Shown: piece by piece, positions 1 through 64,000 of the stretch
Layout of the letters: the number at the start of each line of letters is the position of its first letter
How positions within the stretch are numbered: the first letter of the stretch is position 1
From: Desulfitobacterium dehalogenans ATCC 51507
Lineage (GTDB): Bacteria > Bacillota > Desulfitobacteriia > Desulfitobacteriales > Desulfitobacteriaceae
Assembly (NCBI RefSeq): GCF_000243155.2
Contig: NC_018017.1
Span: 2,170,001-2,234,000 of the forward strand
DNA length: 64,000 nucleotides
Reading direction: 5' to 3'
Notes under the pieces: generated by a model
The model's input: only the letters and a program-made list of their open reading frames with translations
Told to the model about the DNA's origin: nothing
Database searches by the model: none
Translations under genes and position numbers: made by a program

Positions 1-210
1 AAGATTCAACGGTATAAGGGATTAGGGGAAATGAATCCGGAACAGCTCTGGGAGACCACCCTAAATCCTGTCAATCGCCGCATGATCCAGGTGACCATCG
101 ATGATGCTTTGGAGGCGGAGCGGAAACTGAAGATCCTCATGAGCGAACAAGTGGACCCCCGCCGGGAGTTCTTAATGGAAAATATCGTATTTACGGAAGA
201 TGATATGTAA
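1..210 (+). CDS. parE: Type II topoisomerase subunit B (ParE/GyrB), C-terminal end only
   Basis: The window opens inside this reading frame; only the last 69 codons are present, ending at TAA 208-210. The visible part is the TOPRIM/C-terminal end of the ATPase subunit of a type II topoisomerase: it begins with the conserved [11 protein letters not shown] motif and finishes with the RREFLMEN segment that closes GyrB and ParE proteins. The A subunit follows after 20 bp, so the two are very likely co-transcribed and form one A2B2 enzyme. ParE rather than GyrB is inferred from the partner's degenerate GyrA box; the short fragment itself cannot separate the two. Confidence 0.93.
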
Positions 211-230
211 ATTCAACTTGAGGTGAAAGA

Positions 231-2657
231 ATGAGCATTCCTGAAGAAAATATAACCCAGCGCTCCCTGGAAGAAGTTCTGCCGGAGAGCTTTCTGGGCT
301 ATTCCAAACATGTGATCTTACAGCGGGCTGTTCCTGATGTCCGGGACGGCCTCAAGCCTGTTCACCGGCGGATTATCTATGCCATGGACGAGCTGGGTAT
401 GAATCCTGATAAACCCTACAGCAAATCCGCCCGCCTGGTAGGGGACTGCATGGGAAAATATCACCCCCATGGGGATTCCTCCATCTATGATGCCGCGGTA
501 CGTATGGCCCAGCCTTGGGCTACCCGCTATCCTTTGATTGACGGACAAGGGAATTTTGGCTCCATCGACGGGGATGGTGCAGCGGCCATGCGTTATACGG
601 AGATGCGCATGACTCCTCTTTCCCAGCTGATGACCCAGGATATTGAAAAGAACGTTATTCCTTTTAAGCCTAATTATGATCAGCGCCAAAAAGAGCCCAT
701 CGTCTTACCCAGCCCCTTCCCGAATCTCTTAGTGAACGGCGGCTCGGGAATCGCCGTGGGCATGGCCAGCAATATCCCTCCCCATAACCTGCGGGAGGTC
801 GTAGCAGCCCTGATCTTCCAGATCGATCATCCAGATGTCACTTTAGAACAGTTGATGGAAAGGATCAAGGGACCGGATTTTCCTACCGGAGGCCTGATTA
901 TCGGTTCCCAGGGCTTTACCGAGGCTTACCGGAGTGGCCGGGGGAAAGTGATCATGAGGGGAAAAGCGGTCATCGAGTCCGGGAAAAACGGCAAAAATCT
1001 CATTGTCATTACCGAGATTCCTTTCCAAGTCTCCAAATCCACCTTGGCTGCCAAAATAGAAACTCAAGCGGAAAATGGCAAGATCGAAGGAATCAGTGAA
1101 GTCCGGGATGAATCAGACCGGGAAGGGATACGCCTTGTGGTGGAGTGCAAAAAAGACGCGGATCCCAAACAGATCCTGAAGCTTCTCTATAAATACACCC
1201 AGCTCCAGGAAACCTTTGGTATCATCAACCTGGTCATTACCGAAGAAGGAACACCCCGGGTATTGGGGTTAAAAGAGATTAATCGGTCCTATCTTCAGCA
1301 TCGCAAAGAAGTAGTTATACGCAGAACGGAATATGAACTGGAAAAAGCCAAAGCCCGGGCTCATATCCTGGAAGGTTTGGTCATCGCCATTAATAATCTG
1401 GATGAAGTCTTACACATTATCCGTTCCAGTAAAACTCCAACCCTGGCCAAGGCTGGTTTGATCACCCGGTTTGAATTCTCCGAGGCTCAGGCCCAAGCCA
1501 TATTGGATATGAGGCTTCAGCATTTAACCAATCTTGAGCTGGATGGTATCCGCAAGGAATATGCGGACATCTTAAAACTAATCGTTGATCTGGAGAGCAT
1601 TCTGGCTGATGTGAACAAAGTCTATGCTATCATCAAAAATGAACTTAAAGAGATCGCTGATAAATACGGGGATGATCGCCGCACTTTGATTCTTCCTGAG
1701 GATGCGGGGGACGACATCGATTTTAGCGCCTTTGAAGAGCCGGAAAAACCCATGGAAGTCTTACTGACGAAGAAGGGGTTCATCAAACAGATGCCCACCC
1801 CAACCCGGAAGAGCCAGATTAATGCCGTTGCTTTTGCCTTTAAAGACGGGGATGTAATATCGGAACAGCTGTCCTGTACATCAAAGGATACCCTCTTTTT
1901 CTTCACCCACAATGGCAAATACTATGATGCCAAAGCAAAATTAGTTCCTGAAGGAGGAGCCAAGGATAAGGGAAGAGCCGTCAATAACCTGTTCCCCTTG
2001 CCGGAGGAAGAGCGCATCGTTGCCATGCTTTCCTTAAGAGAAGGCAAAGAAGGACAGCACTTTGTCTTTGTCACCAGGGATGGGCAGGTCATGAGAAGTC
2101 CGGTAAAAGATTTCCTCAACGCAAGAACTCCCGAGGCCATGGGCTTAAAGGACCAGGATGAAATCATTAAGGTATTCCTCAGCGAAGGGGAAGGAGATCT
2201 GTTCTTAGCAAGTTTTCAAGGCCAGGCCATACGTTTTGCCGAGGCTGAAGTGAATCCCATGGGCCGGAAATCCCGAGGAGTGAAAGGCATGACCTTAAAC
2301 GCAGAGGACTATGTGGTGGATGCCCTCCTGATTCAACCCGCCGCTGACGGGGAGGAAGGAGATCTGATCACGGTGACTGAGCAAGGATATGTTAAGCGGA
2401 CTTCCTTTGATGAATATAAACCCCAGGGCCGTGCCGGACGAGGGATAGCCATTGCCAAGATTGATGCTGAAAAGACAGGGTATCTGGTCTCCTTGATCCC
2501 TATCGGACCTAAAGAAGATAAGATCCTGCACATCATTCAAGCCGGCGGTACGGTGACCCATGTGGAAGCCCAATCCCTGAAGAGGGAGTCCAGGGTAAAG
2601 AGCGGGGCCGGATTGGTCAATGTGATTATTAATGATTATATCGTTCATGTAGTATAG
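231..2657 (+). CDS. parC: DNA topoisomerase IV subunit A (ParC; gyrase A-like)
   Basis: This is the DNA-cutting subunit of a type II topoisomerase. The active-site tyrosine is Tyr122 in the AAAMRYTE motif, and the quinolone-determining region carries Ser83 and Asp87, the usual sensitive-type residues. At 808 aa it has the N-terminal winged-helix/tower core (about 1-490) followed by the C-terminal beta-pinwheel (about 510-800). The signature that lets gyrase wrap DNA, the GyrA box (QRRGGKG), is degenerate here: QGRAGRG at residues 732-738. That favours topoisomerase IV (chromosome decatenation) over gyrase, but annotation as a second gyrase A is possible. ATG at 231 follows GAGGTGAAAGA. Confidence 0.9.
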
Positions 2658-2669
2658 CCAAGTATTTCG

Positions 2670-2698
2670 AAAGGCTGGACGTTCTTTGTCCGGCCTTT
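2670..2698 (+). terminator. Hairpin after parC, probable terminator
   Basis: An 11-bp stem with one G:T-type mismatch (2670-2680 with 2688-2698, loop of 7) begins 12 bp after the parC stop. The following T tract is short and interrupted, so termination may be partial. Confidence 0.55.
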
Positions 2699-2833
2699 AC
2701 TCTTACCCTTAACCTACATATCCTCATGGACAATAATAAAAATAGTCTGGGAGGGGAGGAGGTTTGGGAGATATGTTGAATGAAGAAAGTAGCGACTTTC
2801 AGTATGATCCTTAAAGGACTGGAGAGTGATAGA

Positions 2834-3772
2834 ATGAATCAGGATCTCAACGCAAGGCTGGCCCAAGCCCAACAAGGCTCTGCCCGTCTGCAGAAGATTG
2901 ATGCCATGCTTAAGGAGTTGCGAGGGGAGCTCCAGGAACTCGAAACCCATGAAAAAAAGCTGAAAAGGATTTTGGAGCAAGAGAATATTGATGTAGAAAA
3001 GCTGGAAAATAAAGGTCTGGCCGCTTTTTTCTACTCAGTGATGGGAAATTTAGAGGAGCGGATCGAGAAGGAGCGGAGTGAGGCCCTTGCGGCCAGGCTC
3101 AAATACGATCAAGCTTTGAAAGATATTGAAGAAGTCCATTCCGGTATAGCCAAGCTCTCTTTGGAGCGGTTGAATTATGTTGACTGCCCCTTAGAATATA
3201 AGGATCTTTATGCCCAAAAGCGAAAAATGCTCCTGGAAGAGAAGGGAGCAAAAGCTCAGGAAATCATTGCGCTTACTGATGAGGTATCTCACAGGCGCAT
3301 TAATCTTAAGGAAATTAATGAAGCCATTGCGGTGGGAAACCGGGTTCTCGATAGTCTTAACAATGCTCTGGGTAGTCTTTCAAGTGCGGAAGGGTGGGGA
3401 ACTTGGGATCTTCTCGGCGGGGGAATGATTTCCGGCCTGGCTAAGCACTCCCATATTAATTCTGCCCAAGCCGAGATTGAGAAAACCCAAAGTCTCTTAC
3501 GTCAGTTTAGAACGGAGTTAACAGATATCCGCATTGGCACGGACTTAAATCTTAAAACAGAAGGATTTATCAAATTTGCCGACTTCTTCTTTGATGGAAT
3601 CATTGCGGACTGGTTTATGCAAAGCAGAATTAATGAATCCCAAGCCAGCGTCGAAAACATCAAAAACCAGGTGCAAATGATTATAGAAAAACTGCTGGAA
3701 ATGAAAGCACACGAGAGCGAATGTCTCCAACGGCTTGATGGGAAAATAAGTGAACTCATTGTCAAAGGATAG
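2834..3772 (+). CDS. Conserved coiled-coil protein of unknown function
   Basis: About 312 aa, rich in Glu, Lys, Leu and Ala, with long heptad-like helices (roughly residues 5-70, 85-120 and 135-185) and a second helical block at the end. In the middle is a conserved-looking glycine-rich patch (WGTWDLLGGGMISGLAKHSHI) that suggests a specific fold rather than simple coiled coil. No signal peptide or transmembrane segment is seen, so it is probably cytoplasmic. I chose ATG 2834 because GGAGAG lies 7 bp upstream; the frame is also open from ATG 2780. A 13-codon ORF (2773-2814) with a much stronger ribosome site precedes it, see findings. Function not recognised. Confidence 0.75.
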   Translation: MNQDLNARLAQAQQGSARLQKIDAMLKELRGELQELETHEKKLKRILEQENIDVEKLENKGLAAFFYSVMGNLEERIEKERSEALAARLKYDQALKDIEEVHSGIAKLSLERLNYVDCPLEYKDLYAQKRKMLLEEKGAKAQEIIALTDEVSHRRINLKEINEAIAVGNRVLDSLNNALGSLSSAEGWGTWDLLGGGMISGLAKHSHINSAQAEIEKTQSLLRQFRTELTDIRIGTDLNLKTEGFIKFADFFFDGIIADWFMQSRINESQASVENIKNQVQMIIEKLLEMKAHESECLQRLDGKISELIVKG

Positions 3773-3838
3773 GTAAGATTGATGGTATAGAAATACCACC
3801 GGCGGTAAAGATAGTGAAGATATAAAGAGGTGATTGCT

Positions 3839-5101
3839 ATGCCCTTGGTTTATTCTATCTTTGTCCCTCATCCGCCCCTCCTTGTCCCTGAGATAGGACA
3901 GGGAGAGGAAAGAAAATGCTCAGCTACTCTGGAAGCTTACCGATATCTTGCCAGGAGCTTATATGAAGCTCAGATCGACACCGTTGTCCTCGTTTCTCCT
4001 CATACTCCTCTCTTGCGGGATGGAGTCGTCATTCTTCAGGATGAGACCCTTAGAGGGGATTTCGCCCAATTTGGAGTGCCTAAAGTTAAGTTGTTATTTT
4101 CCAATAATCAACTCCTGGCCGGAACTTTAGCCAAGGAACTGCCCGGAGGGGTGCTCACATCCGGAAAACTGGATCATGGAGCTCTTGTCCCCTTGTATTT
4201 CCTACAGGAAGCAGGTTGGGACGGTAAGCTTGTGGTAATGAGTATGCCCTTGGAGAATCCTGAAGGCTATGGGGAGATCATCCGTGATATTCTCAAAAGT
4301 TATGCCGAGCCCATTGCCCTGGTAGCCAGTGGAGATCTTTCCCATCGCTTAAAAAACGATGGTCCCTATGGATTTCATCCTTCGGGTCCTCAATTTGACA
4401 CTAAGATTTTTGAAGGGTTATCCAGAGAGCCCTCTGCCATCAAGAAGATCCCCCGGGACTTGGCCGAGGAAGCCGGGGAATGCGGTTGGCGGAGTTTGCG
4501 CCTGGCCTTAGCGGTACAGCAAGGGTTGCCCAGGGTTCTTTCCTATGAAGGACATTTCGGGGTGGGATATCTCGCAGCTGAACTGTACCAATCCTCTCCT
4601 TTACCCCAATGGGCCAGACAATGCCTTGAAGCCTATTTGAACAAGGGCACGACTCAAGGACTCACAGTTCCTGATGTCCCCTTACTGCAGCTGCGGCGCC
4701 CCTGTTTTGTAACCCTTCACAAAGATGGGGATTTGCGCGGCTGTATTGGAACCACTGCTCCCTTTCGGGAAAATCTGGCTCAAGAAATTGAGCATAATGC
4801 GATTGCCGCCGGAAGGGAAGATCCCCGCTTTTGGCCGGTGGAAGCAGAGGAATTACCCTCCCTGACGATTTCTGTGGATGTATTGGGAGAGATGGAAAAA
4901 ATCAGCGGTATGGATGAGCTTGATCCCTGGCGTTATGGTGTGGTTGTACGGGGACGGGGAAGAACTGGGCTGCTGCTCCCCCGCTTGGAAGGAATCAACA
5001 CAGCCCAGGAGCAAGTGGACATAGCCAAGCGTAAAGCTGGATTAGGCCCGGATGAGCCGGTAGAAATGTGGCGGTTTGAGGTCGTTCGCTATTTTGAGTG
5101 A
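3839..5101 (+). CDS. MEMO/LigB-AMMECR1 fusion protein (AmmeMemoRadiSam system protein A)
   Basis: This is a two-domain protein of 420 aa. The first ~255 residues are a class III extradiol-dioxygenase (LigB)-like MEMO domain, seen in the N-terminal FVPHPPLLVPEIG and the SPHTPL and SGDLSHR segments. The rest is an AMMECR1 domain with the hallmark LRGCIGT motif at about residues 298-304. Such proteins co-occur with the radical-SAM enzyme encoded just downstream; the biochemical role of the trio is not established. The frame opens at GTG 3830, but ATG 3839 is preferred because AAGAGG (3825-3830) sits 8 bp before it. Confidence 0.88.
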   Translation: MPLVYSIFVPHPPLLVPEIGQGEERKCSATLEAYRYLARSLYEAQIDTVVLVSPHTPLLRDGVVILQDETLRGDFAQFGVPKVKLLFSNNQLLAGTLAKELPGGVLTSGKLDHGALVPLYFLQEAGWDGKLVVMSMPLENPEGYGEIIRDILKSYAEPIALVASGDLSHRLKNDGPYGFHPSGPQFDTKIFEGLSREPSAIKKIPRDLAEEAGECGWRSLRLALAVQQGLPRVLSYEGHFGVGYLAAELYQSSPLPQWARQCLEAYLNKGTTQGLTVPDVPLLQLRRPCFVTLHKDGDLRGCIGTTAPFRENLAQEIEHNAIAAGREDPRFWPVEAEELPSLTISVDVLGEMEKISGMDELDPWRYGVVVRGRGRTGLLLPRLEGINTAQEQVDIAKRKAGLGPDEPVEMWRFEVVRYFE

Positions 5102-5156
5102 TCATTCATCATCATCTGATGTAACTGATGCAAAGGAAACGAGGTAAGGGTTATCC

Positions 5157-6101
5157 ATGGAAGGAAAAACTGCAAGCTGCCTGCTTTGTCCCCAGCATTG
5201 TCAGCTTCGTTCAGGACAGGTCGGGCGTTGTCATGTGCGGGGAAACAGGGGAAATGGTGTGGAATCCCTTAATTATGGGGAAGCAGCATCCTGGCACCTT
5301 GATCCCATCGAGAAAAAACCTTTGTTCCATTTTCATCCGGGAAGCTGGGTATTTTCTGTGGGTGGCTTCGGCTGCAACCTTAACTGTACCTTTTGCCAAA
5401 ACTATGAAATTTCTCAATCCCAGCAAAGGGGATTGCGTGTTACACCGGATGAGCTGGCAGAACAAGCCCGGGGTTCTTTGGGCTTATGTTTTACCTATTC
5501 GGAACCCACCACTTGGTTTGAAATGATCCGGGACACAGCTCCCCTTGTTCATAAGGACGGTGGTAAGGTGGTATTCGTCAGTAACGGAACCATCGCTCCG
5601 CGATATGTAGAAGAGCTTATTCCCTTAATCGATGCTGTAAACATCGATATTAAAGCGTTCAATGAAGGATTCTACCAAAAATTCTGCGGCGGCAAACTGT
5701 CCTGGGTTCTCGACACGGTAGAACGATTAGCCGGGCGCGTCCATCTGGAGATCACGACCTTAGTCATTCCTGAAGCCAATGATGACCCTAAAGAGTTTCG
5801 GGAATTAGGGAGATGGCTTCGCAGACTCAATACCCCTCTGGCTTGGCATCTAAGCCGTTATTTTTCGGCTTATAAACTCAATACTCCGCCCACGGCTCCC
5901 CGAAAGCTGATGGAACTTTGGGAAATTGCCAAAGAAGAAATAGATTACGTCTATATGGGAAATATCGCTGGGGGAGAGAACACTATTTGTCCTCAATGTG
6001 GGAAAAAGGTGATTTTACGGGAGAACTATCGAATCCGGAATCTTCTCCACAACGGAAATTGTCCTTCTTGCGGTCAAGAAATTTTTGGTGTGGGGCTATA
6101 A
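5157..6101 (+). CDS. amrS: AmmeMemoRadiSam system radical SAM enzyme
   Basis: This 314-aa radical SAM protein is related to pyruvate-formate-lyase-activating enzymes. The [4Fe-4S] ligands are Cys73, Cys77 and Cys80 (CNLNCTFC). It begins with the family's cysteine pattern (CLLCPQHCQLRSGQVGRC), and the last 45 residues hold a zinc-ribbon-like pair of motifs (CPQCGKK and CPSCGQ). It lies 55 bp after the MEMO-AMMECR1 fusion and is probably in the same operon. The substrate is unknown. A long overlapping frame from 5128 is a shadow, as it lacks these motifs. Confidence 0.9.
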   Translation: MEGKTASCLLCPQHCQLRSGQVGRCHVRGNRGNGVESLNYGEAASWHLDPIEKKPLFHFHPGSWVFSVGGFGCNLNCTFCQNYEISQSQQRGLRVTPDELAEQARGSLGLCFTYSEPTTWFEMIRDTAPLVHKDGGKVVFVSNGTIAPRYVEELIPLIDAVNIDIKAFNEGFYQKFCGGKLSWVLDTVERLAGRVHLEITTLVIPEANDDPKEFRELGRWLRRLNTPLAWHLSRYFSAYKLNTPPTAPRKLMELWEIAKEEIDYVYMGNIAGGENTICPQCGKKVILRENYRIRNLLHNGNCPSCGQEIFGVGL

Positions 6102-6201
6102 TTTGAACTGCACCGCATGGATCGGAAGCCAATTGAGGAAAAATTGACCAGAATATGAAACAACTTTGCATTTACCTTTAAGTCGCCTCTCCTTATACTT
6201 A

Positions 6202-6245
6202 AGGACAAGCTTCCTTAATCAACAGGACAAGCTTCCTTAATCAAC
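6202..6245 (+). repeat. 22-bp perfect tandem duplication upstream of the NlpC/P60 gene
   Basis: Two identical 22-bp units (6202-6223 and 6224-6245, beginning AGGACAAGCTTCC) abut with no spacer, ending next to the ribosome site of the following gene. They may be a recent replication-slippage duplication or a doubled operator in the 5' leader. Confidence 0.95.
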
Positions 6246-6263
6246 GAGGAGAGGAGTATTTTT

Positions 6264-6941
6264 TTGAAGAATAGAATTGTGTTTCTGCTTAGTGTCACAC
6301 TCGTGATGGTTCTGGTTAGCGCTCAGATTACTCAGGCCGCTACCCCATTGCTTAAAGTTGGCTCAAGAGGTTCGGCTGTAGTGACATTGCAATCGAATTT
6401 GAAAACCCTTGGCTATGAGGTGGGTGCCGTTGATGGAATTTTTGGTGCCAAGACAAAAACAGCTGTTCAGGCTTTCCAAAAGAATTCCCGGATTCAAGTG
6501 GACGGAATCGTTGGACCTAAAACCCAACAAGCATTGACCAAAGCCTTGAGCTCCAAAAGTACCACGAATCGTTCCCTTAAAACTCAAAAGATCTTATCCA
6601 CAGCCAAAGGTTATACCGGTGTCCCTTACCTCTGGGGCGGGACGACACCTTCCGGCTTTGACTGTTCCGGATTTACCCAATATGTATTTAAGAAAAATGG
6701 AATTACTCTTCCGCGGACCAGCAGCCAGCAATACCAAACAGGTACCGCTGTGAGCTTTAACTCTTTAATTCCAGGGGATCTGGTCTTCTTTAATTTCAAC
6801 TCAGGCAGTGTTGTCAGCCATGTGGGGATCTACCTGGGAGACGGACAATTTATCAGTGCGACATCCGGTAAAGGTGTCATCACTTATAGCTTTACACCCT
6901 ATTGGAAAAATGCTTATGTGGGAGCAAAAAGAGTGTATTAG
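6264..6941 (+). CDS. Secreted NlpC/P60 peptidoglycan endopeptidase with N-terminal PG-binding domain
   Basis: This is a 225-aa exported cell-wall hydrolase. Residues 1-25 form a signal peptide (KNR, then a hydrophobic core, ending near ITQAA). Residues about 32-92 are a PG_binding_1 helical domain (GSRGSAVVTLQSNLKTLG, VDGIFG, VDGIVGPKT). Residues about 105-225 are the NlpC/P60 domain with catalytic Cys134 (FDCSGF) and His186 (SHVGIYLGDG). It probably cleaves the D-gamma-glutamyl-meso-diaminopimelate stem peptide bond. The start is TTG 6264 after GAGGAGAGGAG. It appears monocistronic, closed by a strong terminator. Confidence 0.92.
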   Translation: MKNRIVFLLSVTLVMVLVSAQITQAATPLLKVGSRGSAVVTLQSNLKTLGYEVGAVDGIFGAKTKTAVQAFQKNSRIQVDGIVGPKTQQALTKALSSKSTTNRSLKTQKILSTAKGYTGVPYLWGGTTPSGFDCSGFTQYVFKKNGITLPRTSSQQYQTGTAVSFNSLIPGDLVFFNFNSGSVVSHVGIYLGDGQFISATSGKGVITYSFTPYWKNAYVGAKRVY

Positions 6942-6958
6942 TTGAACCAAGATAGCAA

Positions 6959-6985
6959 AAGGGGTTGTCGGCAGGCAACCCCTTT
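6959..6985 (+). terminator. Rho-independent terminator of the NlpC/P60 gene
   Basis: A perfect 9-bp stem, AAGGGGTTG (6959-6967) with CAACCCCTT (6976-6984), loop of 8, followed by TTATTTATTTA. Confidence 0.9.
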
Positions 6986-7089
6986 ATTTATTTACAATCG
7001 CTTATATAGAGATGTTTTGGAGGAGTATTTAAGAAGGTGTTGAATTATAATAAAATAGTCTAGTCTATAGATTGTAAGGTGGAGTTAAA

Positions 7090-7899
7090 ATGGGTCTAGG
7101 TGTGAAAGTCCGCGATTTCCGCAAACAACGGGGATTAACCCTTCAGGCTTTGTCAGATCAGTTGGAAGTTTCCTGCTCTTTTCTCAGTGCTGTTGAACGG
7201 GAGATAAAAAAACCTTCTGTAGCTATGGTGCGAAGAATTTCCGAAGTATTGAACATTTCCCCCACTTATCTTCTGGATAGTGATACAGAAAAGGTTTATG
7301 GAGAAAAAATAAAGTTTATCAGGCAAGGTAGAAGTCTCTCCATAGAAGAGTTGAGTGAACTCTCGGGAATATCCCCTGAACTTATCAGAGCTTATGAAGA
7401 AGGCTCCGACAAGCCGGATTTTGAATCCCTGAACACGTTGGCCGAGGTACTCAATGTTACGGTGAGGTATTTTCTGGAAAAGTCAGCCGATAAACTATCC
7501 ATCGGTGGGAGAATTAAAAGAGAAAGGGAAAAATTGGGGCTAAAAAGTTCCACATTGGCGGATAAGGCAGGAGTCAGTCCGTCTATGATAAGCCAGATTG
7601 AGAATGATCAGGCGGAACCTTCCCTTGATACCCTGGAAAGTATTGCAGAAGCATTAGGGGTATCTGTCTGTTACTTTCTCTTAGAGCAGGAAGACGTGGA
7701 AAATCTTTTATCTTCTCTTAATCCTGATGTTTTATCCCTATTGGGTGATCCCAGGGTTCAATCTGTATTAAGAGCCGTTCGGGATTTTGAAGCCGGAGAT
7801 TTGAAATTTATCCTTAATTATATTCAGTTTTTCAAACGCAACAGAGCTCTGCTGTCCTCTAAAGCGGAGAAAGACCATAACAGTTTAAGTTCAGATTAG
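7090..7899 (+). CDS. XRE-family transcriptional regulator with three helix-turn-helix domains
   Basis: This 269-aa regulator contains three successive Cro/C1-type HTH units of about 60 residues: 4-62 (LTLQALSDQLEVSCSFLSAVE), 72-130 (LSIEELSELSGISPELIRAYE) and 138-196 (LKSSTLADKAGVSPSMISQIE). Each is followed by the same LNISPTYLL/LNVTVRYFL/LGVSVCYFL hydrophobic tail, so they arose by internal duplication. The last ~70 residues are unassigned. ATG 7090 has a good site (AAGGTGGAG). It precedes the flavin/Fe-S oxidoreductase gene, whose long leader contains inverted repeats, so it could regulate that gene; this is inference only. Confidence 0.9.
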   Translation: MGLGVKVRDFRKQRGLTLQALSDQLEVSCSFLSAVEREIKKPSVAMVRRISEVLNISPTYLLDSDTEKVYGEKIKFIRQGRSLSIEELSELSGISPELIRAYEEGSDKPDFESLNTLAEVLNVTVRYFLEKSADKLSIGGRIKREREKLGLKSSTLADKAGVSPSMISQIENDQAEPSLDTLESIAEALGVSVCYFLLEQEDVENLLSSLNPDVLSLLGDPRVQSVLRAVRDFEAGDLKFILNYIQFFKRNRALLSSKAEKDHNSLSSD

Positions 7900-7901
7900 A
7901 T

Positions 7902-7927
7902 AAAAGCTGCCGGGAGGCAGTTTTTTT
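7902..7927 (+). terminator. Rho-independent terminator of the XRE gene
   Basis: Five-bp GC stem CTGCC/GGCAG (7907-7911 and 7916-7920), GGGA loop, flanking A tract and a T7 run. Confidence 0.85.
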
Positions 7928-8236
7928 AGTGAGTAGTAAAATCTGAAAATTTCATTTTATCTCTAAAAAGCGGAAGGAGAATAGGGTTTACCGTCGAATA
8001 GCTAAGTATAATTTAGTTGAGGTTGAATTAAATTGAACCTTGGTTCAAAAGCAAGTTTTTGCTGATCGTTCAACCTTAGACAGAGAAGGGGGGATCAAAT
8101 TTTTTTGTATAATAATTTAATATTAGTGAAAATATTTTTAACCTCAAAAAGGATGTGATTGCTTTTGGGATGAAGAACCTTGCGGAAAGATACTAGGGGT
8201 AGGGGTGTATTCAAAGAGTATAAGGAGGTTTTGTTC
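7928..8236 (+). promoter_or_regulatory. Leader of the oxidoreductase gene with nested inverted repeats
   Basis: This ~310-bp gap has no gene. It contains an inverted repeat TTGAACC-TT-GGTTCAA (8033-8048) nested inside a wider pair GGTTGAA (8021-8027) and TTCAACC (8069-8075), the sort of arrangement a dimeric repressor could bind. Further down is an AT-rich stretch with TATAAT at 8108-8113 but no convincing -35, then a strong AAGGAGG (8222-8228) before ATG 8237. Which regulator binds is not known. Confidence 0.45.
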
Positions 8237-10942
8237 ATGAAAAACAACCTGACAACAGGTCAAATGAATAAAATTCAAAGATTGTTGGGAGACCGCGCTC
8301 GTTTTGATAAGATTGAACGGTTGGTTTATTCACATGATATGGGGATTATGCCGGAACAAATACGCTCTTTGATCCGTTGCCTTCCAGACGCAGTTGTTCA
8401 GCCCATCAATGTGGATGAAATTATTGAGATTGTAAAAATGGCCCAAACAGAAAAGATTCCCATAGTTCCGAGAGGAGCAGCAAGTGCCGGTTTTGGAGGA
8501 AGTGTCCCTGCCAAAGGGGGAATTGTTCTCGATCTTGTGCGAATGAATAAGGTGCTGGAGATCGATAATAAGAAGGGGACGGCAACTGTTGAACCTGGGG
8601 TAATTTGGAGTAACCTGGAGTCGGAGTTGGTAAAGCAGGGGCAGACGTTGAGAACCTATCCCTCCAGTTCGAATAGTTCAACGGTTGGAGGATGGGTAGC
8701 TCAAGGGGGATGCGGCTATGGCGGTTACGAATATGGGGAGTGCGGGGAAAATATTGTCTCCGTTGATGTTGTGCTGCCGACAGGAGAATTGAAAACTTTT
8801 GCCGGTGAAGAAATAGCCAATGTCTATGGTTTATGTGGAACTACAGGTATCATTGTGAAAGTTATCGTTAAACTAAGGGAGATCGATGAAGAAAGAGTGA
8901 TGCTTTCCTCATTTCCAGACTTAAAAAGTGCGGCAGATTTTCTTACCAATTTATCAAAAGCCAAGGTACCGGTATGGAATGTAGGTTTTTCGACACCCTC
9001 ATTTACGGCTTTAAAGCAAAAAGCCCAGGAACACTATTCTCTTCCGGAAGACGAATATTTGGTCACCATAGTATTTCCAAAGCACCGCCGATCAGCGGCG
9101 GAAAAGCAGGTTAAGGAATTAACAGCGAAACACGGCGGGAATGTAATGCGGGACAAACTGGCTGAAGAAGAGTGGCGGGAAAAGTTCTATCCTATGCGGT
9201 TTAAAAAGTTAGGTCCTACCTTTGTTGCCAGTGAGGTTGTATTACCGATCGGCAAACTGGCCCAATTTGTCAGTGAAGTAGAAGAAAAATATAAAGGTGA
9301 GTTTGCCATGGAGGGCACCATGGTCGGAGTGGGGGAGATCTCCCTTCTTGGTTTTATGCTTACAGATGAAAGAAAATTAGGTTTTCCCCTTGCCTATGCT
9401 TGTGCCCTGGATGTCATTGATGCGGCGGAAAAAATGGGCGGAAGGGTCTTTACCCTGGGTATGTATTTTACAGATCGGGCCAAATCTTTTTATGGACAAA
9501 AAGAACTGGAGAGGATATGGGAATATAAACAGTCGATTGACGCGGAAGGAATTATGAATCCGGGCAAGGTCATACCTCCATCATTGGATAAACAATCTCC
9601 CATCAAAATGCTTAGCGGGGCGATGAAGATTGCTAATGCGGGAAGTGGTGTGATCGGTTTAGCCGGGCGTTTATTAACGAAATGGCAAAAGGGAGAATTC
9701 AGTTCTCCTTTGGAGGAAGACTTGACGGATGATACTTTTGCTTGCGCCATGTGTGGATACTGCCGAAATATTTGTACTGTATTTGATGCTGTGCCCTGGG
9801 AAAGCAATTCCCCAAGAGGAAAATACTTTATTCTCAATCAATATATCAAAGGCAAGATCAAGCTGGATGATGAAGTGGGGAGGGCTCTTTATCCGTGCAC
9901 AACCTGTAAAAAATGTGATACAGTCTGCCAGGTGCGTTCCCATAATGCTCATCATTGGATGTCTTTGCGTTATGAATTCAGCAAAAATAAACTTCATAAT
10001 ACAGGCTTAGAGATCATTCGCAATAATGTTTTGAATATAGGTAATTTCTGGGGAGTGCCGGGAAATGAGCGATTGAATTGGCTGGATGTGCCGGTACAAA
10101 CTCACGGCAAACTTGCTTATTGGTCCGGATGCTGGGCCAGCACCATTATGGACACTATGGCGCAAAATAGTACAAGAATTTTAAATGCATTGGAGATACC
10201 CTTTGTTCATTATGGAGAAAAGGAACAATGCTGTGGACTGTATTTGTCTCTGGGCGGATACAAAGAGGATTTTCAGACTATAGTCCGCAGAAATTTAAAT
10301 ATGTTTAATGAATCCGGCGTTGACACGATTCTTTTCTCATGTCCCGGATGTTACGCTACCTTTAATGAGAATTATCGGCAGATAGCTATGGAATTAGGCC
10401 TGGAGTGCACTATACGTTTCAAGCATATTGCGGTGTATTTAAGTGAATTGATTGGAGAGGGTCGACTTAAATTCAAAGTGCCGGTTCATAGTACGGTGAC
10501 TTATCATGACTCCTGCCATGTTGGCCGCTGGTTCGGCCATTATGACGAGCCCCGCAATGTGCTTCGGGCTATTCCCGGCTTAGAGCTGCGGGAAATGGAG
10601 CATATTAAAGAACAGGGGCTTTGTTGCGGGTTGGTATCAGCCTTTGACTCTTTGGCTTCTGTTTCTCATAGTGGCATGAAGAGGGTCCAAGAAGCAGAGA
10701 ATACAAAGGCCGAATGGCTGGTTACCAATTGTGCCGGTTGCGGCTCTCAGTTTAACGCGACGTGTCATGCAATGGGGACGAAAGTTCAGCAGGCAGACCT
10801 GACGGAATTGGTGTCTAAAGCACTGGGAATTCCCGCAGAGGATCCTTCGGAAAAGGTTGGAGCTTATATGGTTCAATGTGTAGAAATGCTCAAAGATAGT
10901 GTCCTTACCCCTATCGTTGTTCCGGCTGAAGTCAGAAAATAG
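8237..10942 (+). CDS. FAD-linked oxidase / Fe-S / cysteine-rich-domain fusion (D-lactate or glycolate dehydrogenase type)
   Basis: This 901-aa protein joins what are separate subunits in GlcD/GlcF-type enzymes. Residues ~40-230 are an FAD-binding_4 (PCMH) domain (PRGAASAGFGGSVPAKGGIV, SSSNSSTVGGWVAQGGCGYG); ~235-450 resemble FAD-oxidase_C. Two [4Fe-4S] motifs follow: CAMCGYCRNIC (~503-513) and CTTCKKCDTVC (~554-564). The C-terminal third has two CCG domains (QCCG...CPGC and LCCG...CAGC) as in heterodisulfide reductase HdrD/GlpC, probably another Fe-S site. It likely oxidises a 2-hydroxyacid and passes electrons to menaquinone or an electron carrier; the substrate cannot be read from sequence. 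ATG 8237 is chosen over upstream in-frame starts because AAGGAGG lies 8 bp before it. Confidence 0.88.
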   Translation: MKNNLTTGQMNKIQRLLGDRARFDKIERLVYSHDMGIMPEQIRSLIRCLPDAVVQPINVDEIIEIVKMAQTEKIPIVPRGAASAGFGGSVPAKGGIVLDLVRMNKVLEIDNKKGTATVEPGVIWSNLESELVKQGQTLRTYPSSSNSSTVGGWVAQGGCGYGGYEYGECGENIVSVDVVLPTGELKTFAGEEIANVYGLCGTTGIIVKVIVKLREIDEERVMLSSFPDLKSAADFLTNLSKAKVPVWNVGFSTPSFTALKQKAQEHYSLPEDEYLVTIVFPKHRRSAAEKQVKELTAKHGGNVMRDKLAEEEWREKFYPMRFKKLGPTFVASEVVLPIGKLAQFVSEVEEKYKGEFAMEGTMVGVGEISLLGFMLTDERKLGFPLAYACALDVIDAAEKMGGRVFTLGMYFTDRAKSFYGQKELERIWEYKQSIDAEGIMNPGKVIPPSLDKQSPIKMLSGAMKIANAGSGVIGLAGRLLTKWQKGEFSSPLEEDLTDDTFACAMCGYCRNICTVFDAVPWESNSPRGKYFILNQYIKGKIKLDDEVGRALYPCTTCKKCDTVCQVRSHNAHHWMSLRYEFSKNKLHNTGLEIIRNNVLNIGNFWGVPGNERLNWLDVPVQTHGKLAYWSGCWASTIMDTMAQNSTRILNALEIPFVHYGEKEQCCGLYLSLGGYKEDFQTIVRRNLNMFNESGVDTILFSCPGCYATFNENYRQIAMELGLECTIRFKHIAVYLSELIGEGRLKFKVPVHSTVTYHDSCHVGRWFGHYDEPRNVLRAIPGLELREMEHIKEQGLCCGLVSAFDSLASVSHSGMKRVQEAENTKAEWLVTNCAGCGSQFNATCHAMGTKVQQADLTELVSKALGIPAEDPSEKVGAYMVQCVEMLKDSVLTPIVVPAEVRK

Positions 10943-10985
10943 GTGAGTATCTCCTTTTAGACTAGTTTATTAACGGCTCTTTTCT

Positions 10986-11024
10986 GAGCTCATTCAGGTG
11001 GTCTGATCCTGAATGAGCTCTTTT
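10986..11024 (+). terminator. Strong Rho-independent terminator
   Basis: A perfect 13-bp stem (10986-10998 with 11008-11020, GAGCTCATTCAGG and its complement), loop of 9, then TTTTATTATA. It ends the oxidoreductase transcript. Confidence 0.95.
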
Positions 11025-11058
11025 ATTATATAAATCTGGATATAAAGACAAAAATTTC

Positions 11059-11086
11059 TTGACATAAAGAATATTCGTATTATTAT
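11059..11086 (+). promoter_or_regulatory. Sigma-A-type promoter of the MFS gene
   Basis: TTGACA (11059-11064) and TATTAT (11081-11086) with a 16-bp spacer, placed just after the terminator. The implied leader is about 155 nt before ATG 11249. A second GGAGG-like site (11152-11157) lies mid-leader without an attached ORF of any length. Confidence 0.7.
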
Positions 11087-11248
11087 AAAGAATGAGACAT
11101 AGATTTGTATAGACATATATTCAAGTTCTGGGAATAACGATATTAGGAAAGGAGGGTAAATGTGTAAAAGTGCTCAAATTAAATGCTGAGAAGCAATAAA
11201 GCTCCGACTCAGGATCCGTTGTAAGATTTACTGGAAAGGATGGTAAGT

Positions 11249-12451
11249 ATGAGTGAAAAGAAACAATCCCTAGTATTATTGGCCATTTTTTCATTTGCCT
11301 TTATCGCGATGGGCGTTGGAACGATTACACCTGCCATAGCTGCGATCGGAGCAGCCTTTCCCCACGTTGGATTCAGCACTCTCTTATTAGTTTCCACTAT
11401 TCCTTCCCTTGTTTCAATTCCGGTAGCCATTATCGGAGGCAGCATTGCCGGGAAATCGGTTAAGTACAGAACTTTAGTGCTTTTTGCAGCATTGATGTTC
11501 ACTATCGGCGGTATAATTCCTTATTTCTTATCGAATTTTACTTTGATTCTGGTATCCAGAGCGTTCTTCGGCCTGGGTTTGGGTCTGATCATGCCCCTCA
11601 ATACTGCCCTGATTTTCAATCTTATCCCACCTGACAAGCAAGCAAACATCATGGGGATCAACGGAGTTGTCATGAATATCGGGGGTATTGTCCTTCAATT
11701 GCTGGGCGGAGTTTTTGCCTCAATCCAGTGGAATTACAGTTTCCTCGCCCACGCTTTTGGTTTAATTACATTTTTGATCACTCTATTTTTCCTGCCTGAA
11801 CCTAAAAAGCATGAACTTCCTGCAGGTACGGAAGATGCGCCGGCTGAAAAACTCAAAATGCCTGTTTCGATCTTTGGCTGGGGAATTGCCTTTGGGGTTG
11901 TCACCATCTTGGACTACCCGTCCTTGACCAATATGTCTTCTGTTCTTGAAACTATCGGAGCCAATTCTGCAGTTGCCGGAATAGTCTTGATGTTCATGAC
12001 CATAGGTGGTATGTTGGCAGGGATAGTCTTCGGTAAAATATTCAATAAGATTGGTCGTCAAACTCTCTCTCTCGGACTCGTCTTTTTCATCTTATCTCAG
12101 GTCCTGTTCGCCTTTAGTCAAAGTGTACCGCTCTTTATTGTTGGTGAAGCTTTGATGGGAATCGGCTTAACCCTTTCTATGACTTCCATCAATATGATGG
12201 CTGGAGCTTCAGTACACCCCAGTCAGACTCCAATGGCGATGTCTATCATTGTAACCGGCATGAATCTGGGTGGTTTCCTTTCCGGCTATATCTACGCTGC
12301 CGTCATGGGGGCATTGGGCATCACCACGCTGAGATTCCAATATTATAGCGGTATGGTCGGATTTACAGCTCTGCTTGTATTCTTCTTGATTCTCTTTTCC
12401 GTCAAAAAGCGGGCGACCCCGGTTGGTCCCTCCCAAGCAAGTTCTCATTAA
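11249..12451 (+). CDS. Major facilitator superfamily transporter
   Basis: This ~400-aa membrane protein has about 12 hydrophobic helices: helix 1 at residues 5-30, a central hydrophilic loop at ~178-200 (PEPKKHELPAGTEDAPAEKLK), and six more to residue ~390. The loop after helix 2 contains the MFS motif-A-like SIAGKSVKYR, with GKIFNKIGRQ as the C-half counterpart. It is transcribed from its own promoter behind the oxidoreductase gene and could move its substrate or product, which is inference from position. ATG 11249 (AAAGGA 8 bp upstream) is preferred to ATG 11240, which overlaps that ribosome site. Confidence 0.88.
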   Translation: MSEKKQSLVLLAIFSFAFIAMGVGTITPAIAAIGAAFPHVGFSTLLLVSTIPSLVSIPVAIIGGSIAGKSVKYRTLVLFAALMFTIGGIIPYFLSNFTLILVSRAFFGLGLGLIMPLNTALIFNLIPPDKQANIMGINGVVMNIGGIVLQLLGGVFASIQWNYSFLAHAFGLITFLITLFFLPEPKKHELPAGTEDAPAEKLKMPVSIFGWGIAFGVVTILDYPSLTNMSSVLETIGANSAVAGIVLMFMTIGGMLAGIVFGKIFNKIGRQTLSLGLVFFILSQVLFAFSQSVPLFIVGEALMGIGLTLSMTSINMMAGASVHPSQTPMAMSIIVTGMNLGGFLSGYIYAAVMGALGITTLRFQYYSGMVGFTALLVFFLILFSVKKRATPVGPSQASSH

Positions 12452-12466
12452 ATTTTAAAAAAGAAT

Positions 12467-12504
12467 AAAAAGCTACGGGGTCTTCGGAAACCGCAGCTTT
12501 TTTT
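12467..12504 (+). terminator. Rho-independent terminator of the MFS gene
   Basis: Stem AAAAAGCTACGG (12467-12478) with CCGCAGCTTTTT (12491-12502), one A:C mismatch, 12-nt loop containing TTCGG, ending in T7. Confidence 0.88.
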
Positions 12505-12930
12505 ATAGGGTTTATACTTAATATCCAGCAGGACTGAGGTCTAAGAGTAAGGCAAAATCTTCATCGATGAAGATTTTGAATTCTTTTCGCCCAAGGCGCC
12601 ACCCATCACCAGTCTGTACTCCTGGCGAATATCATATATCTTCCCGGGTTTTTAATATAGTATATGAAGTTGGCCTATTGATGTGACAACCTAATCCAAG
12701 AACAGCCAAATTTTTCGATTTCATACAATGATTGATGGTTTCTAGTTTGAAGGAAAAGTTAGATTTACGAAGAATATCTTTATAAAGAGTGCAAAACTCT
12801 ATGTTGATGAGATGTGACAGAGGGTTTGGGACATCGGGAGAATAGTCATGCATTAACCCGACATCGCAAACCCTCTGAACATTATGAGATTGTGGTTATT
12901 AATCTATGGTTAGGAAGGAAGGTTGAACAT
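12505..12930. other. Gene-poor stretch with two palindromic structures and a broken minus-strand frame
   Basis: This 426-bp gap holds a 26-bp perfect palindrome (12553-12578), an 11-bp inverted repeat (12818-12828 with 12867-12877, plus a 4-bp inner CGGG/CCCG pair), and a minus-strand frame (12853 down to 12518) open for 112 codons except for one TGA at 12632-12634. No family was recognised in that frame. It may be a decayed gene or mobile-element remnant. Confidence 0.5.
12553..12578. repeat. 26-bp perfect palindrome
   Basis: CAAAATCTTCATC followed directly by its reverse complement, with no loop. There is no T tract, so it is not an ordinary terminator; it could be a protein-binding site or an insertion scar. 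Confidence 0.9.
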
Positions 12931-13467
12931 GTGAAGTCAATTCAGCTTAAAAATGGGCAACTCATTTTAATCAGAGAAGCAGTGAAAGAAGATGCTCAGG
13001 AATTAGTTAACTATTTACACAAGATTGGTGGCGAATCCGATTTTCTGACCTTCGGATCCGGAGAGCTTAGTATATCAGCAAATGATGAGGAATCCATTAT
13101 TGAAGAAAGTCGCAATGCCAAGAATAAGATTATGCTACTTGCCTTAGTCGACAACAAGGTGATTGGATGTTTGAGCTTTGTTAATGGGGCAAGGGCACGA
13201 ACCCAGCATACCGGAGAGTTTGGACTGTCGGTCTTAAAAGATTATTGGGGGCAAGGAATTGGCAGCGCTATGCTGAAAGAATTGATTCGATGGGCAAAGG
13301 ATTCGAATACGATTAAGAAGCTCAATCTTCGGGTTAGAAGTGATCACGCTAAAGCGATTGAGCTATATAAGCGTTTTGGCTTTGTTCAGGAAGGAATGAT
13401 TACAAGAGAACTTATGATTTCGGAGAAATTTTATGATTTTTGCTGTATGGGCTTATGTATAGATTAA
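12931..13467 (+). CDS. GNAT-family N-acetyltransferase
   Basis: About 178 aa. The acetyl-CoA-binding motif A is clear (LSVLKDYWGQGIGSAMLKEL, roughly residues 105-124), and the C-terminal LNLRVRSDHAKAIELYKRFGF is the motif B region of the RimI/PhnO-like acetyltransferases. The acceptor substrate is unknown. The frame is open from 12814, but that upstream part crosses an inverted repeat. GTG 12931 follows AGGAAGGAAGG with 8-bp spacing and begins a typical acetyltransferase N-terminus (KSIQLKNGQLILIREA). Confidence 0.88.
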   Translation: MKSIQLKNGQLILIREAVKEDAQELVNYLHKIGGESDFLTFGSGELSISANDEESIIEESRNAKNKIMLLALVDNKVIGCLSFVNGARARTQHTGEFGLSVLKDYWGQGIGSAMLKELIRWAKDSNTIKKLNLRVRSDHAKAIELYKRFGFVQEGMITRELMISEKFYDFCCMGLCID

Positions 13468-13518
13468 AGGCTTACTCATGTGGAGTATCAGAATAATTCT
13501 TTGTAAAGGATGATTTGC

Positions 13519-13731
13519 TTGTTGAAACTATACGCTATTTATACTCTAACTGGTGATGAGGAGAGATTTTTGGGGCAAGCCTATTTAACGGAAAAGGACC
13601 TGGAGGCCGTTGAAGAAAGTTTTACCGGGCTGCTTAAAGCGGAATATCATATTACCCTTACAGACGGAGATCGGGTTAATGTCAATACCATCGACTCAAT
13701 CGAAGAGATTGCTGATGACGGGGGAGAATGA
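13519..13731 (+). CDS. Small acidic protein of unknown function
   Basis: About 70 aa, acidic, with no transmembrane segment. It probably starts at TTG 13519 (AAAGGA at 13505-13510, 8-bp gap); ATG 13510 overlaps that site. The end (DGDRVNVNTIDSIEEI) has an alternating beta-strand pattern. It lies 51 bp after the acetyltransferase and may be co-transcribed. It ends 2 bp from the convergent recombinase gene. Family not recognised. Confidence 0.6.
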   Translation: MLKLYAIYTLTGDEERFLGQAYLTEKDLEAVEESFTGLLKAEYHITLTDGDRVNVNTIDSIEEIADDGGE

Positions 13732-13733
13732 GA

Positions 13734-14717
13734 TCATCGAAATTTAATATGCTCAGCTGCTCGTCTTAACTGCTCATCCAGAACTTTGGCATAGATTCTT
13801 GTGGTTCTAGGGTCGCTATGACCAAGAGCGTCCTGAACGATGGCCAGGTTTTCTGTTTCACGCAGCAGGAGGGTCGCAAAGGTCGAGCGCAATTTATGAG
13901 CACTAAAGCTCTCCGTATTATGACCAAAGTTTTGGAGAATGGTCATATACTTTTTGATCAGATCCTGGATAGCTCTTTTGCTCATGCGATTGCCCTGGAT
14001 CGAAAGAAAAAGGGCATCGGTTTGTTGGATGACATAGCGAGGGCGTTCATTCTTAATATAATCCTGTATGGCCGTCGCGACTTCGGCGTTAAAATAGATG
14101 TTGGTTTCTTTATTTCCTTTGCGGATAACGAAAAAACAACCCTTGTTAAAGTCGATGCTTTGTAAGTTTAGGCCATATAGCTCACTTAATCGCAAGCCCG
14201 TACCTATGAAGGTCAGGAAGATGGCATAATCTCTTTTCTCTGTATAGAGATGGTATTTAAGTTGACCTTCACTTAAGCCCGTACCGGTCTCTATGATATC
14301 CACTAAGTCAGCAATTTGCTCCGGTTCAAGGGCTTTGGGAGCTTTTTGATTCTGTGCAATTGGATTAAGCTTTATGGTAATGTCTTTTGAGATGAAGTCC
14401 TCTCGCAATAAGTAGCGATAAAAGGATTTGATGGCTGCTTGCTTGCGAGCTAAGGCTCTGACGCCATTTTTCCTATGGGTTCGGGCCCAGTTTAAATAAG
14501 CTTCGATATCAGTATGTTGAATTTGCTGAATATGTTCGATAGTCAAGGAAGAAGGGGAGGGAGGGAAGTCCGGTTTACAGTCACAAATAAATTGCAGGAA
14601 GAGAAAAAGTTCCTGAGCATAGGCCTTTTGTGTATGTGGGGAGCGATTGATTACTCCTAAATGATTAATATATGTAAATGCATAAGAGGGTAGAGGGATA
14701 TTAAAAATATCTGCCAT
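13734..14717 (-). CDS. Tyrosine recombinase/integrase (XerC/D-like)
   Basis: This 327-aa site-specific recombinase has an N-terminal SAM-like core-binding domain (~10-108) and a C-terminal catalytic domain (~130-320). The catalytic set is complete: Arg176 (TGLRLSEL), Lys200 or Lys203 in the beta-hairpin, His274 and Arg277 (HKLRSTFA), His300 (LGHSD) and the nucleophile Tyr309 (TRIYAK). ATG 14717 follows TAGGTGA. It could be a chromosomal Xer-type resolvase, but it is not in the usual xerC or xerD neighbourhood and has AT-rich DNA upstream, so a lone recombinase from an integrated element is equally possible. No excisionase or att sites were found. Confidence 0.9.
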   Translation of the reverse strand: MADIFNIPLPSYAFTYINHLGVINRSPHTQKAYAQELFLFLQFICDCKPDFPPSPSSLTIEHIQQIQHTDIEAYLNWARTHRKNGVRALARKQAAIKSFYRYLLREDFISKDITIKLNPIAQNQKAPKALEPEQIADLVDIIETGTGLSEGQLKYHLYTEKRDYAIFLTFIGTGLRLSELYGLNLQSIDFNKGCFFVIRKGNKETNIYFNAEVATAIQDYIKNERPRYVIQQTDALFLSIQGNRMSKRAIQDLIKKYMTILQNFGHNTESFSAHKLRSTFATLLLRETENLAIVQDALGHSDPRTTRIYAKVLDEQLRRAAEHIKFR

Positions 14718-15423
14718 GATGATTCACCTACATTCAGTTATTTGAGTATCGATTTGCTGATCATATTGATCTCTATAACTCATATTCTAGGGGATAAAAG
14801 AGGCAAAATCAACTATGTATTAAAACGATATTTAGCGCAGAGTTGAAATTGGGTGGTAAGCAGTATCGGGTTTGATAGTATGTTCTATGTAACCATGCAA
14901 ATCTTAGACGGATTTTAGAGTCAATGTCAGAAAAATGTTCTATAGAAAACTGTGTAATTTTGATTGTTTGACATAGATACAGTTGTAATTGTAATAATAC
15001 CGCTGTATTAATAGAAATGGCATTGGCCATTAAGTTTTTAAACCTTGTTGAGGCTTTTAAATGCTCCGTATCTTGCTTTAGCCGTAATTTTAAGAGTAAT
15101 CCAAGCTAAAGGTCAATTGAATATACTAAAATTAAATTATACTATCGGATTGAATTGCATTTGTGAGCAGCGTCATTGAATACGTCATAAATACTATCGT
15201 ATAAGTATTAAAGTGTTTGCAATGGTATGCTTACAAAGTAAAAAGCTAAATAGCAAAATTGCATTACATAATAGAAATTACACATAGACTTGGCACATTA
15301 CAAAATAAAATGAGCAAAATAATTCAACCAGGCTAATTCAGGCTAATTCAGGGCCACCTCTATCCAACCATCCTTATTACTTTACATAATATTCATTATA
15401 GGACCCAAAATAAAAAAATAAGG
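14718..15423. other. AT-rich non-coding stretch upstream of the recombinase
   Basis: About 700 bp without a supportable gene. It is visibly more AT-rich than its surroundings and contains a weak 73-codon minus-strand frame (14809-15030) with no ribosome site or recognisable family. A 10-bp direct repeat AGGCTAATTC occurs twice in tandem at 15330-15349. The base composition and adjoining recombinase suggest acquired or decaying DNA. Confidence 0.55.
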
Positions 15424-15447
15424 ACCTTCCCTTTTCGGGAAGGTTTT
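15424..15447 (-). terminator. Terminator of the Cys-rich small gene
   Basis: Eight-bp stem ACCTTCCC/GGGAAGGT (15424-15431 and 15437-15444), 5-nt loop. Read on the minus strand it is followed by CCTTATTTTTTTA. Confidence 0.85.
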
Positions 15448-15450
15448 GTC

Positions 15451-15672
15451 TTAGTGTTTGATTTTAAAAGCTTTACCAGGGTGCTCGGTTCGGATATCTT
15501 CGGTATTGATTATAATTTCGTCGATTTCAATCCCTACATAGTCAGCTGTAGATTCTATACATTGACAGCAATTATCACAGATTTTTTCCCTATTTAATTC
15601 GCAGCGATCGCATTCACCGCATTCTGTACAGAGTCGATGTTCAAGAACACAAGGTTCTCCGTATTGTTTCAT
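15451..15672 (-). CDS. Small cysteine-rich metal-binding protein, unknown function
   Basis: A 73-aa protein with ten cysteines packed between residues 8 and 38: C-x6-C-x2-C-x2-C-x2-C, then C-x2-C-C-x-C. This strongly suggests a zinc or Fe-S site. The last 35 residues are acidic and Ile-rich without cysteines. ATG 15672 follows TTGGAGTG. It has its own terminator, so it is a real monocistronic gene. The role is unknown. Confidence 0.8.
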   Translation of the reverse strand: MKQYGEPCVLEHRLCTECGECDRCELNREKICDNCCQCIESTADYVGIEIDEIIINTEDIRTEHPGKAFKIKH

Positions 15673-15783
15673 GATTCAGCACTCCAATATTTAATGATTA
15701 AACTTCGGTTGTTTTCTTTATGGTAATCACTTTATTGATACTACTTTATGCAATAACAGATAACTGACCCTATTCATTCTCGA

Positions 15784-16830
15784 CTATGGTGCGAAAAATC
15801 CCGGCATATTATAAAATGCCTCCGGACTGCTTAAGATATTTTTTAATGCCGCCCGTGTTCGTATCTTAGCTATTCCTTGATCCAATAACTCAACTGTGTC
15901 CGTATAACGCTGCTCACTGCCTAATAGGACCAATAAGAGGTCTCCATCCCCCATTGTGACATATGTAACAAGGCACTGGCCCGCTTCAGTGGTGGTTCCT
16001 GTTTTAAGGCCTTGATCTCCCGGATAAATACCTAAAAGTTGATTTGTGTTAGAGATTTCCCGAACCTGTTTCCATCCGTTGGCATCAGTCCAGTTTACAG
16101 ATGCCTTTTTTTGCTTAACATAATCCATGAGAGTTGGATTCTCCGTGAATTTTGAGGCAATGATGGCTAAATCTTTTGCCGTGGTGTATTGATCTTGTGC
16201 CGGCATGCCATTGGCCGTCTTAAACTGACTATCCGTACAGCCGAGTTCAAGGGCATACCGGTTCATAGCCTGAATAAAGTCATCCATGGAACCATAAGCT
16301 GCCACAGCTAACGCACTAGCCGCATCATTGGCACTGAATACATACATTGCTGTAAATAAGTCTTTTACAAGTATCTTATCACCAGGCTTAAGGCCAAGTA
16401 CAGATCCTTCGACCTTGACTTCTTCTCCTAAGGTAATGAGCTCATCCTCTTGAAGTTTTTCATGAACAAGAAGCCCAGTTAAAAGTTTTACTGTGCTGGC
16501 GGGTGCTCGGCGTGTATCTCCGTTTTTCTCCAGAAGCCTCTCCCCTGTTCTTAGGTTAAGCATAAGATAACTGGAGTCTTCAGGCGGATTATATTCAGGG
16601 GTATCCGAAAATTGAGCAGGAGAAGTTCCGGGTGTGTTTGGGCTAGTCTTTTCTGCATCCTTTGTAACAGGATCGCTTTTGTTAATTGATGGACTGGAAC
16701 TTAGGGTATGGAGGGTATCCGCTAAACCTGTTCGGTCCAACAAACCTGGAAAAAAGGTTAAAACGATTATCGCTGTGATGATAATCGTTAAAAGCGTAAA
16801 GGGAATTCTTTTCTTTGATTTTTTACTCAT
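15784..16830 (-). CDS. D-alanyl-D-alanine carboxypeptidase (S11 family, PBP5-like)
   Basis: A 348-aa penicillin-binding carboxypeptidase that trims the terminal D-Ala from peptidoglycan stem peptides. Motifs: SxxK at Ser112-Lys115 (ASTVK), SxN at 166-168 (FSAND), KTG at 276-278 (LKTGTT). Residues 9-28 form an N-terminal membrane anchor or signal, followed by a ~60-residue Ser/Pro/Thr-rich linker. No C-terminal amphipathic anchor is evident, unlike classical PBP5, so attachment is probably by the N-terminus. It neighbours two other wall-related genes. Confidence 0.92.
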   Translation of the reverse strand: MSKKSKKRIPFTLLTIIITAIIVLTFFPGLLDRTGLADTLHTLSSSPSINKSDPVTKDAEKTSPNTPGTSPAQFSDTPEYNPPEDSSYLMLNLRTGERLLEKNGDTRRAPASTVKLLTGLLVHEKLQEDELITLGEEVKVEGSVLGLKPGDKILVKDLFTAMYVFSANDAASALAVAAYGSMDDFIQAMNRYALELGCTDSQFKTANGMPAQDQYTTAKDLAIIASKFTENPTLMDYVKQKKASVNWTDANGWKQVREISNTNQLLGIYPGDQGLKTGTTTEAGQCLVTYVTMGDGDLLLVLLGSEQRYTDTVELLDQGIAKIRTRAALKNILSSPEAFYNMPGFFAP

Positions 16831-16954
16831 ATCTTGCCTTCTTTATAGAATGTATTGAAATCTTTCTTGTAGATCGGGTGATCTTAGTCTTGACCTCTTA
16901 TATATAATAATTAATTTTAAGGATAAGGGCAAGCTTTTGCGTGAAGAGTCCTTT

Positions 16955-17806
16955 CTATGAAATCGAATTCTTCTGTGAAAGGGCATTTTCTTCCTGACTT
17001 TGCTGCCAAATAGTTAGGAAAGGATAAGGATTGACCCACTCTCCATTAGGAAGCTCAATACCAAAATGTAGATGATCAGGAGTTGTAAGAGCATCTCCGG
17101 TATGCCCTAAGGTTCCTAAAAAATCCCCCTTCTTAACTTTTTGACCTTCCTGAAGATGAGGGTTTATGGTGTTTAGATGAGCATAGTAATAATAGTTCCC
17201 GTCCTCTCCCCTAACACCTACCCGTTCTCCTCCAAGCCGATTCCAGCCTAACCTCTCAATTTTGCCGTTCCCAATACTGATGACGGGAATACCTTCTGCG
17301 CCGAAAATGTCCGTTCCTTCATGTTTGCGTACCCCGCCCTCCCGGTCTGCTCCAAAGGTATCCATGTACCAGACCTTACCAATCACCGGAAAGACAAAAC
17401 GGCCCGGTTCATAAAAGGGATAGGTTAAAAGAACATGTCGCTTCCAGAGGATTTGTTTGACCGCTTCTTCACTGATCTGAAATTCACTGTTTTGCCAGGA
17501 GAGTTCTTCGAAATCTATATCCTGTTGCAACTGTTGGACGAGATAGAGTTCCTCATCCTTAGTGACGGTGCTTCGTATCGCTATTAAATCTGCCCAGGCC
17601 GTAGGAGAAATCTCTTTCCCTTCCTTCTGACATTGTAAAACAAGCTCAGCCGGTAGATTCAGGAGATAAGGATAGATATCGGAGGAGATAGCCGGTTTCT
17701 TATGTATGCCCTTCCAGACGGCTGTGCTGATCAGGATGATCACAAGGACTTTTAGGAATAAAGTCCAGTGCTTTTGTCTCGGTTTGATACTTCTGCGTAT
17801 CCTCAT
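16955..17806 (-). CDS. Membrane-anchored M23 (LytM-type) zinc metallopeptidase
   Basis: A 283-aa protein with a single N-terminal transmembrane anchor (residues 15-31), a ~100-residue helical spacer, and a C-terminal M23 domain (~140-270). Zinc ligands and catalytic residues are visible: His162 and Asp166 (KHEGTDIFG), His210 (YYAHL), and HLH at 245-247. It should cut peptidoglycan cross-bridges or act as an amidase activator outside the membrane. A second M23 protein with a different architecture lies at 50452-51903. Confidence 0.92.
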   Translation of the reverse strand: MRIRRSIKPRQKHWTLFLKVLVIILISTAVWKGIHKKPAISSDIYPYLLNLPAELVLQCQKEGKEISPTAWADLIAIRSTVTKDEELYLVQQLQQDIDFEELSWQNSEFQISEEAVKQILWKRHVLLTYPFYEPGRFVFPVIGKVWYMDTFGADREGGVRKHEGTDIFGAEGIPVISIGNGKIERLGWNRLGGERVGVRGEDGNYYYYAHLNTINPHLQEGQKVKKGDFLGTLGHTGDALTTPDHLHFGIELPNGEWVNPYPFLTIWQQSQEENALSQKNSIS

Positions 17807-17865
17807 TCCCCTCTCCCCTCTCTACAATGCATAATATGGGAGGAAAGGCTGGATTAGAAGTATAG

Positions 17866-18228
17866 TTAAGGTTGATTCTCTGAGATAGGAGTATAAATCA
17901 CTTGACCGGTTTGTATCGTGGTATCGGTGAGTTGATTGTATTCCATAATCTTAAGAACGAGTGTACGGGTATCGATTTGCAGGCCGGAGTTCTCAGCTAA
18001 GGACCAGAGAGTATCTCCGGATTGAACGATTTGCGGTTGGAAAACAAGTTTCTCTACTCTGCTGTTTGCCTGATTCCAATCCCAGAAGAACCAGCCCATA
18101 CTTCCAAATATCATGAGAAAAAGCAGCAAATAAGAACATAGTTGCCTTAGCAGTTTTCTCATTCGATAATTTCGATAGTCTCTATTATAGCTTCTATAAT
18201 GGCGGACGGAAGAAGAACAAGTACTCAT
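17866..18228 (-). CDS. yneA: LysM-domain membrane protein, YneA-like SOS cell-division inhibitor
   Basis: This 120-aa protein has a basic N-terminus, one transmembrane helix (~33-50) and an extracellular LysM domain (~68-115; VQSGDTLWSLAENSG). That is the architecture of Bacillus YneA, which blocks division during DNA damage. It is transcribed divergently from lexA across a region with two LexA boxes, as yneA is in Bacillus. ATG 18228 follows AAAGGAGG. SOS induction and division control are inferred from position and architecture, since sequence identity cannot be tested here. Confidence 0.8.
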   Translation of the reverse strand: MSTCSSSVRHYRSYNRDYRNYRMRKLLRQLCSYLLLFLMIFGSMGWFFWDWNQANSRVEKLVFQPQIVQSGDTLWSLAENSGLQIDTRTLVLKIMEYNQLTDTTIQTGQVIYTPISENQP

Positions 18229-18268
18229 AATAATCCTCCTTTATGTTCTCATAAAATCCAAATATATA

Positions 18269-18282
18269 CGAACATAGGTTCC
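18269..18282. promoter_or_regulatory. LexA (SOS) box 1
   Basis: CGAACATAGGTTCC matches the Firmicute LexA operator CGAAC-N4-GTTCG at 9 of 10 consensus bases. It lies about 40 bp upstream of the yneA-like start, within that gene's promoter region. Confidence 0.85.
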
Positions 18283-18327
18283 TGAGAACAGTATAAAGGA
18301 GAGCACGGGAATTCGTCAATACTTTTT

Positions 18328-18341
18328 CGAACATTTGTTTG
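18328..18341. promoter_or_regulatory. LexA (SOS) box 2, overlapping the lexA promoter
   Basis: CGAACATTTGTTTG matches CGAAC-N4-GTTCG at 9 of 10 positions and overlaps the -35 hexamer of lexA, implying autorepression. Confidence 0.85.
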
Positions 18342-18367
18342 CACACAGAGGTATTTAATGCTAAAAT
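18339..18367 (+). promoter_or_regulatory. lexA promoter
   Basis: TTGCAC (18339-18344) and TAAAAT (18362-18367) with a 17-bp spacer. Its position shows that the open frame upstream of 18399 is promoter, not coding sequence. Confidence 0.75.
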
Positions 18368-18398
18368 AGATTTAGAATATATGAAGGGAGGAAATTGG

Positions 18399-19013
18399 GT
18401 GTATCCTGATTTATCGCAGAGACAGACTGATATATTAGAGTATATTAAACGGGTTATTCGAGAAAAGGGTTATCCCCCCTCTGTTCGCGAAATAGGCGAT
18501 GCAGTTGGATTAATGTCCAGCTCTACTGTTCACGGGCATTTGCAGACCATTGAAGAAAAGGGGTACATACGCCGCGACCCAACGAAACCTCGAGCCATTG
18601 AGATATTAGACAGCTCCAGCGATCCCAATGAAAAGAGAACTGTTTTTGTCCCCATTATTGGCAAGGTGACCGCCGGCCAGCCTATTTTGGCCCAGGAAAA
18701 TATCGAAGATACGTTCCCGCTTCCAATGGATCTGGTTAACTCAGATACGGTGTTCATGCTGAGAGTTAAAGGTGAAAGTATGATTGATGCAGGAATTATG
18801 GACGGGGATCTTATTTTAGTACGCCAGCAAAAACTGGCCCGTAACGGAGAGATCGTGGTTGCCATGATCGGTGAAGAGGCTACGGTAAAACGGTTCTACA
18901 AAGAAAAAACACTCATCCGCCTTCAACCTGAAAATCCTTATATGGAGCCTATCTACTCCCAGGATGTCACTGTCTTGGGTAAGGTTATTGGGGTATTTCG
19001 TATTTTACACTGA
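18399..19013 (+). CDS. lexA: LexA repressor, SOS regulator
   Basis: A 204-aa repressor with an N-terminal winged-helix domain ([24 protein letters not shown], residues 25-48) and a C-terminal S24 autoprotease domain. The cleavage bond is Ala92-Gly93 (TAGQ), the catalytic serine is Ser127 (GESMIDAG) and the general base is Lys164 (TVKRF). RecA filaments trigger self-cleavage and release SOS genes. I start it at GTG 18399 (AGGGAGG 7 bp upstream). This gives normal LexA length and places the promoter and LexA box immediately before it. Confidence 0.97.
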
Positions 19014-19030
19014 TTTATAAGGTACGTGGC

Positions 19031-19089
19031 AATAAAAAGCAGACCTCCATTCCACAATGATGTGGGTGGATATCTGCTTTTTTATTGCA
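19031..19089 (+). terminator. Rho-independent terminator of lexA
   Basis: A long hairpin: outer arms AAAAAGCAGA (19034-19043) and TCTGCTTTTTT (19073-19083), inner arms TCCACA/TGTGGG. It ends in T6 before ATTGC and lies between lexA and the next ribosome site. Confidence 0.85.
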
Positions 19090-19127
19090 CAATAGAACTT
19101 GAAGTACAAGTAAAGGAGGTCATTAAG

Positions 19128-20174
19128 ATCGTTGACAGTCAAACTATTAGGGCCCTTCGCATGGAGCGGCAATTTCTTTCATACAAGGCAAGTGAGGAAG
19201 AATACATATCACTTTACCGTGACGCACAGCCTGGGCAGAGTATTTACTGGAATGGTTTCGGCGACCCGCCAAGTTTAACCTTCCGTGCTGATTTTGACGA
19301 CATCGAATTCAACCGAAAAAGGCAAAGCACTCGTAAACTCATCAAAGGGCGGTTTGCGGGCGGCAATCTAGGCTGGATTATGGTTGAGGATTTGGAATTG
19401 TTCGCCGCGCTGTATCGCAAGCCCCTTGACAAACCATCGGAACACCAACACGTGCTGCTGGATCTGATTAAGCGGGAAGGTCCCTTAACCATCCAGCAGA
19501 TGAAGGAATTCACCGGGATGCTGGTGAAGGAGATAACCCCTGCACTCCACCGCCTGCAGGAAGCATTTTTAATTTACGAAGATCAATACGACGGAGAATG
19601 GGATCGGAGCTGGTATAAATTTACCGAAATGTTTCCCAATGCAGATCTGGTACGTTATTCTCGGCAGGAGTCGCTGAAGATCCTATTACAACGCTTTGCC
19701 TATCGCCATGTTTTATTTGATGGGGATATGGTAAAGTCGTTTTATAAACTGCCGGGGAAAGAGATCAAAAAGGCGATTGAGGGGATGCTTGCCGACGGCA
19801 TATTTATAGAGATGGGAAACAGTTACCTACTGAAATCTGATTGGGCATTGCTGCGAACTTATGCCAAGGAAACACCCCAATTCGTCCTTGCCATGCATCG
19901 CAATGATTTTTTAGTCAAGTCCAATGAGCATCGGCTGAAAGAACAATTCAAGCACCCTGAGCATGAGACCCTGCAATATCTGCTGATTGACGGTGAGTTT
20001 CGCGGAGCTTCAGTCGGGCATTTTAAAAATGGTCCCTATGTGTTGGAGGATATAATTTTAGACTTGCCGAAAGCTGAAATCACCGCCCGCAAAGATGAAA
20101 TTCTTGAAGCGGTGTATACCGTCAACTTCGGAAGAAATAATCCCATTAAACGATATAACGGGGAGAATTTATGA
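19128..20174 (+). CDS. Winged-helix protein of the AlkZ-related (YcaQ/HTH_42) family
   Basis: About 348 aa. The run of winged-helix-like segments (GPLTIQQMKEFTGML, LPGKEIKKAIEGMLADG) and the C-terminal LLIDGEFRGASVGHFKNGPY resemble AlkZ/YcaQ-type proteins, some of which are DNA glycosylases that excise alkylated or cross-linked bases. Being next to lexA fits a DNA-repair role, but catalytic activity is not shown. The start is unusual. AAAGGAGG (19112-19119) is an excellent ribosome site, but the in-frame codon 8 bp later is ATC. The upstream GTG 19026 lies inside the lexA terminator, and the first downstream ATG (19161) has no site. Confidence 0.7.
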   Translation: MVDSQTIRALRMERQFLSYKASEEEYISLYRDAQPGQSIYWNGFGDPPSLTFRADFDDIEFNRKRQSTRKLIKGRFAGGNLGWIMVEDLELFAALYRKPLDKPSEHQHVLLDLIKREGPLTIQQMKEFTGMLVKEITPALHRLQEAFLIYEDQYDGEWDRSWYKFTEMFPNADLVRYSRQESLKILLQRFAYRHVLFDGDMVKSFYKLPGKEIKKAIEGMLADGIFIEMGNSYLLKSDWALLRTYAKETPQFVLAMHRNDFLVKSNEHRLKEQFKHPEHETLQYLLIDGEFRGASVGHFKNGPYVLEDIILDLPKAEITARKDEILEAVYTVNFGRNNPIKRYNGENL

Positions 20175-20209
20175 AGTTAATCACGATTATACGCATACAT
20201 AAGTAAAAC

Positions 20210-20242
20210 CCTGAATTCCGCTATCTAAACGGCTTTCAGGGC
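20210..20242 (-). terminator. Probable terminator of ddl
   Basis: Stem CCCTGAA (20210-20216) and TTCAGGG (20236-20242) with an inner CCG/CGG pair. On the minus strand it is followed by TTTTACTT. It may also serve the convergent gene. Confidence 0.6.
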
Positions 20243-20256
20243 TGAGTACCGACATA

Positions 20257-21342
20257 TTAAAGGGATATTTTCCGGGAACGACTGTCCCTAAAGCGCTGGA
20301 AGCCTAGTTCAATCAATTGGGTGATCAATTCGGAGTATGGGATTCCACTGGCTTCCCAAAGCTTTGGATACATGGAGATCTGAGTGAACCCCGGCATGGT
20401 ATTGATTTCGTTGATGTAGATCTGATTGCCTTCAGTAACGAAGAAATCTACCCGGCTTAAGCCGCAGGCTTCGACGGCTTTAAAGGCTGCTACAGCTTTT
20501 TCCTGCAAGCTCTTTACCACCTCTTGGTCCAGAGGAGCAGGAATCACCAATCGAGAGCCGGTGTCAATGTATTTGGCTTCATAATCATAAAAATCCTTGG
20601 AAGGAAGAATTTCTCCCGGGATGCTGGCTTTCGCATCCTCATTTCCCAGTACACTCAGCTCGATTTCACGTCCCACAATGTTTTGCTCTACCACAATTTT
20701 GCGATCGTATTCTGCCGCAAGATGAAGGGCGTTGATGAGCTCCTCTCTGTTCCGTGCTTTGGAAATCCCCACACTGGAACCCAAATTAGCCGGCTTGACA
20801 AAACAAGGGTAGCCCAGAGAGTGTTCAATATCATGAAGCACTTTTTCCATCATCTTTTGGAGCGTCGTTCTAAGTACGGTGAGATAAGGGGCTTGAGGCA
20901 GGCCGGCTTCGGTAAACACTGCTTTCATACGGTCTTTATCCATACCCAGTGCGGAGCCAAGGACTCCTGAGCCTGCGTAAGGAATATTAGCCATTTCAAA
21001 CAATCCCTGGATGGTTCCATCCTCTCCGAAGGGTCCATGCAGAACAGGAAAAATCAAGTCAAATGTCCCATCCTGAGGAAGGGTGCTGCCGTCCAAGGCT
21101 ATAAAGCGGGGGTTTGAAGGGTCGTGGACGAGATTGACGAGAATACCTTGTAAAGTGGGATCTTGCTGCCATTGTTCAGGACGTATTCCCCAATGCCATT
21201 GGCCGCTTTTGGAAATACCAAGGGTCTCTACCTCATATTTTTCCTTATCAATGGCCTTAAGTACAGAACTGGCAGAGTTCAGGGAAACCTCGTGTTCTCC
21301 GGACTGACCTCCGAAAAGAATAATAATTTTTTGCCGTGTCAT
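20257..21342 (-). CDS. ddl: D-alanine--D-alanine ligase
   Basis: This ATP-grasp enzyme joins two D-alanines for peptidoglycan precursor synthesis. Motifs: the N-terminal GGQSGEHEVSLNSA, the ATP-binding loop FVKPANLGSSVGISKA, the metal site RVDFF, and INEINTMPGFT near the C-terminus. The product is about 361 aa, standard for the family. ATG 21342 is preferred to ATG 21354 because GAGAGG directly abuts the latter. The Mur-ligase partner murF is not adjacent; instead lepB precedes it. Confidence 0.93.
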   Translation of the reverse strand: MTRQKIIILFGGQSGEHEVSLNSASSVLKAIDKEKYEVETLGISKSGQWHWGIRPEQWQQDPTLQGILVNLVHDPSNPRFIALDGSTLPQDGTFDLIFPVLHGPFGEDGTIQGLFEMANIPYAGSGVLGSALGMDKDRMKAVFTEAGLPQAPYLTVLRTTLQKMMEKVLHDIEHSLGYPCFVKPANLGSSVGISKARNREELINALHLAAEYDRKIVVEQNIVGREIELSVLGNEDAKASIPGEILPSKDFYDYEAKYIDTGSRLVIPAPLDQEVVKSLQEKAVAAFKAVEACGLSRVDFFVTEGNQIYINEINTMPGFTQISMYPKLWEASGIPYSELITQLIELGFQRFRDSRSRKISL

Positions 21343-21409
21343 TCGCGCACCCATCCTCTCTATTCTATTTAGAAAATAGCCCAGAAAACTTGAAAAGAGT
21401 CCATAGCAA

Positions 21410-21434
21410 CGTAAAGCTACACAACCCGAGCAAC
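21410..21434. repeat. Fragment of the dispersed intergenic repeat family
   Basis: CGTAAAGCTACACAACCCGAG and the following bases match the arm of the larger repeats at 28.7 and 39.4 kb. Only this half-arm is present, between lepB and ddl. Confidence 0.6.
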
Positions 21435-21477
21435 AAGTCTACTCTATACTATATGCAAAGGGGTGAAAAAGCTGCCT

Positions 21478-22032
21478 TTAATCAATTGCTCCAAATCGGC
21501 TCATGGGCCAATAACGAAACAGAGTCATTCCGGAGATGTTTTCAATCGGCAAAAAACCCCATTCCCGGGAATCGGCACTGTTATTGCGATTATCTCCCAT
21601 GACAAAAACAGAACCTTCCGGCACAACCAAGGGCTCCAAATTTTTAATCTGAGGCTCCATGACATAGGGCTCTTCCACCTGTTGGCCATTGATAAAGGTC
21701 TTATGGTCTTTTATTTCAATGGTATCCCCTGGTAAGGCAATCAAACGTTTGATAAAATCGTCGGAAGAATGGGCGCTGGAAGGTGGATGAAAAACGATGA
21801 TATCTCCTCGTTCAAAATCACCAAAATGTTTAAAAAAGAATTTATCGACAATAATGCGGTCTTGCAGCTGAATCGTCGGCAGCATGGACCCGGTTGGGAC
21901 TAACCTTGCCTCTAATACAAAGGTGCGAATGACCCAGGATAAGGCAAAGGCAATAATCACAATTTCGATGATTTCAATCATGAGTTTTAAGGTACTTTTC
22001 GCTTTTACTTTGATATCTTGTTCGTTTTCCAT
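21478..22032 (-). CDS. lepB: Signal peptidase I
   Basis: A 184-aa membrane serine protease that removes signal peptides from exported proteins. One N-terminal transmembrane helix (~17-40), catalytic Ser49 (TGSMLPT) and Lys95 (FIKRLIALPGD), and box E GDNRNNSADSREWG are all present. It is the short, single-membrane-span form of Gram-positive bacteria. ATG 22032 follows GAGGTG. It lies 9 bp after the ynbB-like gene. Confidence 0.95.
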   Translation of the reverse strand: MENEQDIKVKAKSTLKLMIEIIEIVIIAFALSWVIRTFVLEARLVPTGSMLPTIQLQDRIIVDKFFFKHFGDFERGDIIVFHPPSSAHSSDDFIKRLIALPGDTIEIKDHKTFINGQQVEEPYVMEPQIKNLEPLVVPEGSVFVMGDNRNNSADSREWGFLPIENISGMTLFRYWPMSRFGAID

Positions 22033-22041
22033 GTGTGCACC

Positions 22042-23304
22042 TCACTTTAGTAATCCTTGTTCCCAAAGTTTTTGAGCCGCTAATAGATTCCCAAACTTAA
22101 TATAATTCATGGAGATCCCGCCTTGCTGGTAAGCGATAAAGGGATCCCGCATAGGACCGTCTGCAGAGAACTCACTGGTCGCACCTTGAATAAAGGTTCC
22201 TCCTGCCATAATGACTTCATCCTCATACCCCGGCATTCCCGACGGAATGGGCAGGACATGACTATCGACAGGCGAGCCTTTCTGGAAGCCTTGACAAAAA
22301 GCAATCATGGCCTCTCGCGAATTGAGCTTGACGGCTTGAATAAGATCCGTCCGCAGGCCATCGGGAAGAGGATTCACTTCGAACCCTAAGGCCTGCCAAA
22401 AGGCGGCGGAAAAAATCGCCCCCCGAATCGCCTCACTCACGGTCAAAGGACTGAAGAAAAGCCCTTGGAAGAACTGAAGCTGCCAGCTGAGGGTAGCTCC
22501 CACCTCTCCCCCAATCCCTGGAGCTGTTAAACGGCAGGCGGCTTTCTCAACGAGTTCTTGTTTGCCGGCAATATATCCTCCTGTGGGAGCTAAACTCCCT
22601 CCCAAATTTTTAATCAGGGATCCTGCTAAGAGGTCTACTCCCACATCCCCGGGTTCGCGTTTTTCTACAAGTTCGCCATAACAATTGTCCACAAAAATAA
22701 TAAGTTTAGGAAAATGCTCACGGACATAATCCACAAATTCGGCGATTTGCTCCATATGAAGGGAATTACGCCAGGCATAACCCCGGGAACGCTGAAGAAT
22801 AAGCAGTTTCGTATTGGGTTTTATAGCTTGACCAACCAAAGGATACTGAATTGTTCCCTCTTCACTAAGGGGAATCGAGTCATAAGCTACCCCGAAATCC
22901 TTAAGGCTCCCCTGCCCTGTTCCCCGGATGCCAATCACTTCTTCCAGTGTATCATAGGGATCTCCCGTAACGGAAATAAAATGATCACCGGGTCGAAGGA
23001 CAGCAAATAAGGCTGTGGCAATGGCATGGGTTCCGGAGACAAATTGTCCCCGGACTAAAGCAGCTTCCGTGCCCAGGATCCGGGCCATGACCCGATCCAG
23101 AGTTTCTCTGCCGCTATCTCCAAGGCCATAACCTGTGGAGCCCTGCAAATGATAGGTGCTTACTCTCTCTTCCTGAAAGGCTTCCAGTACTTTGGCGTGA
23201 TTATGTTCCGCAATATCAAGTAGGGTCTTTTCCTGCAGCTGTAAAAGCTGTTCAGCCTGACCTTTTGCCTCGAGAATTTTTCTGGGCAGATTATCTAAAA
23301 ACAA
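22042..23304 (-). CDS. ynbB: PLP-dependent enzyme, YnbB / methionine gamma-lyase family
   Basis: A 420-aa fold-type I pyridoxal-phosphate protein. The PLP lysine is probably in SLIKNLGGSLAPTGGYIAG. The family is often called aluminium-resistance or methionine-gamma-lyase-related, but its substrate is not settled. It starts at TTG 23304 with GAGGAGG 9 bp upstream. Gene order spoVK-hflX-ynbB matches Bacillus subtilis. Here, however, a 162-bp palindromic element separates it from hflX, and lepB and ddl follow where B. subtilis has glnRA. Confidence 0.88.
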   Translation of the reverse strand: MFLDNLPRKILEAKGQAEQLLQLQEKTLLDIAEHNHAKVLEAFQEERVSTYHLQGSTGYGLGDSGRETLDRVMARILGTEAALVRGQFVSGTHAIATALFAVLRPGDHFISVTGDPYDTLEEVIGIRGTGQGSLKDFGVAYDSIPLSEEGTIQYPLVGQAIKPNTKLLILQRSRGYAWRNSLHMEQIAEFVDYVREHFPKLIIFVDNCYGELVEKREPGDVGVDLLAGSLIKNLGGSLAPTGGYIAGKQELVEKAACRLTAPGIGGEVGATLSWQLQFFQGLFFSPLTVSEAIRGAIFSAAFWQALGFEVNPLPDGLRTDLIQAVKLNSREAMIAFCQGFQKGSPVDSHVLPIPSGMPGYEDEVIMAGGTFIQGATSEFSADGPMRDPFIAYQQGGISMNYIKFGNLLAAQKLWEQGLLK

Positions 23305-23339
23305 TGGTGAAACCTCCTCGTTGTATCCATCTTTCTCGT

Positions 23340-23501
23340 TAGTGTAGTGGCACGTTCACATTTCGCCCAATGACTTGTCTGAATTTCCATCTGCTGCGTT
23401 GTCGTCCATCGGCGTAGCACCACTACGCCTCACTCCTCCGCCTTGCAGACTGAAAATTCATCCTGTGTCATTTGGCTGAAAGTCAACGTGCCACTACACT
23501 A
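23340..23501. mobile_element. 162-bp palindromic MITE-like element
   Basis: The ends are a perfect 17-bp inverted repeat (TAGTGTAGTGGCACGTT at 23340-23356 and its complement at 23485-23501). The two halves remain partly complementary to a central hairpin GGCGTAG-CACCA-CTACGCC (23411-23429). It has no ORF. Terminal TA dinucleotides would fit a TA-targeting (IS630/mariner-like) origin. Its right end overlaps the hflX stop codon. Confidence 0.8.
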
Positions 23502-25091
23502 GAGGAGTTCAAGGACTTTATTCCATACGGGGGTCAGTGAATTGTTTTCAATGAGGGACACGGGTATGGGATGGGACAGTTCTTGAGCTAAACGGCTTAG
23601 ATCGGAAGGATGGTCTATTTTATCAATTTTGTTCAGTAAGGTAATCCGTGGCTTGTGGCTGCACTCCAATTGCCCTAAAATGTTATGAACCGTATCGGCA
23701 CGCTCTAAGGCTCTGGGGTGGCTGGCATCCAAGACATGAACTAAAATATCGGCATTCTGCACTTCTTCAAGAGTAGCGAGAAAGGCATGGAGAAGTTGAT
23801 GAGGTAATTTCTGAATAAATCCTACGGTATCACTAAGCAATATCTCCGTCTTTCGATCCAGGCGTATCCCTCGTACGATAGGATCAAGGGTGGCAAAGAG
23901 CTTGTCCTCTCCCTTGACACTTTCTCCCTTGGAACGGGTTTGCTCCATGGCCTTTTGCAAAAAAGTGGTCTTTCCCGCATTGGTGTAACCGACTAAAGCA
24001 ATCAGGGGGATGCCGCTTTTTTCTCTTTGCCGCCTCTGAGTGGTGCGGGTCTTGCGGATTTCACCCAGTTCATCCTCTAAGAGATTGATTTTCTTTCTTA
24101 CCCGCCGCTTATCCATTTCCAGTTTGGATTCTCCGGGGCCACGGGTTCCTACTCCCCCGCCCAGCCGGGAAAGACTGAGTCCCTGACCGGTCAATCGGGG
24201 TAAAAGATGCTTAAGCTGGGCCAGCTCCACCTGAAGCTTACCTTCTCTTGATTTGGCTCGTTGGGCAAAGATATCCAGGATTAATGTGGTACGGTCCAGC
24301 ACCTTAATCCCTGTAGCCTGCTCCAGAGTTCGCAGCTGTACAGGTAAAAGCTCATCATCACAGATAAGGACATTGGCACCGCTGTTTTGCAGGTGCTGGG
24401 TTAACTCCTGCAGTTTTCCTTTTCCCAGGTAACTCACCGGGCTCCCATACCGTTTAGGCTGAAGAATCTGTCCTACCACTTCAACACCTGAAGAATGGGC
24501 AAGTTCCGACAGCTCCGTCAGCAGCTCAAGTCCCGGTTCTTCTTCCTCCAGAGCGACCAGAAAGGCTTTCTCCCGCTCAGATACCTTGAGAACCGGGCTG
24601 GGGGGGCGTAGGCGATAGTCCTGAACTGCCGTGTCGTAGGAAAAGTTCATAAGCTCCTCAGGACTTAAGGCCAGGATTGGATAGCCTGAATCTCCTGAAA
24701 AGGCAATTTCAACTCCTGTGACCTGTCCATTTCTAACCCCGATACTGCTCATGCTTTCCAGCCCGGCGGAACTCAAGGCGCTTAGATCCATAGGACTGAG
24801 CTGAGGGTTTCCGCTGGGATGGGTATGGATACAGCGCAAACGTCCCGTTTGACGGGCTGGAAGAGGGGGCAGCTTGACCGCAGCATGCTGTCCGACAGCC
24901 ACGGCGCTGACCATTCCCGAGCGATTGATATAAAGGGCTATTTCTTTATTCCACAGACTGGTTAAATTGCAGATTCCCATTAATAAATCATAATGGATAA
25001 GCTCCGGACGGGCCGTCCGGAGCGAAGTCAAATCTTTGAGTTCTTTAAGCTGGGTTCCGCGAATCCCAGAGGTATCACCCAAAATATCCAT
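23499..25091 (-). CDS. hflX: GTPase HflX, long form with N-terminal JAMM/RadC-like domain
   Basis: This 530-aa protein combines a ~165-residue N-terminal domain with canonical HflX. The N-terminal part has a full JAMM metal motif HTHPSGNPQLSPMD (His89, His91, Ser99, Asp102), very close to that of RadC. The HflX part has the glycine-rich linker (LSRLGGGVGTRGPGE), Walker A (GYTNAGKTT, ~366), DTVGF and NKID. HflX splits stalled 70S ribosomes. I start at ATG 25091 (CGGAGG, 5-bp gap); ATG 25124 lacks spacing to any site. The TAG stop lies in the terminal repeat of the adjacent palindromic element. Confidence 0.92.
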   Translation of the reverse strand: MDILGDTSGIRGTQLKELKDLTSLRTARPELIHYDLLMGICNLTSLWNKEIALYINRSGMVSAVAVGQHAAVKLPPLPARQTGRLRCIHTHPSGNPQLSPMDLSALSSAGLESMSSIGVRNGQVTGVEIAFSGDSGYPILALSPEELMNFSYDTAVQDYRLRPPSPVLKVSEREKAFLVALEEEEPGLELLTELSELAHSSGVEVVGQILQPKRYGSPVSYLGKGKLQELTQHLQNSGANVLICDDELLPVQLRTLEQATGIKVLDRTTLILDIFAQRAKSREGKLQVELAQLKHLLPRLTGQGLSLSRLGGGVGTRGPGESKLEMDKRRVRKKINLLEDELGEIRKTRTTQRRQREKSGIPLIALVGYTNAGKTTFLQKAMEQTRSKGESVKGEDKLFATLDPIVRGIRLDRKTEILLSDTVGFIQKLPHQLLHAFLATLEEVQNADILVHVLDASHPRALERADTVHNILGQLECSHKPRITLLNKIDKIDHPSDLSRLAQELSHPIPVSLIENNSLTPVWNKVLELL

Positions 25092-25129
25092 TTGAACCTC
25101 CGCTGTATAAATAACGAATGTCATTCCTG

Positions 25130-26095
25130 TTACTTTAAGTCTTCATCCTCCAGGCTCAAATCACAGGGTAGAATCCCCATGAGTTCTTCACGGGATGAAG
25201 TGGATTTTTCATAGAGTCGTACGGCCTGTTTGCGAATAGCTTTCTCCACCATATTGCGTACTAAGCGGGCATTCCCTGCATAAGGGTGGGAATTCAGGAC
25301 TCCCTGCAGCATAAAGCGGAAAGCGTCACGGGCATCAGAGGTGAACTGATATTGGCGTGTTTTAAGCATGGAGTCCCCAATGCTCAGCAGCTCTTCGATA
25401 GAGTAATCAGGGAAATCAATATGGATGGGAAAGCGGGATCTTAAGCCGGGATTGGTTTGTAAAAACCACTCCATCTCGTGTTTATAGCCGGCTAAGATGA
25501 GAATGAGATCATTTTTATGATCCTCCATGGCCTTCACCAAGGCATCAATAGCTTCTTTGCCGAAATCCTTTTCTCCCCCTCGGGCTAAAGAATAGGCTTC
25601 GTCGATAAAGAGAATCCCTCCCAAAGCCTTTTTGACCATGTCCCGAGTCTTTTGTGCCGTATGACCTATGTATTCCCCCACGAGATCCGCTCTCTCACAT
25701 TCAATAATATGTCCTTTTTGCAGAACATCCATTTCCTTAAAGAGCCTGCCGATTAAACGAGCCACCGTGGTTTTACCTGTTCCAGGATTGCCTCGGAAAA
25801 TCATATGAAGGACCAGGGGTTCTGCCACCAGTTTTTCTCGTGTCCGTCTCTTTTGGATCTCTATGTAAGCTTGAATCTCGTAGATGAGACGTTTGACTGT
25901 GGTTAAACCAACGAGGGCATTGAGTTCAGCAATGATCTCAGCCGTGGTGCTGTTTTCCGATGAATGTTGAGTTACCTTTCGTCCACGGGATAATTCAGAA
26001 GATGAATCCACGATGGCCGCTGTCTTGTGAGTCCGCGGTGTTTGAACGATCGGAGGCTGATTTTTTTCCCTCGGAAAGGTAATACGTATTGCCAT
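25130..26095 (-). CDS. spoVK: AAA+ ATPase SpoVK (stage V sporulation protein K, CbbX-like)
   Basis: A ~321-aa AAA+ ATPase with Walker A GNPGTGKTT, Walker B GILFIDEAYSLARGG and the sensor/arginine region GLRSRFPIHIDFPDYS. In Bacillus, SpoVK is made in the mother cell and needed for spore maturation; the CbbX relatives remodel Rubisco. The first ~65 residues are a variable extension. ATG 26095 sits after GGGAGGTG (11-bp gap); the upstream GTG 26107 is too close to that site. Its position just before hflX repeats the Bacillus order. Confidence 0.9.
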   Translation of the reverse strand: MAIRITFPREKNQPPIVQTPRTHKTAAIVDSSSELSRGRKVTQHSSENSTTAEIIAELNALVGLTTVKRLIYEIQAYIEIQKRRTREKLVAEPLVLHMIFRGNPGTGKTTVARLIGRLFKEMDVLQKGHIIECERADLVGEYIGHTAQKTRDMVKKALGGILFIDEAYSLARGGEKDFGKEAIDALVKAMEDHKNDLILILAGYKHEMEWFLQTNPGLRSRFPIHIDFPDYSIEELLSIGDSMLKTRQYQFTSDARDAFRFMLQGVLNSHPYAGNARLVRNMVEKAIRKQAVRLYEKSTSSREELMGILPCDLSLEDEDLK

Positions 26096-26163
26096 AAGAT
26101 GTGACACCTCCCGTCTTTACTACTATACGCAGAAAGACGGGAAAGGTGTCCTTAATTATTATC

Positions 26164-27996
26164 TCATTTTGCGCTGTTGGAAGCCAGGGATTTTGCATAG
26201 CGGACACGGGCATTTTTGTCGAGATACTTCTTCCGCAAGCGAATGCTCTTCGGGGTGATCTCTACCAGTTCATCGTCATCAATATACTCCAGGGCCTGCT
26301 CTAAGGTAAAGATTTTTGCCTTCTCTAAACGAAGAGCTTCCTCGGCATTACTGGAGCGCATATTGGTGACATGTTTTTTTCGTGCCACATTGACTTCAAT
26401 ATCCTGCTCCCGGTTGCTTTCCCCGACGATCATTCCTTCATAGACCTTGGTGCCGGGTTCGATAAAGGTGATTCCTCTCTCTTGAGCAGAGTGCAGCCCG
26501 TAGGTTGTGGCTTCTCCTGTCTCAAAAGCTATTAAAACCCCCCGGCTTCTGCCGGGAATTTCTCCCTTAAAGGGTTCATAACCGTGAAAGACATGGCTCA
26601 TGATCCCCTCTCCCCTGGTTTCGGTTAGGAAATCTCCCCGGAAACCGATGAGTCCGCGGGCGGGAACTTTAAATTCCACCCGCATTTGGGTCTGAGAAAT
26701 ATGGGTCATATTGACCATTTCCGCCTTCCGTTTCCCCAGCAATTCGATGACCGTTCCCATGGAGGTTTCAGGAATATCGCAGATGAGATATTCAATCGGT
26801 TCGCATTTCTCTCCATCCACGGTTTTATAGATCACCTCAGGCTTGGAAACCTGGAGCTCATAGCCCTCTCGGCGCATGTTCTCAATTAAAATGGATAAAT
26901 GGAGCTCGCCGCGGCCGGATACCTTAAAGGAATCTGCCGAATCCGTTTCTTCAACCCGGAGGCTTACATTGGTCTCAATCTCTTTATATAAGCGTTCCCT
27001 CAGTTTACGGGAGGTAACAAATTCCCCTTCCAGTCCGGCAAAGGGGCTGTTATTAACAATAAAATTCATAGTCAACGTAGGCTCATCCACTTCAATCACC
27101 GGCAAAGCCTCCGGATTGCTGGCATCAGCTACAGTTTCCCCAATATTAGCGGTAGTTAAGCCTGTGAGAGCCACGATTTCTCCAGCCTCTGCCTCCGGTA
27201 CATCGATGCGTTTTAACCCTTCATAGGTATAGACTTTGCCGATTTTGGCCCGCTCAAAGCTGCCATCCCGTTTGATCAAGGTGATACTTTCACCTTGACG
27301 AACCTTACCGCGGACAATCCGGCCGATGACGATCTTGCCCACATAGTCGTCGTAATCAAGGGTGGTAACCAAAAGCTGCAGAGGGGCTTCCACATCCACA
27401 CTGGGGGCAGGAATATGCTCCAGAACCACCTTGAAAAGGGGCTCAAAGCTATGGGTGAGCTGATCAGGCTCCATACCGGCCAGTCCATCCCGTGCGGAGG
27501 CGTAGATCACCGGGAAATCCAGCTGTTCATCATCGGCACCTAATTCGATAAATAAGTCCAGGACCTCATCCACTACTTCAGCAGGACGAGCATCCGGACG
27601 GTCAATCTTATTAATCACCACGATGGGAACAAGTTTAAGCTCTAAAGCCTTTCTTAAAACAAAACGTGTTTGGGGCATGGGCCCTTCGAAAGAGTCCACA
27701 ATCAAGAGTACCCCGTCCACCATCTTCAAGACCCGTTCCACTTCACCGCCAAAGTCGGCGTGACCTGGTGTATCCACAATATTGATTTTTGTATCCAACC
27801 AATTGACCGCTGTATTCTTAGAGAGAATGGTAATACCCCTCTCCCTCTCCAGGTCATTGGAGTCCATAACCCGCTCCACAACATTTTGATTGGCTCGGAA
27901 GGTTCCGCTTTGTCTAAGCATCGCATCAACCAAGGTTGTCTTGCCATGGTCCACGTGAGCAATAATGGCGATATTACGAATATTCATTGATTTCAT
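26164..27996 (-). CDS. typA: Translational GTPase TypA/BipA
   Basis: A ~610-aa ribosome-associated GTPase of the EF-G class involved in ribosome assembly and stress adaptation. G motifs: AHVDHGKTT (G1), RGITI (G2), DTPGHADF (G3), NKIDRPDA (G4). Domain II and the EF-G-like domains follow, and the TypA-specific C-terminal region ends near residue 600. ATG 27996 is chosen because AAAGGG lies 9 bp upstream; the frame is open 18 bp further. A cluster of long antisense frames inside it are shadows. Confidence 0.96.
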
Positions 27997-28130
27997 CAAT
28001 AATTTCCCTTTCATGACTAAATTACACTAACTTTAAATATACCATGCCTTTATTATCTCTACAACACGTTATTTTTAGTTATATTTTCCGCGCTGCACTG
28101 AAGTTACATTGAAAAAGATCTGAAGGTTGA

Positions 28131-28800
28131 TTCTCCAGGATTTTGCTTTACACCGGTCGCTCCATAAGCTGCGCGGACAAAACTAACGCTCAAGCTCTCC
28201 GCTCCGAAAGGTACCCCGCCAAATCGCTCCTGCTCAATGGCGGGTTGGAAACGTCCTGTTTCCAACCTTTCTCCGCTGCGTGCTTTTCGCGAAGTTTTGT
28301 TTCCGCTCGCTTAAATTCGCTCCCTTTTGTAAAGCAAAATCCTTGGGCTACTTTTCGGGTCTATGCCTGCAGGGCTTTGTGAATAAGTTACGCTAACCGA
28401 GCAGCTTTTTCCGTCTTTACCGACGCCGCTTGTGCGGCATGGTCGGCAATCCTGGAAACGACCCCAGAAAGTTCTCGCAAAAGGCCCCAGACTTCAAAAA
28501 AAAACTGAAAGAGACTCGCAAGGCGTAGCTTTGCGCACAAAAGGGAACGACTTTCACTGTGTATAAGGCAGCTAAGGCTTCTGCTTCGCTTCACTCACCA
28601 TAAACCAAGCTTTCTTTAAGCGGAGGGGCGTTCGGGTCAACGAGGCCTTCTTAACATAGGCGAGCCATGGTTCACATCAGGTATTACCCTGAGGTTTGGC
28701 TCGACTGTTAAGAAGGCGAGTGGACCAGCCCCGGAGCTATGGAGTGACCGTTGTGCGTAAAGCTACGCGACCCGGACGACACTTCTTTTCATCCCCCAAT
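28131..28800. repeat. Dispersed intergenic repeat, copy A (~670 bp)
   Basis: This non-coding block between typA and hfq is repeated in the same orientation at 38810-39500. It contains a 207-bp inverted-repeat unit (AGGATTTTGCTTTACA at 28137-28152 with its complement at 28328-28343), a 10-bp perfect hairpin (28243-28267), a nested hairpin (28420-28446), and a second unit bounded by 18-bp arms (28523-28540 and 28751-28768, 17/18 matching). Inside the second unit CCTTCTTAACA pairs with TGTTAAGAAGG (28646-28656 and 28706-28716). No gene was found in the whole 28015-28835 gap. Confidence 0.88.
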
Positions 28801-28835
28801 TGATGCCGCTCAAGCTCCAAGCAATTCTGAAACAC

Positions 28836-28863
28836 GAAAAAAGCCTGATTTGAATCAGGCTTT
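28836..28863 (-). terminator. Rho-independent terminator of hfq
   Basis: Stem AAAGCCTGATT (28840-28850) with AATCAGGCTTT (28853-28863), 2-nt apparent loop, and T6 on the minus strand. Confidence 0.92.
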
Positions 28864-28880
28864 ACCTATTGACCTTATTC

Positions 28881-29132
28881 TTAACGTTCTTCAGCCGAGG
28901 CTTGGGACGCAGCCATTAGATTAATGGGACGAAGAGGCATTACAGTTGAAATAGCATGTTTGTAGACCATTTGCTGTTTACCTTCAAATTCAATGACAAC
29001 TGTAAAATTATCAAATCCGCGGACTAAACCTTTTAATTGAAAGCCATTCACTAAGTAAATCGTGACCGGCATATTCTCTTTTCGGACTTGGTTTAAAAAG
29101 GTATCTTGTAAATTGATGGGCGCTTTATTCAT
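28881..29132 (-). CDS. hfq: RNA chaperone Hfq
   Basis: An 83-aa Sm-like protein forming hexameric rings that bind sRNAs and mRNAs. The Sm1 region ([21 protein letters not shown]) and the Sm2 YKHAIS motif are intact, and the N-terminus ([13 protein letters not shown]) is typical. It lies 34 bp after miaA, the usual order in Firmicutes and proteobacteria. The short C-terminal tail is typical of Gram-positives. Confidence 0.97.
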
Positions 29133-29166
29133 TTTTTTACCTCCACCACCATCTATTTCTATTTTC

Positions 29167-30111
29167 CTATTCTACACGACTTTGAATCCCTCTGCAAGTG
29201 TCTATCAAGAATTCAAGAATATTTGTCATATTCTCGTTATAAGTATCATGCCAAACCACTCGCGGATCCCTGCGAAACCAAGTGAGTTGACGCTTGGCGA
29301 AATGCCGGGTATCTCTTTGAAAGATTCTCATCATCTCCGGGAGGGTCACCTTGCCGTAAAGATAGAGCAAGGCGTGTCGATAACCTATGCTTTGCAAGGG
29401 CTTAAGCTTTGGGGAGTAGCCTTCTTGAATTAAATTCTGAGTTTCCTCGATCAGACCCGAGGCCACCATCTGCTCACAACGGTGATTGATTCGTTCATAA
29501 ATAATGTCCCGCGGTGCGGTAAGCCCTACATAGAGAATTGAAGAAGCCAAAGGCGGATAAACAGTGTCCTGATGACCGCGGATTTCTGAAAAAGGCTTAC
29601 CGGTTAATTGGCAGATTTCCAGGGCACGGATAATGCGAACCGTATCATTGGGATGGAGACGTTGGGCACTGAGCGGATCCCTTTTTTCCAACTCCTGGTG
29701 TAGAGCCTCTTTACCTCGTTCAGAAAGAAATGCGGTCCAGAAATTGCGAATAGGCTCTGAGCCGTGCTCGGCAAATTGAAAAGGATCGATTAAGGAACGG
29801 ATGTAAAGTCCTGTCCCGCCGACAACAATAGGCACCTTGCCCCGGCTTTGGATATCCTGAATGGAGTGACGGGCCAAAGTCTGGAATTGGGCCACAGTGA
29901 AAGGTTCAGTAGGATCCAAAGCATCAAGCAGATAATGGGGTATATTTCCCTGCTCTTCTAAAGTTGGCTTAGCGGACCCGATATCCAGCTTACGGTATAC
30001 CTGAACGGAGTCCCCTGAGATAATCTCACCCTGGAGGGCTTGAGCAAGGGCAACCCCGAGTGCTGTCTTTCCTACGGCTGTAGGTCCTACGATGATGACT
30101 AAGGGTTTCAT
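29167..30111 (-). CDS. miaA: tRNA dimethylallyltransferase MiaA
   Basis: A 314-aa enzyme that adds a dimethylallyl group to N6 of A37 in tRNAs reading UNN codons. The P-loop is [11 protein letters not shown] (residues 8-18), followed by [18 protein letters not shown] and [11 protein letters not shown]. Its product is the substrate of MiaB, encoded at 40095-41435. ATG 30111 overlaps the stop of the upstream methyltransferase gene by 4 bp (ATGA), implying translational coupling. Confidence 0.97.
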
Positions 30112-30947
30112 GAACCTGCTCCCCCTTTGTGGATTATCCCATAGTCTATATGACTATAGTTCCCCCCTTCTCGAATAGAAAAACCCAAACGGCTAAATTC
30201 CTGACTTCCTTTTCTCTCTTTAAGAACAACCCGTCTTTTGGCTATGCGGCAGGCCTCTGCAACAGCTTCACTTTCCAAGGAGCAGGAATTGGCAACCTCA
30301 TGCAAAGGACGGATGGATGCGCTTTTTTCCCGGGTGTGGCGGAACATGGGGTCAAAGTAAACCACATCCGCAAAGGATGAAGGATAGCGGGCCAGCAGTT
30401 CAAGATGATCTCCCCAAAAAACTTCAATGCGCTGAGCAGCTTCTGATAAGGCCTGCCAGGCCTTGGCCTTGTCCAGATTTTGGACATGAGGGTAATCCCC
30501 TTGAGCTAAGGACCGTAACCCATCTTTAACAAGAGCTGCTAAAATGGGAGAGTGCTCTATACCTATGACCTTTCCCTGTCCCCTTACCTGCATGGCCGCT
30601 ACTAAAGCATCCGTTCCCAGCCCTAAAGTGGCATCTAAAAAGACATCTCCTCCTTGCAGTCCGGTCGCCTCCAGAAAACGATCCCCTTCTCCTCTGAGGA
30701 TCTGCAGGACCCGCAGCAAAGCCATACTGGGATGAAACTGCAATCGATTGCCCCCCGCTTCCAGATAGGTTCCTTTACGGGAAATATGGAGGAGGGGATA
30801 CTTTGGTTCTTCGACCGTTTTTTCCAGGAACTTCTTTTGAGGGGTTAGCAAGGTAACGCCAGGTTGCTCTGAAAACCAAAGGGACTTTGCCTTTAAATCC
30901 GGATCCTTGGGATGGGTGATCTTGAGAATTACTGTTGAGTGGTTCAT
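30108..30947 (-). CDS. Class I SAM-dependent methyltransferase, RsmJ-like (DUF548)
   Basis: A 279-aa methyltransferase with motif I FLDATLGLGTDALVAA (~107-122), the acidic residue in VIGIEHS, and YFDPMFRHTREKSA, which closely resembles the DPMFP...KSA signature of E. coli RsmJ (16S rRNA m2G1516). An rRNA-modifying role is therefore likely but not proven; the ~85-residue N-terminal extension differs. It lies 12 bp after mutL and overlaps miaA. Confidence 0.8.
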   Translation of the reverse strand: MNHSTVILKITHPKDPDLKAKSLWFSEQPGVTLLTPQKKFLEKTVEEPKYPLLHISRKGTYLEAGGNRLQFHPSMALLRVLQILRGEGDRFLEATGLQGGDVFLDATLGLGTDALVAAMQVRGQGKVIGIEHSPILAALVKDGLRSLAQGDYPHVQNLDKAKAWQALSEAAQRIEVFWGDHLELLARYPSSFADVVYFDPMFRHTREKSASIRPLHEVANSCSLESEAVAEACRIAKRRVVLKERKGSQEFSRLGFSIREGGNYSHIDYGIIHKGGAGS

Positions 30948-30959
30948 TAAATGCTGCTC

Positions 30960-33008
30960 CTAACTACGATAAAAGCGGTGCTCCAGCTCTTCTTTAGTGA
31001 GTTGAATCATGGTTGGCCGGCCATGGGGACAGGTATAGGGGTTCAGGGTTTTACTCAATTGAACGATCAATTGCTCCATTTCAAAATGGGTCAGGTTTTC
31101 CTTGGCTTTAATGGACTCTTTACAGGCCAGCATATAGATCCACTCCTCCAACAATTGATCCATGGTTGGAGGAATATGATTGAGCAGGACCTGGTCAAGG
31201 AAGTCCCGCAGGAGATGCTCCCCTTGGTAGGGGCCGCTATAGGCTGGGATGCCGCGCAGGAGATAGGTGCGTGTTCCAAATTGCTCAAGAATAAATCCCA
31301 TATCGTTGAGTAGAAGGAAATGCTCCAGCAAAGCCTCTTCCTCCCCGGGGGTAAACTCCATGGGCAGTGGAATCAATAACATTTGACTGTTTCCGGGATT
31401 TTTTTGGTGTTCTGCCAGTAGGCGTTCGTAATTAATACGCTCATGGGCAGCATGCTGGTCAAATATGACAAGCTGTTCCCCATCTGTGGCCAGAATATAC
31501 GTGTTAAAAACCTGCCCGATAGGCCTTAAGGCCAGAAGAGGGCTTTGATCTTTGATGTCATCGGTGATTCCATAGTCCTCTTCTTTAACCAACATTTCCT
31601 GCTCAGCGGTTGGCGGTGTACATACCTCTTTTCCCACTGAATAAATATCGGGCTTCTGGAGGGAGTTTTTTAATGTATCATGTGATTCGGGGAAGAATTC
31701 AGAAGGATGCTCTTCTTTCTCTCTGCAATGCTCATTAAGGGGCAATGGAGCTTTGAAATTAAAGTCCCTTGTAGGATTCTCCCCTATCTCTATGAACTCT
31801 CGCCAATCTATTGCGCTATTTTGCGGAGCGGAAATCCCTTTTGCAGGCTCTGAAGGTGCGTTGCCAAAGGGTTTATAAGGTATAGGTGCAGTTTTGCTCT
31901 GAGACGGGCTCTGAGGGCCTTTAGGGATGAAGTTCAAGGCCACCTGGGCAGGCTTGTCACTGCCGGCGGGGGGGTTTTTAGGGGCTGAGGAATTCTTGAC
32001 AAAGGGTGCTATGGGACGGGCCTCGAGAAGAGTCCTGCGAATGCTGTCGGCAATAAACTCCATCAGTTCTCTTTCTTTATGGAAGCGGATTTCCATTTTA
32101 GTGGGATGGACATTGACATCGTACTCATGGGGTGGGATATGCAATTTCAATACGGTGATGGGATAAAGTTTAGAAGGAATCAAGGTATGATACCCTTCTG
32201 AAACAGCACGGCTGATACTGTTGGAACGGATAATCCGCTGATTAACGATCAAGGTCTCTCCTTGTTTAGTGGAACGAACCAGATCCGGCGGACTAATATA
32301 ACCCTCCAACTGCCAATCTCCCAGTGAGCAGGATAAGGGCAAGAGACGACGGGCCGTGGCTTGGCCGAGGACTGCGCCTATGCTCTCCAGCAAATGTCCT
32401 TTTCCCGGTGTTTGAAGGACAAGGATTTTAGGATGCTTCAGGGTAAAGGAAACATCAGGCCGGGCTAAAGAAAGCCGCCCGATGATATCGGAGATTTGGC
32501 CAAATTCCGTGTTTTTGGATTTTAAAAATTTACGCCGGGCAGGTGTATTATAAAATAAATCATCGACCGTGATAGTGGTTCCCGGAGGACAGCCGGTCTC
32601 GGAGAACTCCAGCTGCTCCCCTCCCAGAATCCGCAAAACCCTCCCGGAAATTTCCTCGGGCGGACGACTGATGATTTCCAGCTTGGAGACGGAAGCAATG
32701 CTGGGCAAAGCTTCACCGCGAAAACCAAGAGTGAGTAAATTGCTTAAATCATCAATGCTGCGTATTTTACTGGTGGCGTGACGCAGGACGGTTAGGGGCA
32801 GATCGTCGGCAGGTATTCCCTGTCCGTTATCCTGGACCCGGATCCTTTCCACACCGCTTCCCTCTATGATGACTTCGATTAGAGTAGCCTGGGCATCCAG
32901 AGCGTTTTCAATCAGCTCTTTCACCACAGAAACAGGGCGCTCCACCACTTCACCGGCAGCGATTTGATTGGCAGCTTGTATGTCCAGGATTTGGATTTTA
33001 GCGGTCAA
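30960..33008 (-). CDS. mutL: DNA mismatch repair protein MutL
   Basis: A 682-aa protein. The N-terminal GHKL ATPase carries ENALDAQA, DNGQGI and GFRGEALPSIASVS. The linker is Pro/Ser-rich (~345-480). The C-terminal dimerisation domain includes QHAAHERINYE, the DQHAxxERxxYE-type motif of MutL endonucleases, with CPHGRP near the end, so nicking activity is expected. It starts at TTG 33008 inside the stop of the upstream gene (4-bp overlap) with GGGGG 9 bp upstream. Confidence 0.96.
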   Translation of the reverse strand: MTAKIQILDIQAANQIAAGEVVERPVSVVKELIENALDAQATLIEVIIEGSGVERIRVQDNGQGIPADDLPLTVLRHATSKIRSIDDLSNLLTLGFRGEALPSIASVSKLEIISRPPEEISGRVLRILGGEQLEFSETGCPPGTTITVDDLFYNTPARRKFLKSKNTEFGQISDIIGRLSLARPDVSFTLKHPKILVLQTPGKGHLLESIGAVLGQATARRLLPLSCSLGDWQLEGYISPPDLVRSTKQGETLIVNQRIIRSNSISRAVSEGYHTLIPSKLYPITVLKLHIPPHEYDVNVHPTKMEIRFHKERELMEFIADSIRRTLLEARPIAPFVKNSSAPKNPPAGSDKPAQVALNFIPKGPQSPSQSKTAPIPYKPFGNAPSEPAKGISAPQNSAIDWREFIEIGENPTRDFNFKAPLPLNEHCREKEEHPSEFFPESHDTLKNSLQKPDIYSVGKEVCTPPTAEQEMLVKEEDYGITDDIKDQSPLLALRPIGQVFNTYILATDGEQLVIFDQHAAHERINYERLLAEHQKNPGNSQMLLIPLPMEFTPGEEEALLEHFLLLNDMGFILEQFGTRTYLLRGIPAYSGPYQGEHLLRDFLDQVLLNHIPPTMDQLLEEWIYMLACKESIKAKENLTHFEMEQLIVQLSKTLNPYTCPHGRPTMIQLTKEELEHRFYRS

Positions 33009-34330
33009 AAATGAGTTACCCCCTTATCCAGATGCCAAAGCTCAACCTCATTATTTCGTTGATCTTGGAGTAATACGGATGTTTTGCGCCCGATAAAATG
33101 CTCCCATAAATCATATCCCGCCTGGGTGCATTGTTGGCAAGCTTCAAAAGGAATCCGCACTAAGGCAAAAGTATTGCCTGTTATAGTATGCTGGCTTTCA
33201 ATGAGCACCGTTCCGCCGCAATGACTGCACTGGCGGATCCAGTCTTTACGTGCCTCCCGGAAACCTTCCGTATCATAATATACGGAGTGAGGAATGTAAA
33301 CCCATTTCCCCGAGGGAAGAAAACTATCGGTGCGGATGGTCCAGTCCGGCTTAGCCCGGCGGTATTGCTCTTTCAACTCCTTAAGGAAGCCCCGGAAGGC
33401 ATTGGAGCCGCTGTGGGGATGACGAGGTTTTTGGGGCTCGATCACTCCCTGATAATCCTCTCCCGCTAAAGCTAAGACAATGGCCAGATTCACATAGGGT
33501 AAGGCTCCTTCAATGGAATATCCTCCCTCCAGGACAGCCAGGTCCGGATTGAGCAGCTCTGTGATTCTTCCATAGCCCCGGGCTGTCACACTCATGGAAG
33601 CTAAGGGATCGGTGAAGTGATTGTCCTGACCGGCCGAGTTAATAATCAGATCCGGTTGGAAATCACGAAGCTTAGGGAGAACCCAGTTTTCCAGGACATG
33701 GTGAAGATCTTCATCCCCGGTACCGGGGGGCAGAGGAATATCCAAGGTAGTCTCCCAGGCATTGGGTCCGCCTTTCTCGTAGATAAAGCCGCTTCCGGGG
33801 TAGAGAGTCCGTCCATCCTGATGAATGGAAACAAAAAGTACATTGGGATCATGATAAAAAATATCCTGTGTACCATCTCCGTGATGAACATCCGTATCCA
33901 CGATAGCCACTTTTTTTATCCCATAGAAGGTACGAAGATGATTAATCAGTATCGCTTCGTTGTTTAAGGTGCAGAACCCTCGATTCCCTAAGACCGTAGC
34001 TCCTGAGTGGTGACCCGGCGGGCGCACCAGGGCAAAGCCATTATGGATCTCCTTTTTGGCCCATGCCTCTCCCAGAACCAGGGAACTTCCGGCGGCGATC
34101 AAATGAGCATCTAAATCATGACCTTCCGGGGAGGGAAAAATCCCCTGAGTCCGTTGGACATCCTTTAATGAAGCAAGACCTGGAGAATACCGTTTGATCT
34201 GGGGTAAATCCATGACCCCCTCTTCAAACAATTGTTCTTGGGTATAAAGGAGTCTTTCCTCCCGTTCAGGATGGGTATCTCCTAAAGACCAGTCAAAAGC
34301 GGGGAAAAATAATAATCCTGTATGCTTCAT
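33005..34330 (-). CDS. Histone-deacetylase-family (AcuC-like) enzyme with C-terminal zinc-ribbon-like tail
   Basis: A 441-aa class II HDAC-type amidohydrolase. The metal ligands are visible in DTDVHHGDGT (Asp, His) and SAGQDNHFTDPL (Asp), with the catalytic pair PPGHHSG. Bacterial members deacetylate proteins such as acetyl-CoA synthetase, acetylated polyamines or other N-acyl compounds; the substrate here is unknown. After about residue 365 comes an extra ~75-residue tail with CSHC and CQQC about 30 residues apart, which could bind zinc. It overlaps both neighbours by 4 bp, so it is translated together with the hydantoinase-like enzyme and MutL. Confidence 0.88.
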   Translation of the reverse strand: MKHTGLLFFPAFDWSLGDTHPEREERLLYTQEQLFEEGVMDLPQIKRYSPGLASLKDVQRTQGIFPSPEGHDLDAHLIAAGSSLVLGEAWAKKEIHNGFALVRPPGHHSGATVLGNRGFCTLNNEAILINHLRTFYGIKKVAIVDTDVHHGDGTQDIFYHDPNVLFVSIHQDGRTLYPGSGFIYEKGGPNAWETTLDIPLPPGTGDEDLHHVLENWVLPKLRDFQPDLIINSAGQDNHFTDPLASMSVTARGYGRITELLNPDLAVLEGGYSIEGALPYVNLAIVLALAGEDYQGVIEPQKPRHPHSGSNAFRGFLKELKEQYRRAKPDWTIRTDSFLPSGKWVYIPHSVYYDTEGFREARKDWIRQCSHCGGTVLIESQHTITGNTFALVRIPFEACQQCTQAGYDLWEHFIGRKTSVLLQDQRNNEVELWHLDKGVTHF

Positions 34331-36006
34331 ACCTCAAGCCTCCCGACCACTCCGGGGGGAACAACCACAGAACCCCGGATTATTTGACCAACTGTTTCGT
34401 AACCTTTAACAACTGGGAAAAAATCAAAAGGTTGGGTCTTAAATTCCAGTTCATTAAGATCTAAACCAATGCTTTGGGCCCTTTCACGGGCAATTCCGTG
34501 CAGGAATTCCTGGATCTCCTTATGGGGACGTTTTGAACCCAGCCATTCCCTCTGTTCTCCGAATTCCTCAATTCGGTAGGAGCGGATCGTCGTATCCAAA
34601 TGAAGGGTACAGGATAAGGTCGGCCGGGCTAAGGCCGCACCGATGGCATTAGAGACATCCGCATGTTGGGTAAAGCGTACAGGCAAGTGGACTTTGTCTT
34701 CCAAGGAAGGAGCGATGCCCCGGGCACTGCCGCCACTGACCCAGATATAAAAATCTTTGGCACTATGGGGGTGGAGAACCTCCCACACCTTATAGGCGGG
34801 TTCCTCTTGCCACTCCTTATGTAAGATAGAGAAAGCGTTGGCTACCTCTTCCGCAAACTTCTCTAAAATTTTCAGAGCTAATTGATGAAGAGCTTGGGGA
34901 TTCCGGGCTTCCGGAGATAACAAAGAAGCTAAGCCTTCTTCAGCCCGGGCATAATCTCCATGCTCTACCCGTTTCAAATAGCGCATGGCATCGGTGGGGG
35001 TTGGGTATTCCCCTCCCAAACAATAGGCCGGGCCCTTGCGATAGGGAGCAAGGGTAAAGCCCTCAGGCACATCAGGTGAAGGCAAAACGGCAGAATCTCC
35101 TCCGACAGGGATGGAACGGGTGGCTAAGGTGGGAATCAAGGTCAAAAAAGGACCGATTTGTGCACCGTGAGCACTGAGGAGAGGTTCTCCCGACAGAATC
35201 AGGCCGATATCCGTGGTCGTTCCCCCAATATCCACTACCACAAAGGACTGCCGGGGATCCGTTTGGGCCAAAGCGCCAATGACGCTGGCTGCAGGACCGG
35301 AATTAATGGACTCCACCGGACGGAGCTGATCAATGGGTAAGATTCCTCCATCCGCTTTCAGAGCGGTAATCCCAGCCTTCGAGCCATTTTTCTCCACGGC
35401 CTGATGCAATTGGGAGGCGAATGTTTTAAAAAGGTTTTTGCTGGCGGTGTTGAGATAGGTGGTGAGACTGCGGCGGTAAAAATTGGCATGCCCCCATTCA
35501 CAGCCCAAAGCAATATCCAGTTGGGGATACTTCTTGCTCAAAAACTGAGCTAAGCTATCTTCCAGAAGATTATTCCGGTGAGAAAACTTACTGACAACGG
35601 CTGCCTGATGGACGGATTCAAAATCCAGCCGGTTGCAAAGCCTCCGCCATTCCAACTCATCCGGGGGAGACACCTCCCTGCCCCGATAGTCGATTTCACC
35701 CATGAGTGCATGATAGGGTACAGGCCAGGGCAGAGCATCCAACCGCATACCGGAGCCTGGAAAGAGAAATAATTCTATAGGAGGCAATTTGTTTTCCAGA
35801 ATGGCATTGGTCACCAAAGTAGTACTGACTGTAATCTGCTCAACAGGCTGTTTAAAGACATCAAGATGTTCCAGAGCATGGAGCAAGGTGTCCAACAAAT
35901 TATCTTGTTGAGTAGGAACTTTAGCTTTATTGATCAGGCGATTGTTGTGAATAAGTACCCCATCAGTAAACGTCCCTCCGACGTCAATTCCAACTTGGTA
36001 TGCCAT
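34327..36006 (-). CDS. Hydantoinase/oxoprolinase (HyuA) family protein
   Basis: A 559-aa protein of the ASKHA-fold hydantoinase A/5-oxoprolinase family, which opens cyclic imides or lactams in an ATP-dependent way. It begins with VGIDVGGTFTDGVLI, and phosphate-binding motifs recur at DIGGTTTDIG and VSGGSARG. No HyuB subunit follows, so it is a stand-alone type and the substrate is unknown. ATG 36006 follows CGAGGAGG; the open frame beyond it (to 36123) runs through an intergenic repeat and is not coding. It is coupled by overlap to the HDAC-family gene. Confidence 0.87.
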   Translation of the reverse strand: MAYQVGIDVGGTFTDGVLIHNNRLINKAKVPTQQDNLLDTLLHALEHLDVFKQPVEQITVSTTLVTNAILENKLPPIELFLFPGSGMRLDALPWPVPYHALMGEIDYRGREVSPPDELEWRRLCNRLDFESVHQAAVVSKFSHRNNLLEDSLAQFLSKKYPQLDIALGCEWGHANFYRRSLTTYLNTASKNLFKTFASQLHQAVEKNGSKAGITALKADGGILPIDQLRPVESINSGPAASVIGALAQTDPRQSFVVVDIGGTTTDIGLILSGEPLLSAHGAQIGPFLTLIPTLATRSIPVGGDSAVLPSPDVPEGFTLAPYRKGPAYCLGGEYPTPTDAMRYLKRVEHGDYARAEEGLASLLSPEARNPQALHQLALKILEKFAEEVANAFSILHKEWQEEPAYKVWEVLHPHSAKDFYIWVSGGSARGIAPSLEDKVHLPVRFTQHADVSNAIGAALARPTLSCTLHLDTTIRSYRIEEFGEQREWLGSKRPHKEIQEFLHGIARERAQSIGLDLNELEFKTQPFDFFPVVKGYETVGQIIRGSVVVPPGVVGRLEV

Positions 36007-36035
36007 AATTACCCTCCTCGTATAATTTACATTAT

Positions 36036-36157
36036 TGTCCGGGTCGTGTAGCTTTACACACATCCGTTCACCCAAGCACTCCGGGGCTGGCATCATTTCG
36101 CTTCCACGCCCCTTCGTTGCCATGGGTTCTCTCCTGTGCGTAAAGCTACGCTTGCGG
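36036..36157. repeat. Dispersed intergenic repeat, short copy C (opposite orientation)
   Basis: Bounded by GTGTAGCTTTACACACA (36046-36062) and TGTGCGTAAAGCTACGC (36135-36151), the same arms as copies A and B. It shares the CTCCGGGGCTGG core in reverse orientation, with most of the interior missing. It sits between mutS and the hydantoinase-like gene. Confidence 0.75.
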
Positions 36158-36178
36158 GTCTTTTATGAACCTACTAAT

Positions 36179-38731
36179 CTAAATAGATTCAGATGCTTTA
36201 ATGCGTTCTTTTAAATCAAACAAGTAGTCTAAGGCCTGCCTTGGGGTCAAATCCTCCAATGAAAGCTCGCCAACTTCCTGTAACAGCGGATCCAGGGGCT
36301 GAACCTCGAACAAGGACAGTTGGGTCATCTTCTCCCTATTCAACAAATGAGCTTGGCGGCTTTCCTTGGAGGAGGATTCCAATTCATGCAGGATGATTTT
36401 TGCCCTTTGCAAGAGATTCGCGGGCAGACCGGCCAATTTTGCCACTTGAATCCCATAACTGCGGTCGGCGCGGCCTGGAATAATCTTATGCAGAAAAACA
36501 ATCTCTTCCCCATGTTCCCGAACCCCGACATGAAGATTAAAGATACCGGCATGAGTTTCTTCTAAATCAGTAAGTTCATGATAATGAGTAGCAAAGAGAG
36601 TTTTCGGTTTGTTCTCTTGACCGGCTAAGTACTCTGCTACAGCCCAGGCAATGCTGAGACCATCATAGGTGGCTGTCCCCCGTCCCACTTCATCGAGGAT
36701 GATGAGGCTATGGGGTGTAACATGGCGCAGAATATGGGCTACCTCATACATCTCCACCATAAAGGTGCTTTGTCCTGAGGCCAAATCATCGGATGCCCCC
36801 ACCCGGGTGAAGATATGATCGGCGATGGGAATGGTGGCCTGCTGTGCAGGGACGAAGCAGCCGATCTGGGCCATGAGGACGATCAGGGCTACCTGCCGCA
36901 TATAGGTGGATTTACCGGCCATATTGGGACCGGTGATTAAGGCCAGATGTTTGTCCGGAGTCAAGAGGGTATCGTTGGGGACAAAGGAAGTATCCTGAAG
37001 CATGGATTCCACCACAGGATGCCGCCCCTCGATGATGGTGAGGCTCCCCTCCATCATCATCACAGGACGGGAATAATGATGGCGCACTGCCGCTTCCGCC
37101 AGACTGGTATAGACATCGATTTCGGCCAGAGAATGAGCAGCCTCTAAAATCCTGGCAGCATGCTGACGGACTTTTTCCCGGAGTTCCAGAAAGAGCTGAT
37201 ATTCCAACTGGGTAACTTTCTCCTCGGCACCCAGGATTTTCTGTTCATATTCCTTCAACTCCGGAGTGATAAAACGCTCGGCATTGGCTAAGGTTTGTTT
37301 GCGAATGTATTCAGGAGGGATGAGATGGGAATTAGCATGAGTCACTTCGATATAATACCCAAATACTTTATTATATCCCACTTTAAGGGAGCGAATTCCG
37401 GTCCGATCCTTTTCCATACTTTCTAATTTTGCCACCCAGGCTTTTCCTCCGGAGGATATGCTGCGCAGCTCATCGATTTCCTCTGAGTAGCCGGCTTTCA
37501 GCAAGTTTCCATCCCTCAAGGAGATCGGTGCTTCCGGGTTGATCGCCTGTTCCAAAGTCAAAGCTAAGGAGTCCAGACCTTCCAGGGTGGGGATAAAGGC
37601 TTGAAGGGGCTCTGATTTTCCCTCGGCAAGTAAAGCCCGGAGTTGGGGCAGAACCCCTAAGGTCTGGGATAAGGACAATAAGTCCCGGGCATTGGCGGTG
37701 CCATAGGAGACTTTTCCCATCAGACGCTCCAGATCAAAGACTTTGCTGAAAAGTTGAATAAGGTCCCCCCGCAAAAAGCTATCCTCAACCAAGGCTTCCA
37801 CATAATCCAAACGCTTGTCAATGTCCTCTTTAAGAAGCAGGGGCTGCTCGATCCAACGCCTGAGCAGGCGACCCCCAAAGGCGGTCTTCGTAAAATCCAG
37901 AACGGATAATAAGGTTCCCTTTTTCCCCTGTCCGCGAATGGATTCCGTAAGCTCCAGATTTCTTCGGGTCCAGGGATCAAGAAGCATCCAGTGCTCAGGT
38001 CGATAGGCATTGACCTTCAGAATATGGGAAGGTTCAATACCGGGAGAGGTTTCCAGGATATATTGCCAAAGGCCGTTAGCGGCTTTCATCGCTGTGGGAA
38101 ATTCCTGAAACAACTCCCTTTGTTCAGTAAATCGTTCTTCGAGTAAGGTGTGTTGATAGGTTTTCTTTTCGCGCTGGGTAAGATAATAAGGGCGCCAGTG
38201 CTTTGATTTGAGGAGCTCCGCTGGGAGCAGCAATTCGGAAGGACGAATCCGGGAAAGCTCAGTGGTTAATATATCTAAGGATTGAGTCTGAAAAACCGTG
38301 AATTCCCCTGTGGAGACATCCACAAAAGCCAATCCCCATTCCTGATCATGGTAGACCGCGGCTAAAAAGTTATTGGCTTGCTCTACTAAGGAATCCGTTA
38401 AAGTACCTGGAGAAATGATCCGGATAATCTCTCTTTTCACGATCCCTTTGGCGGTTTGGGGGTCCTCCACTTGCTCACATAAAGCTACTTTATAACCGGC
38501 GGAAACCAGCTTCACAAGATAGCCCTCTACGGCATGATGGGGAACACCGCACATGGGAATCCTTTCCCCTCCTCCGGAATCACGGCCGGTTAAGGCAATT
38601 TCCAGAATAGGAGCAGCGGTCCGGGCATCCTCACCAAACATTTCATAAAAATCTCCTAAACGGAAGAAAAGGATCGCATCAGGAGCTTGAGATTTTATGG
38701 ATTTATATTGTTGCATCATCGGTGTGGTCAT
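36179..38731 (-). CDS. mutS: DNA mismatch repair protein MutS
   Basis: An 850-aa mismatch-recognition ATPase. The N-terminal mismatch-binding motif FFRLGDFYEMF contains the stacking Phe and the Glu. The C-terminal ABC-type ATPase has GPNMAGKSTYMRQ and the DEVGRGTATYDG signature, and ends with the dimerising helix-turn-helix (LDYLFDLKERIK). ATG 38731 follows AAGGAG. mutL lies 3.2 kb downstream with two unrelated enzymes and a repeat between them. Confidence 0.98.
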   Translation of the reverse strand: MTTPMMQQYKSIKSQAPDAILFFRLGDFYEMFGEDARTAAPILEIALTGRDSGGGERIPMCGVPHHAVEGYLVKLVSAGYKVALCEQVEDPQTAKGIVKREIIRIISPGTLTDSLVEQANNFLAAVYHDQEWGLAFVDVSTGEFTVFQTQSLDILTTELSRIRPSELLLPAELLKSKHWRPYYLTQREKKTYQHTLLEERFTEQRELFQEFPTAMKAANGLWQYILETSPGIEPSHILKVNAYRPEHWMLLDPWTRRNLELTESIRGQGKKGTLLSVLDFTKTAFGGRLLRRWIEQPLLLKEDIDKRLDYVEALVEDSFLRGDLIQLFSKVFDLERLMGKVSYGTANARDLLSLSQTLGVLPQLRALLAEGKSEPLQAFIPTLEGLDSLALTLEQAINPEAPISLRDGNLLKAGYSEEIDELRSISSGGKAWVAKLESMEKDRTGIRSLKVGYNKVFGYYIEVTHANSHLIPPEYIRKQTLANAERFITPELKEYEQKILGAEEKVTQLEYQLFLELREKVRQHAARILEAAHSLAEIDVYTSLAEAAVRHHYSRPVMMMEGSLTIIEGRHPVVESMLQDTSFVPNDTLLTPDKHLALITGPNMAGKSTYMRQVALIVLMAQIGCFVPAQQATIPIADHIFTRVGASDDLASGQSTFMVEMYEVAHILRHVTPHSLIILDEVGRGTATYDGLSIAWAVAEYLAGQENKPKTLFATHYHELTDLEETHAGIFNLHVGVREHGEEIVFLHKIIPGRADRSYGIQVAKLAGLPANLLQRAKIILHELESSSKESRQAHLLNREKMTQLSLFEVQPLDPLLQEVGELSLEDLTPRQALDYLFDLKERIKASESI

Positions 38732-38809
38732 TGTTATAGACTCCTTAGAGAGAAACTTTGTTAGTAGGTGATGTGCAGAAAAACGCTACATTGAAAGCTC
38801 CGAAGCAGA

Positions 38810-39500
38810 TTCTCCAGGATTTTGCTTTACACCGGTCGCTCCATAAGCTGCGCGGACAAAACTAACGCTCAAGCCCTCCGCTGCGTCGGGTGCACCTGCG
38901 CCGCTAAGTAATCTCTGTGGCGTGGCGGCTTGGGCGAAACCCTCACCCGGGTTTCGTGGCTAAATCGGCTCCTCGAAAGCACTGCTTTCGCACTTGTTCT
39001 CAATGGCCGGTTGGAAACGTCCTGTTTCCAACCCGACTCCGCTGCGTACTTTTCGCGAAGTTTTGTTTCCACTCGCTTAAATTCGCTCACTTTTGTAATG
39101 CAAAATCCTTGGGATGCTTTTCGGATCTGTTTATGCAGGGCTTTGCAGGATAAGTTACGCGACCCGAGCAACTTTTTCCGTCTTTACCGACGCCGCTTGA
39201 GCGGCATGGTCGGCTACTCTGGGAACGACCCCAGAAAGTCCTTACAAAAGGCTCCAGGACCTCAAGAAGAAACTGAAAAAGACCCAGAAGTGTAGCTTTA
39301 CGCACAAAAGCGAACGGATTTAGTGGAGGGGCGGTCGGGTTAACGAGGCTTTCTTAACGTAGCGAGCCACCGGTTTACATGCAGAAAGCAGCGGGGTTTG
39401 GCGGAGCTGTTAAGAAAGCGAGTTGACCAGCCCTGAAGCTATAGAGAGAGCATTGTGCGTAAAGCTACACAACTCGGACAACGCTTTTCATCCCCTACCG
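38810..39500. repeat. Dispersed intergenic repeat, copy B (~690 bp)
   Basis: Same orientation and order of elements as copy A: outer arms AGGATTTTGCTTTACA (38816-38831) and a 15/16 match at 39094-39109; the identical 10-bp hairpin GGTTGGAAAC/GTTTCCAACC (39009-39033); then a unit with perfect 18-bp arms (39290-39307 and 39453-39470) holding CTTTCTTAAC/GTTAAGAAAG (39349-39358 and 39409-39418). It has extra internal sequence (~38883-39000) absent from copy A. No gene was found in 38732-39625; this block separates mutS from ricA-miaB. Confidence 0.88.
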
Positions 39501-39540
39501 ATACCGCCTAAGTGGCATGGCCACCTATCCTGTATATTCT

Positions 39541-39568
39541 AAAGGGAAGAGTGTACACTCTTCCCTTT
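39541..39568 (-). terminator. 28-bp perfect palindrome, probable terminator of miaB-ricA
   Basis: AAAGGGAAGAGTGT directly followed by its reverse complement, 58 bp after the ricA-like stop. There is no clean T run on either side, so termination efficiency is uncertain. Confidence 0.6.
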
Positions 39569-39625
39569 CCTTCGCTCCCTCAAAATAAGGTAACTATCTC
39601 CACTCATTTCTATAATATCGCGAGC

Positions 39626-40021
39626 TTATGAACAGCTTCCCCCGCAACCTGAACATCCTGTGTCACAGGAGCAGCTTCCCCCATTGGGATCATTGGCAAT
39701 GGCTTGAGCTAATACACCATTAATGGTATCCAGCATTTTCGTGAATTGCTCTTGAGCTTGCAGATAGGCAGCAATTGGAGGATACCCTTCCACTTTCGCT
39801 TCCATAGCATCAATGGCCTGTTGTACCTCATCTGTTAACTCTTGACCTTGGGCTTGGAGCTCATACACTCGCTGTTGCTCATTTTGAAAATCAGCAATGA
39901 TTTGCTGAGCTTGCTCGTCAGCCATCATGGCTTCTTCTGTGCTGCGTAAATTTTGTAATTCAACACTTTTTGCTATAGCTGCAGCTAGAACTTCGGCTTT
40001 TTCCATAATTTCCGCCGTCAT
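39626..40021 (-). CDS. YlbF/YmcA-family protein (RicA-like) with Cys-rich tail
   Basis: A 131-aa helical protein of the YlbF/YmcA family (about residues 1-112). It ends in a short tail with six cysteines (GGSCSCDTGCSGCGGSCS). In Bacillus, RicA, RicF and RicT form a complex that carries [4Fe-4S] clusters and affects RNase Y mRNA maturation, biofilm and sporulation. Being directly downstream of miaB matches ymcA (ricA) in Bacillus, but the Cys tail could equally suggest RicF. ATG 40021 follows GGAGG with 7-bp spacing; the frame is open to 40084. Confidence 0.82.
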   Translation of the reverse strand: MTAEIMEKAEVLAAAIAKSVELQNLRSTEEAMMADEQAQQIIADFQNEQQRVYELQAQGQELTDEVQQAIDAMEAKVEGYPPIAAYLQAQEQFTKMLDTINGVLAQAIANDPNGGSCSCDTGCSGCGGSCS

Positions 40022-40094
40022 TACAACACCTCCATCTTCGATTGATTCTACACTTTTTTCTTGATTCCTGCTTTTAACCTTCAATTATTATTTA

Positions 40095-41435
40095 TTATAT
40101 GCCTTCGACGCATTCTCCAAACAATGTCCAGGAATTGGCGTCCTGAATCAGCACTTGAACCAAAGTGCCCATTAATTTAGCTTCTCCAGGAAATACTACC
40201 AGCTCATTGCCTCTGGTACGTCCGGTAAGACGATCGGGATTGGATTTACTTGGCCCTTCCACCAGAACTTCGTAGGTCTTGCCGATCATTTCCTGCCGCC
40301 AAGTCAGACTTTGGGCATTCTGGACATTGATTAAGTGCTGTAGGCGGCGTTTCTTAATGTCCAGAGGAATTTGCTCTGCCATTTGGGCTGCGGGTGTACC
40401 GGAACGTTTTGAATACATAAAGGTAAAGGCTTGACTGTATCTCACTTCCCGAACTAAATCCAAGGTTTGCTCAAAATCCTCTTCCGTCTCCCCAGGAAAA
40501 CCGACGATGATATCCGTAGTTAAACTGGCCTGGGGAATGATGGCCTTAATTTTGGCAATCCGGCTTAAATAGTATTCCCGGGTGTATTTACGATTCATAC
40601 TTTTGAGAATCTCATTGCTGCCGGCCTGAAAAGGAAGATGGATATGCTCGCAAAGATGGGTGCCCTGGGCGATGGTTTCGATCAATTTATCCGATAGATC
40701 TTTAGGATGGGAGGTCATAAAACGCACTCTCCATAGCCCATCAATGGCATCCACGGCCTTGAGCAAATCAGCAAAATCATAAGCTCTGTCTAAGTCCTGA
40801 CCATATGAGTTAACATTTTGACCGAGTAAGGTCACTTCCCGACAGCCTGTCTTGACTAAGGCACTGATCTCTTCCACGATATCTTCAGGTTTACGGCTGC
40901 GCTCACGGCCGCGGACATGAGGAACAATACAATAAGTGCAAAAATTGTCGCAGCCATAACTGATATTGACGAAAGCCTTAAGTTTTCCTTTTTCTGCGAG
41001 AGGAACCGATTCCTGAGTTTCTTTCGGCTTTTCCCAGACCTCGGCCACTTTCCCCTTCTCCTCGGATTCCTCTAAGAGACGCTGAAATTCATGAATATTA
41101 TGGGTTCCCGCCCAGATATCCACATGGGGAGCTCTTTTTCTAAGCCGTTCTAAGGCACCCGGCTGCTGAACCATACATCCGGAAATGGCGATTTTCAATT
41201 GAGGATTTGCTTCTTTCAAGTGCTTGAGTTCGCCGATTTTACCCAGAATTTTATTTTCTGCACTTTCGCGAACACAACAGGTATTAATAATAATGAGGTC
41301 GGCCTTTTCCAACTCCTGAGACCGGATATACCCTTTTTGGCTGGATATCTCGGTCAAGGTATCGGCATCACGCTCCGACATTTGACACCCATAGGCTAGA
41401 GTGACGACCTTCTTTTGGGCTTTGGTGCTTGACAT
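40095..41435 (-). CDS. miaB: tRNA-2-methylthio-N6-dimethylallyladenosine synthase MiaB
   Basis: A 446-aa radical-SAM methylthiotransferase that converts i6A37 to ms2i6A37 in tRNA. Its three domains are the N-terminal UPF0004 domain, with cysteines in YGCQMSERD, NTCCVRE and SGCMVQQ (auxiliary cluster); the radical SAM domain with CDNFCTYCIVP; and the C-terminal TRAM domain (~375-440). ATG 41435 follows AGGAGTG. It acts after MiaA. Confidence 0.97.
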   Translation of the reverse strand: MSSTKAQKKVVTLAYGCQMSERDADTLTEISSQKGYIRSQELEKADLIIINTCCVRESAENKILGKIGELKHLKEANPQLKIAISGCMVQQPGALERLRKRAPHVDIWAGTHNIHEFQRLLEESEEKGKVAEVWEKPKETQESVPLAEKGKLKAFVNISYGCDNFCTYCIVPHVRGRERSRKPEDIVEEISALVKTGCREVTLLGQNVNSYGQDLDRAYDFADLLKAVDAIDGLWRVRFMTSHPKDLSDKLIETIAQGTHLCEHIHLPFQAGSNEILKSMNRKYTREYYLSRIAKIKAIIPQASLTTDIIVGFPGETEEDFEQTLDLVREVRYSQAFTFMYSKRSGTPAAQMAEQIPLDIKKRRLQHLINVQNAQSLTWRQEMIGKTYEVLVEGPSKSNPDRLTGRTRGNELVVFPGEAKLMGTLVQVLIQDANSWTLFGECVEGI

Positions 41436-41602
41436 ACTTATAGTTTCACTCCTGAAAAGTAGTATTCTTCATAAAGGATAACATAATTCAATACAGGCCG
41501 CCAGTCAAGATAGGCCGTGAAGGATTTTACGAATTTTTTCTGGTTCTTTTTCGGTGTAGAAGGTGATTTATTTGGGTATCCTTAATGATGGAGGTGATAC
41601 GA

Positions 41603-41779
41603 ATGGCTAATCCAAAAGTTTTATGCAATGTGGCAGAGTGCAAATATAATGAAGCAGCAAGACTATGTCATGCCGGGGAAATTCAAGTCACGAAGCATCA
41701 TGCTGAGGTTCGTACTTCTGAAGCTACCGACTGCGGCACCTTCGAATTAGGTGACGGAAGAGAAAAAGTAGTGGATTAA
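41603..41779 (+). CDS. Small DUF1540 protein
   Basis: A 58-aa protein with one DUF1540 unit: CNVAECKYN, then LCHAGEIQV and a final TDCGTFE, giving four conserved cysteines that probably bind a metal. DUF1540 proteins are widespread in spore-forming Clostridia; the function is unknown. ATG 41603 follows GGAGGTGATACGA. It is isolated on the plus strand between the miaB and hydrogenase operons. Confidence 0.85.
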   Translation: MANPKVLCNVAECKYNEAARLCHAGEIQVTKHHAEVRTSEATDCGTFELGDGREKVVD

Positions 41780-41788
41780 GCATGTGAT

Positions 41789-41818
41789 AAGGGAACCGGA
41801 AAGACCGGTTCCCTTTAG
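41789..41818. terminator. Terminator downstream of the DUF1540 gene
   Basis: A perfect 11-bp stem, AAGGGAACCGG (41789-41799) with CCGGTTCCCTT (41805-41815), 5-nt loop. It may act on both strands because the hydrogenase operon converges on it. Confidence 0.88.
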
Positions 41819-41848
41819 TCATTTTATTAAGTTGCTTCCGGGATGGGA

Positions 41849-42343
41849 TTAAGGGTTCCCCTGGCGGAATTCTCCATGCTGAATAATGTGCTGAATTTCT
41901 TCCAGAACAAGATCCTTGACTCTGGGTAATACCCCTCGAATCTCAGGAGTCAATTCCAATCCCATGTCCAGGCTTTTGGGCTGAATACCAAAGATAAGAG
42001 TTTTAGGTGCAGTCCCTAATATATTAGCCATAGCTAATACTTCCAAGATTCCCACTTGATGAAAGGATACCTCAAATTGAGAGGGCATGACCCGAATATC
42101 CTCCGGTTCAAATCGGAAAATCGCCCCAGGCTCATCCTTGGCATTGACGGCATCGACGATGATGAGGTAGTCTACTTCTTTAATGAGATGAACCAATTCA
42201 AGTCCTGCAGTTCCACCTTCCAGAAGTTCTACATTATCCGGCAGAGTTTCCTGGGATAATAGCGTGAGAAACTGAACCCCGAGCCCTTCATCGGAAAGTA
42301 GAACATTCCCTACTCCCATGACCATAATCTTCGGTTGCAGCAT
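41849..42343 (-). CDS. [NiFe] hydrogenase maturation endopeptidase (HyaD/HybD family)
   Basis: A 164-aa protease that removes the C-terminal peptide of the large subunit after Ni insertion. The Ni-sensing residues align with those of HybD: Glu19 (SDEGLG), Asp64 (VDAVNA) and His95 (SFHQVG). It is the last gene of the hydrogenase operon, with ATG 42343 after AAAGGG. No hyp genes are in the window, so other maturation factors must be elsewhere. Confidence 0.93.
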   Translation of the reverse strand: MLQPKIMVMGVGNVLLSDEGLGVQFLTLLSQETLPDNVELLEGGTAGLELVHLIKEVDYLIIVDAVNAKDEPGAIFRFEPEDIRVMPSQFEVSFHQVGILEVLAMANILGTAPKTLIFGIQPKSLDMGLELTPEIRGVLPRVKDLVLEEIQHIIQHGEFRQGNP

Positions 42344-42424
42344 TGTTTTGACCCTTTCTGAAAACCTTCGTCTTTTCTCTAATGATACGCGGCCCGAACT
42401 ATACAGTCAAGGACTGCAGAAGGA

Positions 42425-43048
42425 TTAAGGTTGAGCCGTAGTCGTCTTTCCAGAAGGTGTGGTCTTATCCTTCGCACGGGTTTTGCCAAAAAACATATAC
42501 CAGAATTGATCCACTGCTTCCGTGAATACCATGTAAACATGAACGGCGATAATGGCAATGAACAGCCAGGTGATAACATAGTGGAATCCACGGATAGCAG
42601 CTAAACCACCTAAAGTGGCTTCTAAGCCGGGAAACGCCATGGGCAGATAAAGGATTGCCCCTGTAAGGATCTGCAGTACGGCCAAGATAGGCAGACCGAT
42701 ATAAGCAAGCTTCTGCAGCGGATTATAGGGATTGGGGTTAGCGGGATGGTCCTTTTGAATGAACAAGTAATATTTAATTTGGGGTATGAAGGTCTTGACA
42801 TCATGGGAGTCAAGAAGAAACTTCTTGAAATCCCTGTGCTTGGTGAAAAAAGAGATATAGAAGCGCACTATGCCGGTGAAGATTAAACTAAACATAAAGA
42901 TAAAGTGGATATTGCGGACAAGATTCATCGGCATTCCCTGATAAGGAGAATGAATCATAAATCCTGTAATGATCAAGGCAATAAAATTGATCAGGTTAAT
43001 CCAATGGGTAATCCGATGAGATAACGGATGTTCGGCTGGATTCGCCAT
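42425..43048 (-). CDS. [NiFe] hydrogenase b-type cytochrome subunit (HyaC/HupC-like)
   Basis: A ~207-aa integral membrane cytochrome b with about four to five hydrophobic segments (~17-36, 48-68, 120-142, 160-185). Likely heme-ligand histidines are in HPLSHRITHW, NIHFIF and HYVITWLFIAIIAVHVY. It links the periplasmic-side hydrogenase dimer to the quinone pool. ATG 43048 is preferred (GAGGGAAAAG upstream) over the open frame to 43093. It follows the large-subunit gene by 71 bp. Confidence 0.9.
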   Translation of the reverse strand: MANPAEHPLSHRITHWINLINFIALIITGFMIHSPYQGMPMNLVRNIHFIFMFSLIFTGIVRFYISFFTKHRDFKKFLLDSHDVKTFIPQIKYYLFIQKDHPANPNPYNPLQKLAYIGLPILAVLQILTGAILYLPMAFPGLEATLGGLAAIRGFHYVITWLFIAIIAVHVYMVFTEAVDQFWYMFFGKTRAKDKTTPSGKTTTAQP

Positions 43049-43119
43049 ACTTTTCCCTCGCTTTCTCTTCCATTTCTTATTGATCCTTATCAATCCTCAT
43101 GAACCATCAGCCAAAGTTA

Positions 43120-44676
43120 TTAGCTAATTTTAAACTTGTGGATTTCATTGGTTTGGGGATCGATAAGATGAATAGCGCAAGCTAAGCAGGGATTAAGGGA
43201 ACGAACCACGCGAACGATGTTGATGGGGTTGTTTTCATCAGGAACAGGAACACCGATGAGGGCTTTTTCCAAGGGACCGTAATTCCCTTGGGCATCTTTC
43301 GGAGAAAAGTTCCAGGTGGTGGGAACAACCATCTGATAGTTCTCTGTCTTATGATCCTTAATCTTAATCCAATGGCCTAAAGCACCCCGGGGAACTTCTG
43401 TTAAACCAACTCCTTGGCCGGTTGCCGGAGGATTCCAATGCTCGGTATCGTGAATTCGGAGACCTTTGCCGATTTCCGCTTCCAATGCATTACACCAGTT
43501 AAGCATTTCCTTGGCCAGAATGACGGCTTCGTAGGCGCGGGCGGCATGGCGGGCCACGACACCAGGCTTAATACTGTATTTAGCAACAATGTCCATAAAA
43601 GGTTTCGGCTGCATGACCAGCATTCTCGCTAAATTACCTACTTCCACAGGCTTTCCGTCATAACGTGGCGCTTTTACAAAGGAATAGGCATCTTTTCGTT
43701 TGATATCGGGTACGGTATCCGAATCATAGGGATGATCCCCTTTGGGGCTATCTTTGTACCAGGCATAGGTCACTCCTTCCGTAACCTTGCTCTGATCCAC
43801 TGCCATTACCTTGCTTAAGTCACCATCCATAATCACTCCAGCCGGCAAGAAGAAGTTCTTTTTCTCATCATCAAGGCCAAAGCCGCCAAAGGAGAGGAAG
43901 TTGTTATACCCACCGCCAACTCCTGCCTGAGCAAGGGGAAGCAGCGGCCCCGTCCCGAAGGTCAGAACATCCTGCAAATAGACATTCTCAAGAAAATCGA
44001 TCTGCTCCAATAAAAGAGAGCGGTATTGCTCTACAACTTCAATATTAGGAAGCATGGTTACGCCACCCACAACGATGGAAGATTGGTGGGGCTGTTTTCC
44101 GGCAAAAAGGGCCGACATCTTCTTGGCTTTGGCCTGCATATCCAGAGCTTTTAAGTAATGGGAAACCGCAAGGGTAACCAATTCAGGATCGTTGACGCAG
44201 TACTCATCGGGCTCGTAGCGAGGAGTTAACGGAGCGGTATCGCCTGCGGCGATTAACTTGCCTATTTTCTCCTTAACCCGCAGCAAGCCAGGATCTTGTC
44301 CCTGGTATTTGGCCACAGCCGTAATATCCAAAAAGTCTAAGGCGCTGAGATGATAAAAGTGCAGTGCCGCATCATGAAGCCACATGGCGGAGGTGATTAG
44401 GTTCCGGATGATCCGACCGCCGGCAGGTACCTTCGCGCCAAAGGCATCATCCAGACAGAGGGAAGATGCCCAACCATGAGCACTGGCACAAACACCGCAG
44501 GTTCTTTCCGTAACATAGGTGGCATCCCGGGGATCCCGGCCTTTTAACAGCGGTTCAAACCCGCGAAACATGGTCCCGATGGATCGGGCATCCGTAACCA
44601 CCCCATTGGTAACTTCTACTTCTACTTTTAAGTGACCCTCGATTCGAGTCACGGGATCGATAACTACTTTACCCAT
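43120..44676 (-). CDS. [NiFe] uptake hydrogenase large subunit
   Basis: A 518-aa catalytic subunit. The NiFe ligands lie in L1 (RTCGVCASAH, ~58-67) and L2 (NPCLACAIH) near the C-terminus. A 15-residue extension after the L2 histidine (LIDPQTNEIHKFKIS) is the peptide the maturation protease should remove. L2 has Asn where most members have Asp before Pro-Cys. With the TAT-exported small subunit and cytochrome b this is a group 1 membrane-bound H2-uptake enzyme. The gene starts 3 bp after the small-subunit stop. Confidence 0.96.
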   Translation of the reverse strand: MGKVVIDPVTRIEGHLKVEVEVTNGVVTDARSIGTMFRGFEPLLKGRDPRDATYVTERTCGVCASAHGWASSLCLDDAFGAKVPAGGRIIRNLITSAMWLHDAALHFYHLSALDFLDITAVAKYQGQDPGLLRVKEKIGKLIAAGDTAPLTPRYEPDEYCVNDPELVTLAVSHYLKALDMQAKAKKMSALFAGKQPHQSSIVVGGVTMLPNIEVVEQYRSLLLEQIDFLENVYLQDVLTFGTGPLLPLAQAGVGGGYNNFLSFGGFGLDDEKKNFFLPAGVIMDGDLSKVMAVDQSKVTEGVTYAWYKDSPKGDHPYDSDTVPDIKRKDAYSFVKAPRYDGKPVEVGNLARMLVMQPKPFMDIVAKYSIKPGVVARHAARAYEAVILAKEMLNWCNALEAEIGKGLRIHDTEHWNPPATGQGVGLTEVPRGALGHWIKIKDHKTENYQMVVPTTWNFSPKDAQGNYGPLEKALIGVPVPDENNPINIVRVVRSLNPCLACAIHLIDPQTNEIHKFKIS

Positions 44677-44679
44677 CTC

Positions 44680-45768
44680 TTAGTCCTCCTTCTTCTGCTC
44701 CGAGTCGTTATTTTTTAGTCTGCCGCTGGCAACCGTGGCAATCAGGTGTGCTCCCAGCCCTACGACAGTTGCCCCACCCACAACTTTTCCAACGGTATCA
44801 GCATGAATCTGACCGAGTCCGGGCAAGGAGAAGTTTTCTTGTTTGGCGTAGAGAGGACTGAATTGTCCATAGAAACCAAATTCAGAACATCCGGAACAAG
44901 GAGAACCGGCGTTAATGCAGAAATTCGCATTATCATTCCACCAGACTTGAGCACAGTCGGTATAGGTTTTCGGTCCCTTACAGCCCATCAGCAGCAAGCA
45001 ATAATCCTTTTGAGCAGGATCATTCCAGTCAGACAGGTAATTGCCGGCTTCAAACTGACCACGGCGGGGACAGTTGTCATGAAGCAGCTTTCCGTAGTAA
45101 ATCAGGGGACGGGCTTGCTCATCAAGTTCAGGAACGGCGTTGAAAGTTAGATAATAAACTATGGTTCCGATCAGGGTGTTAGGTTTAACCGGACAACAGG
45201 GAAGATTAATCACAGGAGTAGCTATATTGTTTTTCTGCAAAAGCTCTCTGACCCCAATGGGCTTAATCTCACATGCACCAGGGATCCCAGCTCCGTCGGT
45301 GGCGCAGCTTCCAATCGCTATAACTGCCTGGGCTTTTGCAGCAGCTTCTAAAACGGTCTCTCTGAAGGGCCTTCCCCCCACCATGCAGTAAAAGTCTGTT
45401 TCTTCCGATGCCGGAACGGACCCTTCCACGACAAGCACAAACTTCTCATCAAGAGTATCTTGATAAGCTTGTTCTGCTACATGGCCGGATGCGGCCATAA
45501 TGGTCTCATGGTATCGAATGGAAAGAGTATCAAGTACTAATGATTCGATACTGGGATTAAGAGTTGCCAGTAAAGATTCACTGCAGCCAGTACATTCCAT
45601 ACCATGCAGCCAAATGACAGGGGGTTTTTCCATTGCTGCTTCCACAGCTTTTGCCGCTTGTGGAGTCAGGACCTCGGGTAGGCCAAGAGCAGCGGTTGTA
45701 GCAGCCATGAGCTTCATGAAGTCACGACGACTGATTCCACGGGCTTGAAGAAAATCTAATCTTCCCAT
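44680..45768 (-). CDS. [NiFe] uptake hydrogenase small subunit, TAT-exported
   Basis: A 362-aa Fe-S subunit. A twin-arginine signal (SRRDFMK, residues 13-19, then a hydrophobic stretch to ~45) exports the folded heterodimer. Cluster ligands appear in MECTGCSES, GSCATDG, LPCCPVKP (proximal), HDNCPRRGQFE, GCKGPKTYTDC (distal) and CINAGSPCSGC (medial). A C-terminal hydrophobic helix (~330-348) anchors it next to cytochrome b. It is the first gene of the operon and has a ~230-bp upstream region. Confidence 0.96.
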   Translation of the reverse strand: MGRLDFLQARGISRRDFMKLMAATTAALGLPEVLTPQAAKAVEAAMEKPPVIWLHGMECTGCSESLLATLNPSIESLVLDTLSIRYHETIMAASGHVAEQAYQDTLDEKFVLVVEGSVPASEETDFYCMVGGRPFRETVLEAAAKAQAVIAIGSCATDGAGIPGACEIKPIGVRELLQKNNIATPVINLPCCPVKPNTLIGTIVYYLTFNAVPELDEQARPLIYYGKLLHDNCPRRGQFEAGNYLSDWNDPAQKDYCLLLMGCKGPKTYTDCAQVWWNDNANFCINAGSPCSGCSEFGFYGQFSPLYAKQENFSLPGLGQIHADTVGKVVGGATVVGLGAHLIATVASGRLKNNDSEQKKED

Positions 45769-45970
45769 AACAATACCTCCATTACCTTATAGACCTTTGA
45801 ATCTGTAAGGTTTCTAATCTATAAAAATCTATATTCGGTATTCCCAAATAAAATCCTGCAAAATTTCCTATAATTTTTAGATTTTTCAGACTATGTTAAA
45901 ATATTCACTAAAATTTGCATGTTCTTTCACGAACATTTCTAAAGTTCATGTCGTTTTTAATTAGAAAAAA

Positions 45971-46003
45971 ATGAGGGTATCTCATTTTTTGAAATACCCT
46001 CAT
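45971..46003 (-). terminator. Terminator of dacF, overlapping its last codons
   Basis: Ten-bp stem ATGAGGGTAT (45971-45980) with ATACCCTCAT (45994-46003), then T7 on the minus strand. Confidence 0.88.
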
Positions 46004-47283
46004 CTGCGTTGGTATCTAGAATAATGAATCTTCTGCCCATTTCGTTCTTTCCGCTGTTGAGCTCTCTCTCTTCTCCGTTCAGCATGTTTTCTTTGCTGTA
46101 CCGCCCCATAAAGTACAACCCCGCTCACCATAAGCCCCAAACCAGTGAATAAAGCATAGGACTTCTTTTCCACAGGGGTTTCCGTTATGATACTCCGATC
46201 CGCAGCTAAAGGAACGACTCTTAAGCGTTCTTCTTCTTCCCATACTTCAAGGTGAGTAAGGACTTGTCCGGCTGCGACGTCTGTAAGTTCCCCACGTATG
46301 GGCAAAACGTTGATTCGCGGCTGTGCTAAGGCCTTGTCCCTTTTTTGCGTAATCCAAAGGGCTTGATCTGTCAGGAGATTAATCTGCTGACCTTGAATTT
46401 CGATCTGACCTAAGGAATCCCCTATCCCCTTATAGAGGGTATTCTCAAACTGTTCAAATCCATAATCCAATAATGCCTGCATATCTGTATAGATTTCACG
46501 GCCGGGAGATTTTAGGATGACGCCAATTACATCACGGCCATCCCGGGATGCGGAGGCGACTAAACAATTTTTGGCAACAGAGGTATATCCCGTTTTCATT
46601 CCTGTAATCCCATCATCACGCCAAAGGAGCTTATTTTCATTGATCATTTCGATGGGTACATTTTCTTTTTCTCTCGGGATAACATGGGATTTGGTTTTTA
46701 TATACTCTCTAAACTTTGGATTGGCGTAAGCAGCCTGGGCGATGCGGGCAAGATCGTGGGCTGTGGTTAAATGCCCCTCTTCATTCAACCCGCTGGGATT
46801 CTTAAATGTGGTATGTTTCAATCCTAAATCTGCGGCCCTCTGATTCATTAAGCTCACAAAATCAGGCATATTTCCACTAATATGCTCAGCTATGGCTACT
46901 GCGGCATCGTTGGCTGAATTAAGCAGGAGGGCGTAAAGCATATCTTCTAAAGAAAGCTGTTCTCCAGGTTCCAGATAAATCCGTGTCCCATAAACCGTGT
47001 TATAATCCAACATGGTTTCGCTGGCAGTAACGATATCCTCCGGATTCCCCAACTCAATCCCCAAAAGTCCTGTCATGATTTTAGTGGTACTGGCAGGGGC
47101 CATAAGCTGGTCCCCATTCTTGCTGTACAGTGTCTGTCCTGATTGCACATCGATTAAGTAGGCGGCTTCTCCGCTGATTTCCGGAGGTGCTGTTTCCTGA
47201 TTGGTTTCAGGAGCCGCCGATAACGTCGGGACAAAGATAAAGAAATACAATAATAAGGTGATGAGAGCGATTATGCGTTTCAA
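46000..47283 (-). CDS. dacF: D-alanyl-D-alanine carboxypeptidase, DacF/PBP5 family
   Basis: A 427-aa exported carboxypeptidase. It has a signal peptide (1-23), SxxK Ser65-Lys68 (ASTTK), SxN Ser123-Asn125 (NSAND) and KTG 230-232. A PBP5_C beta domain follows (~300-370), then a C-terminal transmembrane helix (~380-400) and a strongly basic tail. TTG 47283 with GGGGGA upstream gives a proper signal peptide; the open frame to 47355 runs back into degV. It starts 14 bp after the degV stop. Confidence 0.92.
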   Translation of the reverse strand: MKRIIALITLLLYFFIFVPTLSAAPETNQETAPPEISGEAAYLIDVQSGQTLYSKNGDQLMAPASTTKIMTGLLGIELGNPEDIVTASETMLDYNTVYGTRIYLEPGEQLSLEDMLYALLLNSANDAAVAIAEHISGNMPDFVSLMNQRAADLGLKHTTFKNPSGLNEEGHLTTAHDLARIAQAAYANPKFREYIKTKSHVIPREKENVPIEMINENKLLWRDDGITGMKTGYTSVAKNCLVASASRDGRDVIGVILKSPGREIYTDMQALLDYGFEQFENTLYKGIGDSLGQIEIQGQQINLLTDQALWITQKRDKALAQPRINVLPIRGELTDVAAGQVLTHLEVWEEEERLRVVPLAADRSIITETPVEKKSYALFTGLGLMVSGVVLYGAVQQRKHAERRRERAQQRKERNGQKIHYSRYQRR

Positions 47284-47297
47284 TGATGTTCCCCCTA

Positions 47298-48143
47298 TTA
47301 GCGTTGGTAGAATAATGCGATAGTGCCGGGACCGGTATGGCTTCCTACAACACACCCTATATCACTAATGATAACATCTTTAACGGGTACATTCTTTTTA
47401 ATTTCCTCGGCTAATGCCCGGGCTTCCTCAAGGCAAGCCGCTTGGGAAATGCCAATCTCCTGATCTTCAGGATGACGAATTTCTTCTTGAATGAGTTCGA
47501 CCAATTTTCGCATAGCGGCTTTCCGGGAACGTACTTTGGCTAGAGGCTCGATACGGCCCTCGGGAGTAATATGGAGAATAGGCTTAACATCCAGTAAGCC
47601 GCCGATAAAACCGGCAGTCTTGCTGACACGCCCTCCTTTGACCAGATAATCCAAAGTATCAGGAGTAAACACATACCGCATGTTTTGACGAACCTGAAAA
47701 ATTTCTGATTCCGCTTCCTCCCAGGAATTAGCTTTTTTAACGATGCGATTGGCTTCCAGAGCCAATAAACCGTAACCCAAGGATGCCCCTAAGCTGTCAA
47801 TAACATGGATCTTATCCGGCTGAGAACACATATCACGAACCATCTGTGCCGTGCTGAAGGTTGAACTCAAGCCTGATGAGAGATGAATTGCAACCACTTC
47901 ATTCCCCTGGGCTAAGATTGCCTCATAAGCATCTTTGAGAGTCCCAGGATTGGGTTGTGACGTTTTAGGGAGTTCTTTGAACTCTGCAAACCGAGGATAA
48001 AAAACATCGGGAAAAATATCGATTCCTTCATTATATGTTTTTCCTTCTATGCTAACAGGCATGGGGACAACCACAATGCCTTCTTTTTGACTTAAGTCAC
48101 ATGGCAAATCACATGAACTATCGACAAGAACTACATAACCCAT
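47298..48143 (-). CDS. DegV-family fatty-acid-binding protein
   Basis: A 281-aa DegV/FakB-type protein. It has the N-terminal VDSSCDLP motif with a conserved serine, HLSSGLSSTF, and the C-terminal IGCVVGSHTGPGTIALFY. FakB proteins hold a fatty acid for phosphorylation by FakA; no FakA is adjacent. ATG 48143 follows AAGGAGG. It is probably co-transcribed with dacF. Confidence 0.92.
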   Translation of the reverse strand: MGYVVLVDSSCDLPCDLSQKEGIVVVPMPVSIEGKTYNEGIDIFPDVFYPRFAEFKELPKTSQPNPGTLKDAYEAILAQGNEVVAIHLSSGLSSTFSTAQMVRDMCSQPDKIHVIDSLGASLGYGLLALEANRIVKKANSWEEAESEIFQVRQNMRYVFTPDTLDYLVKGGRVSKTAGFIGGLLDVKPILHITPEGRIEPLAKVRSRKAAMRKLVELIQEEIRHPEDQEIGISQAACLEEARALAEEIKKNVPVKDVIISDIGCVVGSHTGPGTIALFYQR

Positions 48144-48242
48144 ATCATTACCTCCTTTAGTAATAAGTAAATAGTATTCGTGAAAATTAAGGTTTTTTCC
48201 TGCTTTATATCTTGCTCTTTACTAATACTTTATTATACAAAA

Positions 48243-48264
48243 AAAGCCCACTTCCGTGGGCTTA
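48243..48264 (-). terminator. Terminator of the 45-aa gene
   Basis: Eight-bp stem AAGCCCAC/GTGGGCTT (48244-48251 and 48256-48263), TTCC loop, T7 on the minus strand. Confidence 0.92.
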
Positions 48265-48299
48265 ACCTATTTTATGCTTAATATTCCCTATAAAATACA

Positions 48300-48437
48300 C
48301 TAAACCAATAATTCCTGAACCATCAGATGATTATCCAAAGGGGTAATGAGATGTGTCGAAATAAACTGCGAGAGCTCATGTTTCTTAACCAAACGATAAT
48401 TAATCTCCTCTGCTTCTATCCATGTGACCAGAAACAT
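48300..48437 (-). CDS. 45-aa small protein, unknown function
   Basis: ATG 48437 lies just after AGGAGGAATTATC, a near-perfect ribosome site, and a good terminator follows the stop, so this very short gene is credible. The peptide starts MFLVTWIEAEEINYRLVKKHE and ends in a hydrophobic LMVQELLV. A longer frame through it (to 48815) crosses a terminator and is not used. Family not recognised. Confidence 0.65.
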   Translation of the reverse strand: MFLVTWIEAEEINYRLVKKHELSQFISTHLITPLDNHLMVQELLV

Positions 48438-48543
48438 GATAATTCCTCCTTGCTTATTAGCACATTGTATTGTGTATACATAATACCATAATTCTTTAAC
48501 CATTTCAATGCTTTCATCTTGAGCGATATACTCTACGCACGCA

Positions 48544-48579
48544 AAAACGGCGACCGGCAGTATAGCCGGAAGCCGTTTT
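48544..48579 (-). terminator. Two-stem terminator after the anchored-protein gene
   Basis: Outer stem AAAACGGC/GCCGTTTT (48544-48551 and 48572-48579) and inner stem CCGGC/GCCGG (48554-48558 and 48565-48569). On the minus strand it is followed by T5. Confidence 0.9.
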
Positions 48580-48600
48580 CGTATAACCTGATTCATCATT

Positions 48601-49131
48601 TTAGCGGGGTGAGATGATATCGACCTTCCAATTCCCGTCTTCTTGTACAAGCTCAATGTAACCTTTAAAGGTAAACGTATTGGATACATCTTTTTCAGTT
48701 TGGGCCTGTACAGTGAACAAATAGCCTCTGCGTCCCTCCAGTGCATCTGTCGGTTGAAGTTCAATAGCAGATACCTTAAGATCAGTATTTTCATCATAGG
48801 CGATTTGGGACGCACTGGAGATTATACGATTAGCGATACATTTTTCATAACCGTTATCTGTTAACTGTTCTCCGTATACTGTGTGCATGTAATCTAAAAG
48901 AATTTGACTATCGTCCCGACTCTGACTCTGTGAGAGAGCGTGATTCAGATCTTCGTAATCTTGCTTTGTTGCACCGTATGTTCTCATAAGCACTGCTTTT
49001 GCTAACTTTTCAGGCGCATCCATCCCGCTTTTAAAGCTGAATACTAGAACAACCGTCACTATGAATGCAGCAAAAATGGCAGCTAAAGTAATGATTAGAC
49101 TTCGGGAAACCTTTTTTTTCATGTGGTTCAC
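48601..49131 (-). CDS. Membrane-anchored extracellular protein, unknown function
   Basis: About 176 aa with a basic start, one hydrophobic segment (~10-33) and an outside domain of about 140 residues. That domain ends with a strand-rich TFTFKGYIELVQEDGNWKVDIIS, reminiscent of NTF2-like or lipoprotein domains. The start is GTG 49131 or ATG 49122; neither has a strong site. The gap to the upstream gene is only 2 bp, so it probably relies on translational coupling. Likely partner of the secreted protein encoded just before it. Confidence 0.72.
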   Translation of the reverse strand: MNHMKKKVSRSLIITLAAIFAAFIVTVVLVFSFKSGMDAPEKLAKAVLMRTYGATKQDYEDLNHALSQSQSRDDSQILLDYMHTVYGEQLTDNGYEKCIANRIISSASQIAYDENTDLKVSAIELQPTDALEGRRGYLFTVQAQTEKDVSNTFTFKGYIELVQEDGNWKVDIISPR

Positions 49132-49133
49132 AA

Positions 49134-49553
49134 TTAATTATATTGATGGTAACGGAAGGTTACACCGTAAATTCTATCGGAAGATTCGTAATATATCTCG
49201 TTAGGATTCTTCAGAATAGTTGTATATGTCGATGTCAAGCGTTCGTTAGGTTGCCAAGTTGCCCATAAGCCACAAGGGTAACCATTGAGTGGCTCATTTT
49301 CACAGACAAGAACCAAATAACAGCGTGTACATTGAAAACAAGAACGCCATCCTGAGAAGAGAGAAGTACCTGTACCTTTGTTGAAAATGTTTCCCCAACC
49401 AGCTGAAAGCATATCATGGGTTGCATAATGCCCACATTGTGGGACAACTTGTGGCTGAATAAGTTCGTTCTCTACACCTAGGGCAGCCGAAGGAATAATT
49501 AATAAACCAAAGCATAATACAACACTCAGTAGAAAAGCCCCTAACTTTTTCAT
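49134..49553 (-). CDS. Secreted cysteine-containing protein, unknown function
   Basis: A 139-aa precursor with a clear signal peptide (residues 1-26, MKK, hydrophobic core, PSAALG). The mature ~113 residues are rich in Cys, Trp, Gly and Tyr, including CFQCTRCYLVLVC. Five or six cysteines outside the cell suggest disulfides or a metal site. ATG 49553 follows TAGGAGGAG. It is the first gene of a two-gene unit. No family recognised. Confidence 0.75.
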   Translation of the reverse strand: MKKLGAFLLSVVLCFGLLIIPSAALGVENELIQPQVVPQCGHYATHDMLSAGWGNIFNKGTGTSLFSGWRSCFQCTRCYLVLVCENEPLNGYPCGLWATWQPNERLTSTYTTILKNPNEIYYESSDRIYGVTFRYHQYN

Positions 49554-49773
49554 AAGAATTCTCCTCCTAAAGTATTTTTTATTTGCTTATCCGCACTACA
49601 TTGCTGATTAACGTCGCACTCCCTCCTATATTTTTATTTGTTCTCTATAATTTTACATTTATGTAAACCTTTTTTAAACCTATTTGTATAATTTAGCATT
49701 AACTTTCGTTTCTCGAATCATTGCATCTTTCCATGTCTTTGCACAAAGTGCCCGTCCCGGGTGGCTCAATTAA

Positions 49774-49822
49774 AAAGGGGCATCGTCACTACTTATAATG
49801 AAGTAGTTGGTGACACCCCCAA
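49774..49822 (-). terminator. Terminator of the thioesterase gene
   Basis: ACTACTT (49788-49794) pairs with AAGTAGT (49801-49807), extended outward by imperfect pairing to CCCC/GGGG, then T5 on the minus strand. Confidence 0.7.
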
Positions 49823-49839
49823 CCAAGCGGCAGATGGAA

Positions 49840-50289
49840 TTAAACCTGCGCTCCTGCCTCTGTCTTTTCGCTCTCCCTGTTTTCATTGATAATCTCTTCA
49901 AATTCTTTCCAGATGGGATAATTCCGTGCATCGGTGCTTCTCCCTGTGCGATCCACAAATACATGAATGGTTGTCCCTTCAGCTAACAAGGTATCCTCTC
50001 TCCAGACTTTATAGGTAAACGTGAGTTTACGCGAAGAAAAGCTTTCCAGGCTAGTTTCAATAACCAGCTGATCATCATAAAGTGCAGGGCGGCGATAACG
50101 GCAGGTAGCATCAACCACCGCGACGGCAAGGCCTTGTTCTTCAAATGAGGTATAGGCTAATCCTGCATTGCGCAATAGTTCAGCCCGGCCTATTTCAAAC
50201 CAAATCAAATAATTGGAATGATAGACGATGCCCATTTGATCTGTTTCAGCATAACGGACTCGTACTGGAGTTTGATAGTTTAAGAACAT
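49840..50289 (-). CDS. Acyl-CoA thioesterase, YbgC/FadM (hot-dog) family
   Basis: A 149-aa single hot-dog-fold thioesterase. The active-site Asp17 is in RYAETDQMGIVYHSNYL. It hydrolyses acyl-CoA thioesters; the chain preference is unknown. The Tol-Pal association seen in proteobacteria does not apply here. ATG 50289 follows AAGGAGG. It appears monocistronic. Confidence 0.92.
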   Translation of the reverse strand: MFLNYQTPVRVRYAETDQMGIVYHSNYLIWFEIGRAELLRNAGLAYTSFEEQGLAVAVVDATCRYRRPALYDDQLVIETSLESFSSRKLTFTYKVWREDTLLAEGTTIHVFVDRTGRSTDARNYPIWKEFEEIINENRESEKTEAGAQV

Positions 50290-50380
50290 AACACTTCCTC
50301 CTTAATACCCTCTATTTATCTTTTTATCTTTATTTAGGATTATAAAACATCTTGGCCATTGGTTCCATAGTGTGAAGATT

Positions 50381-50400
50381 TTGTCCGGGTCGTGCAGCTT
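50381..50400. repeat. Fragment of the dispersed intergenic repeat arm
   Basis: TTGTCCGGGTCGTGCAGCTT matches the end arm of repeat copy C (36035-36054) with one change. No second arm is present. Confidence 0.6.
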
Positions 50401-50413
50401 ATTCTATGGAAAT

Positions 50414-50437
50414 AAAAAGCGCCCTACGGCGCTTTTT
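50414..50437 (-). terminator. Terminator of the M23 peptidase gene
   Basis: A perfect 10-bp stem AAAAAGCGCC/GGCGCTTTTT (50414-50423 and 50428-50437), CTAC loop, with T5 inside the 3' arm. Confidence 0.92.
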
Positions 50438-50451
50438 ATATTTACGGTAAA

Positions 50452-51903
50452 TTACGGTAAATAATTTAGGGGATTGACAGTATCGCCATTAATAATCACT
50501 TCAAAGTGCAAATGAGGACCGGTTGAACGGCCGGTTGAGCCCACAAGACCAATGGTCTCCCCTTTTCCTACTTGTTGTCCATTAGAGACGCTTATTTTGG
50601 ATGCATGGGCATAACGGGTGGCTACTCCATTACCATGGTCGATGATAACCATATTGCCATAGCCCCCGCTCCAGCCTGCAGAGGATACTGTACCACCTGC
50701 TGCCGCAATAAACGGTTCCCCTGTATCTCCGCCAATATCCAAACCGGTGTGAAAACTTCCTGAGCGGAAGCCGTAATAGGAGTTAAGCCCTCCCCTTAGG
50801 GGCCAACTCAAGCCGCTTGCTTTTCCCGTTCCACGAGAAAGGGCCACATTGGCTGATGATGCATAGACAGGACCTTTAGCAATAACCTGAGTCACAGGCT
50901 GCTGAGTGATTTTTTCTTCCAACACTTCTTTTCCTATGTTCCTGCCATTTTCCTGAACATAGGAATAGGTGACCTTTTTGCTGCCATCGCTTCCTTCCTG
51001 GCGAACCACAGAAGAACCGCTGGGCAAACTATAATCTGTCTTTGATACGACATCAAAAGGAATCGTCTCAGTACCCGTATAGATCCCTTTACTTACCACG
51101 GTGAGATAGGGAGTGACTTTAACCAAGTTGATTTTTTCACCAACTTGAATCGTCTTATCCTCGTCCATACCTGGGTTACCGGCCAGTACTTCCTTTGTCA
51201 GCATATCGTTTTTACGAGCGATTAGCCACCAGGAGTCATTGGGTTGTACGACATACTCTGTTCTGCTTTCATGCCCTTTCGTTAATATGTCAAGGACAAC
51301 CTCCGGCGAACTAAATTCCTCTAACTGCACTTCGACGGGCTGAGAGGAGATTCTTTCTTTGAATTCTACAGAAGAGATCGTATTGTTTTCGCTGGGTTTA
51401 GCATAGATTTCCTGATAAGATGTAAGAATCTTCTTAAAATCTTCTTCACTGGGAAGAACAGCTATAGGAGTGTCTTGGATAGAAAATTCTATTCCTTCAA
51501 AATATGTACGTATTAAATTGTTCAGCTTATCCTCTGTTACATAGTTCTCCTGAAGAGTCCCTTTACTAATCCGTGTATTTTGGAACTCAAGTTTGTCATG
51601 AGTCTTTGCAACAAGTTCCGATGAGTCCCCTTTGGAAACAAGGATATGATCGACGAATTGTTTGCCTTCGTCCGGGGATTTTACATAACCTATTTCCTGA
51701 CCGTTAACTATCAGTGCGGCTGCCGTGGTTGTATGGCTATAATAAAAGCTGCCGCCTAATACTACACTCAGTCCAATAACCCCAAGGACGATTTTGGGGA
51801 ATCCCGTAGATAGCTTTGCTTTAGAAAACCTTTCTAAATGCTTAGTCAAGTTCTCTTTGATGCTTTGAATAATACCGCCTGAGCCTCCTTTCCGATTGGA
51901 CAA
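50452..51903 (-). CDS. LysM-G5-M23 cell-wall metallopeptidase
   Basis: Up to 483 aa. Order: N-terminal transmembrane anchor (~37-60), ~150 helical residues, a LysM domain (~213-262, YVVQPNDSWWLIARKN), a G5 domain (~265-345, TETIPFDVVSKTDYSL), and a C-terminal M23 peptidase (~370-483) with HTGLDIGG and HLHFEV. It binds and cuts peptidoglycan outside the membrane. The start is uncertain. TTG 51903 has a poor site; AAAGGAGG (51884-51891) lies inside the frame and would serve an ATT codon at 51873. Confidence 0.9.
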   Translation of the reverse strand: MSNRKGGSGGIIQSIKENLTKHLERFSKAKLSTGFPKIVLGVIGLSVVLGGSFYYSHTTTAAALIVNGQEIGYVKSPDEGKQFVDHILVSKGDSSELVAKTHDKLEFQNTRISKGTLQENYVTEDKLNNLIRTYFEGIEFSIQDTPIAVLPSEEDFKKILTSYQEIYAKPSENNTISSVEFKERISSQPVEVQLEEFSSPEVVLDILTKGHESRTEYVVQPNDSWWLIARKNDMLTKEVLAGNPGMDEDKTIQVGEKINLVKVTPYLTVVSKGIYTGTETIPFDVVSKTDYSLPSGSSVVRQEGSDGSKKVTYSYVQENGRNIGKEVLEEKITQQPVTQVIAKGPVYASSANVALSRGTGKASGLSWPLRGGLNSYYGFRSGSFHTGLDIGGDTGEPFIAAAGGTVSSAGWSGGYGNMVIIDHGNGVATRYAHASKISVSNGQQVGKGETIGLVGSTGRSTGPHLHFEVIINGDTVNPLNYLP

Positions 51904-51995
51904 GTTCCACTAAATATTATATCATAGAATCGCCATGATTAAAGAAAATTATATTGCCCTTGTGTGAGGGTTTAAAGGAAAAAGGAGTTACAAGC

Positions 51996-52169
51996 ATGGA
52001 AATCAATACTCTTATTGAGCGAATTAATGAGCTTTCACGGAAGCAGAGAACGATTGGCTTGGAAGAATGGGAAAAAGCTGAGCAGGAAGCTCTTCGGCAG
52101 GAGTATCTGGGCTTTATCCGGGGCCAGGTTATCGATACCCTCAGTCATGTGAAAATTGAAAAATCCTAA
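51996..52169 (+). CDS. DUF896 (YnzC-like) small protein
   Basis: A 57-aa helical protein of the DUF896 family (INTLIERINELSRKQRTIGLEEWEKAEQEALRQEYL). Bacillus YnzC belongs to this family and is encoded near yneA/lexA; its role is not defined. ATG 51996 follows AAGGAGTTACAAGC; the frame is open upstream to 51954 without a site. Confidence 0.88.
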   Translation: MEINTLIERINELSRKQRTIGLEEWEKAEQEALRQEYLGFIRGQVIDTLSHVKIEKS

Positions 52170-52268
52170 GCAGACGGGACTGTTTTTTCTTTCCGGCGTA
52201 TGATAAATCCTCAGGAAAGCATACTAACCTTAGACAAATCATTATGCTTTCTTGAGGAGGGATTCTTT

Positions 52269-52532
52269 TTGCCGGAACGTGTCATGAAATATGGGGGAGT
52301 AAAATTTCGCAATCTTGTACCTCCAGTCAAAATCAACCGCTTCGTTAATCAACTTGCCCCCGATAAAAAGGACTCACTCTTTGAAATCGCTGGTGAATTA
52401 AGCGATGCAGGGATGATTGAAATACTTAATGAACGCACCCAAAGCACCATCGATCAGGATACTGTGGATGAGCAGACTCCGAACGCTGAAGGCAACACTG
52501 AAGAAGTAAATGAAAGCAATCGATATCTATAA
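52269..52532 (+). CDS. Small acidic protein, unknown function
   Basis: About 87 aa from TTG 52269, preceded by GAGGAGGGA with 8-bp spacing; ATG 52200 in the same frame has no site. Residues 1-60 look folded (VMKYGGVKFRNLVPPVKINRF). The last ~30 are acidic, Thr/Asn-rich and probably disordered. It is followed by a terminator. Not recognised. Confidence 0.65.
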   Translation: MPERVMKYGGVKFRNLVPPVKINRFVNQLAPDKKDSLFEIAGELSDAGMIEILNERTQSTIDQDTVDEQTPNAEGNTEEVNESNRYL

Positions 52533-52559
52533 AATAAGAAACCTTTGCAGACAAAATAT

Positions 52560-52602
52560 GCTCCCTCCAGATGGCTGTACAAAGCAACTGCCTGGAGGGA
52601 GC
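52560..52602. terminator. Convergent terminator between the small gene and pyruvate kinase
   Basis: A perfect 11-bp stem GCTCCCTCCAG (52560-52570) with CTGGAGGGAGC (52592-52602), 21-nt loop. T runs are weak on both sides. Confidence 0.7.
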
Positions 52603-52639
52603 TATTTATATGTTCTTTATTTTGAGTCACTTAACTTTA

Positions 52640-54373
52640 CTAGAGAATGCTGACTGTACCATCGTAGACTACTCCCGCCAAAGCATCCACGGTCAAGACC
52701 TGCCCATCCTTAATCTTCATAATCACATCAGCGGCACCGACAATGGCCGGAATTCCATAGTTTAAGGCGGCTATAGCCCCATGGGAGGTGAGTCCCCCTT
52801 CTTCGACAAGAATTGCTCCGGCTTTAGAGATTAATGGGATCAGCTCTTTATCGGTATAGGGTGCTACCAGAATATCTCCCTTCTGGAAGAAGTCTTTAGT
52901 CGCTGGGGTAATGATTCGTGCCGTTCCGGAATAAGCTTTGCGTCCAATCCCCGTTCCTTTAGCAAGTACATCCCCTATGACTTGGACTTTAATGATATTG
53001 GTGGTCCCTACTTTACCAACGGGAACTCCCGCAGTAATGACAACCACATCACCGGTTTTAATCAGGTGATGAGAAATGGCTTCATTGACAGAAACAGATA
53101 AAAGCTGGTCCGTACCTAAACTCTCTGGAATAAGCAAAGGATAAATTCCCCAGGTCAAAGAGAGCTGACGTGCTACATGAACAAAGGGTGTGGCTGCAAT
53201 AATTAAGGATGTGGGACGGTACTTCGATATCATGCGAGCCGTCAACCCGGAATGAGTCGGTGTTAAGATAGCGGCAGCTTCCAGATCTCTGGCTATGGTG
53301 TAGCTGGCATGACTGATGGCTTCAGCGATATTGATATGGGGGTCATAAATGGGCCTTGAATCATAATGCTTCTCGATCTGCAGAGCGATCTTATTCATCA
53401 TCTCTACCGCTTCCACCGGATACTGTCCGGCTGCGGTCTCCCCTGAGAGCATAATGGCATCAGTGCCATCTAAGATAGCATTGGCCACATCGCTGGCTTC
53501 TGCCCGTGTAGGCCGCGGGTTACGGATCATGGAATCCAGCATTTGCGTAGCGACGATGACGGGTTTACCTAAACGATGGCATTTTTCAATCATGTCCTTT
53601 TGGTGAATGGGGACCTCTTCTACAGGTATTTCCACTCCCAGATCCCCGCGGGCCACCATCAGTCCATCAGCAACTTCTAAGATCTCATCTAAATTATCAA
53701 TACCTTCGCGGCTTTCAATCTTGGCGATAATTTTGACATTAGCTCCTTCTTCCTCAACCAGGCGTCGTACGGCCAAAATATCGGAAGCCTTCCGGGAAAA
53801 AGAAGCGGCAATAAAGTCGATTCCTTCCCTTAGTCCAAAAATGATATCATCACGATCTTTTTCCGTAATCGCCGGCAGCTGGATCGGAACACCGGGTACA
53901 TTGACCCCTTTTTTCGATTTAAGAACTCCCCCATTTTGGATTTTAGTGATGATCTTTTCTTCTTCACTGGATATCACTTCAAGGTCTATGAGACCATCAT
54001 CAAGGAGGATATGAGTCCCTTGGCGAACCTCCTGCCAAAGCTGGAGGTAGGTTATACCCACTCGCTCTGCCGAGCCAAGAGTGGATAGATCTGTATCAAG
54101 AATAAAGGTTTCTCCGCTATTTAATTGAACTCCTTCATCCGGAACCGTTCCCGTTCTGATTTCGGGGCCTTTTGTATCCAGAAGAATTCCCAGATGAACG
54201 CCAAGTTTTTGTGCCTCTTCTCTTAACGTACGTATTCGTTTCCCATGCTCAGCATGGGTTCCATGGGAGAAATTTAAACGAGCGACATTCATGCCGGCCT
54301 TAAGTAATTGATGAACCTTCTCATTGGATTCGCTGGACGGTCCGATGGTACATACTATTTTTGTTCGGCGCAT
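52640..54373 (-). CDS. pyk: Pyruvate kinase with C-terminal PEP-utiliser domain
   Basis: A 577-aa glycolytic enzyme converting PEP and ADP to pyruvate and ATP. Conserved pieces are NFSHG, LLDTKGPEIRTG, the catalytic region KIESREGIDN and MVARGDLGVEIP, and TQMLDSM. Residues ~480-577 form the extra phosphohistidine-type swivelling domain with LTSHGAIAALNYGIPAIVG, as in Bacillus and Geobacillus enzymes; here it retains the His. ATG 54373 follows GGAGGG. Confidence 0.97.
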   Translation of the reverse strand: MRRTKIVCTIGPSSESNEKVHQLLKAGMNVARLNFSHGTHAEHGKRIRTLREEAQKLGVHLGILLDTKGPEIRTGTVPDEGVQLNSGETFILDTDLSTLGSAERVGITYLQLWQEVRQGTHILLDDGLIDLEVISSEEEKIITKIQNGGVLKSKKGVNVPGVPIQLPAITEKDRDDIIFGLREGIDFIAASFSRKASDILAVRRLVEEEGANVKIIAKIESREGIDNLDEILEVADGLMVARGDLGVEIPVEEVPIHQKDMIEKCHRLGKPVIVATQMLDSMIRNPRPTRAEASDVANAILDGTDAIMLSGETAAGQYPVEAVEMMNKIALQIEKHYDSRPIYDPHINIAEAISHASYTIARDLEAAAILTPTHSGLTARMISKYRPTSLIIAATPFVHVARQLSLTWGIYPLLIPESLGTDQLLSVSVNEAISHHLIKTGDVVVITAGVPVGKVGTTNIIKVQVIGDVLAKGTGIGRKAYSGTARIITPATKDFFQKGDILVAPYTDKELIPLISKAGAILVEEGGLTSHGAIAALNYGIPAIVGAADVIMKIKDGQVLTVDALAGVVYDGTVSIL

Positions 54374-54484
54374 AGTTTCCCTCCGTCATTGATTTTGTAG
54401 AGTGCTAAGAAAAAGTGCTATGAATAAAAACGAAAAAGACCATACATAAAATTTTACTATTCTTTTCCACAAAAAGATAGAGGG

Positions 54485-55495
54485 TTATAGTCCTTTGCCG
54501 GCAATGTATTCGACTAAATCCACAATTCTATTGGAGTATCCCCATTCATTATCATACCAGGCCAAGACTTTAACCATGCGGTCTCCCAGCATAATAGTAG
54601 ACAATCCATCAATAATGACACTATGAGGGTTGCCATTAAAGTCGTGAGAAACCAAAGGCAGATCGGAATAAGCCAAGTAGCCTTTGAGGCTTCCGGCGGC
54701 GGCTTCCTTAAGTTTCTGATTCACTTCTTCTTTGGTGGTAGAGCGGCTTAAATTAGCGACAAAGTCGATAAGTGAGACATTAGGAGTGGGAACCCTCACC
54801 GCTAATCCGTTGAGTTTGCCTTTTAGTTCGGGAAGAACCAGTTCCACAGCCTTTGTTGCCCCTGTCGTGGTGGGGATCATCGATTCATAAGCTGCCCGGG
54901 CTCTTCGCCAATCCTTATGCTCTAAATCCAAAATCCGCTGGTCATTGGTGACCGAGTGGGTAGTAGTCATCATACCTTGCTCGATCCCAAATTCTTCGAG
55001 CAAAACCTTAGCCAGGGGGGCCAGACCATTCGTCGTGCAGGAAGCATTGGAGAGGATATGATGCTCAGCCGGGTTATAACGATCCTCGTTTACCCCCATG
55101 ACAATAGTGATATCTTCATCTTTCCCCGGTGCAGAAATGATGACCTTTTTCGCTCCGGCCTGGATATGCAAAGCCGCTTGATCCCGCTTGGTAAAACGCC
55201 CTGTGGATTCAATCACAAGATCGACCCCCAGATCCTTCCAAGGGAGTTTCTCAGGGCTTTTTTCTGCCAAGAACACCGCCTTTTGACCCAAAGCTTCAAG
55301 GGTGTTTTCATTTACCTTAACATCATAAGGTAATTCATCGTGAATCGAGTCATACTTGAATAAATGACCTAATAGATCCGGACTTCCCAGATCGTTTATG
55401 GCAACAATGTCTATGGGGCTTTTTCGCTCCAGGATTGCTCTCATGGAAAGCCGACCGATTCGGCCAAAACCGTTAATGGCAATTCTCACACTCAT
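54485..55495 (-). CDS. gap: Glyceraldehyde-3-phosphate dehydrogenase, type I
   Basis: A 336-aa enzyme oxidising glyceraldehyde-3-phosphate to 1,3-bisphosphoglycerate. It has the NAD-binding INGFGRIGR, catalytic Cys153 (SNASCTTNGLAP), and WYDNEWGYS near the C-terminus. ATG 55495 follows AAGGAGG. It is transcribed ahead of pyk but separated by 111 bp; the usual pgk-tpi-gpm-eno cluster is not here. Confidence 0.97.
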   Translation of the reverse strand: MSVRIAINGFGRIGRLSMRAILERKSPIDIVAINDLGSPDLLGHLFKYDSIHDELPYDVKVNENTLEALGQKAVFLAEKSPEKLPWKDLGVDLVIESTGRFTKRDQAALHIQAGAKKVIISAPGKDEDITIVMGVNEDRYNPAEHHILSNASCTTNGLAPLAKVLLEEFGIEQGMMTTTHSVTNDQRILDLEHKDWRRARAAYESMIPTTTGATKAVELVLPELKGKLNGLAVRVPTPNVSLIDFVANLSRSTTKEEVNQKLKEAAAGSLKGYLAYSDLPLVSHDFNGNPHSVIIDGLSTIMLGDRMVKVLAWYDNEWGYSNRIVDLVEYIAGKGL

Positions 55496-55680
55496 TCAGG
55501 AAAACCCTCCTTAAATACTGTTCTCATCAGCTTAAGTTTTTTGGATACTGGAATGATTATGCTTCATTCTCAAGTTATAGTTCCCCATCAAGGCAAAAAA
55601 ATTGCACAGCCTGTTGCTCTGCATTAGTAAGTCTCTCCCCTTCTTTTAGGATACCCGATTAAATGTTTATGGTCTATACT

Positions 55681-56781
55681 TTATGAATAATTTTCCATGA
55701 TCATCCTTAAGATAGAATTACGTTTCTTATCCATGGCTTCAAAATCCATAGCTGGGATATAATATCTTTCCAGTTCATCATGAAGAGTTTTTGCTCTTTG
55801 GGAGTGGGTTTGAGCCCGGAGTATACTTTCCTCAATCCTGTTTCGGCAAGAATCAATAAAACCTAGGGTGTTGGACAGCCCTGATAAGTCCAGCTCATTA
55901 TCTAAGTTAAAAGAATGAATGGTCCCGCTAAATTCCGGGCGATAAGGATAATGCTCTGATGAGATAACCAAGGCGGTATGAAGTTCAGGTATAAGAAGAA
56001 GATCGATCTTATCCGGCTCAAGGGCATTATGATAGATTTCCATATCATAATCGAGCACCCTGGCATCCTCAGCAAGACGAGCTAAAAGGGTAGATTTTCC
56101 CGTTCCGGCTTGCCCCGCTAAAGAGTATAGGAAATGCATCCCTTGAATAAGAGTGTCTATATGCTGAGTTCTGCCTTGGGGAGTATGAGCCCATGCAAAT
56201 AAATGACGAGTTTTTCCGGTACCCCGGCTTGATGATGCTTTAAAAAGTTCATTCCTCATCTTTAAGTAAATCTGATTGATCCTCTGCCAATCTTGATAAG
56301 GCGTAATATAGAATTCCCATTCATCCATGGCGTTTTTGGCATCTTTTAAAGCAAAATAAGCACTTTGAAAACAGCGGCTGATCTCATGACTGCAGGCCAT
56401 AATATCTTTTTTGTAAGGTACTAGCAAAGATTCATTCCAATAGTCTCCCAGATTGATAATTTCATCGACAGCACCTGGCGTTTTGGGGTCCACCACATGG
56501 GGAGCCGTGCCGTCGAGTAAGGCAATCTTCAGCTCAGGAATGACAATACCATCGATGGAATGATTATCGGAGGAACAACAATGATACTCCAGATCAAAAC
56601 CTGCTTTGAGCATTTCTTCCCCAATTTTTTTCATGAAGGTTGATTTCCCAACACCTGGGCCACCCTTTATGATATAGGTATGTTGCGCAGCAGCGTCAGC
56701 CAAGTAATTATAATAGGAGTAAAAACCAAGATAAGTAACACCACCGGGGAACATTTTCCTAATTACCGGATTCCTTGTCAT
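55681..56781 (-). CDS. ATPase with two tandem P-loop domains
   Basis: A ~366-aa protein whose two halves are related. The first P-loop is KGGPGVGKSTFM (about residue 36) followed by YHCCSSDNHSIDGIVIPELKIAL. The second is AGQAGTGKSTLL (about residue 215) followed by IYHNALEPDKIDLLLIPELHTAL. The shared spacing and IPELxxAL motif show internal duplication. Similar proteins occur in spore-forming Firmicutes, but the function is unknown. ATG 56781 follows GGGGAG; the frame extends to 56817. Confidence 0.85.
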   Translation of the reverse strand: MTRNPVIRKMFPGGVTYLGFYSYYNYLADAAAQHTYIIKGGPGVGKSTFMKKIGEEMLKAGFDLEYHCCSSDNHSIDGIVIPELKIALLDGTAPHVVDPKTPGAVDEIINLGDYWNESLLVPYKKDIMACSHEISRCFQSAYFALKDAKNAMDEWEFYITPYQDWQRINQIYLKMRNELFKASSSRGTGKTRHLFAWAHTPQGRTQHIDTLIQGMHFLYSLAGQAGTGKSTLLARLAEDARVLDYDMEIYHNALEPDKIDLLLIPELHTALVISSEHYPYRPEFSGTIHSFNLDNELDLSGLSNTLGFIDSCRNRIEESILRAQTHSQRAKTLHDELERYYIPAMDFEAMDKKRNSILRMIMENYS

Positions 56782-56939
56782 AGAGACTCCCCTTTCCGCG
56801 CTATATTCCTGCACCACTAATTATATTCATAGGCAGGTTCAAGGGTGACAGGAATTCCTGTGGAACGGATCAGTATTATTTTCCAAGACAAATCAGAGCA
56901 AAGATTTTGGGTATTTATTTTCAGATAGTGGAAGCAAAA

Positions 56940-56964
56940 AGAGGAACAGTTAAACTGTCCCTCT
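56940..56964 (-). terminator. Terminator of the 43-aa gene
   Basis: Ten-bp stem with one mismatch (56940-56949 with 56955-56964), and T5 on the minus strand. It overlaps the stop codon. Confidence 0.75.
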
Positions 56965-57095
56965 CATGGTTTACGGATGCTGTATCCTTGATAGTCGTAG
57001 ATGTTCCGCTCTTTCTGCTTATCATATTCCTGATAATGGGGGTCTCTCACGGTAACAGGAGATTTGGGACGTGAGACTTTTTTATGTTTTCCCAT
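56964..57095 (-). CDS. 43-aa basic Tyr-rich small protein
   Basis: ATG 57095 is preceded by AAAGGGCGG and the stop is covered by a terminator. The peptide starts MGKHKKVSRPKSPVTVRD and ends DYQGYSIRKP. It is strongly basic at the N-terminus, Tyr-rich later, and has no hydrophobic segment. Such short basic proteins are seen in spore-formers, for example as spore-core or nucleic-acid-binding peptides, but that is speculation. Confidence 0.7.
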   Translation of the reverse strand: MGKHKKVSRPKSPVTVRDPHYQEYDKQKERNIYDYQGYSIRKP

Positions 57096-57197
57096 GCCGT
57101 ATCCGCCCTTTCTACGCTATAGTTTGAGCACCCATGACTTATTCTGAGTTAATTTACTTATCAATATGCAGTTTTATTAAATTGAAGATTAATCCCA

Positions 57198-57599
57198 TTA
57201 TTTGTGGTGATGATGATCATGACTATGACCATGATGGTGGTGATGATCGTGGTCATGGTTATGGCTGCATACGGCATTGGTGGATACAAAGGTCCCTGCT
57301 GCATAGGATTGCGCCACATCCAAAACCGGCCCATTGGCGCCTCTCAAGACTTCCACGCCGGCATTTTCCAATCCGGCGATGGCTCCGGGTCCAATCCCTC
57401 CACAGATTACGGTTTCTACTCCTTTAGATTTCAAAAGCTGCGCAATTCCTTCATGTTGATGTTGGAAATTAGCCGTATCAATCCGCTCTTGACCGGATAC
57501 CTTGCTATCTTGAATGACAAAGAGAGTAAAAGCCTGACTGCGGCCAAAATGGGCATTAACATTCTCCCCTTCTGTGGGGATGGCGATTTTTCTGTTCAT
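57198..57599 (-). CDS. NifX/NifB-family (dinitrogenase FeMo-cofactor-binding-like) protein with His-rich tail
   Basis: A 133-aa protein. Residues 1-110 form the Nif11-independent NifX/NifB-C/NafY-type domain (IAIPTEGENVNAHFGRSQAFTLF, ICGGIGPGAIAGLENAGVEVLRG). The last ~22 residues contain 14 histidines alternating with Asp, Asn, Ser and Gly, so a metal-binding tail is almost certain. No nitrogenase gene is present. Stand-alone members are common in anaerobes and may handle Fe, Mo, Ni or Zn. Confidence 0.88.
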   Translation of the reverse strand: MNRKIAIPTEGENVNAHFGRSQAFTLFVIQDSKVSGQERIDTANFQHQHEGIAQLLKSKGVETVICGGIGPGAIAGLENAGVEVLRGANGPVLDVAQSYAAGTFVSTNAVCSHNHDHDHHHHHGHSHDHHHHK

Positions 57600-57727
57600 G
57601 GAATCCTACCTGCCTTTCGATTTGTATGAGAGATAACTTCTATGTACCCCTAGGGGGTGTCTCCTTTATCCTAACTCCCTTATTTTCAATTGTCAATCTT
57701 TGATAAAACGTGTAAAATTTTATAGAA

Positions 57728-57827
57728 AACCCGGTTTCGCCGATCCTATATTTTCACTCCTCACAAAAGGCGAAAACGCTGGTTGCCCTTATGCTTAGAA
57801 AGTGTATAACGCAAGTTTATACTTTCT
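57728..57827 (+). promoter_or_regulatory. Structured leader upstream of the MoxR/VWA operon
   Basis: TTTCGCC (57735-57741) pairs with GGCGAAA (57769-57775), enclosed by AACC/GGTT. Then AGAAAGTGTATAA (57797-57809) pairs with TTTATACTTTCT (57816-57827, one bulged G), ending 20 bp before the ribosome site. There is no T tract. It could be a cis-regulatory RNA but matches no class I recognise. Confidence 0.4.
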
Positions 57828-57861
57828 GGCAGTGTCAGTAAAGTCTGGAGGAGGGGTAATA

Positions 57862-58758
57862 ATGTGGGGGTCTCCACTAGAATTAATGAATGCCTTAGAA
57901 CAGGAAGGCTATATCCTTAATCAGGATAAAGGGACTACTTTATTTTTGGCGCTTGCACTCCGCAAGCCCTGTCTTATTGAGGGACCGGCGGGAGTTGGAA
58001 AAACGCAACTGGCCTTGGCCCTGGCGCGCAGCACCGGCCGCAGGCTTATCCGCCTTCAATGTTATGAAGGGCTTGATTTAAATAAGGCCCTTTATGAATG
58101 GGATTATGCCAAACAATTACTCCGCTTACAGGTGGGAATTACCGGCTGGGAAGAAATTAAGGAGAATATTTATGGGCCTGAATTTTTGTTAGCCAGACCA
58201 TTGCTGCAAACTGTGCTTGCTGAAGAGCCCGTTATTCTTCTTATTGATGAACTGGACAAAAGTGATGAAGAATTTGAAAGCTTCTTACTGGAACTTCTTG
58301 CCGAGTTTCAAGTCACGATCCCGGAGGTAGGAACCTTTAAGGCCAAAAATTCTCCTATGGTCCTCTTAACCAGTAACAACACCAGGGATCTTTCCGAAGC
58401 TTTAAGAAGACGCTGTGTTCACCTGCTCTTAGCTTATCCGGATGTGGAACAAGAAATGAGGATTCTTGCCCAAAGGTGTCCGGAGATTACTACGGCCTTA
58501 ATCCAGGATGTGTGTGAGTTCGTAGCCAAAATCCGTAAGATTCCTTTACGCAAATTACCCAGTGTATCTGAAAGTATGGACTTCGCCCGGGCTCTCCATA
58601 TTCTTCGCCAGGAATCTCTCGATATGAAGCAATTGGAAGGTACCCTATCCATACTTTTAAAATATCCCAGTGATTTGGCAAAGCTTGAAGAGCGTTTAAA
58701 GGCTTGGCAACAGGAAGCTGCCAGAAGAACTCAAACCCAGAGCGGGGGATATTCATGA
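57862..58758 (+). CDS. MoxR-family AAA+ ATPase
   Basis: A 298-aa AAA+ ATPase with Walker A GPAGVGKTQLALA, Walker B VILLIDELDKSDEE, sensor 1 LLTSNNTRDLS and the Arg finger region EALRRRCVHLLL. MoxR proteins work with VWA-domain partners as chaperones that help mature metal-containing enzymes. ATG 57862 follows GGAGGAGGGG. Its stop overlaps the start of the VWA gene (ATGA), so the two are translationally coupled. Confidence 0.92.
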   Translation: MWGSPLELMNALEQEGYILNQDKGTTLFLALALRKPCLIEGPAGVGKTQLALALARSTGRRLIRLQCYEGLDLNKALYEWDYAKQLLRLQVGITGWEEIKENIYGPEFLLARPLLQTVLAEEPVILLIDELDKSDEEFESFLLELLAEFQVTIPEVGTFKAKNSPMVLLTSNNTRDLSEALRRRCVHLLLAYPDVEQEMRILAQRCPEITTALIQDVCEFVAKIRKIPLRKLPSVSESMDFARALHILRQESLDMKQLEGTLSILLKYPSDLAKLEERLKAWQQEAARRTQTQSGGYS

Positions 58759-60164
58759 ATGGACTCAATATCAACGGCTGGCAACTGCTGAAGCTCATCT
58801 ATGTGCTGCGTTCGGTGGGCATCACTATTACAATTGATCAAGTTCAGGATGCTTTAAAGGCCTTAACTCTGTTTCCGGATCTTTCACCACAACTCGTGCT
58901 AAAATCTCTTTTCATCCATCGCCCGGAAGATCATCAGCTTTATGACATGGTCTATGATCTCCTGGCATCCACAGAGTCATCCTCCCCGGATTCAGAGCAT
59001 ACTGCCCCTGGACAATGTACAGGCCCGGACCAAGGAAACACTGGGGATGGTTCCCACCAAGGTATCGGTACCGGGCAAGGAGGAATCACCCTGATCCTTA
59101 AATCCTCAAGAGAGTCTTCTCAATCCTCGGCAACCTCTTTTCAAATGCCGGATCTCCACTATTTAATGGGGCTTAAAGGATTCCCTGGTACCATCGAGGA
59201 AGAAGAAACTCAGGAGTTTGATTTTGAGAAGCAGGTTAAATTCATTCTTGGACAATCGGGATTTTTGACTTGGTCCAATTCTTTGGAACTGGCTAAAAAC
59301 CGGGGTGAAGTATCGGAGGACCAATGGCAAACATTCGAAGCTTATCAGGACTTTTGGAATCGTCAGATTCGCCAGGTTCTTTGGCAGGAACGTTTACAGA
59401 GCCAAAATCGCTGGGATATTCTCCGTGAAGTGAATTGGCGTTTTAAGCCTTTGAATTCATTTACCGCCGATGAAGAAGGGATGGTCCATCAAGCCCTTAG
59501 ACAAATGGGAAACAGATTGGCTGTTCATCGAGGATTGAGTAAAAAGAAAGCCTCCCGTGGAACCCTGCGGGTTTCCTCTTTGCTAAAAGAAATGGTTCGG
59601 GGCAATGGATCTGTCTTTCGCTTTGAATATGAAACCTATGTCTTAAAGCATCCCGAGCTTATTGTACTATGCGATGTATCCAATTCCGTAGCTCCCTTTT
59701 CTCAATTTCTTCTTTACTTATGCCAACGCATCAAATCCCGGTTTCGCAAAGTACGGCTTTACCTTTTTATTGATGGAATCTGGGATATCACCTGTGAAGA
59801 ATGGTTAATAACCGGTGATTCTATGGCAGAGATCCGTTCCTGGGGCCGCAAGCATTCTTCTGGATTCACAGATTATGGTAAGGTTTTCAAAGACTTTGCC
59901 CAGAATGTTCTTCCCGCTCTTTCCACAAAGGGAACCGTGTTGATCATGGGAGATGGCCGCAACAATTTCCGCCCTGCTCAAGCAGAATATTTGCAGGAGA
60001 TCCAAGAGAAGGTTAAGCATATCTTTTGGTTGAACCCTTTGGAGGAAAAGGATTGGAGCTTACCCGACAATCTTATGAAGGAGTATAGGAGGTATTGCAC
60101 CCAGGTTTTTCCCTGCCGGAACCTCAGTGATTTATGGCAGATCTCTAAAAAAGTATTCTCCTAA
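58755..60164 (+). CDS. VWA-domain protein, CoxE-like
   Basis: A 469-aa protein. The N-terminal ~70 residues are helical, then there is a Ser/Gly/Gln-rich low-complexity linker (~75-125) and a middle domain. The C-terminal VWA domain (~310-469) carries the metal-dependent adhesion site Asp-x-Ser-x-Ser (CDVSNS) and GDGRNN. CoxE with a MoxR-like CoxD assists assembly of the Mo-Cu site of CO dehydrogenase. The nearby molybdopterin-binding protein gene makes a molybdoenzyme client attractive, though none is in the window. Confidence 0.88.
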   Translation: MNGLNINGWQLLKLIYVLRSVGITITIDQVQDALKALTLFPDLSPQLVLKSLFIHRPEDHQLYDMVYDLLASTESSSPDSEHTAPGQCTGPDQGNTGDGSHQGIGTGQGGITLILKSSRESSQSSATSFQMPDLHYLMGLKGFPGTIEEEETQEFDFEKQVKFILGQSGFLTWSNSLELAKNRGEVSEDQWQTFEAYQDFWNRQIRQVLWQERLQSQNRWDILREVNWRFKPLNSFTADEEGMVHQALRQMGNRLAVHRGLSKKKASRGTLRVSSLLKEMVRGNGSVFRFEYETYVLKHPELIVLCDVSNSVAPFSQFLLYLCQRIKSRFRKVRLYLFIDGIWDITCEEWLITGDSMAEIRSWGRKHSSGFTDYGKVFKDFAQNVLPALSTKGTVLIMGDGRNNFRPAQAEYLQEIQEKVKHIFWLNPLEEKDWSLPDNLMKEYRRYCTQVFPCRNLSDLWQISKKVFS

Positions 60165-60172
60165 AGAACGAT

Positions 60173-60208
60173 TAGCCAAATTCCCAAGCGCTTGGGAATT
60201 TGGCTAAG
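60173..60208. terminator. 36-bp perfect loop-less palindrome between convergent genes
   Basis: TTAGCCAAATTCCCAAGC is followed immediately by its exact reverse complement. It sits between the stops of the VWA and molybdopterin-binding genes. It may be a bidirectional terminator, but neither side has a T run. Confidence 0.65.
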
Positions 60209-60223
60209 AGAAGGTTCTTCCTC

Positions 60224-61246
60224 TTATTTTCCGAAGGAACAATGGGGATAAGTGCATTCCGGACACTCCAGGCACAATCCTCCATGACCGTATTTGGCAA
60301 TTTCCAGACGAGTAAGCCGCTCACCAGCTAGAATGCGTGTTGCCACAAGGTCAAAGACCGTTTTTCTTGAATACATGACACAGCCGGGTAATCCCATAAT
60401 CGGGATATCATCCAGGTAAGCCAATAACAGCATGGCTCCGGGAAGAACAGGAGTACCATAAGTGACTAACTCTCCCCCCAAACCTTTGATCGCCGTAGGG
60501 GTCAAATCATCGGGATCCACGGACATGCCGCCGGTTACCAGGACCATTTCTGCACCATGAGCTATATGCTCGCGGATGCGTTCTTGGATCATCTCTACAT
60601 TATCGTCGGCAAAGGTTTGTCCCAAGAGAACAGAGCCCCATTCGGCCACTTTTCCTTGGAGAACCGGTCCAAATTTATCTTGGATACGGCCATGGTATAC
60701 TTCACTTCCCGTGGTAACCACTCCAACCTTTTTGGGTTGAAGGGGGCGGATTTGAAGAAGTGGTTCCTTAAATTGCCGGGCGATTTCTTCGGCTTCTACA
60801 ATAACTTTCTCATCAATCATCAGAGGAACGACCCTGGTCCCCGCAATTTTCTGCCCTTTCTTCACGGGACGGTGATTATGAAGGGTAGCGAGGATAATAT
60901 ATTCTAAAGAATTGAGGGCATAGATCCCTTCTTCAGAAGCATAGATTAATCCATCCTCCTCAGCAATTAAATTGACCTTTCCCTCTTTTGTTTCACTAAA
61001 GGAAAGACCTGGGCCCGCCACTGCTTTGGCCAGACGCTCTGCTGCTTCATCTTCGTGAATAAGACCCGGAGTCTGATCCCACACAAAAATATGCTCTTTT
61101 CCCATACTGAGAAGAATCGGTATATCTTCTTCCTTGATAACATGACCTTTTCTAAAGCGAGCATCTTTTGTTTTTCCGGGGATAATTTGTGTCAGATCGT
61201 GCATAAGCACAGATCCGATCGCATCCTGCACTCTAATCTTCTCCAT
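60224..61246 (-). CDS. Molybdopterin-binding protein (MoeA/MogA-like) with Cys-rich C-terminus
   Basis: A 340-aa protein with an N-terminal MoeA-like region (~1-160) and a MoCF/MPT-binding domain (~170-315): VGVVTTGSEVYHG, VLVTGGMSVDPDDLTP and IMGLPGCVMYSRKTVFD. It likely binds molybdopterin or helps insert Mo. The last 20 residues hold four cysteines (CLECPECTYPHC) and probably bind a metal. ATG 61246 follows AAGGAGG. It is convergent with the MoxR/VWA pair. Confidence 0.9.
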   Translation of the reverse strand: MEKIRVQDAIGSVLMHDLTQIIPGKTKDARFRKGHVIKEEDIPILLSMGKEHIFVWDQTPGLIHEDEAAERLAKAVAGPGLSFSETKEGKVNLIAEEDGLIYASEEGIYALNSLEYIILATLHNHRPVKKGQKIAGTRVVPLMIDEKVIVEAEEIARQFKEPLLQIRPLQPKKVGVVTTGSEVYHGRIQDKFGPVLQGKVAEWGSVLLGQTFADDNVEMIQERIREHIAHGAEMVLVTGGMSVDPDDLTPTAIKGLGGELVTYGTPVLPGAMLLLAYLDDIPIMGLPGCVMYSRKTVFDLVATRILAGERLTRLEIAKYGHGGLCLECPECTYPHCSFGK

Positions 61247-61517
61247 GGGGTTTCCTCCTTTTCTTTGCGGAAGGCATGTTCATTTCTAAACACACCCTGG
61301 TTTCAGGCATCTCTGAAACGGCCAAATTCCGTAGATCAATTCGGTAGGAAATATGGCTCGGCTACTCATTATTATAAACCATAACTGGCAATCAGGGAAT
61401 GATTCACTTTCATAAGAAAATCATTTTTTCCTCGATTTTAAAGGGTTTCTTCAAGGAAATATAGAATTTTGTTCATACATAATACTTTGATGACACTTTT
61501 GTGAAAGGAAGGGAAGT

Positions 61518-62222
61518 ATGGCTGGTAATATTCTTAAGTTCGAGATATTTAAAAACAATCCCAACTGGCAGGGACTGCCTGATTCGTTTTGGGAGTACTG
61601 TTCTGACCATGGACGGGTTCGCCATTATGCTGCAAAGCAATTCCTTTTCTTTTCCGGAGAAGACGGTAATTCAGTCTATTTTTTACTCAAAGGCCGTATC
61701 CAAATTTTGCTCATGAGTGAATTTACTGAGAAAATTTTTCGGATTCTGCAACCTCCCGCATTTTTCCCGGAAGTTATATTAGATAATAAAGTATATCCTT
61801 ATGCAGCACTCACTGCCGAGGCCTCCGATGTCTTCGTTTTGGATCGAAAGGCGCTACTTCAGTACTTTAATGAAAATCCTTCCGCACTTCTGCCTTTTTA
61901 TCGAAATATGGCTTTGGATCTCCGCAGAGCTTATCGGCAAATCAAGAATATTGCTCTGGGGGATGCTCGTTCTCGGTTGGGAGCTAAGATCTTCGCTTTA
62001 GCTCATGTCCACGGCCAAGAGACTCCTGAGGGAATTCTCATTACGATTCCCCTTACCGCAACAGAGTTGGCAGGAATGTGCAGTTTAGCACGGGAATCCG
62101 TAAGCCGCATATTAAGTGAACTGAAGGATTTAGGAATTCTCAAAATGGAGAAGAAACAAATAACTGTCAGCAATTTAGACCAGCTGAGAGGATGGATTCA
62201 TGAACGCCAAAACTCCTTGTGA
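61518..62222 (+). CDS. Crp/Fnr-family transcriptional regulator
   Basis: A 234-aa regulator with an N-terminal cyclic-nucleotide-binding-like sensor domain (~25-130) and a C-terminal winged HTH (~160-225; LTATELAGMCSLARESVSRILSEL). There is no N-terminal cysteine cluster, so it is not a classical Fnr oxygen sensor; ligand unknown. It is the same general family as the CprK halorespiration regulators of Desulfitobacterium, but the sensor domain does not look like CprK and no dehalogenase gene is present. ATG 61518 follows GGAAGGGAAG. Confidence 0.9.
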   Translation: MAGNILKFEIFKNNPNWQGLPDSFWEYCSDHGRVRHYAAKQFLFFSGEDGNSVYFLLKGRIQILLMSEFTEKIFRILQPPAFFPEVILDNKVYPYAALTAEASDVFVLDRKALLQYFNENPSALLPFYRNMALDLRRAYRQIKNIALGDARSRLGAKIFALAHVHGQETPEGILITIPLTATELAGMCSLARESVSRILSELKDLGILKMEKKQITVSNLDQLRGWIHERQNSL

Positions 62223-62226
62223 CTCT

Positions 62227-62823
62227 TTATAGATTCTGTCGGCGGTCAAGAAAATGAGTGAGCCTTTCCAGCGGAAGGCCATTTTCTATATAGTCTTCAA
62301 GGATGCGGCCGATTATACCGGGGAGTTCAGACGTCTGGAGCTTTTCCCGGGACAATCGTGCCAATTGTGGATGCCTTCCCAAACGCCCGCCAAGATGGAG
62401 AGTCCAGCCCGATTCCCCGGGAAGTATTTTGCCTGTTTTACATGAGCGCACACAATCCCCGCAACCAATGCACTTACTTTCATCAAATTCCAGCCTTCCC
62501 TGCCAAGACAGAGCACCTTCTTGACAGGAACGGCAGCAGGCTTGACAGCCCGTACACCTTGCCTCTGTGAACTTGGGCATAAGAAAGCCCGTTAGCCCTA
62601 TATCTTTGATTTGGGGCTGAGAACAGGCGTTGGGACAACCGGCTATGCTTATCTTCGGCAAATGATGATAATGAATCACCGGAAACTTTTGGTTCAGATG
62701 AGAAAACAAATCCATACTCTTTAGAATCTGCTCTAACTGTTGGTATAAAAAAGACCAATCCTGAGCAGATTTACTGCAATTTTTCCGACAATGTTCCAGA
62801 ACAAAGCCAGGGTTATCGATCAT
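62227..62823 (-). CDS. Ferredoxin-type protein with sulfite/nitrite-reductase-like Fe-S region
   Basis: About 198 aa. The first half resembles the siroheme/[4Fe-4S] domain of sulfite and nitrite reductases: cysteines near residue 15 and ISIAGCPNACSQPQIKDIGLTGF. The middle has two [4Fe-4S] ferredoxin motifs (CTGCQACCRSC and CIGCGDCVRSC). The N-terminal reductase half is missing or minimal, so this is a small relative of AsrC/DsrAB rather than a full reductase. ATG 62823 follows GGAGGAGG. It ends 4 bp from the convergent Crp/Fnr gene. Confidence 0.85.
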   Translation of the reverse strand: MIDNPGFVLEHCRKNCSKSAQDWSFLYQQLEQILKSMDLFSHLNQKFPVIHYHHLPKISIAGCPNACSQPQIKDIGLTGFLMPKFTEARCTGCQACCRSCQEGALSWQGRLEFDESKCIGCGDCVRSCKTGKILPGESGWTLHLGGRLGRHPQLARLSREKLQTSELPGIIGRILEDYIENGLPLERLTHFLDRRQNL

Positions 62824-62920
62824 TATGCCTCCTCCATTACTGCACATTTAAACTTATTGTACCATCCACAGGCTGTGGTTTTGTGTTTTGGGTCACACTT
62901 CTTAAGTTCACAACAGCAAA

Positions 62921-62945
62921 TAAAAAACATAGCCATGTGACTATG
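62921..62945 (-). terminator. Terminator of the EamA gene
   Basis: CATAG (62928-62932) pairs with CTATG (62941-62945), 8-nt loop, T6 on the minus strand. Confidence 0.75.
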
Positions 62946-62967
62946 CTTAAAGTATAATTTGGTGTTG

Positions 62968-63885
62968 CTAAGCCTTACCCGCTCCTGCGTGTTCGGGGAT
63001 ATGCCTACCTTTCCTCTCCGAAATCAATAATCCTGCTAACGTAAGTACAATCCCAAATACTGAGGCTCCGGTAATTCTTTCACGAAGCACAATAACGGCA
63101 GTAATAACGGTTATGACGGGAACCATATAAATATAAACGCTGGTTTTCACTGCACCCAATAGTTTAACCGCGGAGTTCCATGTTACAAAGCAAAGCGCCG
63201 ATGCCCCCAACCCTAAAAACAGGATATTGAATAGGTTAGTCGGTCGTGTTAGTTCAGTTATGTCTGGCTTGAACCCAAATATGATTAAAGCGGGTATCAT
63301 AAACACCAACCCATAGAAGAAAATTCTCCGTGTTGCCTGAATGGTGTTGTATTGAAACCCGCTTATTTTCTTTGTCAGAACAGAATAGGCGGCCCATACC
63401 ACGGCAGCTAAAACGCCCAGTATATCTCCCAACGGATTCAGTTGCAGGTTGTTGCCTCCGTTAAAGCTGATGAGGATAATTCCGACAACCGCAACGCTAA
63501 AACCCATAAAAAACCGCACTCTCAATTTCTCGGTATCTAAAAACAGATGAGCAAATATGGCGGTAAAAAACGGCGAAATTGAGACAATTACCCCTACATT
63601 GGATGCGAAGGTATAAGTCAGTGCCATATTTTCAAGCAAGAAATACAGTGTAACCCCACATAAACCAGCGGCGGCGAAATATAAATCCTGTGTTCTTTCC
63701 CTGATCTTGAGCCTGTGAGGATAAGCGAGAAGCAAGACAAGAAAACCAATCGCAAACCTTAAAAACAGTATTACAATGGGTGTAATTGATTCTAAAAGCA
63801 ACTTGGTGGATATGAACGTTGTACCCCAAATAAAAATCGTAATCAATGCCAACAAATGTCCTTGAACCTCTTTTTTTGTGTCCAT
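62968..63885 (-). CDS. EamA-family (DMT superfamily) transporter
   Basis: A ~305-aa membrane protein with ten hydrophobic helices in two EamA repeats. The first starts LLALITIFIWGTTFISTKLLL and the second is DILGVLAAVVWAAYSVLTKK. Members export amino acids or metabolites; the substrate cannot be predicted. ATG 63885 follows GGAAAGGG. It lies directly downstream of an AraC-type regulator gene on the same strand, which probably controls it. Confidence 0.92.
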   Translation of the reverse strand: MDTKKEVQGHLLALITIFIWGTTFISTKLLLESITPIVILFLRFAIGFLVLLLAYPHRLKIRERTQDLYFAAAGLCGVTLYFLLENMALTYTFASNVGVIVSISPFFTAIFAHLFLDTEKLRVRFFMGFSVAVVGIILISFNGGNNLQLNPLGDILGVLAAVVWAAYSVLTKKISGFQYNTIQATRRIFFYGLVFMIPALIIFGFKPDITELTRPTNLFNILFLGLGASALCFVTWNSAVKLLGAVKTSVYIYMVPVITVITAVIVLRERITGASVFGIVLTLAGLLISERKGRHIPEHAGAGKA

Positions 63886-63908
63886 GAAAACCCTTTCCAT
63901 TCAAAAAA

Positions 63909-64000
63909 TCAGCTTTGAGAATCCTTAAAAATGCTCATATATTGTTTTGGGGTTAGCCCTATAAACTTTTTGAAAAAGTTAGAAAAATGGCTTTGATCGG
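63909..64000 (-). CDS. AraC-family transcriptional regulator, C-terminal end only
   Basis: The window ends inside this gene. The last 29-30 codons read DQSHFSNFFKKFIGLTPKQY, the second HTH and exit helix of AraC/XylS-type DNA-binding domains, followed by a short tail to TGA at 63909-63911. It lies 23 bp upstream of the EamA transporter start, so regulator and transporter form one unit. Confidence 0.9.
   Translation of the reverse strand, partial: DQSHFSNFFKKFIGLTPKQYMSIFKDSQS

Follow-up and report, generated by a model that had tools for sequence, protein, structure and literature searches.

HflX, a GTPase that takes stalled ribosomes apart, is found almost universally and serves in ribosome rescue and antibiotic resistance. 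When the protein sits on the interface of the 50S subunit its ND1 domain lies at H69 and a loop of the helical domain at the peptidyl transferase centre (PMC12493154). The C-terminal domain, present in the E. coli type and absent in the Sulfolobus type, is variable in the family (PMC6912228), and thus is not strictly defining for HflX membership. Mycobacterial HflX has a short N-terminal extension of 39-58 residues, without a known enzyme fold, that disorders H68-H71 on splitting, and a 2025 review of HflX points out unexplained N-terminal extensions in several Clostridium and Paenibacillus species, the role of which was posed as a question (PMC12493154). JAMM metalloproteases, in turn, are recognized by the signature EXnHS/THX7SXXD (PMC300881). 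The isopeptidases AMSH, sst2 and PfJAMM1 act on ubiquitin or SAMP and have no link to the ribosome or to a GTPase; the RadC JAB protein (UPF0758) is a stand-alone protein with HNH (HNHPSG) in its motif and an HhH domain in front; and in the Cap3, BilC, BubCD and Mec+ systems the JAMM enzyme is linked to a Ubl and an E1. A search of open-licence papers for HflX together with RadC, JAB, JAMM, MPN or isopeptidase returned no relevant description. To our knowledge, no HflX form has been described with a second hydrolase domain of such a kind.

The hflX gene in the window, the whole 64,000-nucleotide stretch of DNA analysed here, encodes a protein that has the whole core, the GTPase motifs and the conserved neighbours in common with HflX and HflXr from E. 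coli, Listeria and Mycobacterium. In contrast to these proteins it carries an additional JAMM domain, and lacks the C-terminal domain, which this genus and its family do not have. The added material is located at the same N-terminal attachment point as the mycobacterial extension but is predicted to be a folded JAMM domain (PMC12493154 for the extension). With AMSH, sst2 and PfJAMM1 it shares the EXnHTHX7SXXD motif and the MPN fold, at an identity of 11-20%, while its homology to the RadC JAB domain spans the active-site half; unlike RadC it displays HTH and is fused to HflX. Linked Ubl and E1 genes like those of the Cap3, BilC, BubCD and Mec+ systems were not found by hflX among the scanned neighbours. 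Although the fusion itself may be visible in annotation databases, the conservation of its active site and the degenerate lineages described below appear to be undescribed in the searchable literature.

Features of the hflX locus, with positions in the window and residues numbered as in the 541-aa frame P0001
Feature	Position	Strand	Basis
hflX gene with N-terminal JAMM domain	23499..25091	minus	530 aa from ATG 25091
JAMM/MPN domain, predicted, residues 13-168 of P0001 (~155 residues)	24621..25088	minus	AF2, VIA, profiles
Putative catalytic Glu61 (E50 in the sequence-only reading)	24942..24944	minus	invariant in 147 distinct sequences
HTH, putative zinc ligands His100 and His102	24819..24827	minus	sequence, conservation
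Ser110-x-x-Asp113 of the JAMM motif	24786..24797	minus	sequence, conservation
Flexible linker between JAMM and HflX, residues about 169-183	24576..24620	minus	pLDDT <50 at model residues 168-173
HflX core (ND1, helical domain, GTPase domain)	23502..24575	minus	VIA Z 37.4 to ribosome-bound HflXr
P-loop GYTNAGKTT, GTPase domain	23964..23990	minus	translation; columns conserved in relatives
SpoVK-like AAA ATPase, upstream neighbour	25130..26107	minus	PF00004 and PF17866
PF06838 PLP enzyme, downstream neighbour	22042..23304	minus	domain scan

The longest open frame of the gene, P0001, covers 23499-25124 and encodes 541 aa; residue numbers given here follow this frame and exceed those of the sequence-only reading by 11. 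A Shine-Dalgarno sequence, GGAGG, is evident in the window at 25097-25101, ahead of ATG 25091, and the start methionine of the relatives is the same Met (MDI-GD) that begins the product of this codon. ATG 25091, the start adopted in the sequence-only reading, is therefore the likely one, giving a protein of 530 aa. The order of genes on the minus strand is mutL-miaA-hfq-typA-spoVK-like-hflX-PF06838-lepB, in which mutL, miaA and lepB are presumed identities, named from their translations. A PF06838 gene also lies 3' of hflX at L183 and L164, and the neighbour scan showed that the AAA ATPase and the PF06838 enzyme beside hflX are not specific to JAMM-bearing forms. No candidate for the substrate of the JAMM domain emerged from the gene neighbourhood of hflX. 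In the noncoding segment between hflX and the PF06838 gene (23336-23502), TTAGTGTAGTGGCACGTT ... AACGTGCCACTACACTAG make up a near-matching inverted pair that might be a hairpin repeat or a small mobile element.

The part of the protein after the linker is a complete HflX core. Residues 188-536 match the HflX equivalog TIGR03156 with 412.8 bits, above the cut-off of 216.75. A full-length AlphaFold2 model (pLDDT 85.7, pTM 0.64) aligns with 50S-bound HflXr (8a57) over 346 residues with an rmsd of 2.6, and its core scores VIA Z values of 33-37 against 50S-bound HflX structures, the predicted ND1, helical and GTPase domains being present as in the ribosome-bound protein. As residue 175 of the model (184 in P0001) aligns with residue 2 of HflXr, the polypeptide consists of an extra domain followed by a complete HflX. 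The C-terminal domain of HflX is not present: 344 aa follow position 198, compared with about 400 in most relatives, a C-terminus about 55 residues shorter. Most HflX proteins of family f1 are without this domain, while nearly all other JAMM-HflX proteins retain it. In four related genomes (G012, G015, G018 and G035) a second, short HflX without a JAMM domain occurs beside the fused one. A full HflX match was sought and not found in the nearly complete genomes G001 and G002, from the same family, and G080, from the same class; close relatives of all three do have HflX.

The fold of the N-terminal domain was approached through profiles and structure prediction. When the window protein was scanned with Pfam and NCBIfam, no model exceeded its cut-off over the N-terminus; the weak curated matches were to Prok-JAB, at 12.8 bits, and to RadC, at 11.8 bits where the PF04002 cut-off is 22.1, and among 48 relatives such weak matches were seen in 24 for Prok-JAB and 18 for RadC. 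A profile of the 48 relatives retrieved 21 PDB sequences, with a best E of 0.005, all of them JAMM/MPN proteins (AMSH, sst2, STAMBP, Prp8). AlphaFold2 modelled the domain alone with pLDDT 90.3 and pTM 0.84. Foldseek by itself gave weak matches to this model (best E 0.008), and VIA re-alignment of the Foldseek candidates was needed to resolve the fold. VIA ranks 1-44 are without exception JAMM/MPN proteins, headed by PfJAMM1 (Z 7.5, 113 residues, rmsd 3.4) and including Rpn11, AMSH, sst2, AfJAMM, BubCD, Cap3, BRCC36, the MPN subunit of EMC and Prp8, although all Z values for the domain are below 8, a range in which the tool warns that matches can be generic. The first row that is not JAMM is a deaminase at rank 45; its fold has been related to JAB (PMC5512222). 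The N-terminal domain is thus predicted to have the JAB1/MPN fold. The sequence-only reading, which proposed the fusion of HflX to a JAMM domain, had asked whether the predicted fold was unlike JAB1/MPN; AlphaFold2 and VIA give JAB1/MPN, and the active site of the domain is complete and strongly conserved. Its description of the domain as ‘RadC-like' holds in part. The RadC JAB domain is a detectable relative, but AMSH and PfJAMM1 fit about equally well, the motif is HTH rather than HNH and the HhH half is missing; the residues ahead of the motif belong to the MPN fold, and the partner of the domain is HflX, not HhH.

Residues 100-113, HTHPSGNPQLSPMD, contain H100, H102, S110 and D113 (H89, H91, S99 and D102 in the sequence-only reading), and together with the upstream glutamate match the JAMM signature as E61 ... 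H100-T-H102-P-x6-S110-x2-D113. Among 69 relatives, with domain identities to the query as low as about 30%, E61, R68, G70, G78, R97, H100, T101, H102, P103, S110 and D113 are invariant. Such invariance in diverged relatives shows that the motif is no chance occurrence. A wider set of 147 distinct sequences has no exception at E61, G70, G78, H100, T101, H102, S110 or D113, while P103 is replaced by Leu in six sequences and by Thr in one. As this set leaves out the sequences lacking HxH, which were counted separately, its figure for HxH is partly true by definition; those for the serine, aspartate, glycines and glutamate are independent. The upstream acidic residue suggested earlier as a candidate catalytic glutamate is hence unbroken throughout the set. 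The threonine between the two histidines is likewise invariant, as in AMSH, and is Asn (HNH) in four RadC proteins. Outside the HxH-less lineages, this pattern of substitution says that the active site is strongly selected, and zinc binding and hydrolase activity of the domain are, on the sequences and the model, quite probable. The JAMM-coding part of hflX in genome G076 is interrupted, between a first piece of 79 aa and the rest, by a group II intron carrying a reverse transcriptase/maturase (L130, 2194-3924; PF00078, PF08388; Rfam RF02001, RF01998).

The domain profile (E 0.001) matched in 77 of 398 genomes sampled from the phylum, four of these matches being RadC proteins. Removal of RadC left 73 genomes with the domain, compared with about 305 with any HflX, which puts the JAMM domain in about one in four HflX carriers. 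The frames concerned are of HflX length, bar one of 324 aa that is itself an HflX match; the motif was read solely in those genomes whose loci were retrieved. The fusion was found across Desulfitobacteriia, Negativicutes and Clostridia, and carriers among the loci listed include Caloramator, Fervidicella, Thermobrachium, Sporomusa, Selenomonas, Mitsuokella, Propionispira, Succiniclasticum and Anaerobacterium. These counts, together with the carriers named from the contig scan, agree with the earlier remark that long HflX forms are common in Clostridia. Besides RadC, no stand-alone copy of the domain was found in the sampled genomes, and as all strong matches lie in HflX frames the domain seemingly works only on HflX. 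A search of viral contigs for relatives found none, and the contig scan, by one motif pair and over the best 80 of 191 loci, suggested that the fusion is confined to Bacillota. Family f52 has HflX frames of 740-830 aa that could contain other fusions; no JAMM domain preceded HflX in the stretches retrieved from it. A quick tree of the HflX parts displays eight label changes as drawn, and its starred branches compel at most one origin of the fusion.

At least three lineages retain the JAMM domain without its zinc ligands. The HxH-less versions comprise families f42 and f94 (L111-L115, L117), f86 (L116, L118-L123) and f85 (L214, which lies under the profile threshold and was recognized by eye through NRRG and SLSGLR). 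In these versions E61, S110 and D113 are variously lost or retained, and the GTPase part of HflX is intact. They occupy three separate places in the quick tree, although support is too weak for a firm count of events. The persistence of the domain without zinc ligands implies that in some lineages part of its role is independent of catalysis.

The interpretation that we prefer, while regarding it as somewhat short of an even chance, is that the JAMM hydrolase carried by HflX acts on a protein bound to the ribosome, cleaving a peptide or isopeptide bond. HflX would have gained a zinc hydrolase of the JAMM type ahead of its first residue, joined by a flexible linker. The HflX part would dock at the 50S subunit interface and split the ribosome, and the JAMM domain would then be held near uL16 and rRNA helix 38, where the mycobacterial N-terminal extension reaches. 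From there it could access the A-site-side proteins and RNA of the 50S subunit, and would make its cut either in a factor or in a tail or modification of a ribosomal protein that is exposed once the subunits have parted. That the domain acts at the ribosome is likely, and that its substrate is protein rather than RNA is somewhat favoured. As a zinc hydrolase it is more likely a peptidase than a nuclease, judged by motif and model, and the HTH signature and the matches to AMSH and PfJAMM1 favour a peptide or isopeptide substrate. Peptidyl-tRNA partly inhibits the GTPase activity of HflX (PMC6912228); this, and the loop in the peptidyl transferase centre, would make in-place cleavage of the nascent chain awkward, so that this chain does not come first as a candidate. 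More likely substrates are a bound factor, a modification, or the tail of a ribosomal protein. The sequence-only reading had suggested a protease or hydrolase that acts on stalled complexes; the analysis turned up no evidence of a substrate for such an activity.

The nearest relatives of the domain also bring other activities into consideration. A JAB nuclease of the RadC type might cut the rRNA, tRNA or mRNA of the stalled ribosome, so that splitting cannot be undone or the ribosome is tagged for decay. Such a role is in keeping with the rRNA helices that surround bound HflX, and with the link to RadC itself: hhalign against a profile of four RadC proteins gave 96.5% probability and an E of 8.3e-10, spanning the active-site half, whole-genome searches with the domain profile matched RadC proteins alone outside HflX, and a RadC structure (2qlc) was matched with a VIA Z of 7.3. 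The RadC clade has been proposed as nucleases (PMC3482391, PMC5512222), but this role is itself a proposal, AMSH and PfJAMM1 are equally good structural matches, and the motif is HTH, not HNH, in 147/147 sequences; cleavage of RNA is thus considered rather unlikely. A little less unlikely is that the domain makes no turnover at all, and that a metal-stabilized MPN fold aids docking or rRNA remodelling. MPN-minus domains, such as those of Prp8 and Rpn8, are common scaffolds. The HxH-less versions that persist in f42/f94, f86 and f85, with remnants of the fold such as NRRG and SGLR, are what a binding module predicts, and the mycobacterial extension touches uL16 and H38 and aids splitting (PMC12493154). 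Elsewhere, however, all active-site residues are invariant at about 30% identity, and the conserved glutamate and serine would be unnecessary for a mere zinc scaffold.

Structural matches to the PfJAMM1-SAMP2 complex, BubCD, Cap3 and a bacterial Ubl-DUB complex (8tyx) raise the possibility of a deconjugase that, like the Mec+, Cap3, BilC and BubCD enzymes, removes a Ubl or sulfur carrier, in this case from ribosomal targets. In the window's own genome, however, no ThiS/MoaD match exceeded the cut-off and the single strong E1-like protein is a lone frame of 261 aa, which makes a Ubl substrate less likely; nor does a Ubl-like gene lie by hflX among the scanned neighbours, and this activity is judged improbable. 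It is very improbable indeed that the motif arose by chance, or through an artefact of annotation, in a domain without JAMM identity. Although the lack of a Pfam or NCBIfam model above cut-off is what such an artefact predicts, it is refuted by the invariance in 147 sequences, the AlphaFold2 model, the exclusively JAMM top structural matches and the RadC profile match.

That a hydrolase site stays unbroken on HflX across many genera implies chemistry that is coupled to the splitting of ribosomes. In a wider form of our preferred reading, which we hold yet more tentatively, a large part of the Clostridia-type bacteria would possess an undescribed JAMM enzyme, directed to the ribosome, that acts during splitting to cleave one specific protein (or RNA) on the released 50S subunit. 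The identity of the partner implies a cellular location for the domain, and so offers a handle on the targets of bacterial JAMM domains, RadC-like ones included. It also provides, for the extensions of the Clostridia type, a testable answer to the question posed in the review of HflX. If the proposed cleavage is true, it would add to ribosome rescue or recycling a chemical step that is known from no organism, and the lineages without zinc ligands would lack the substrate, as natural knock-outs.
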